Shown here: in pieces, positions 1 through 32,711 of the stretch | How the letters are laid out: each line of letters starts with the position of its first letter | Position numbering within the stretch: the first letter of the stretch is position 1 | Source: Methanobacteriota archaeon | GTDB taxonomy: Archaea; Thermoplasmatota; E2; DHVEG-1 | Direction of reading: 5' to 3' | Length of the DNA stretch: 32,711 bases | Assembly (NCBI GenBank): GCA_026394435.1 | Contig: JAPKYG010000037.1 | Span: forward strand, 1-32,711 | Made by a program: the position numbers and the translations under genes | The notes under the pieces: generated by a model | Databases searched by the model: none | What the model was told of the DNA's origin: nothing | The model's input: the letters and a program-made list of their open reading frames with translations, nothing else

Positions 1-1584
1 TTACCATATGTTGTATACGCGGACGATAGCCTCTATACCTGTTCCCAGGATTCCAATGAAAAAATAAAGGAGAAAATCAAAGAACTTGGACTGAATCGCA
101 TTGTAATTGCATCATGTACACCGCGAACCCATGAGCCATTGTTCCAGGATACACTCCGTGAGGGAGGGCTCAATCCTCATCTTTTCGAGATGGCTAATAT
201 TCGTGATCAGAATTCATGGGTGCATAAAAACAATCCACAGAGTTCGACAGAAAAAGCTATTGATGCGGTGCGGATGGCGGTTGCAAAAGCATCGGATTTG
301 TCCCCTATCCACCATTCGAAAATCCCTGTTGTTAACCATGCACTTATTATTGGTGGCGGGATCGCAGGGATGCATGCAGCATTGTCCATTGCAGACCAAG
401 GATATGAAACAACCCTTGTGGAAAAAGAACCAATACTCGGTGGTCATCTAAGAGACATTTATCTTGGCATCAATGGGGAGAAACCACAAGAGCATCTGAA
501 CGAGACAATTGCACGAGTAAAGAGCCATTCGAAAATCCACGTGTTCACCGATACGACGGTAACGAACATTTCTGGGTACGTCGGGAATTTTAAGTCCCAG
601 TTGATAACAAAAGAGAAAAAGACACCTACCGAAGTTGAACATGGAGTAACTGTGGTAGCAACCGGCGGTCTTCCCTACAAACCTGTTGAATATCAGTACG
701 AAAAAAGCGATGATATCATCACCCAGACCGAGTTTGAAAAAGACCTCTATGAGGAAAAACCGTATCTTAAAAATCTAAAGGAAGTCGCGATGATTCAATG
801 TGTCGGCTCACGAAACGATGATCATCCGTATTGCAGTCGGGTGTGCTGCTCGCAGGCGCTGAAAAACGCACTTCGCTTCAAAGAGCTGAATCCGGATGCA
901 GCTGTCTATGTGTTGTACCGCGATATTCGGACCTACGGGTTCCGTGAAGACCTGCTGTATCAAAAGGCTCGGAAGAACGGGATTTTATTTATCCGATATA
1001 ACGATGATGATGAGCCAAAAGTGACGCTTGAGGAGGGAAAACCTTTAGTGAAAACAAAGGAACATATCCTCAATAGAGAGCTGCATTTGCATCCCGATAA
1101 ACTCGTGCTTAGCACCGGGATCATCCCACAGGATAACACCACCCTTGCACAGCAATTGAAGGTACCATTAAACGAGGACTTGTTCTACTCGGAAGCTCAT
1201 GTGAAGTTACGTCCGATTGATTTCTCTGCTGACGGGATTTTCCTCTGCGGCCTTGCGCATTCACCACGATTCATCGAAGAATCTATTCTTCAAGCAAAGG
1301 CAGCTGGCGCCCATGCAGCAACAATTCTTTCGAAGAAGTATCTTGAGACCAAAGGTAACATCGCTCGAGTGATATCCCGGAATTGTGCTGGGTGCCAACT
1401 CTGCGTGGAGATGTGTCCGTATGACGCAATCACATTTGATGAAGAGAAAAAAGTGGTGGTTATTAATGAAATTCTGTGTCAGGGGTGTGGTGCGTGTTGT
1501 GTTGTATGCCCAAGTGGTGTTTCGCAGCAGAATACGTTTACGAAACGTCAGATTGTTTCTATGATTGATGCGTGTCTGGAGTAA
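1..1584 (+). CDS. hdrA: HdrA-like heterodisulfide reductase subunit A, 5'-truncated by the window edge
   Basis: Frame 1 is open from base 1 (LPYVVYADDSLYTCSQDSNEK...), upstream of the listed ORF start at 139. GGGIAGMHAAL FAD-binding motif, CVGSR...YCSRVCC, two C-terminal CxxCxxCxxxCP motifs. Closely resembles the C-terminal half of the 3853..6903 protein. Confidence 0.9.
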   Translation, partial: LPYVVYADDSLYTCSQDSNEKIKEKIKELGLNRIVIASCTPRTHEPLFQDTLREGGLNPHLFEMANIRDQNSWVHKNNPQSSTEKAIDAVRMAVAKASDLSPIHHSKIPVVNHALIIGGGIAGMHAALSIADQGYETTLVEKEPILGGHLRDIYLGINGEKPQEHLNETIARVKSHSKIHVFTDTTVTNISGYVGNFKSQLITKEKKTPTEVEHGVTVVATGGLPYKPVEYQYEKSDDIITQTEFEKDLYEEKPYLKNLKEVAMIQCVGSRNDDHPYCSRVCCSQALKNALRFKELNPDAAVYVLYRDIRTYGFREDLLYQKARKNGILFIRYNDDDEPKVTLEEGKPLVKTKEHILNRELHLHPDKLVLSTGIIPQDNTTLAQQLKVPLNEDLFYSEAHVKLRPIDFSADGIFLCGLAHSPRFIEESILQAKAAGAHAATILSKKYLETKGNIARVISRNCAGCQLCVEMCPYDAITFDEEKKVVVINEILCQGCGACCVVCPSGVSQQNTFTKRQIVSMIDACLE

Positions 1585-1590
1585 GAGAAT

Positions 1591-2040
1591 ATGAGTGAAG
1601 AAAAAAAGGACCATAAGAAGGAAGACTTCGAACCAAAGATCGTCGGGTTCCTCTGCAACTGGTGTAGTTACGCGGGTGCTGACCTTGCTGGGACGAGCCG
1701 TATCCAGTATCCGCCGAACGTCAGGATTATTCGAGTGATGTGCTCCGGATCTGTTGATTCTATGTACATTCTGCGTGCATTGCTCGAGGGTGCTGATGGC
1801 GTGTTTGTCGGTGGCTGTCACCCGGGTGATTGTCATTACATTGATGGGAATTACAAGGCGCGACGACGTATGGTGTTACTCGAAAATATCCTCGGTACAT
1901 TAGGCTTAGAGAAAGAGCGAGTATGGCTGCGATGGATCTCTGCATCTGAAGGTCAGAAGTTTGCTGACACAATGAAAGAAATGACTGAGGCGGTGAGGAA
2001 ACTAGGACCCAGTCCAATCGCTAAACACTGGAATCTTTAA
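1591..2040 (+). CDS. mvhD: MvhD/FlpD-like methyl-viologen-reducing hydrogenase delta subunit
   Basis: [18 protein letters not shown]...CSGSVDS...[19 protein letters not shown] is characteristic of the MvhD family; directly follows hdrA. Confidence 0.92.
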
Positions 2041-2056
2041 TGGAGGATGAAAAAAA

Positions 2057-3178
2057 ATGACGCACAAAGTAATCAAGGTCAAGGACAATGACGTAGTAGG
2101 ATCAACCAATGATTTCTTGAGAAATCTCCTTTCATCAGGGAAAATCCAGGCGTTATTGGTTCCGCAAAATACTCCATCGAAAAAAGTTGCATTTCCTGTG
2201 CTGATTTCTGATCCGAAGAAGTTTCACGCTGATATTGTTGCCCCGATTCTTCCTGCGTCTACCGCTACAATTGTGTCGAAGATGACCAAGGTGCAGCCAC
2301 CATCAAAACCCATCGGGGTTGTCATGCGGTCCTGTCAGATCCGAGCCCTTATCGAACTGGTAAAGTTGAATCAAGCGAGCCTTACGAACATCGTGATCAT
2401 CGGAGTCGATTGCCCTGGTACGTTTCCTATAAACACGTATACCGAGTTCCCTGAAAAGAAAACACCAACGCAGTTCCTACTTGAAGCCTGGACGAAGAAA
2501 TCCGATGAAGCAGAAAAATATTTCCGCTCCGCCTGCCGTGTCTGCAAAGACCCGATTCCGACAAACGCAGATATTATTCTTGGATTCTATGGTGCCGATA
2601 TTGAAAAAGAAATTATAGTTGAGGCACACTCCGAGGTAGGAAAGAACATTCTGAAAGAATTACCCCTCGAGGATGAAGAAGAATGGAAAAGTCGGGAGAA
2701 AGCAGTCAAAGAACTCCGTGAAGAAAAGGCCAAGAAACGTGCGGTATTCCTCAAAGAAAAAGAGGGACTCAAAGGGATTGATAAGGTCTCTGAGTTTTTT
2801 GATAAATGCGTCAACTGTCATAACTGCCGGCAGGCATGTCCGATTTGTTACTGTAAAGAGTGTTTGTTTGACTCATCAGTGTTTGACGCGGAGGCGTACA
2901 AGTTCCTTCGCAGAGCAGAAATCAAAGGGTTGTTTAAAATGCCGAACGATGCGTTGTTATTCCAGCTCGGACGAATGAACCATATGATTCTTTCTTGTGT
3001 GGAGTGTGGGTTATGTGAACAGGCATGCCCCAATAATATTCCGCTCATGGATGTGTTTATCCCCGCTGCAGAGAACGCGCAGAAAGAATTCGACTATCAG
3101 CCCGGGAAGGATATCAAAGAGAAGATCCCGATGATTGTGTATCGGGAGGATGAGTTCTTGGAGGTAGGAGAAAAATAA
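2057..3178 (+). CDS. FrhB/FdhB-like F420 hydrogenase/dehydrogenase beta-type subunit with 4Fe-4S dicluster
   Basis: FrhB-like core (GVVMRSCQIRALIELVKLNQ...IIGVDCPGTFP) plus CVNCHNCRQACPICYCKEC and CVECGLCEQACP; GGAGG upstream. Confidence 0.8.
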   Translation: MTHKVIKVKDNDVVGSTNDFLRNLLSSGKIQALLVPQNTPSKKVAFPVLISDPKKFHADIVAPILPASTATIVSKMTKVQPPSKPIGVVMRSCQIRALIELVKLNQASLTNIVIIGVDCPGTFPINTYTEFPEKKTPTQFLLEAWTKKSDEAEKYFRSACRVCKDPIPTNADIILGFYGADIEKEIIVEAHSEVGKNILKELPLEDEEEWKSREKAVKELREEKAKKRAVFLKEKEGLKGIDKVSEFFDKCVNCHNCRQACPICYCKECLFDSSVFDAEAYKFLRRAEIKGLFKMPNDALLFQLGRMNHMILSCVECGLCEQACPNNIPLMDVFIPAAENAQKEFDYQPGKDIKEKIPMIVYREDEFLEVGEK

Positions 3179-3179
3179 T

Positions 3180-3845
3180 ATGGATGTCATTGATTCCCGC
3201 AAGGTTGACCCGAGTTTCAAGTTTCAGATAGCAAAAGAAGAGGGCGGCGAAGGTATTCTGAAATGTTTCGCGTGTGGTGCCTGTACCGCTCGTTGCCCTG
3301 AGATGGATGTCAAACCAGAGTGGAACGCGCGAGTCATCATCCGGAAAGCACTGCTTGGGTTGAAAGAAGAAGTGCTTACGAGCGAGTTTTTCTGGATCTG
3401 CAGCGCGCATTATCGTTGTTTGGAGAAATGCCCGCAGAAGGTGAATGTAAAAGAGGTAATGAATGCGGTGCGGGACGCCCGGCTTCTTGAGGAACAAACC
3501 GAGGACGTCACAGGGAAGAAGACGAAGAAATACCTTGATTTGGATTTCAAATACACAATTACGCAGAGCAAGTCTGGGAAAGACCTCTATGAGTGTTTCT
3601 CCTGCGGTACGTGTACAGCAGGATGTCCGGAGCGGGAGCTTGATTCGCTCTATTCACCACGCAAAGTGATCAAGAATGTGTTACTTGGGATGAAGGACCC
3701 TGTGTTCTGTAATAAGTTTGTTGAAATTTGTTCGTCTCATCATCGGTGTTTCACTCAATGCCCACAAGGGGTGGAGATCCCGAAGTTGATGAATGCGATT
3801 AAAAACATTGCAATGAAAGAAGGGTACAATCGAACAACAAAATAG
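3180..3845 (+). CDS. hdrC: Tandem-duplicated HdrC-like Fe-S protein (two HdrC modules in one chain)
   Basis: Module 1: CFACGACTARCP ... WICSAHYRCLEKCPQKVNVKEVMNAVRD. Module 2: CFSCGTCTAGCP ... EICSSHHRCFTQCPQGVEIPKLMNAIKN. Confidence 0.85.
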   Translation: MDVIDSRKVDPSFKFQIAKEEGGEGILKCFACGACTARCPEMDVKPEWNARVIIRKALLGLKEEVLTSEFFWICSAHYRCLEKCPQKVNVKEVMNAVRDARLLEEQTEDVTGKKTKKYLDLDFKYTITQSKSGKDLYECFSCGTCTAGCPERELDSLYSPRKVIKNVLLGMKDPVFCNKFVEICSSHHRCFTQCPQGVEIPKLMNAIKNIAMKEGYNRTTK

Positions 3846-3852
3846 AAGACCT

Positions 3853-6800
3853 ATGGTAAAAAAATCTGATACGATCGGAGCTGTTGCTGTTGTCGGCGGT
3901 GGCATCGCCGGAGTACAGGCAGCTCTCGATCTCGCTGACATGGGATACAAAGTCTATGTACTCGAGAAATCACCGACTATCGGCGGTGTCATGGCCCAGC
4001 TTGATAAGACATTCCCGACAAATGATTGTTCGATGTGCATTCTGTCCCCGAAGCTTGTCGATTGTGCTCGTCATCAAAACATTGAGATTCTTACGAACGC
4101 GGTGGTAGAAGGTATCGAAGGGAACCCAGGGAATTTTACTGTAAAGGTACTGAAAAAACCGCGATATATTGACCTAGAGAAATGTACCTCGTGCGGGAGC
4201 TGTGAGGCGGTCTGTCCTGTTTCTCAGCCGAATGCGTTTGAATATGGTCTTGTGAAACGCAAGGCTATCTACAAGCCGTTCCCGCAGGCGATCCCGAATG
4301 CGTATGTGATCGATAAGGAAGGCGATGGGAAGCATCGCGGTTGTGTCGATTGCATGCGGTGTGTCAAAGAGTGTAAGTCTGGTGCGATTAACCATGAGCA
4401 GAAAGCTGAGCAACTCAGCTTTCCAGTTGGCGCGGTGATTATCGCTGCTGGTTCTCCACCGTTTGACCCCGTGGTGAAACCCGAGTTCGGGTACAAAAAA
4501 TACAAGAATGTGTTGACGAGTGTCGAGTTCGAAAGAGTCTTATCAGCATCGGGGCCAACGCAGGGGAAGATCCTGCGACCGAGCGACCAGAAGCATCCGA
4601 CGAAGGTCGCCTGGGTGCATTGTGTCGGCTCCCGTGACGCCTCCGAGAACCACGAGTATTGGTCTGCGATGTGCAGTATGTATACCGCAAAGGAAGCAAT
4701 CATTGCTAAGGAGCATGCTTCCGATATTGAGCCGACGGTGTTCTACATCGATGTCCGTTCGTATGGCAAGGATTTTGATAAATACATTAATCGAGCAAAA
4801 AAAGACTACGGACTTCGCTATGTTCGCTCACGGATCTCTGAGATTACCGAAGACCCGAAAACAAGGGACCTTCTCATAAAATACGAGGATGACAAAGGAG
4901 ACTTCAAAGAAGAAACATATAATCTGGTTGTACTATCAGTTGGGTTGTGTGGCGCTGGTGAAAAACGCAACGAGTTGATGGACACCCTTGGGTTTGATGC
5001 CAATGAGTTCAAATATGTGCGTACGAGTGCGGATGATCCAGTGGTTATCAAACCAGGGATTTTTGTCGCAGGCTCTTTCCTGGAACCGCAGGCGATCCCT
5101 GAATCGGTGATGCAGGCATCTGCAGCAGCGGCAAACGCAGCTGCATTGTTGAAGGATTCACGGGGTACACTTGTGAAAGAAAAAAAGTACCCAGCGGAGA
5201 AGGATGTGTCTGCTGAGAAACCCCGTATTGGGGTGTTTCTCTGTCACTGTGGTATCAACATCGGTGGTTATGTGGATGTCCCTGCAGTGGCTGAATATGT
5301 AAAATCATTAGAGGATGTCGCCTTTGTCGAGGCAAACATTTACACCTGTTCTGAGGATACGCAGAAGAAGATTGTCGAGGCGATTAAGAAATACGATTTG
5401 AATCGTATCTTGGTTGCTGCGTGTACTCCTCGGACGCATGAGCCGTTGTTCCAGAAAAGCTTACGGGATGCGGGGTTGAATCCGTATTTGTTGGAGATGA
5501 CGAATATTCGAGAGCAGTGTTCCTGGGTTCATATGGATGAGCCAGCCAAAGCAACTGAGAAGGCAAAGCAGTTAATCGCAATGACAGTTGCGAAAACAAG
5601 GTTCCTGCAACCGATTCAAGAAGCTGAGATCCCAGTTGTACAGAAAGCATTGGTCATTGGTGGTGGGATCGCAGGTATGACTGCGGCGTTGTCTCTTGCT
5701 GATCAGGGATATGAGACTGTTTTGGTAGAAAAAGAACGCCAGCTTGGTGGGTACTTACATAAGGTGTACTATACCGTTGATGGTCTTGACATCCCACGAT
5801 TACTGAAGGAGATGACTGAGAAGGTTCAGAAACATCCTCTTATAAAAGTGCATACCGGCTCACAGGTGAAATCCTTAAAGGGGTATGTGGGAAGCTACGA
5901 ATCTGAGATTCAAACACCGACAGAGGTCGTACCCTTTTCTCATGGCGTGATCATTGTGACTGTTGGTGCTGACGAATACAAACCACACACGTATCATTAC
6001 GGGAAAGATCCCCGGGTGTTGACGCAATCAGAGCTGGAAAAAGACCTTAGTGAAAGCACAAAAGAAGATATCCATGATGGAGAGACGTTCGTGATGATCC
6101 AGTGCGTGGAGTCCCGTGATGAGAAACGGCCGTACTGTAGCAGGATTTGTTGCATGCAGGCGGTAAAAAACGCCCTGAAGATCAAGGAGTTGAACCCACG
6201 AGCTGAAGTATTTCTCTTGTATCGCGATTTAATGACATATGGGTTTAAAGAAAAATTCTATAAAGACGCAAGAGAAAAAGGTGTGATGTTCCTGCAGTAT
6301 GATCCTGAGAAAAAACCAGAGGTCGAGGTGAAGAACGGTCTTGTCGTGAAGATTCATGAACCAATGCTGGGGGAACTGTTAAAGATACCTACTGATCATC
6401 TTATTCTTTCGACCGGACTACAGCCGAATCCTGACAACTCAGTGATAGGCAAGCTACTGAAGGTTCCGGTGAACGACGACGGATTCTTCCTTGAGGCACA
6501 TGTGAAACTGCGACCTGTTGATTTTTCGACGCGTGGTGTGTTTGTCGCCGGGAACTGTCATGTGCCGAAGTTTATCAGTGAATCGATTTATCAGGCGCAG
6601 GCTGCTGCAGCACGTGCAGCAACGATTCTGTGTAAACCTACTTTGAAGGCAGAACCAAATGTGGCTTTTGTTGATGATGACCTCTGCAGCGGGTGCAGTA
6701 TTTGTATTTCGGTATGTCCGTATAACGCGATTGAGCGTGTCGAAGAAGAAATCAACGGTAAAAAAGTGATACATGCGAAGATCAACGAAGGGTTGTGTCA

Positions 6801-6903
6801 AGGCTGTGGGACTTGCGTGAGTGCCTGTCCGAGTAGTGCGATTCAGCAACGTGGGTTTAAGGATAAACAACTGCTTCCGATGATTGACGAGATAATTCGA
6901 TAA
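3853..6903 (+). CDS. hdrA: Double-module HdrA (HdrA-HdrA fusion, 1016 aa)
   Basis: Two FAD-binding motifs (VVGGGIAGVQAALDLADMGY and VIGGGIAGMTAALSLADQGY), an internal HdrA N-terminal-type domain (GVFLCHCGINIGGYVDV), an inserted ferredoxin domain in module 1 and a C-terminal 2x[4Fe-4S] ferredoxin in module 2. Confidence 0.9.
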   Translation: MVKKSDTIGAVAVVGGGIAGVQAALDLADMGYKVYVLEKSPTIGGVMAQLDKTFPTNDCSMCILSPKLVDCARHQNIEILTNAVVEGIEGNPGNFTVKVLKKPRYIDLEKCTSCGSCEAVCPVSQPNAFEYGLVKRKAIYKPFPQAIPNAYVIDKEGDGKHRGCVDCMRCVKECKSGAINHEQKAEQLSFPVGAVIIAAGSPPFDPVVKPEFGYKKYKNVLTSVEFERVLSASGPTQGKILRPSDQKHPTKVAWVHCVGSRDASENHEYWSAMCSMYTAKEAIIAKEHASDIEPTVFYIDVRSYGKDFDKYINRAKKDYGLRYVRSRISEITEDPKTRDLLIKYEDDKGDFKEETYNLVVLSVGLCGAGEKRNELMDTLGFDANEFKYVRTSADDPVVIKPGIFVAGSFLEPQAIPESVMQASAAAANAAALLKDSRGTLVKEKKYPAEKDVSAEKPRIGVFLCHCGINIGGYVDVPAVAEYVKSLEDVAFVEANIYTCSEDTQKKIVEAIKKYDLNRILVAACTPRTHEPLFQKSLRDAGLNPYLLEMTNIREQCSWVHMDEPAKATEKAKQLIAMTVAKTRFLQPIQEAEIPVVQKALVIGGGIAGMTAALSLADQGYETVLVEKERQLGGYLHKVYYTVDGLDIPRLLKEMTEKVQKHPLIKVHTGSQVKSLKGYVGSYESEIQTPTEVVPFSHGVIIVTVGADEYKPHTYHYGKDPRVLTQSELEKDLSESTKEDIHDGETFVMIQCVESRDEKRPYCSRICCMQAVKNALKIKELNPRAEVFLLYRDLMTYGFKEKFYKDAREKGVMFLQYDPEKKPEVEVKNGLVVKIHEPMLGELLKIPTDHLILSTGLQPNPDNSVIGKLLKVPVNDDGFFLEAHVKLRPVDFSTRGVFVAGNCHVPKFISESIYQAQAAAARAATILCKPTLKAEPNVAFVDDDLCSGCSICISVCPYNAIERVEEEINGKKVIHAKINEGLCQGCGTCVSACPSSAIQQRGFKDKQLLPMIDEIIR

Positions 6904-6941
6904 ATTAGGAGAATGTTGTTTTTTAGAAGTTACTTTCCACC

Positions 6942-8339
6942 TTAAAAAATTTTAAAAAACCTGCGCAATCCAAGTTGGAGAATTCGGGGGTCATGATTAC
7001 GAAGTGCATAATTGATTTCTCGAATCCAATAACGAGGATTTGAATAGAAAGAAAAATAAGCATTCCTACAAAAATTATCAATTTCCTTTGAGTCATATAA
7101 CGCTAAACCTCTCCGTTTATCACTCTTTACCGTAGATTCCTCAGGGTTTATTTTTCCTTGTTTTACTGCTTGTTTCCAAAGTGGTGTTCCAGCGAGATAT
7201 TGTAAATGATTAAATAAAACATGATCAATGGATAATGATTTTGCAAACCTAATAGTATTTTCCATTTGTTTTTTTGTTTCAATAGGAGCCCCAAGAATAA
7301 AGTTTACGTCTAATAAAAACCCCATTTCCTTACTTAGTTTGACTGTTTTTCGTACTTGTTCTATTGTGATTTTTTTATTGTATAAATCAAGTATCTCTTG
7401 ATTACCTGATTCAATTCCAAATGAAATAAGTTCGACTCCAGCATCTCGCATCTTCTGATATAATTTCTTATCTGCTGAGTCTATACGCGTGTCAAGAATC
7501 CACAGTGAAATATCGTACTGCTGTTTGATGATGTGATCCATTATATATTCTGCTTTTTTCTTATCCGCAAGAAAATTATCGTCTGCAAAAGCGATTGAGT
7601 TATATCCTGCGAGAACTAACTCATCAATTTCTTTAATGGAATTTGTTGCAGAGCGCGCCCTGTAATGTGTAAAACAGGTTATTTGACAAAATGTACAGCG
7701 ATTAGGACAGCCACGTGAACTAATAAGAGAGGTGACCTTCCCTTTCATGGTTTTTTTTCCATAAATATAACCATACTCATATTTCTTTACAAGATGGCGC
7801 GAGGGAAACGGTAGGTTATCAAGATTCATTATCTGTTCGTTTGATTTTGTCTTATGAATTTCACCGTTTTGTTGAAAGATTAACCCAGGGATTGACGAAA
7901 GCTCTCCTTTTCCTTCAAGAGCTTCTAGAAGAGGACCGATGATATATTCACCTTCTCCTTGTACACAGATATCAGCATGATGGTCACGGAGCGTTTGTTC
8001 AGGAAAAAACATACAATGCGGACCACCAACGATGATAGGAATATCGGGAGAGAATTGTCTGATTTTATTCGCTATTGTTATTGAATTTTGAAATTCTCTT
8101 GGCTCACTAAAAATAGTCATTCCAATTGCATCAGCAGAATGAACAGCTTTCTGTATAGTGGTATCGTCAAAGCTTTCTGCATTATAATCAATGATTTCAA
8201 CTGAATGGCCTTGGAGCTCAACCATTCTCGCCAGATATAGCAATCCAAGCGGAGGAAGAAATGCATTCGGTTGCTTATTATGGATATTAGAAGAAATATA
8301 AAATCTTCCTGTTGAAGGAAAGATACATAGTAGCTTCAT
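6942..8339 (-). CDS. B12-binding domain radical SAM protein
   Basis: N-terminal cobalamin-binding-like region (LPPLGLLYLARMVELQGHSVEIIDYNAE), SSRGCPNRCTFCQITCF (CxxxCxxC) radical SAM motif, 465 aa. Confidence 0.85.
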   Translation of the reverse strand: MKLLCIFPSTGRFYISSNIHNKQPNAFLPPLGLLYLARMVELQGHSVEIIDYNAESFDDTTIQKAVHSADAIGMTIFSEPREFQNSITIANKIRQFSPDIPIIVGGPHCMFFPEQTLRDHHADICVQGEGEYIIGPLLEALEGKGELSSIPGLIFQQNGEIHKTKSNEQIMNLDNLPFPSRHLVKKYEYGYIYGKKTMKGKVTSLISSRGCPNRCTFCQITCFTHYRARSATNSIKEIDELVLAGYNSIAFADDNFLADKKKAEYIMDHIIKQQYDISLWILDTRIDSADKKLYQKMRDAGVELISFGIESGNQEILDLYNKKITIEQVRKTVKLSKEMGFLLDVNFILGAPIETKKQMENTIRFAKSLSIDHVLFNHLQYLAGTPLWKQAVKQGKINPEESTVKSDKRRGLALYDSKEIDNFCRNAYFSFYSNPRYWIREINYALRNHDPRILQLGLRRFFKIF

Positions 8340-8563
8340 TCTTCATCGCACCCCATATAAAGAAATATGGCACGGTATTGAAACAGGATATCGTTCGATT
8401 TTGTACCATAAGATGTATATGATTAAATATAAAAAGCTGATAAGTAGAATAATTCTTTTTTTGTGAAAAGTTTTTCTCATATTCGTCCGCCCCCATTTTA
8501 ATAAATTTGAACATCCGTTCCTTTATAAAATTTCCTTAAAAAATAAGACTCTTGGGTAACAGT

Positions 8564-8573
8564 CAATATATAT
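8564..8573 (+). promoter_or_regulatory. Putative archaeal TATA box for the OsmC gene
   Basis: caatatatatta about 25-30 nt upstream of the GGAGG Shine-Dalgarno region of the ATG at 8611. Confidence 0.45.
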
Positions 8574-8610
8574 TAGAAAAGAAATTACACCAAACTTGGA
8601 GGAATACCAT

Positions 8611-9006
8611 ATGGATATGGAGATTACGTTTCCTGGTGGGAAGAGAGTTGAAGCACACTATGGTGGTTTTACGATAAAAACCGATCAACCAGTTGCTGAT
8701 GGAGGGTCTGGGACTGCTCCGTCACCGTTTGATTTGTTTCTGGCATCAATTGGTACATGTACAGGATATTATGTGTTGAGTTTTTGTCAGAAGAATAACA
8801 TTCCGACAGAGAATATGAGGTTGACTGCAAGCATACAGAGGAATTCCGGGACGCATCTGGTGGAAAACATTCGTATTGACATTCATGTTCCAAGGGAGTT
8901 TCCGGAGAAATACAAAAACGCGGTAGTGAAGGCAGCAGATGCATGTGTGGTGAAACGACATTTGAATACACCACCAAAGATACATATCATCGTAGCATCC
9001 CACTAG
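8611..9006 (+). CDS. OsmC/Ohr family protein
   Basis: GGSGTAPSPFDLFLASIGTCTGYYVLSFCQKN. The ATG at 8611 lies 8 nt after GGAGG and is preferred over the listed TTG at 8596, which overlaps the SD. Confidence 0.85.
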   Translation: MDMEITFPGGKRVEAHYGGFTIKTDQPVADGGSGTAPSPFDLFLASIGTCTGYYVLSFCQKNNIPTENMRLTASIQRNSGTHLVENIRIDIHVPREFPEKYKNAVVKAADACVVKRHLNTPPKIHIIVASH

Positions 9007-9044
9007 TCATTATCTTTATCTATCTCTTTTCTATTGCCAAGTGA

Positions 9045-10551
<1,507 letters not shown>

Positions 10552-10555
<4 letters not shown>

Positions 10556-10692
10556 ACGCTTTTGATGCGTTTTGCAACAGTTGGCCGCTCTTTATAGAAT
10601 ACTTTGCTTCCGCAATACGGGCATTGCATCCCGATGTTTTTCACATCGAACTGCACTGCTTTCTTACACAAACCACACTTATACCTGGTCAC
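10552..10692 (-). CDS. rpoP: DNA-directed RNA polymerase subunit P (Rpo12)
   Basis: Absent from the ORF track (46 aa). Reverse-strand translation (M)TRYKCGLCKKAVQFDVKNIGMQCPYCGSKVFYKERPTVAKRIKSV*; CxxC...CPYCG zinc ribbon; GTG start overlaps the L37Ae stop and its TGA overlaps the Pcc1 ATG. Confidence 0.92.
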
Positions 10693-10982
10693 TTGGATTC
10701 CTCTTCAGCAGGTAACTCGACAGGCAGTCCCTTGAGGATTCGTTCTGCGGTCACACCGGAGGGCGTGGATGGCATATAGGCACCACCAGCAAAGATATTG
10801 CCGCATTTCTTGCATTCCCAAATACTCGTACTCGTTCGTTGCACTGCTTTCTGACCGCACCGGGGGCACTCGTGACGGAGTTTCTGCTGGCTTTCCACGT
10901 CTCTGATCATGCTACGTGATTTTACACCGTATCGCTCTGCGAAGCGACCGGATGTGCCAACTTTTTTCGTACGTTTTGACAT
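10689..10982 (-). CDS. rpl37ae: 50S ribosomal protein L37Ae (eL43)
   Basis: TKKVGTSGRFAERYGVKSRSMIRDVE...CPRCGQKAVQRTSTSIWECKKCGNIFAGGAY. Confidence 0.95.
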   Translation of the reverse strand: MSKRTKKVGTSGRFAERYGVKSRSMIRDVESQQKLRHECPRCGQKAVQRTSTSIWECKKCGNIFAGGAYMPSTPSGVTAERILKGLPVELPAEEESK

Positions 10983-10997
10983 GGTATTTCCCTGTAC

Positions 10998-11801
10998 TTA
11001 CGATGAAGTAATTTCTATTAACTTCTTTCGTATTTCTTTCCCGTTATCCAGAGCTCCTTTTATAACTTTTTGTATCTCGTCCTTGGAAAAACTGCCGGAA
11101 AGCCCTTTCTGCATCGCCCGAATATCACCGTTATGGTCCGTGGCAACCGTTAACCGCACGTCCGCGATGACTTCTTCATCAAAACAAGGGTCAAAGAGGA
11201 CAAAATCATTGATTTTAACTGCGGTACAAGAAATCGGTGGCTCTGACATAGGCAAGGGGAAATCTTCTTTTTGATATCCCTCAGGGAGTTGTTCTTCAAA
11301 CCGCTTCGCAGGGACAATCGTTGTTGACAATGCAGCAAGAGCACCCAAAGATGCTGCATCAAAGAGATTTCCATCGTAATCAAGGACATGGATATCGATG
11401 AAGACCAACCAGACCAGCTCACCGGGAGTTACAACAAGTTTTTCAACATCAACGACCTTTGATTCACGCACCCCACGGTCGACGACCCGGGCTAGCTCAA
11501 TGGCATCTTCTCGTGGTGGACCTGACTCAAAATCAGGGGATGCCAAAGGAACAAGCTCAGCAGCGGTGCTTAACACTCCCATGTTTGGGGTATCCGGGAA
11601 TGGTTCACCCAGGCCCATTTTGATACCAACAAGAACTTGGGTATTTCCAATTTTTACTCGTGCGGATCCCTCTGCCTTGTTGACCACCTTTGTTTCAATC
11701 TCAATCGTCCGGTATTGGTCAAAGCTACGTCCATCGATACGTTTCCCTTGCGCCCCAAGATTTGTAATATAATCACGCTTAATAATAGGGACAATGGTCA
11801 T
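10998..11801 (-). CDS. rrp42: Exosome complex component Rrp42
   Basis: [55 protein letters not shown]; RNase PH fold. Confidence 0.95.
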
Positions 11802-12532
11802 TCTTGCACCTCCGCGGCAATAGCTTGATACTTATGCATGACCGCTTTTTTCTGAATCTCAGAAACCGCATGGCATCCTTTCACGGCGAGGTCAAACGCC
11901 TGGTTAAACTCATCAACGGTGAGATGTCCATCCATCTGTAATAAGAGTACTTCACCGGTTCGTGGTGAAATTGCGACAGGCAGGTCAGCATCACCAAAGT
12001 TATCTTCCTCTTTTCCCAGATCTAGGACAACCTGGCCATTGATTTTTCCGGCAGCAATTGCAACCGGGATATCTCTCATGGGGATCCCTGCATCGATGAG
12101 GGCGACACCGGCAGCGGTTAACCCGGCACAGCGTGTTCCTGCCTCTGCATCAAGCACCTCGATGTTCACATTGACGGTTGCCCGGGGGAACTGCTCGGTA
12201 AGGATTACTTTTTCCAGGGCTTCTGAGATAACTTTTGAAATCTCGACGCTTCGTCGGTCAGGGCCAGGTCGTTTACGATCTTCGACGCTGAACGCAGCCA
12301 TATTATATCGCGCTTGCACAATCGCTCTGAGCGGATTCTGCGTGTGTCGTGGTACTGCCTCTCGAGGGCCATACACGGCCACGAGGACTTTATTGCCACC
12401 CCATTCCAGGTAACATGAGCCGTCTGCTCGATGAAGCACGCCAGCCTCGATTTTGATTTTCCGTATATCTTCTGGACCTCGTCCATCTAATCGTTTTCCT
12501 TCGCTGGTTATTAACTCAATATCTGATTTCAT
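11798..12532 (-). CDS. rrp41: Exosome complex component Rrp41
   Basis: [54 protein letters not shown]; RNase PH family. Confidence 0.96.
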
Positions 12533-13212
12533 TATCTTACATCCTTTGCATCTTTTTTCAAGAGTTCTTCTATTCTATCAGTGAGCCCGAACGTAGCAGC
12601 CTCACTTTCTATCTTAGAGATCGCTTGTAGCACCTTTGCGATGCCTTCCGCATCTCCATCTATCCAAATACGACCGTTCTTACCGACTTTGATTCGGCAG
12701 CGGGTGTATTTTTGTATTATCTCTATCATCGAATATTTTTTTCCCATAATGCGGCGATAAATTGAGGGTTCAAATTCAATGATATGACCGCCTTTGAGTT
12801 TAAACAGGTTACGATCATTCAGTGTTATCTGAAGTTTCTTTGATTCATCAATCGAGAGAACCTTTGCCAGTATGGCATCACCGGTGTTTAAATATTTTTC
12901 TGTATCGGCGAATTCGATCTCCCAAGGCACCTCGTGTACATGTAAGAGTGCCGGGTACGGGGCGTTGATATCAACCATCCAGTTCGATGTTGATGCTTCT
13001 TCCACGACACCGATGACAAAATCATCAACAATCGGTTCATATCGTCCTTTTAACGGAATGATGTTGATGAAATTATCTTGTATATTCAGTACTCCAAGTC
13101 GTTCTGCGTAGATTTTTTTGTTTTCTACAAATGTTCCCCGACCAGGCTTGAAGGCAGGTATATCACCGAGAATCTGACCAGGAATTACAATTTGACGTCC
13201 TTCATTTGGCAT
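12532..13212 (-). CDS. rrp4: Exosome complex RNA-binding protein Rrp4
   Basis: [34 protein letters not shown]... S1/KH regions ([33 protein letters not shown]); TAATG overlap with rrp41. Confidence 0.95.
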
Positions 13213-13238
13213 AAAATCATGTATCCTTTTTTACAAAC

Positions 13239-13934
13239 CTACTTCAAAATTCGTGTTTCTACATTTCCTTTCGTAAGTGTATTTAACCGATCATAAAAAT
13301 CTGTTTGCATTCCCGCTGGAAGTTTCACAATACCGACCCAGGTGCCATCTGACTGCCATTCCTCCCGCTCTAATGTGCCAAAGCTGCGGACCGCACCGTA
13401 CGCTTTCCCAACATGTTCAGGGGGAATTTTCACAGAGACCCGTGTCTGATCCATCGAGATAGGGAGAATAGGTCGGAGTATCTCAATGATGGTTTTCATC
13501 TGTTGGTTCACTGATTTAAAGGGATCGATATGCACCTTTGCTTCATCCATCGCAAGTTCAATTCGGGTTCTGGGATGTGGCATCTTCGTCTGCGGGTCCA
13601 TCGCGTTTCTCACTATCAAATCAACGATACGTTTTTTCTTCTGCTCCTGCATTTCATGACGCTGCTCTGTTGTCAGCTGGATTTCTCCTTTCTGAATGAT
13701 TTCTTTGGCAATCGTTGAAATATCAGTGGTGTTGAAATGTTTCTGAAGTGATTCGATGGGTGCATGGGTCCCTTTCTTTGAATCACTAAAAACCGCATCA
13801 ATCGCAAGAGCGGAGAGAATATTTTCTATTTTTCCCTCCAGGATATGCTCTGCCTCATGAGGATCCACGAGGATCTCGAAACGATCCGTTCCTTTATGCA
13901 AACGCGCAATCACTGCGTTTTCTAGACTTACCAA
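13239..13934 (-). CDS. sdo1: SBDS/Sdo1 ribosome maturation protein
   Basis: VSLENAVIARLHKGTDRFEILVDPHEAEHILEGK...HPRTRIELAMDEAKVHIDPFKS. Confidence 0.95.
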   Translation of the reverse strand: MVSLENAVIARLHKGTDRFEILVDPHEAEHILEGKIENILSALAIDAVFSDSKKGTHAPIESLQKHFNTTDISTIAKEIIQKGEIQLTTEQRHEMQEQKKKRIVDLIVRNAMDPQTKMPHPRTRIELAMDEAKVHIDPFKSVNQQMKTIIEILRPILPISMDQTRVSVKIPPEHVGKAYGAVRSFGTLEREEWQSDGTWVGIVKLPAGMQTDFYDRLNTLTKGNVETRILK

Positions 13935-13936
13935 CT

Positions 13937-14659
13937 CTACTTACCTCCAATCGCCTTGGTCACATACGTCTTTGTTTCCGCAGGTGACAGGATATGGAAT
14001 TTGACTCCTTTTTTCACCACACCAATTTCGATCGCATCAGGATTCAACTTCCCTTCAGTACCCTTATGTAATGCTTTCACACCCAGATCAACAGCCTCGT
14101 CCATAGACATGTTGTCTTTATAATGTTCCTCGAAGTAGGCCATTGCCCCTGTGCGTCCGGCCCCTTCACTGGCTGCCTTGTATTCCATGAGGGCACCAGA
14201 AGGATCAGTGGAAAACAAGCGAGCACCGGTTTGATCGACCCCCGCAATCAACAATGCAGTTCCAAACGGTCGAACACCACCATACTGGGTGTATGTTTGT
14301 TTAAAATCACAAATTCGTTTCACCAGTGTTTCGACCTGAATTTTTTCACCATAGGTTATCTCATTGATTTGCGCATCCAGGCGAGCTCTATCAATCAAGG
14401 ATCGAGCATCGGCAACAAGACCAGATGTTGCGCACCCAATGTGATCATCGATAATGAAAATCTTCTCAATGGAATCCGGCTCAATGAGTCGAGATGTAAT
14501 ACGTTTATCAACAATTAAGATAGCGCCATCTCGGAATTTCACTCCCACTGTTGTTGTTCCGCGTTTTACTGCTTCTCGTGCGTACTCCACTTGAAACAAT
14601 CGTCCATCGGGGGAAAAGACGGTAATCGCTCGATCATATGCCATATTTGATGGTTGCAT
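13937..14659 (-). CDS. psmA: Proteasome subunit alpha
   Basis: [43 protein letters not shown]. Confidence 0.97.
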
Positions 14660-14793
14660 TTTTTATTTCACCTCATATTTTCTTCTGTTTTTCTCTGTTA
14701 TCTCTCTCAATTTTAACCATGAATGCACTTTTGATGTATATAGTTTGTGTTCACGTTTCTTCTCCAGAGAAATACGATAAGAATGACGATAAG

Positions 14794-15423
14794 TTAGACT
14801 CCTCTTTTTGTTCCCCAAATGATTTTATGCAGTTGCAGTGCCAGTCGCACCGGTACTCCATCGTTGAGAATCCATGACGCAAGCTTCTTTGGGTTCGTAC
14901 CCCAAACAGGTTGGAAAAACACGGTGCATGGTGGGTTGTATTTTTTGAGAATTTTTTTCGCGTAATCGTAATCTTCTTTGTTTTTAATGATGAATTTAAG
15001 TTGGTCCTTTTTTGAAAGATATGATATATTTTTCATGTTCATTTGCTCATACGAACCTGACGAGGGGCATTTGATGTCCAGAGAGATCATTAAGGATTTT
15101 TTTCCCACAAACTTCTTGATGCTGATGCTTCCGTTTGTTTCAAGACATATCTTGTAATTTTTTTGAAGGAGCCACTCTATAAGTTTCGGTGCGTCTTTTT
15201 GCAGCAGTGGTTCCCCGCCCGTGAGACAAACATAGGTGCAAGCAAATTTCTTAATCTCATCGAGAATCTCTTGTATACTCATCTCGGTTCCTTGTTCGTA
15301 GGCATACGTGGTATCGCAGAAGGAACAACGTAAGTTACAGCCGGTGAGTCTCAGAAAAATACTGGGTACACCAACCAATGTGCCTTCTCCTTGTATTGAG
15401 TAAAATATTTCATTTACTTTCAT
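14794..15423 (-). CDS. queE: 7-carboxy-7-deazaguanine synthase (radical SAM QueE)
   Basis: MKVNEIFYSIQGEGTLVGVPSIFLRLTGCNLRCSFCDTTYAYEQG...YVCLTGGEPLLQ. Confidence 0.9.
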   Translation of the reverse strand: MKVNEIFYSIQGEGTLVGVPSIFLRLTGCNLRCSFCDTTYAYEQGTEMSIQEILDEIKKFACTYVCLTGGEPLLQKDAPKLIEWLLQKNYKICLETNGSISIKKFVGKKSLMISLDIKCPSSGSYEQMNMKNISYLSKKDQLKFIIKNKEDYDYAKKILKKYNPPCTVFFQPVWGTNPKKLASWILNDGVPVRLALQLHKIIWGTKRGV

Positions 15424-15564
15424 TTGTGTGATGTATTTGGAACGTCAATTAAAATCTTTGCTCGGTAGAAAAAGGAAAACACAGCAGATAGAATGGATGT
15501 AAAAATATTTATAGGGGAAGTAATATTACGGGTAAGCCGTTCCAATGTTACTTGATATAGTGTA

Positions 15565-15574
15565 TAGTATAAAT
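15565..15574 (+). promoter_or_regulatory. Putative TATA box for the tRNA-Lys / rpoH transcript
   Basis: tagtataaat about 27-35 nt upstream of the tRNA 5' end. Confidence 0.55.
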
Positions 15575-15600
15575 AATGAGTGGAACTGTGGCCCGTCCTT

Positions 15601-15674
15601 GGGCCTGTAGCTCAGCTAGGTAGAGCATCTGGCTTTTAACCAGGTGGCCAAGGGTTCGAATCCCTTCAGGCCCG
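15601..15674 (+). tRNA. tRNA-Lys (anticodon TTT), no intron, CCA not encoded
   Basis: Full cloverleaf: GGGCCTG TA GCTC AGCTAGGTA GAGC A TCTGG CTTTTAA CCAGG TGGCC AAGGG TTCGAAT CCCTT CAGGCCC G. Confidence 0.97.
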
Positions 15675-15708
15675 CCTTTCCTCAAAAGGAACGCAGGAGG
15701 AATGTAGT

Positions 15709-16029
15709 ATCGCAGCCCCGCCAAAAAAATATTACGACATCTTAGGACATAAGCTTGTTCCGGAACATACTATTTTATCTGAGAAAGAGAAAAAGGAGTT
15801 GTTAAAGGAATACGATATCAGACCTGATCAACTGCCACGTATTCTTGCAAATGATCCAGCAGTGATTTCCGCGGGAGCCAAACCTGGACAGATTGTGAAG
15901 ATCATCCGGAAAAGCCCTACCGCGAAATATGCGACCGCGTATCGGTTAGTTGTTGAGAGTGATACCTCTGAGAGTTTTGTCTTCGCTGAGCCATCTGAAG
16001 AGGTCAGCACGGCAAGTGAAGAGATATAG
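15709..16029 (+). CDS. rpoH: DNA-directed RNA polymerase subunit H (Rpo5), apparent ATC start
   Basis: The frame of the listed 15799 ORF extends upstream as IAAPPKKYYDILGHKLVPEHTILSEKEKKELLKEYDIRPDQLPRI..., which is the conserved RpoH N-terminus. No ATG/GTG/TTG exists in frame upstream of 15799; ATC at 15709 is 8 nt after GGAGG. Confidence 0.85.
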   Translation: MAAPPKKYYDILGHKLVPEHTILSEKEKKELLKEYDIRPDQLPRILANDPAVISAGAKPGQIVKIIRKSPTAKYATAYRLVVESDTSESFVFAEPSEEVSTASEEI

Positions 16030-16052
16030 AAAGGGGAATATGAGGAGTACTT

Positions 16053-19000
16053 ATGAGAGAACTTGTTGATGCGTTTTATCGAGAACGAAGTATTGTCAAC
16101 CATCAGATCGCCTCCTACGATGATTTTTTACGACATCGTCTGCAGCGGATTGTCGATGGCACGATCATTGGTCAGGAAGAAGAAGGGATGAAAAGAGGGT
16201 ATATCTACCCGGAGATTGAAGGATATAAGATTAAGTTCGGGAAGATCAAAATTGGTCTTCCACAGGTAAAAGAAGCGGATGGGACCGAGCGGCCTTTGAC
16301 ACCGATGGAAGCGCGGCTACGAGATCTGACGTATGAGGCGCCGCTTGAGCTTGAGTTCATTCCTGTGAAAAATGAGGTGGAGTACGAGCCTGAGACGGTT
16401 CGCGTTGGTGAACTGCCCATCATGGTGAAGTCTCTGCGATGTAACATCTCCCAAAAAGTTTTAGAAGAAAAATTGGATCGGCCTTTCTCTGATGAGGATT
16501 ATCAAAAAGAGCTTCAGCAGCTGCAGGAAGACCCGTTGGATCCTGGTGGGTATTTCATTAGCAACGGGACAGAACGAGTGTTAATCACGGTTGAGGATCT
16601 AGCTCCAAACAGGGTTCTTGTTGAGCGGTCAAGCAGATATGGTACCGATGTTGAAGTTGCTAAGGTTTTTTCCCAACGGGAAGGATATCGTGCGTTAACC
16701 GTGGTGGAAAAACGGAAGGATGGCATGCTCATGGTGAGCTTGCCGACAACGTATGGTCAGATCCCGCTTATTGTCTTATTGCGTGCTCTGGGGATGGAGA
16801 ACGATAAAGAAATCGTTGATGTCATCTGTGTTGATCCGAAGATGGAGCCGTATGTGCTTGCGAACATCGAGGAATGCGCGAAGGAATATAGTATCGCAAC
16901 AAAGGAAGAAGCAGTTGCGTATCTTGGGAAGAAGTTCGCTGGTGGGCAGGCAAAAGAGTACCGTGTGAAACGTGTTGAAACCATCATGGATCGGCATCTT
17001 CTGGCTCATCTTGGGAATGACCCTGATGATCGTTTAAAAAAGGCTATTTTCGTGGCTCGCATGGGGATGGCTGTGTTAGAACTCGCCCTCGGGAAACGAG
17101 AGCAGGATGACAAAGACCATTACGCAAACAAGCGTTTGAAGCTTGCGGGGGATCTCATGGAGGATCTCTTCCGAGTCGCGTTTACCGCCTTGTGTAAGGA
17201 TCTAAAATATCAGATTGAACGCATTCATGCCAAAGGAAAAGAAATCAAGATCGCGTCATCGCTACGTTCCGATGTTCTCAGTCAACGTATTCATCACGCG
17301 CTTGCAACAGGGAACTGGGTTGGTGGACGAGCAGGAGTCTCACAGCTTCTTGATCGAACCAGCAATTTAGCGGTTCTGAGTCACTTACGACGAGTTACGT
17401 CACCGTTGACGAGGTCACAACCACATTTCGAAGCACGAGATTTGCATTCAACCCAATGGGGACGACTTTGCCCGAATGAAACGCCAGAAGGACCGAACTG
17501 TGGTCTGGTCAAGAACCTTGCACTTACTGTCGAAATCTCAGAAGGTTTTGGAGAAAAAGAAGTGGAAACAGTCCTGCGAGAACTTGGGATTAAGGAACTG
17601 ACGAAACACGTCACGGGTGCCCGTGTTTATCTGAACGGGGACCTTATCGGGATGCATCCGAACGGTGCAGATCTTGTCAAGAAATTGCGAGAACGACGAC
17701 GAAAGGGAATGCTTAGTACCGAAATCAATGTTACCTATGATATTGAAGGAAACGATGTGATTGTGAACTGTGATTGTGGACGGTTACGACGACCGCTGCT
17801 TGTTGCTGAAAATGGTAAACTCTTGGTAAATCAAAAAAACCTTGCTGAACTTAAAGAAGGAAAGAAGAATTGGTCTAATCTTATCAATGAGGGGGCTGTC
17901 GAATACATAGATGCTGAAGAAGAAGAAAACGCACTCATTGCGTTACGAGAAGAAAATCTGACCCCAGATCATACCCATATGGAGCTTGACCCGATGTGTA
18001 TTCTCGGGATCGGTGCATCCCTTGTTCCCTATCCGGAGCATAACTCGTCTCCAAGAATTACGATGGGCGCAGGAATGGGAAAACAATCGCTCGGGTTCGG
18101 TGCGTCAAACTACCGTATACGACCGGACACACGGAGTCATCTGCTTCACTATCCACAGATGCCGTTAGTGCAGACACATCCGATTCATTATATTCGATTT
18201 AGAGAACGACCTGCTGGGCAGAACTATATTGTCGCGGTTGCCTCGTTTCAGGGATATAACATGGAAGATGCCTTGATCATGAGCAAGTCATCGATCGAAC
18301 GAGGACTCGGTCGGAGTACATTCATCCGAACATATAGCAGTGAAGAGAAGCGATATCCTGGTGGTCAAGAGGATCATTTTGAAATCCCAAATCCGGATTG
18401 TCGAGGCGTTCGCACTGAAGACGCGTATAACAATCTGGGTGAAGACGGGTTGATTTCTCCAGAATGTGGCGCAAACGGCGGAGACGTTTTGATTGGGAAA
18501 ACATCACCACCGCGTTTCCTTGAAGAACCGACTGATTTTCTTACGCCTCAGAAACGAAGAGAGACCTCGGTTACGGTTCAACATGGGGAAGGCGGTGTTG
18601 TTGATAAAGTCATGTTGTCTGAGTCTGTCAATGGGTCACGAATGGTGAAGATAAAAGTCAGAGAACAACGAATCCCTGAACTCGGGGATAAGTTCGCATC
18701 AAAACATGGTCAGAAAGGAGTGATTGGATATGTGGTATCTGCAGAAAACATGCCGTTCACCCAAGACGGCATGACACCTGATTTAATCATTAACCCACAT
18801 GCTATCCCATCAAGAATGACGGTTGCGCATGTGCTTGAGATGATCGGTGGGAAAGTCGGATCACTTGAGGGGCGAATCGTTGATGGAACAGCTTTTAGCG
18901 GGGAAGACGAAGATCAACTCCGAACGGCTTTAGTGAAAAATGGGTTTAACCACGCGGGAAAAGAAATCTTCTATGATGGACTCACCGGACGACCATTGGA

Positions 19001-19418
19001 ATGTGATATTTTTGTTGGATGTATCTATTATCAGAAGCTTCATCATATGGTCGCTGGTAAGATTCATGCCAGATCACGAGGACCCGTGCAGATCCTCACA
19101 AGACAACCAACGGAGGGACGAGCCAGGGAAGGGGGTCTACGGTTTGGAGAAATGGAACGCGACTGTCTCATTGGCCATGGTGCCTCCATGGTCATTAAAG
19201 ATCGATTACTTGATGAATCAGATATCACGATGAAGTATGTCTGTAACACGTGTGGTCATATCGCGATGATTGATCGTCATGGGCGGTTACATTGTCCAAT
19301 CTGTGGTGATAAAGCAGATATCCACCCAGTGGAGATGAGCTACGCGTTCAAGCTACTTATTGATGAGTTGAAATCTCTTGTGGTTGTACCACGTATTAAA
19401 CTGGAGTCGTTGGTGTAG
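16053..19418 (+). CDS. rpoB: DNA-directed RNA polymerase subunit B, unsplit (Rpo2)
   Basis: 1121 aa; [37 protein letters not shown]-terminal zinc ribbon [22 protein letters not shown]. Confidence 0.97.
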
Positions 19419-19430
19419 GGGGTAAAAGAA

Positions 19431-22097
19431 ATGGCAGGACGAAATATCACAAAAAAGATTGGGGCGTTGAAGTTTTCAGTGCTTTCGCCAACTGAGATTC
19501 GTAAGATGAGCGCTACAAAGGTTATTACTGCGGATACCTACGATGATGACGGGTTCCCTATCACCATGGGGCTGATGGATCAGCGTCTTAGCGTCATTGA
19601 ACCTGGGCTGCGTTGCAAGACGTGCGGATTGAAAGTCGGCAAGGACAAATGTCCAGGGCATTTTGGGCATATTGATCTTGCGATGCCGGTGATTCATGTC
19701 GGATTTGTAAAGACGATCAGGAATTCTTTACGGGCGACCTGTCGGAAATGCGGACGAATCCTTCTCTCCGATAAAGAGTTGGAGGAGTACCGGAAAACTA
19801 TCATAAAAAACAGCTCAGAGGGACGCGATAACGCATACATGTTCAAGATGATTATCAGCAGCGCGACGAAAACAGATGCATGTCCACGGTGCGGGGCTAT
19901 TAGTGGGAAAATCGACCTGGATAAACCCACGTCGTTTCGGGAGAACGGAAAGAAACTCACACCAACAGAGATTCGAGAGTGGCTCGAGAAAATCCCTGAT
20001 GAAGACCTTCCTTTATTAGATATTAATGTACATTCAGCGCGACCAGAATGGATGGTCCTGACCGTTTTACCGGTACCGCCGGTCACGGTACGACCGTCCG
20101 TTACCCTGGAGACTGGTGAACGATCAGAAGATGATCTGACCCATAAGCTTGTTGATGTCATCAGGATTAACCAGCGGTTACAGGAAAACCGGGACGCTGG
20201 AGCGCCTCAATTAATCGTCGAGGATCTCTGGGAGCTCTTACAGTACCATGTGACAACTTATCTGGATAATCAAACCTCTGGTATTCCGCCAGCGCGACAT
20301 AGGTCCGGCAGACCACTGAAAACCCTTGCCCAACGATTGAAAGGAAAAGAAGGCAGATTCAGAAGTAATCTTTCAGGGAAACGAGTGAACTTCTCCGCGC
20401 GTACGGTTATTTCACCGGATCCCAATCTGAGCATTAATGAAATTGGTGTACCTGCAGAGATCGCCAGAGAACTCACCATACCTGTTCGAGTCACCACCCA
20501 GAACCTTGAATGGTGTAAGAACCTCATTAAACAAACAGCTCAAGGGGAAAAGCCTGGTGACAACTACCGACCTCATGTGAACTACGTGAAACGATACCGT
20601 GAGGGTGTAGAGCAGCGTATGAAAGTCACAGAGAAAAACTCGGATGATATCTCTGAGAAACTTGAGCTTGGGTTTATCATCGAACGACAGCTCATGGATG
20701 GAGATATCGCGTTGTTCAATCGTCAGCCGTCCTTGCATCGGATGTCGATGATGGCACATCGAGTTAAGGTCATGCCTAATCGGTCATTCCGATTCAACCT
20801 TTCTGTCTGTCCCCCGTATAACGCTGATTTTGATGGTGATGAAATGAACCTTCATGTCTTGCAGGGTGAAGAGGCAAAAGCAGAAGCAGAGATTCTCATG
20901 AAAGTACAGGAGAACCTGATGTCACCTCGATTTGGTGGTATCATCATCGGTGGGCTGCATGATCATATTTCAGGCTGTTTCCTTCTTACCTATCAGGATA
21001 AGACGTTTTCAAAAGAGAAAACCTCTGAGATATTGGCAACGTTCAAGTATAAGGGGAAGTTCCCTGAGATCCATGAGGAAAACGGTGAGAGTGTTGTCTA
21101 CGGAAAAGATATCTTCAGCGTGTTACTCCCCAAGAACTTAAACATCGAGTATAAAGCAAAAGCATGTTTCCACTGTGAAGTCTGTAAAGCTGCTGAGTGC
21201 CCAAATGGTGCGTACGTGATCGTGAAAAACGGTAAACTGAAACAAGGAATCGTTGACGAAAACAGCATTGGGGCATTCAAAGGCAGGATTGTTGAACGGA
21301 TCATCAGAGACCATGGGACGACCGCAGGAAGAATGTTCATTGATGACGTCACGAGACTAGGGATCGCAGTGGTGACTGTTATCGGGTTTACCACGAGTAT
21401 CGATGATGAGGATATCCCAACGGAGGCAAAGCGACAGATTGAGGAAGGGTTGCAGAAAGCACAAAACAAGATCAATACTTTAGTCGCTGCATATGAACAT
21501 GGGGAGCTTGAATCCCTCCCGGGTCGAAGCCTGGAAGAAACCTTAGAAATGGAGATCATGCGAGTCACTGGTCGAGCAAGAGACATGGCTGGTGAAATCG
21601 CGAGTAAATACCTTGGATTGAACAACAGCGCTGTCATCATGGCAAAATCAGGCGCCAGGGGATCCATGCTGAACCTGTCTCAGATGTGTGGGTGTGTCGG
21701 GCAACAAGCAGTCCGAGGAGAACGAATCTCCCGGGGATACAAGTACCGGACTTTGCCGCATTTCAAAAAAGGAGACCTAGGAGCAAGTGCAAAAGGATTC
21801 GTTGCTAATAGTTACAAGAGTGGGCTTAACCCCACTGAATATTTCTTCCATTCGATGGGAGGCCGAGAGGGTCTTGTTGATACCGCTGTTCGTACCTCCA
21901 GGTCAGGCTATATGCAGCGTCGTCTCGTCAACGCATTAGAAGACCTCAAAGTAGAAAGCGACGGGACTGTAAGACACACAGGTGGAGAAATCATCCAATT
22001 CAGATATGGTGAAGATGGAGTTGACCCTACACGAAGCACCGCAGGAAAAGCAGTGGATCTTGATCGGATCATTTATGATGTGAAACAGGAGGAATAA
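19431..22097 (+). CDS. rpoA1: DNA-directed RNA polymerase subunit A' (Rpo1N)
   Basis: 888 aa; catalytic [31 protein letters not shown]; no intein. Confidence 0.97.
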
Positions 22098-22101
22098 TCA
22101 C

Positions 22102-23577
22102 ATGGCAAAACCAGTTCCTAAGAAGAATCGCACACAAAAAAAAGTGGAAAAGAAAAAGCCTGTGAAATTGGCTAAGCCAAAAATCATCCCTGTGAAAACA
22201 AAGAAACAAGTCGTGAAAACAATCGCAAAGAGCAAGGCCCTAAAACCTACGAAAAAATTACAAAAAGTTGAGACCGCTCTCGAGAAGAAAAAACCAGTAG
22301 AAAAGAAAACGAAAAAAGTAACGACAGCGTCTGAGAAAAAAATTGAGAAGAAAAAAGAGCCGGAGCGAACGTTCCTTCCCCCGCCAATAAAAACAGTAGA
22401 AGAACCAAAAGAATACAAGATGATACGAGCAGAAATAAACAAACTGCGGAAAAACCATTTTCTGCCTATTTCTATTATCGATGGTATTGTCGAGCGTGCT
22501 GCACGGGATAAAAAACTAGAGGCTAAATTGAAATACATTGTTGAAAAATCACTTGAAGAATACGCGAAAAATCTGATTGACCCGACTGAAGCATGTGGCA
22601 TAATTGGTGCGCAGAGCATCGGGGAGCCTGGCACACAGATGACCATGAGAACGTTCCACTACGCTGGTGTCGCAGAAATTAACGTTACCCTTGGGCTACC
22701 ACGATTAATTGAGATAGTGGATGCCAGGTCCTCTCCATCAACTCCCATGATGAACATTTATCTTCGAGATGAGTATCGGGTGAACCCGGATTTAGCAAAA
22801 GAGATCGCTAATAAGATAGAGATAACCCGGCTAACTGATGTTGCTGATATTGAAATGGACCTCGTGAACATCACTATATCCATTAAACCAAATAAGAAAA
22901 CCATGGAGAAAAAAGGAATCGCCATCAATGAACTGTTAGGGCGGGTGCAGTCGGTCCGGAAGCTTTCTGCGAAAATCGAAAAAGAAACCGTGAAAGTGAC
23001 GTTGGATGAGCCTGGTTATAAGATACTTCAGAATACAAACGAGACGCTCAAGAACCTGAAAATCAAGGGAATCGACGGGATCAAACGAGTCATCATCCGA
23101 AAGGAGCCGAATGAAGGGTATGTTATCTACAGCGAAGGCAGTAATCTCAAAGAAGTCTTAGATATCGAAGGCGTTGACCCCTACCGGACAACAACGAATG
23201 ATATCCATGCGATTGCCAGGGAACTAGGGATTGAAGCAGCGCGAAACATGATCATCCATGAAGCAAATGCTACCTTGTCAGAACAGGGGTTGAATGTTGA
23301 TATGAGACATATCATGCTTGTTGCTGATGTGATGACTGCTGATGGGACCGTCCGGGCGATTGGCCGACATGGTGTCAGTGGTGAGAAAAGCTCAGTTCTT
23401 TCACGAGCAGCGTTTGAAATCACGGTGAATCATCTCCTGCTGGCGAGTCAGCGGGGGGAATCAGATGAGCTCAATGGTGTCGCAGAGAACATTATCGTTG
23501 GGCAGCCAGTGAACCTTGGTACTGGTGCGATTGAACTTGTTATGAACACAAGAAAACCAAAACAGAAGGGAAAATAG
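22102..23577 (+). CDS. rpoA2: DNA-directed RNA polymerase subunit A'' (Rpo1C) with lysine-rich N-terminal extension
   Basis: [47 protein letters not shown]; about 100 Lys-rich residues precede the conserved core. Confidence 0.95.
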
Positions 23578-23880
23578 ATGGTAGACGTAAATAAAGTATT
23601 AAAAGACGTTTCAAAGAAAGGAAAGATCATTATCGGGGAAAAACAGACGAAAGCAGCGATCCAGAAGGGTACGGCAAAACTCGTGGTAATGGCAAATAAC
23701 TGCCCGTACGCCAAAGCTATTACCGCCCTTGTTACGGAAAACAAGGTGCCAATATACAATTATACCTCCAATGGTGTTGAGCTTGGGTATACCTGCGGAA
23801 AGAGCTTTGCGGTTTCCTCCTTTGCAGTGCTTGATGAAGGGGGATCAAACATCCTGCAGCTCGTGAAGAAAAGGAAATAA
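23578..23880 (+). CDS. rpl30e: 50S ribosomal protein L30e
   Basis: GKIIIGEKQTKAAIQKGTAKLVVMANNCP; position between rpoA2 and nusA. Confidence 0.93.
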   Translation: MVDVNKVLKDVSKKGKIIIGEKQTKAAIQKGTAKLVVMANNCPYAKAITALVTENKVPIYNYTSNGVELGYTCGKSFAVSSFAVLDEGGSNILQLVKKRK

Positions 23881-23885
23881 CCAGA

Positions 23886-24311
23886 ATGGCAGAGATAACC
23901 CTTTCAAACGAGACCGTTCAGTATATCAACCTTGCATCCATGCATACCGGGGCAAGCATCAGAGACTGTGTCGTTGAGGATGACCGTGTGGTGTTTGTCG
24001 TTGAGAAAGGACAACTCGGGATCGCTATCGGAAGCAAAGCGAAGAATCTGGAGAAACTCCGGTCTCTTTTCAAGAAAAGCGTGAAGTTCGTTGAATTTGA
24101 TGAGGATAAAGCCAGGTTTGTACAAAATCTCTGCAAACCCTATGAAGTGACCAAGGTCAGCCTTGAAGGAAACGATGATGCAAGTGTGGTACGAATAGAA
24201 GTGAACCCCGGGGATAAGTCAAAATTGATTGGGAAAGGCGGACGAAACATCAATATGATCCGGAAGATGGCACAACGTCATCATCCGATAAAGGATGTTC
24301 AAATCGTTTAG
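23886..24311 (+). CDS. nusA: NusA-like transcription termination factor (archaeal KH-domain NusA)
   Basis: KGQLGIAIGSKAKNLEKLRSLFKKSVKFVEF...NPGDKSKLIGKGGRNINMIRKMAQRHHPIKDVQI. Confidence 0.93.
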   Translation: MAEITLSNETVQYINLASMHTGASIRDCVVEDDRVVFVVEKGQLGIAIGSKAKNLEKLRSLFKKSVKFVEFDEDKARFVQNLCKPYEVTKVSLEGNDDASVVRIEVNPGDKSKLIGKGGRNINMIRKMAQRHHPIKDVQIV

Positions 24312-24334
24312 GATATCTCTCCTGTAGGTAATAC

Positions 24335-24341
24335 TTTTAAA
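24335..24341 (+). promoter_or_regulatory. Putative TATA box starting a new transcription unit after nusA
   Basis: tacttttaaagg, about 35-40 nt upstream of the GTG at 24376, in the 64-nt gap after nusA. Confidence 0.4.
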
Positions 24342-24375
24342 GGGTGTTGTATTCCAGGTTGGTAGGGGGTACAGT

Positions 24376-25830
24376 GTGCGCATACGAGCTCATCCCATTA
24401 TTGATTTTAAGAAACGAGCGGAGCTTCCGTTTTACTTTCAAAAAAAGAAGTTAGTAGGCGAAGATGGTGACACGATCGCCTCTGCGTTGCATGCGACAGG
24501 GGTGAGAACATTGACAACGAGTCTTAAGTATGAGAGTCCTCGAGGGTTTTTTTGTGGGATTGGGAAATGTTCCTCGTGTCTGATGAGGGTGAATGGTGTT
24601 CCGAATGTGCGGACTTGTATCGCGCCTTTGAAAGAAGGAATCCTTGTTGAGATGCAGGAGAAACTCGCTGAGTTACCAGACGCCGAGTTCTTTGGAGAAC
24701 CCAAAAAAACTATCGATGTTGATGTGCTGATTGTCGGTGCTGGTCCTGCTGGCTTGTGTGCAGCAATCGAGAGTGCGACGCAGGGAGCCTCAGTGTTGAT
24801 TGTTGATGAAAACCAATGTGTCGGGGGACAGTTGGTTAAACAGACCCATAAGTTCTTTGGTTCCAAACAAGAACATGCAGGGACCCGGGGTATTGATATC
24901 GCAAAAGAACTGGAAAACGACCTGCGGAGACTGGAGTGCGAAGGGAAAATCCAGGTTATGACCGATGCGACCGTTATTGGATGTTATGAGAATGACAAAA
25001 AGCATCGGTTTGGGGTGGTGGAACGCCATGAATACAAAAGTAGATTGTACGATGTTCGATGTGACGCAGTGATCCTGGCTTGTGGTGCTATGGAGAACAT
25101 GCTGTTGTTCCCCGGTAACGACCTGCCCGGGGTGTACGGAGCTGGTGCTGTTCAGACACTTATGAATGTCTATGGAGTAAAACCAGGTGAGCGTGTCCTC
25201 ATGGTTGGCGCAGGGAACGTCGGCTTGATTGTCTCATATCAATTATTACAGGCTGGGATTGCAGTCGACCGGGTCGTTGAGGCAGCCCCCTTTATAGGTG
25301 GGTATAATGTTCATGCGGCGAAACTCCGACGATGCGGTGTGCTGATACAAACATCTCATTCTATCAAAGAAGTTTGCGGTGAGAAGAAAGTGGAAGGCGC
25401 GGTTGTCGTACGACTTGATGAGAATTGGAAACCAATCAAAGACTCGGAGGAATATATCAAATGTGATACGATTTGTCTTGCGGTTGGTTTGACTCCTTCG
25501 ACTCGATTGCTTTCTCAGATTGGTGTTAATCTTGAGTTTATTCCTGAGGCAGGTGGGTACGTCGCTCCTCATGACGGGGCGATGCAGACGTCGGTCAAAG
25601 GCGTGTATGTGGCAGGGGATGCCTCTGGTATCGAGGAGGCATCAACCGCGATGATCGAAGGGAAAATCGCTGGTCTTGCCTCAGCCATCCTGTTAGGTCG
25701 TTCCAAGAATAAGAAACTCTTAGCACAGTATCGTGAGGAACTCGCGCAGCTTCGAGCAGGGCCTTTTGGGGAAAAACCACGGATCGCGAAAGAAAAAATA
25801 GCAAAACTAGCGGAGGCACATCATGCGTGA
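24376..25830 (+). CDS. [2Fe-2S]-FAD oxidoreductase, HcnA-HcnB fusion / dye-linked L-proline dehydrogenase alpha-like
   Basis: N-terminal GFFCGIGKCSSCLMRVNGVPNVRTC followed by VLIVGAGPAGLCAAIESATQGASVLIVDEN and VLMVGAGNVGLIVSYQLLQAG dinucleotide-binding motifs. Confidence 0.85.
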   Translation: MRIRAHPIIDFKKRAELPFYFQKKKLVGEDGDTIASALHATGVRTLTTSLKYESPRGFFCGIGKCSSCLMRVNGVPNVRTCIAPLKEGILVEMQEKLAELPDAEFFGEPKKTIDVDVLIVGAGPAGLCAAIESATQGASVLIVDENQCVGGQLVKQTHKFFGSKQEHAGTRGIDIAKELENDLRRLECEGKIQVMTDATVIGCYENDKKHRFGVVERHEYKSRLYDVRCDAVILACGAMENMLLFPGNDLPGVYGAGAVQTLMNVYGVKPGERVLMVGAGNVGLIVSYQLLQAGIAVDRVVEAAPFIGGYNVHAAKLRRCGVLIQTSHSIKEVCGEKKVEGAVVVRLDENWKPIKDSEEYIKCDTICLAVGLTPSTRLLSQIGVNLEFIPEAGGYVAPHDGAMQTSVKGVYVAGDASGIEEASTAMIEGKIAGLASAILLGRSKNKKLLAQYREELAQLRAGPFGEKPRIAKEKIAKLAEAHHA

Positions 25831-26284
25831 GTATGAGAAAACCGGCATACTCTCGACGAAAGAGTTGCAGGTTCCCTCAAAGAAGCAGCTTGAGAAAGGG
25901 GTCGCAATCCTTGAGTGTGTTCAGGAGATCCCTTGTAACCCCTGCGTGGATTCCTGTCCGGTTCATGCGATCTCTATGAAAGATATCAACGCGCCACCGG
26001 TGAATGATTTTGAGAAGTGTATTGGGTGTACGAAATGTGTTGGCGTGTGTCCTGGCTTAGCGATTTTTGTGGTAAAAGTCAAAGACGATAAAGCATGGGT
26101 AACGTTACCGTATGAATTTATTACCGTGCCTAAGGTAGGAGATAGTGTACAAGCGTTGGATAGGACAGGTACGGTACGAAGTAAAGCGTTAGTTAAAAAA
26201 ATAGTGAAGCATGGGAAGACCATGGTTGTTACTATTGAGGTCGAGAGCAGTTTAGCTATGGATATCAGGAACATAAGGGTCTGA
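25823..26284 (+). CDS. Ferredoxin-like 4Fe-4S protein of the dehydrogenase operon
   Basis: CNPCVDSCPVHAI and CIGCTKCVGVCPGLAI, plus a ~70 aa C-terminal extension; GGAGG upstream; overlaps the previous stop. Confidence 0.85.
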   Translation: MREYEKTGILSTKELQVPSKKQLEKGVAILECVQEIPCNPCVDSCPVHAISMKDINAPPVNDFEKCIGCTKCVGVCPGLAIFVVKVKDDKAWVTLPYEFITVPKVGDSVQALDRTGTVRSKALVKKIVKHGKTMVVTIEVESSLAMDIRNIRV

Positions 26285-26287
26285 TGT

Positions 26288-26560
26288 ATGAAGCGAAGTA
26301 TTGTCTGTCGATGTGAAGATATCAGCGAAGAAGATGTGATTCAAGCAATTGAGGAAGGGTACACAGATATCGAGGAGCTTCGCAAGAAACTTCGGATCGG
26401 TATGGGGCCTTGTCAGGGTCGTGTCTGTATTCAGCTGGTGGCACGAATCCTTGAGAGGAAAACCGGAAAGAAGATATCAGAGATTCATCTTCCGACAGTG
26501 CGGCCTCCGTTGGTTCCTGTATCTCTCGGAACACTGGCAAGTGAGAACGATGAAAAGTAA
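26288..26560 (+). CDS. BFD-like [2Fe-2S]-binding protein
   Basis: IVCRCEDISEEDVIQAIEEG...GMGPCQGRVC: CxC...CxxxxC BFD/Fer2_BFD signature. Confidence 0.88.
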   Translation: MKRSIVCRCEDISEEDVIQAIEEGYTDIEELRKKLRIGMGPCQGRVCIQLVARILERKTGKKISEIHLPTVRPPLVPVSLGTLASENDEK

Positions 26561-27698
26561 GGCGGATGTCGTCATCATTGGCGGTGGAGTGAACGGTTGT
26601 TCTCTTGCGTACCGTCTCGCAAAAAAAGGGTTGGATGTCGTCGTTGTTGAGAAAAAATATCTTTCATCTGGTGCGACTGGTGCGTGTGGTGCTGGGATTC
26701 GGCAGCAGTGGTCCACACGGGAGAATACGCAACTTGCGATTCAAAGTGTCAAGATCTTTGAACAGTTAAGTTCTGAGCTTGGTCAGGATATTGAGTTCCG
26801 TCAAGGCGGGTATCTGATTGCGGTTCATGATGAAAAAGAGATGAAGCAATCAGAAAAGAATGTCGCGATGCAGCGATCCCTTGGCTTAAAAGTCGATATC
26901 TTGAAACCAGAGGAAATAACCGGTGTTGTACCCATCCTCGATGTCAAGGGCATGAGGGCGATTGGTGCGACGTTCTGTCCGACCGATGGTCATGCCAACC
27001 CGTTTCGTACCACGTTTGCGTATGCTGATGCTGCACGAAAACATGGTGCTGAAATCAACACCCATACCACAGTTATTGATGTAAAAACAGCAAAGAAAGC
27101 AATTCATGCAGTGGTGACGGATCAGGGGACCATACAGACAAACGTGGTCGTAAACGTTGCAGGGATTGATTCTAAAACAATAGCAGAGATGGTAAAGGTA
27201 AAACTGCCTCTTACCCCGTTCCGTAAGGAGATACTGGCAACAGAGCGGTTACAGCCGTTGTTTGAAGCCATGGTGATTTCCTTTAAAGACGGGATTTATT
27301 TTAGTCAGCAGAAAGAAGGACAGATCGTTGGTGGCATTCCCATCCCTGAGGAGAAAGGAGGGTATAAGACGATGCCAACGCTTGCGTTTCTTTCGCATAT
27401 GGCACAAACATTGACGAGGTATGCTCCGGTGTTAAAACATGTGAATGTGTTGCGGCATTGGACCGGGTTCTACGATATGACTCCTGACGCGAGGCCTATC
27501 CTTGGTGAGGTAAAAGGGGTGAAAGGCTTCATCCAGTGTAGTGGGTTTAGTGGCCATGGATTTATGATATCACCGATGGTATCATTCCTCTTAACCGAGC
27601 TGATCGCTGAACAAAAGACTTCTGAGGTCCTTGAAAGTCTTAGCCTTGAACGATTCAAAGGAAAGAACATCGAAAAAGAACTCTCCGTCGTTGGCTAA
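26550..27698 (+). CDS. FAD-dependent amine/imino-acid oxidoreductase (DAO family; HcnC / L-proline dehydrogenase beta-like)
   Basis: ATG at 26550 gives MKSKADVVIIGGGVNGCSLAYRLAKKGLDVVVVEKKYLSSGATGACGAGIRQQW; C-terminal GFSGHGFMISP. The listed start at 26349 would read over the BFD gene. Confidence 0.88.
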   Translation: MKSKADVVIIGGGVNGCSLAYRLAKKGLDVVVVEKKYLSSGATGACGAGIRQQWSTRENTQLAIQSVKIFEQLSSELGQDIEFRQGGYLIAVHDEKEMKQSEKNVAMQRSLGLKVDILKPEEITGVVPILDVKGMRAIGATFCPTDGHANPFRTTFAYADAARKHGAEINTHTTVIDVKTAKKAIHAVVTDQGTIQTNVVVNVAGIDSKTIAEMVKVKLPLTPFRKEILATERLQPLFEAMVISFKDGIYFSQQKEGQIVGGIPIPEEKGGYKTMPTLAFLSHMAQTLTRYAPVLKHVNVLRHWTGFYDMTPDARPILGEVKGVKGFIQCSGFSGHGFMISPMVSFLLTELIAEQKTSEVLESLSLERFKGKNIEKELSVVG

Positions 27699-27730
27699 GT
27701 AGGAACCATAATAAATATTGGTTTGGTATC

Positions 27731-29623
27731 GTGTCGTTGTCTATGGATTATAAAGCAATTGGTTTTAAGGCTGGCCTAGAGATTCATCAGCAGCTTGATA
27801 CCCATAAGTTGTTTTGTTCGTGTCAATCCAGGATTACAGAGAATGCTGAGTATACATTTGAAAGACTGCTTCGACCAACGCAAAGTGAACTTGGTGATGT
27901 TGACCGGGCTGCACTTGAGGAAGCAGCGCGGAAGAGACGGTTCTTGTATACCGCCTCAGGGACATCAACGTGTCTGGTGGAGGCAGATGAGGAGCCACCG
28001 CATGCTGCAAACAAAGAAGCAGTCGATATCTGTTTAATCATGGCAATGCTTCTTGGTGCAAAACCGGTGGATGAAATACAGTTCATGAGGAAAATCGTCA
28101 TTGACGGATCCAACACCACCGGGTTTCAGCGAACCGCCTTGGTTGCTATGGGCGGATCTCTCAAGAACGTGCGGATTTCCAGCCTTGCCTTAGAGGAGGA
28201 TGCTGCTCGAAAGCTCACCGAGAAAGAGAAACTAGTAAACTACGGTCTTGACCGCCTGGGGATACCACTTATTGAGATCACCACCGAGGCAGATATCACC
28301 TCTCCGGAGCATGCACGGGAGGTAGCTGAACAGCTTGGGGTGTTGCTGCAGGCGACAAAAAAGGTGAAACGAGGGTTGGGGACGATACGACAGGATCTGA
28401 ATATTTCTATCGCGAGCGGAGCACGTATCGAGGTCAAAGGGATACAATCGCTGAGTTCTATTTCAAAGGTTGCGGAAAATGAAGCGCTCCGACAGAAGGG
28501 TGTTCTAGAAATCGCAGAAACATTGAGGAGTCGAGCCAAGAAAAGTGATCTGACGTATATTCATAGTATTGACTTGTCCGCTGTGTTTATAAATTCAAAA
28601 TCGAAACTGATTCAGAATCAGCTACAAAACAAGGGACTTGTCAAGGGAATCCGTCTTGCTGGATATCATGGGTTGCTTAAATTGGAGCGGACACGTATCG
28701 GGAAAGATCTTGCGGTCTACGCAGGGCTTGCCTCAGGTATCGGCGGTATTATTCATAGCGATGAGATGCCAGGGTATGGCTTTTCAGAACAAGAGATACA
28801 AGAGGTGAGTAAGCGCATACAGCTGGGTAGCCAGGATGCGTTTGTCCTCGCGCTGGGCAATGAAACCATGGTTGATGCTGCCTTAAATGCTGTTTTGCGA
28901 AGGGCAATGATGTTTTTTGATGGAGTCCCAGAAGAGGTCCGCAGAAGCCTTCCGGATAATACGACTGAGTACATGCGACCGTTACCAGGCGCCGCACGCA
29001 TGTATCCAGAGACAGATGTGCCTCCCGTGCGAATAACAATAGAACGATTACAACGGATACAACTCCCAGAGAAACCTGAGGAGAAACGAAAGCGACTTAC
29101 CATGCAGTACAGCCTGAATGAGGAGCAAATCAATCAGTTACTTTCCAGTGGTTATGAAGATGATTTTGAAAAGTTGGTAAGGCAATTTCCAGACCTGGAG
29201 AGTGTAATTCTTCGTACCTATCTGAATACGTTCTCAGAGCTTGAAAATGAAGGAATTCAAATAGAAATCGTCGATGAAAAAATGCTCATCGAGGTGTTTT
29301 CTGCTTTACGAAAAGGATGGTATGCTAAAGAAGCGGTCCCTCCTCTCTTGAAATATCTTGTGAAGCATCCCAATTCATCTGTGGAGGATGCGATTCAAGG
29401 GTGTGGATTCCAACCCACAGGGGAAGAGGAGATTGTACAGGTTGTACGGAGAATCGTTGCAGAGCGAAAAGACTTTGTCAAAGAACGAGGGACTAGCGCG
29501 CTTGGTCCACTCATGGGTCTGGTGATGAAAGAGCTGCGAGGAAAGGCTGACGGCAAGCTGATCAGTAAAACCCTTCATGAGGAGATTTTTAAGGTTATTT
29601 CGTCGGCCACTCCAACCAACTAA
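27731..29623 (+). CDS. gatE: Glutamyl-tRNA(Gln) amidotransferase subunit E
   Basis: FKAGLEIHQQLDTHKLFCSCQS...FMRKIVIDGSNTTGFQRTALVA...; 630 aa. ATG at 27743, about 29 nt after a TATA-like aataaatatt, may be the true (leaderless) start. Confidence 0.96.
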   Translation: MSLSMDYKAIGFKAGLEIHQQLDTHKLFCSCQSRITENAEYTFERLLRPTQSELGDVDRAALEEAARKRRFLYTASGTSTCLVEADEEPPHAANKEAVDICLIMAMLLGAKPVDEIQFMRKIVIDGSNTTGFQRTALVAMGGSLKNVRISSLALEEDAARKLTEKEKLVNYGLDRLGIPLIEITTEADITSPEHAREVAEQLGVLLQATKKVKRGLGTIRQDLNISIASGARIEVKGIQSLSSISKVAENEALRQKGVLEIAETLRSRAKKSDLTYIHSIDLSAVFINSKSKLIQNQLQNKGLVKGIRLAGYHGLLKLERTRIGKDLAVYAGLASGIGGIIHSDEMPGYGFSEQEIQEVSKRIQLGSQDAFVLALGNETMVDAALNAVLRRAMMFFDGVPEEVRRSLPDNTTEYMRPLPGAARMYPETDVPPVRITIERLQRIQLPEKPEEKRKRLTMQYSLNEEQINQLLSSGYEDDFEKLVRQFPDLESVILRTYLNTFSELENEGIQIEIVDEKMLIEVFSALRKGWYAKEAVPPLLKYLVKHPNSSVEDAIQGCGFQPTGEEEIVQVVRRIVAERKDFVKERGTSALGPLMGLVMKELRGKADGKLISKTLHEEIFKVISSATPTN

Positions 29624-29933
29624 CGTTTCCGTTCTCTAGAAGGTTCTTGATATGGTCTTGTTCTGGGGTACGAATTGTTTTTCTTGTTTTAAACCAGACA
29701 AAGAGGATTTTATCTTCTTCAAATTGAATTCCATCGATGGGGTCTCCAAGATACCGGAAATTTTCAGGGTTATAGGGGTACTGTTTCATGAACGTTTGAT
29801 ATTGTTGTGAGGTGAGTTTTCCTATTCTTTGATGTAACGGGGTAATTGCTGTTCGATAGGAGAGTGCCACTCCTGCGATGACTCCGATTACAATACCGAT
29901 AAAAAATACCCATACCGTCATTAGTGGATCCAT
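29595..29933 (-). CDS. Membrane-anchored protein resembling COG4741 (predicted endonuclease distantly related to archaeal Holliday junction resolvase)
   Basis: MDPLMTVWVFFIGIVIGVIAGVALSYR TM segment, then FRYLGDPIDGIQFEEDKILFVWFKT. The ATG at 29933 has GAGG 8 nt upstream; an alternative ATG at 29987 overlaps the GT2 stop (TGATG). Confidence 0.65.
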   Translation of the reverse strand: MDPLMTVWVFFIGIVIGVIAGVALSYRTAITPLHQRIGKLTSQQYQTFMKQYPYNPENFRYLGDPIDGIQFEEDKILFVWFKTRKTIRTPEQDHIKNLLENGNVSWLEWPTK

Positions 29934-29986
29934 GGTTTCTTCCTCACGTAAAAGGGATACACGAAGAGGTTGAATACGTTTTCTCA

Positions 29987-30691
29987 TCAGATTTTTTTAG
30001 AAGGGGTTACTCGTTTTTTGAAGAGGAATTTCAGGTTTTTTATACCGTCTTTGAAGCTTTCGAGTTTCACCTGGCCTTCTCGTGGGTAGAGGGTTGATGG
30101 TATCTCTTTTGTCTTGATGTGCTTATTGGTAAACATTTCTATCTTTATTTCTTCAGAGAACGGCATCCCGTTGTTGAATGTTTCTAATGGTTGTATTTTG
30201 GAGAGTGCGTCTCGTTTGAAGATCCACATGCCGGACTGCGAGTCTCGGATGTTAACTAAGAAGAGGACTTGAAGGGTCCAGGCTAAGGTCAGGTTCCCGA
30301 ATCTGTGTTTCAGAGACATCGAGCCGTGCTTGAGTCCTGCAAAGCGATCCGTGGTGATGAAATCAAGGTGTGAATCAAGGAGTAGTTGGATATATTCATG
30401 GATGCTATTAAACGGGTAGGTCGCATCAGCATCTCCGGTGACGATGATGTCACCGGTTGCATGTGCAAGCCCGGTTTTATAGGCCCGGCCGTATCCTTTT
30501 CGTTTCTCAAGGATAACATGAGCTCCTTTACTTGATGCGATTTCCCTGGTTTTATCCTTGGAATCACCATCGACAATGAGGATTTCAAGATCCCATGTAT
30601 GTTTCGTAAAATAGTCCAGGTTCACCGCGTCAACGGTTTTACCAATGCCGCGTTCCTCGTTGACCGCGGGGATAACGATACTGATCTTCAG
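29987..30691 (-). CDS. Family 2 glycosyltransferase, apparent CTG start
   Basis: LEILIVDGDSKDKTREIASSKGAHVILEKRKGYGRAYKTGLAHATGDIIVTGDADATYP. The frame extends upstream of the listed GTG (30625) as LKISIVIPAVNEERGIGKTVDA, the essential first GT-A strand. Confidence 0.85.
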   Translation of the reverse strand: MKISIVIPAVNEERGIGKTVDAVNLDYFTKHTWDLEILIVDGDSKDKTREIASSKGAHVILEKRKGYGRAYKTGLAHATGDIIVTGDADATYPFNSIHEYIQLLLDSHLDFITTDRFAGLKHGSMSLKHRFGNLTLAWTLQVLFLVNIRDSQSGMWIFKRDALSKIQPLETFNNGMPFSEEIKIEMFTNKHIKTKEIPSTLYPREGQVKLESFKDGIKNLKFLFKKRVTPSKKI

Positions 30692-30732
30692 ATTTACTCA
30701 CTCCAGGAAAGAGTATAAAAACAAGGGGGTTA

Positions 30733-30789
30733 AAAGGGTTTTGAAAAAAAAGATAAAAAAAAGAGATAAAAAAGGGGTAAAACCCCTTT
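30733..30789 (-). terminator. Hairpin plus poly-T terminator downstream of the PGF-CTERM surface protein gene
   Basis: Minus strand: AAAGGGG-TTTTA-CCCCTTT (7-bp stem) followed by TTTATCTCTTTTTTTTATCTTTTTTTT. Confidence 0.7.
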
Positions 30790-30799
30790 ATGTTTGTGT

Positions 30800-32248
30800 T
30801 TAGTTCCGTCTGCGTCTGAGGAGCAGGAATGCTACTCCAATTGCTGCGACTAGTGTCAGGAGTTCAAATCCGGGAATTCCGCCACCTTTCAGGACAGTCA
30901 CTGTTGATGATACCGATCCAAATCCTGGGAATGTCGCAGATACTGGATAGCTGCCTTCAGTTGTTGGTGCAGTCATTGTAACTGTTCCGCCAGCACCAGT
31001 GGTGTAGGTCTTTCCTTCAAAGGTGACGGTTGCACCAATGACTGGGCCACCTGCATCGTCAGCAATGGTCAAGCTGAATGTCTGTCCAGCTTTTACTTCG
31101 CCAGAGATGGCGATGATAAGTTTCGGAACGTTCAAGACCATAATAGTGCCCGAAACGCTGGTGTATCCATCGGCGGTTGCCGTGATTGGATAGGTCAACG
31201 AGGTTGACACTGAGGGAGCAGTGATGGTTGCGACACCGGTTGTAGTCGGCCAGGTTTGTCCATTGAAGGTGAACGTAACAGTACCGGTGATGAGTACTCC
31301 GTTGGATTTTGCTTCAATCGTGAAGGTCTTTCCTTCGTCAACTGATGGATCATTACTGATCGTCATCTGCTTTCGAGCTTGTGCGACGATGACGAATTCG
31401 TTATCAGGATCGGTTTCGTTTTCAATGTAGATCGTGACGTTACCGCTGGCATCTGCAGTGATTGAGAACTCTACTTTACCATCTGCACCAGTGAATTGGT
31501 CAGTGGGCAATTTAGCGAGAATTGATTCATTAAGCGGTATACCGTGGTCGAGTCCTACTCGAACGTCTTCCAACGGGGTTCCGGTTGCTGGATGTGTGAC
31601 CGTAATCGTTACTAAGGTTGGTTCACCATTGAAGATGGTTGCAGGGCTTGGTGTTGCTGTCGCGGTTGTCACCCGGAGTAATCCATTAGCATGTCTTTCT
31701 GCGCCCCCATCTGGTATAAAGTCAAAGGTGACGTTTCCAAGTTCTATTGCGTTTACCTCATCAAGGGTACCAACTCCGTTTTCTATCGCGATTTGAGTGG
31801 ATTGTCCTAAATCCGATGCTTCCGGAATACCGCTCATGTTATTGAGTGTTAATGTACCGTTTCCTGCTGGTGTAAGCTGGAAGGTCATGTTGACCGCTTC
31901 ATCAATTATCCATGCGAGTATAGATGGTGAAGAGGTAACGGTGTAGTTGGTAATGATAAGTGTCGCGTTATTCCCTTCGCTGTCATGGGTTGCATTGTAG
32001 GCATAGAGGTAATATGTTCCTCCAGAGAGAATGATTTCTTCCGCTGTGATGGAATAGTCGGTGGTTTTAGACCATGCGTCATCACCGGTAACGAGCTCTC
32101 CGGTCGCGTTATACAGGGCAACAGTTAAACCAGTATCATCAGGATGTCCACCACCAACAAGGTTGACCATGATATCATATTCAATGGCGTCACCAGCATA
32201 TGCAGTGGTTGGTGTGACATTGACCATAATGTTGTGGTTTCGTTCCAT
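30800..32248 (-). CDS. Surface (S-layer-like) protein, C-terminal part, PGF-CTERM sorting signal
   Basis: Many N-x-S/T sequons, beta-rich Ig-like modules, C-terminal GGGIPGFELLTLVAAIGVAFLLLRRRRN. The frame is open back to about 32302 (LYGWYKQSRQFWGYTKVIMERNHN...). Confidence 0.8.
   Translation of the reverse strand: MERNHNIMVNVTPTTAYAGDAIEYDIMVNLVGGGHPDDTGLTVALYNATGELVTGDDAWSKTTDYSITAEEIILSGGTYYLYAYNATHDSEGNNATLIITNYTVTSSPSILAWIIDEAVNMTFQLTPAGNGTLTLNNMSGIPEASDLGQSTQIAIENGVGTLDEVNAIELGNVTFDFIPDGGAERHANGLLRVTTATATPSPATIFNGEPTLVTITVTHPATGTPLEDVRVGLDHGIPLNESILAKLPTDQFTGADGKVEFSITADASGNVTIYIENETDPDNEFVIVAQARKQMTISNDPSVDEGKTFTIEAKSNGVLITGTVTFTFNGQTWPTTTGVATITAPSVSTSLTYPITATADGYTSVSGTIMVLNVPKLIIAISGEVKAGQTFSLTIADDAGGPVIGATVTFEGKTYTTGAGGTVTMTAPTTEGSYPVSATFPGFGSVSSTVTVLKGGGIPGFELLTLVAAIGVAFLLLRRRRN
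30890..31324 (-). repeat. Two tandem ~64 aa Ig-like repeats just before the sorting signal
   Basis: FTIEAKSNGVLITGTVTFTFNGQTW...SVSGTIMVL and FSLTIADDAGGPVIGATVTFEGKTY...SVSSTVTVL. Confidence 0.6.
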
Positions 32249-32711
32249 GATGACTTTGGTGTATCCCCAGAATTGCCTACTTTGTTTGTACCAGCCGTAG
32301 AGTTAAATTCAAGAGGGACATCTTCCCACATGAGGTAGACATTGGCGTTTTTCACAGGAGCACCATCCATATCTGTGACGGTGACGGTGAGGTTGTAATC
32401 CGCTCCAACGGTGAACATATCAACTGTAGATGTGACATATGTTCCGTTGACGATTTCAATAGTTTCCGTTGCAGTTCCATTCTCATCTCCAGGCCAGTCG
32501 ATTGATAATGTAATTGTTCCACCAGGTTTCGTTGGTGTAACCGTAGCAGTCCATCTTCCTTCAGTACCAGAGTGAACTAGAGTGGTTGCATCGATTGGAT
32601 ATAAGATATCTCCTTCGATGGTAATATTATCCAACACTCCGTCTTCTTCATCAGCGTCGTCACCATAGTATGCATTTCTGAATTCATCAGTGATACTTCG
32701 ACCGAAGATAT
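32125..32711 (-). CDS. Surface protein, upstream part in a different frame; runs off the right window edge
   Basis: Frame open to the window edge (IFGRSITDEFRNAYYGDDADEEDGVLDNITIEGDILYPIDATT...). Surface-protein character is lost near 32300, where the downstream frame takes over. Confidence 0.65.
   Translation of the reverse strand, partial: IFGRSITDEFRNAYYGDDADEEDGVLDNITIEGDILYPIDATTLVHSGTEGRWTATVTPTKPGGTITLSIDWPGDENGTATETIEIVNGTYVTSTVDMFTVGADYNLTVTVTDMDGAPVKNANVYLMWEDVPLEFNSTAGTNKVGNSGDTPKSSWNETTTLWSMSHQPLHMLVTPLNMISWSTLLVVDILMILV

Follow-up and report, generated by a model that had tools for sequence, protein, structure and literature searches.

The HdrC subunit of HdrABC (TIGR03290; structures 5odc, 8rvu and 7bkb) has a helical dicluster ferredoxin fold with two complete CxxCxxCxxxCP motifs. 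Its direct gene partner is HdrB, the HdrA and MvhD genes lie alongside, and its host makes heterodisulfide (methanogenic). In the Elp-Hdr and Fdh-Hdr complexes, an FdhB/ElpB homologue and MvhD are found beside HdrA, and FdhB/ElpB feed HdrA through MvhD. Bifurcating enzymes of this type need their cluster potentials to be set so that electron short-circuits are stopped. The helical dicluster domain has homologues in FrdB/SdhB of complex II, which are membrane-linked, and in EtfD and other HdrC-HdrB-like reductases; the soluble part of EtfD is, according to the authors of its study, a homologue of HdrB and HdrC (PMC13083937). In FrdB/SdhB, motif II is without its second Cys and the cluster is a [3Fe-4S] cluster, the exit cluster to quinone. 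The EtfD family also alters cluster ligands near the Hdr-like site, but these changes sit in the CCG domain and the cubane clusters keep all their Cys. A CxxHxxC motif occurs in the ferredoxins Fdx and FdxE of M. tuberculosis, Fdx5 and Fdx8 of M. marinum and that of R. palustris HaA2 (4ID8), which are single-cluster alpha/beta proteins that serve P450s and have a fold not homologous to that of HdrC. The characterised members hold a [3Fe-4S] cluster, the His being a non-ligand (PMC6237146, PMC9868604). They were isolated in this form both aerobically and anaerobically, and their potentials are raised, with -31 mV as the lowest value (M. tuberculosis) and +230 mV as the highest (M. marinum Fdx5) (PMC6237146).

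We analysed a stretch of 32,711 nucleotides from a Thermoplasmatota genome (contig JAPKYG010000037.1, positions 1 to 32,711; hereafter the window) that encodes a tandem HdrC. A preliminary description of this DNA had reported a canonical first cluster motif in each repeat, and replacement of the same Cys by His in both second motifs. Direct reading confirmed the two observations. The features of the gene are as follows.

3180..3845, + strand: tandem HdrC, 221 aa, two helical dicluster repeats (open reading frame, profile, PDB and AlphaFold2/Foldseek matches)
3264..3299, + strand: repeat 1 motif I, CFACGACTARCP, with C29, C32, C35 and C39 (direct reading, orthologue alignment)
3300..3302, + strand: Glu41 codon GAG, directly after C39-P40 (alignment of His-type and Cys-type repeats)
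3399..3434, + strand: repeat 1 motif II, CSAHYRCLEKCP, with C74, H77, C80 and C84 (direct reading, orthologue alignment)
3408..3410, + strand: His77 codon CAT (direct reading, codon comparison)
3594..3629, + strand: repeat 2 motif I, CFSCGTCTAGCP, with C139, C142, C145 and C149 (direct reading, orthologue alignment)
3630..3632, + strand: Glu151 codon GAG, directly after C149-P150 (alignment of His-type and Cys-type repeats)
3729..3764, + strand: repeat 2 motif II, CSSHHRCFTQCP, with C184, H187, C190 and C194 (direct reading, orthologue alignment)
3738..3740, + strand: His187 codon CAT (direct reading, codon comparison)

Motif I is normal in both repeats, and motif II is CxxHxxCxxxCP in both, reading C74-S-A-H77-Y-R-C80-L-E-K-C84-P in repeat 1 and C184-S-S-H187-H-R-C190-F-T-Q-C194-P in repeat 2. 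The starts of motif II given earlier (3399 and 3729) were right, but the ends (3431 and 3761) were one codon short; the motifs end at 3434 and 3764. In the profile search the protein matched the TIGR03290 HdrC family in two stretches (E 1.2e-35), with a score of 122.6 bits that lies below the cut-off of 160. Its nearest PDB chains are HdrC subunits (8rvv_C, 8rvu_c and 5odc_C). An AlphaFold2 model made from 27 orthologues had a mean pLDDT of 87.8, and all the top seven structural matches of this model in Foldseek were HdrC chains. The tandem protein is homologous to HdrC, with the same helical dicluster fold and motif spacing, and is predicted to work like the HdrC wire. It differs from HdrC of HdrABC in being tandem, in having His for the second Cys of motif II in both repeats, in an extra Glu after motif I, and in not being encoded beside HdrB. 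As two defining features of HdrC, the full Cys set and the adjacency to HdrB, are absent, we consider it a new variant and not a plain HdrC. No description of a His-type HdrC was found in the literature searched, which was mostly without subscription papers.

The 27 distinct orthologues, gathered from relatives and with a DNA pattern, represent three or more Thermoplasmatota groups of family level. Each is tandem and carries His in both repeats, so that His77 and His187 are invariant in 54 of 54 repeats, as are the other ligand Cys and the Cys-Pro motifs. The His codons vary synonymously between CAT and CAC (22/5 at His77 and 21/6 at His187), and the positions beside the His also vary (A/S/D, Y/F/S and R/G/L/T). 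It is therefore the residue, and not the DNA, that is conserved. A change from Cys to His takes two base changes. Among Cys-type HdrC repeats of the same phylum, Cys was present at this position in 33 of the 33 compared. We looked for close homologues with Cys and found none among the tandem orthologues; Cys occurred only in a separate, HdrB-linked paralogue. The conservation supports the earlier proposal that the substitution is a selected one. A sequencing or assembly artefact was ruled out by the occurrence of 27 distinct orthologues in separate genomes.

The DNA pattern used (W-hydrophobic-CxxHxxCxxxCP) matched in 25 of 390 genomes of the phylum, every match being a tandem HdrC gene, and the reversed pattern, taken as a control, had no match in the same 390 genomes. 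This Thermoplasmatota-like operon was also seen in two records with other titles, L039 (Methanosarcinaceae CSMAG_2122) and L045 (Fibrobacterota CSMAG_2808). Beyond these two starting records, the pattern had no match in 295 and 121 genomes of their respective assigned phyla, and both contigs are probably misbinned.

Which of the two clusters has been altered was deduced from the PDB search, with the residue correspondences taken from alignment end points. C29/C39/C74/H77/C80/C84 fall on residues 148/158/204/207/210/214 of E. coli FrdB (1kf6_B), where the position aligned with H77 is Val207 and not His. In EtfD (9ojn_A), C74/H77/C80/C84 fall on 412/415/418/422. The [3Fe-4S] cluster of FrdB has C158, C204 and C210 as its ligands (PMC1459171), and EtfD C311, C412, C415 and C418 hold the cubane cluster D3, next to cluster D2 of the HdrB-like domain (PMC13083937). 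H77 thus lies on Cys415, a ligand of D3. From these correspondences we infer, with the ligands assigned by homology, that the altered cluster is that of motif II, the exit cluster that faces HdrB, and that the His replaces a ligand whose position is already vacant in complex II.

We then compared the 54 His-type repeats with the 33 Cys-type repeats column by column. Twenty-three columns are invariant in the His type, and just two of these hold a residue never found in the Cys type, namely H77/H187 and E41/E151. Glu41/151 is absent from all 33 Cys-type repeats, and the 15 nearest Cys-type relatives have Val there. Since homology makes C39 and C149 the remote ligands of the altered cluster, the His and Glu changes would both be located at one cluster. 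This co-change is one evolutionary co-occurrence, retained in two repeats. The arrangement has a counterpart in the crystal structure of M. tuberculosis FdxE, in which Cys10, Cys16 and Cys54 hold the [3Fe-4S] cluster and His13 of CxxHxxC, a non-ligand, is hydrogen-bonded to Glu56, the residue at Cys54+2 (PMC9868604). C74/H77/C80 together with the remote C39-P40, and their equivalents in repeat 2, reproduce the cysteine and histidine set of such proteins, and E41 sits at C39+2, which matches the place of Glu56. The His-Glu neighbourhood of FdxE is the strongest structural hint in our data, by analogy between proteins of different folds.

The neighbouring genes in the window are as follows.

1..1584, + strand: 3' part of an HdrA-type protein (orthologue of ~1081 aa), cut by the contig start (open reading frame, operon comparison)
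1591..2040, + strand: MvhD (FlpD), 149 aa (open reading frame, homology)
2057..3178, + strand: FdhB/ElpB-like protein, 373 aa, with an FrhB_FdhB_C domain and a dicluster (open reading frame, homology)
3853..6903, + strand: tandem HdrA, 1016 aa, two FAD/TrxR-like halves (open reading frame, profile search)

The operon begins on a different contig of this genome. In the loci read through, the order is HdrC(Cys), HdrB, HdrA and a third HdrA, followed by MvhD, the FdhB/ElpB-like gene, the tandem His-type HdrC and the tandem HdrA. One operon thus has an ordinary HdrC beside HdrB plus the His-type HdrC beside the FdhB-like protein and HdrA. In every locus read, the His-type gene has the FdhB-like gene before it and the tandem HdrA after it and is never beside HdrB; HdrB adjoins the nearest Cys-type HdrC in 12 of 12 further loci checked. 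Of the two halves of the tandem HdrA, the N half alone has kept the PTNDCSMCILSP (HA4-like) cysteines, as judged from a motif check on the L079 orthologue. The components of an Hdr-based bifurcating complex are present: HdrA with its FAD domain, MvhD and an electron input module. Unlike in Elp-Hdr and Fdh-Hdr, FdhA/ElpA is absent, and NuoEF-like or NfnB-like NAD(P)H modules lie within the HdrA genes. The hosts differ as well, as McrA was detected in 0 of 40 relatives (the positive controls were detected) and CofE in none of 12 genomes of the family. Neither heterodisulfide nor F420 is therefore a likely substrate. F420 had been considered as the natural partner of the FdhB-like subunit, a candidate that is weakened by the absence of CofE from the 12 family genomes.

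The reading that we favour, with a probability of about 0.5, is a selected, retuned exit cluster of the [3Fe-4S] type with a His-Glu pair, in preference to a His-ligated [4Fe-4S] cluster. The motif II cluster would have lost its second Cys ligand before the duplication and would since have been held as a selected His-Glu pair in both repeats. C39/C74/C80 and C149/C184/C190 would each ligate a [3Fe-4S] cluster, H77-E41 and H187-E151 would be hydrogen-bonded over the empty fourth-iron corner, and the potential would be higher than with all-Cys [4Fe-4S] ligation; the clusters of motif I would remain normal [4Fe-4S]. The [3Fe-4S] state is favoured as this is what the characterised CxxHxxC ferredoxins hold and as the [3Fe-4S] site of FrdB is vacant at the same position. 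On the other hand, those CxxHxxC ferredoxins have a single cluster and a fold unlike the helical HdrC domain, and the host is presumably a strict anaerobe, in which a fourth iron is more easily kept; the Asp-ligated P. furiosus cluster cited in PMC6237146 offers a comparison. The strict invariance of His across repeats that are on average only ~43% identical could equally mean ligation, and the Glu could support a ligating imidazole. In the alternative that these points describe, His77 and His187 truly ligate the fourth iron of a [4Fe-4S] cluster, Glu41/151 holds the distal imidazole nitrogen, and the potential is moderately raised and possibly proton-coupled. The two-base change that was never lost again fits this alternative as well, and His-ligated [4Fe-4S] clusters occur in [NiFe] and [FeFe] hydrogenases, as cited in PMC6237146. 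Against it stands the non-ligating His of the characterised CxxHxxC ferredoxins introduced above. To our knowledge, no ferredoxin-type CxxHxxC cluster has been shown to be His-ligated, which also counts against it, and we regard ligation as a possible but less probable outcome.

That motif II holds a labile or site-differentiated [4Fe-4S]/[3Fe-4S] cluster, exchanging its fourth iron and acting as a sensor or switch and not as a wire, is decidedly unlikely. The Cys set is indeed incomplete in an otherwise intact dicluster, and the Asp-ligated cluster of P. furiosus ferredoxin interconverts between [4Fe-4S] and [3Fe-4S] likewise (cited in PMC6237146), but the tandem HdrC has no fused sensory domain or regulator and its gene is embedded in an electron-transfer operon. 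Least probable is a second cluster that is lost or vestigial, with His as a neutral remnant: just one ligand is missing per repeat, but the three remaining Cys, the His and the Cys-Pro motifs would hardly have stayed invariant in 54 of 54 repeats across at least three families.

The preliminary description had also placed the fixation of His before the duplication. When 12 more Cys-type relatives were added and the His column was left out, R1 and R2 (repeats 1 and 2) formed one clade with support of 97/92, on ~96 columns. This fits a single gain of His (and Glu) before the duplication, and together with the 54/54 conservation it makes the proposed order the most likely one; the His change likely preceded the duplication, as judged from a tree with only ~96 columns behind it. 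An independent origin of the two His after the duplication bears on history alone and agrees with either type of cluster. With fewer taxa and the His column likewise left out, trees that joined either repeat to the Cys-type relatives were not rejected by AU tests (p 0.47 and 0.50), which leaves room for such convergence, but the R1+R2 clade of the enlarged tree and the Glu common to both repeats argue against it, and we consider it improbable.

With the exit cluster retuned as a [3Fe-4S] site, electrons would move through the tandem protein, with the tandem HdrA on one side and the FdhB-like/MvhD arm on the other; all of these would belong to a large, NAD(P)H-linked Hdr-type complex that would probably bifurcate or confurcate electrons. 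A high-potential exit cluster without HdrB may trap or gate the electrons that leave HdrA, or may alternatively form a bridge between HdrA units, and the ordinary Cys-type HdrC of the same operon would serve HdrB. HdrB from the same operon might, however, still dock to the tandem HdrC. The data suggest that selection retuned the last cluster when the protein ceased to serve the enzyme that is normally its partner. More tentatively, the exit clusters may be imidazole-ligated or His-Glu gated (proton-coupled) and bridge HdrA units in place of two HdrB arms; if so, they would be the first clusters of the ferredoxin type tuned by His in a flavin-based bifurcating complex. The conserved, duplicated retuning of one cluster, tied to the loss of a partner and to a Glu, offers a natural and testable case of the rewiring of a bifurcating complex. 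It also points to a different potential window for those Hdr complexes of non-methanogenic Thermoplasmatota that have no heterodisulfide as substrate.

Some variation was observed around the conserved module. The third HdrA occurs in two forms (window 1-1584; L079 7112-13248; L084 5569-10107). Form A is a single protein of ~1500 aa; inside it lies an NfnB-like segment of the NAD(P)H-oxidoreductase type, which matches NfnI alpha in the PDB (E 2.4e-75). Form B is split, as HdrA/NuoE-NuoF-HdrA, with NuoE-NuoF-[2Fe-2S] modules replacing the NfnB-like segment. As close relatives differ in the form that they carry, this seems to be a single site at which NAD(P)H input modules are exchanged. The operon start that belongs to the window's genome was read on contig L095. 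In two genera, a distant pair takes the place of HdrC(Cys)-HdrB in the operon and the His-type module is kept; the HdrC of that distant pair carries a penicillinase-repressor (BlaI-like) winged-helix domain fused at its N-terminus (L092 3615-4427; L093 13980-14771). Outside family f1, two genomes have the His-type module next to genes for [NiFe]-hydrogenase-like small and large subunits and a second MvhD. These hydrogenase-linked loci are the following.

L080 492-2986 and the overlapping L046 10299-12793: hydrogenase-linked locus, family f19
L081 3-2424: hydrogenase-linked locus, family f54
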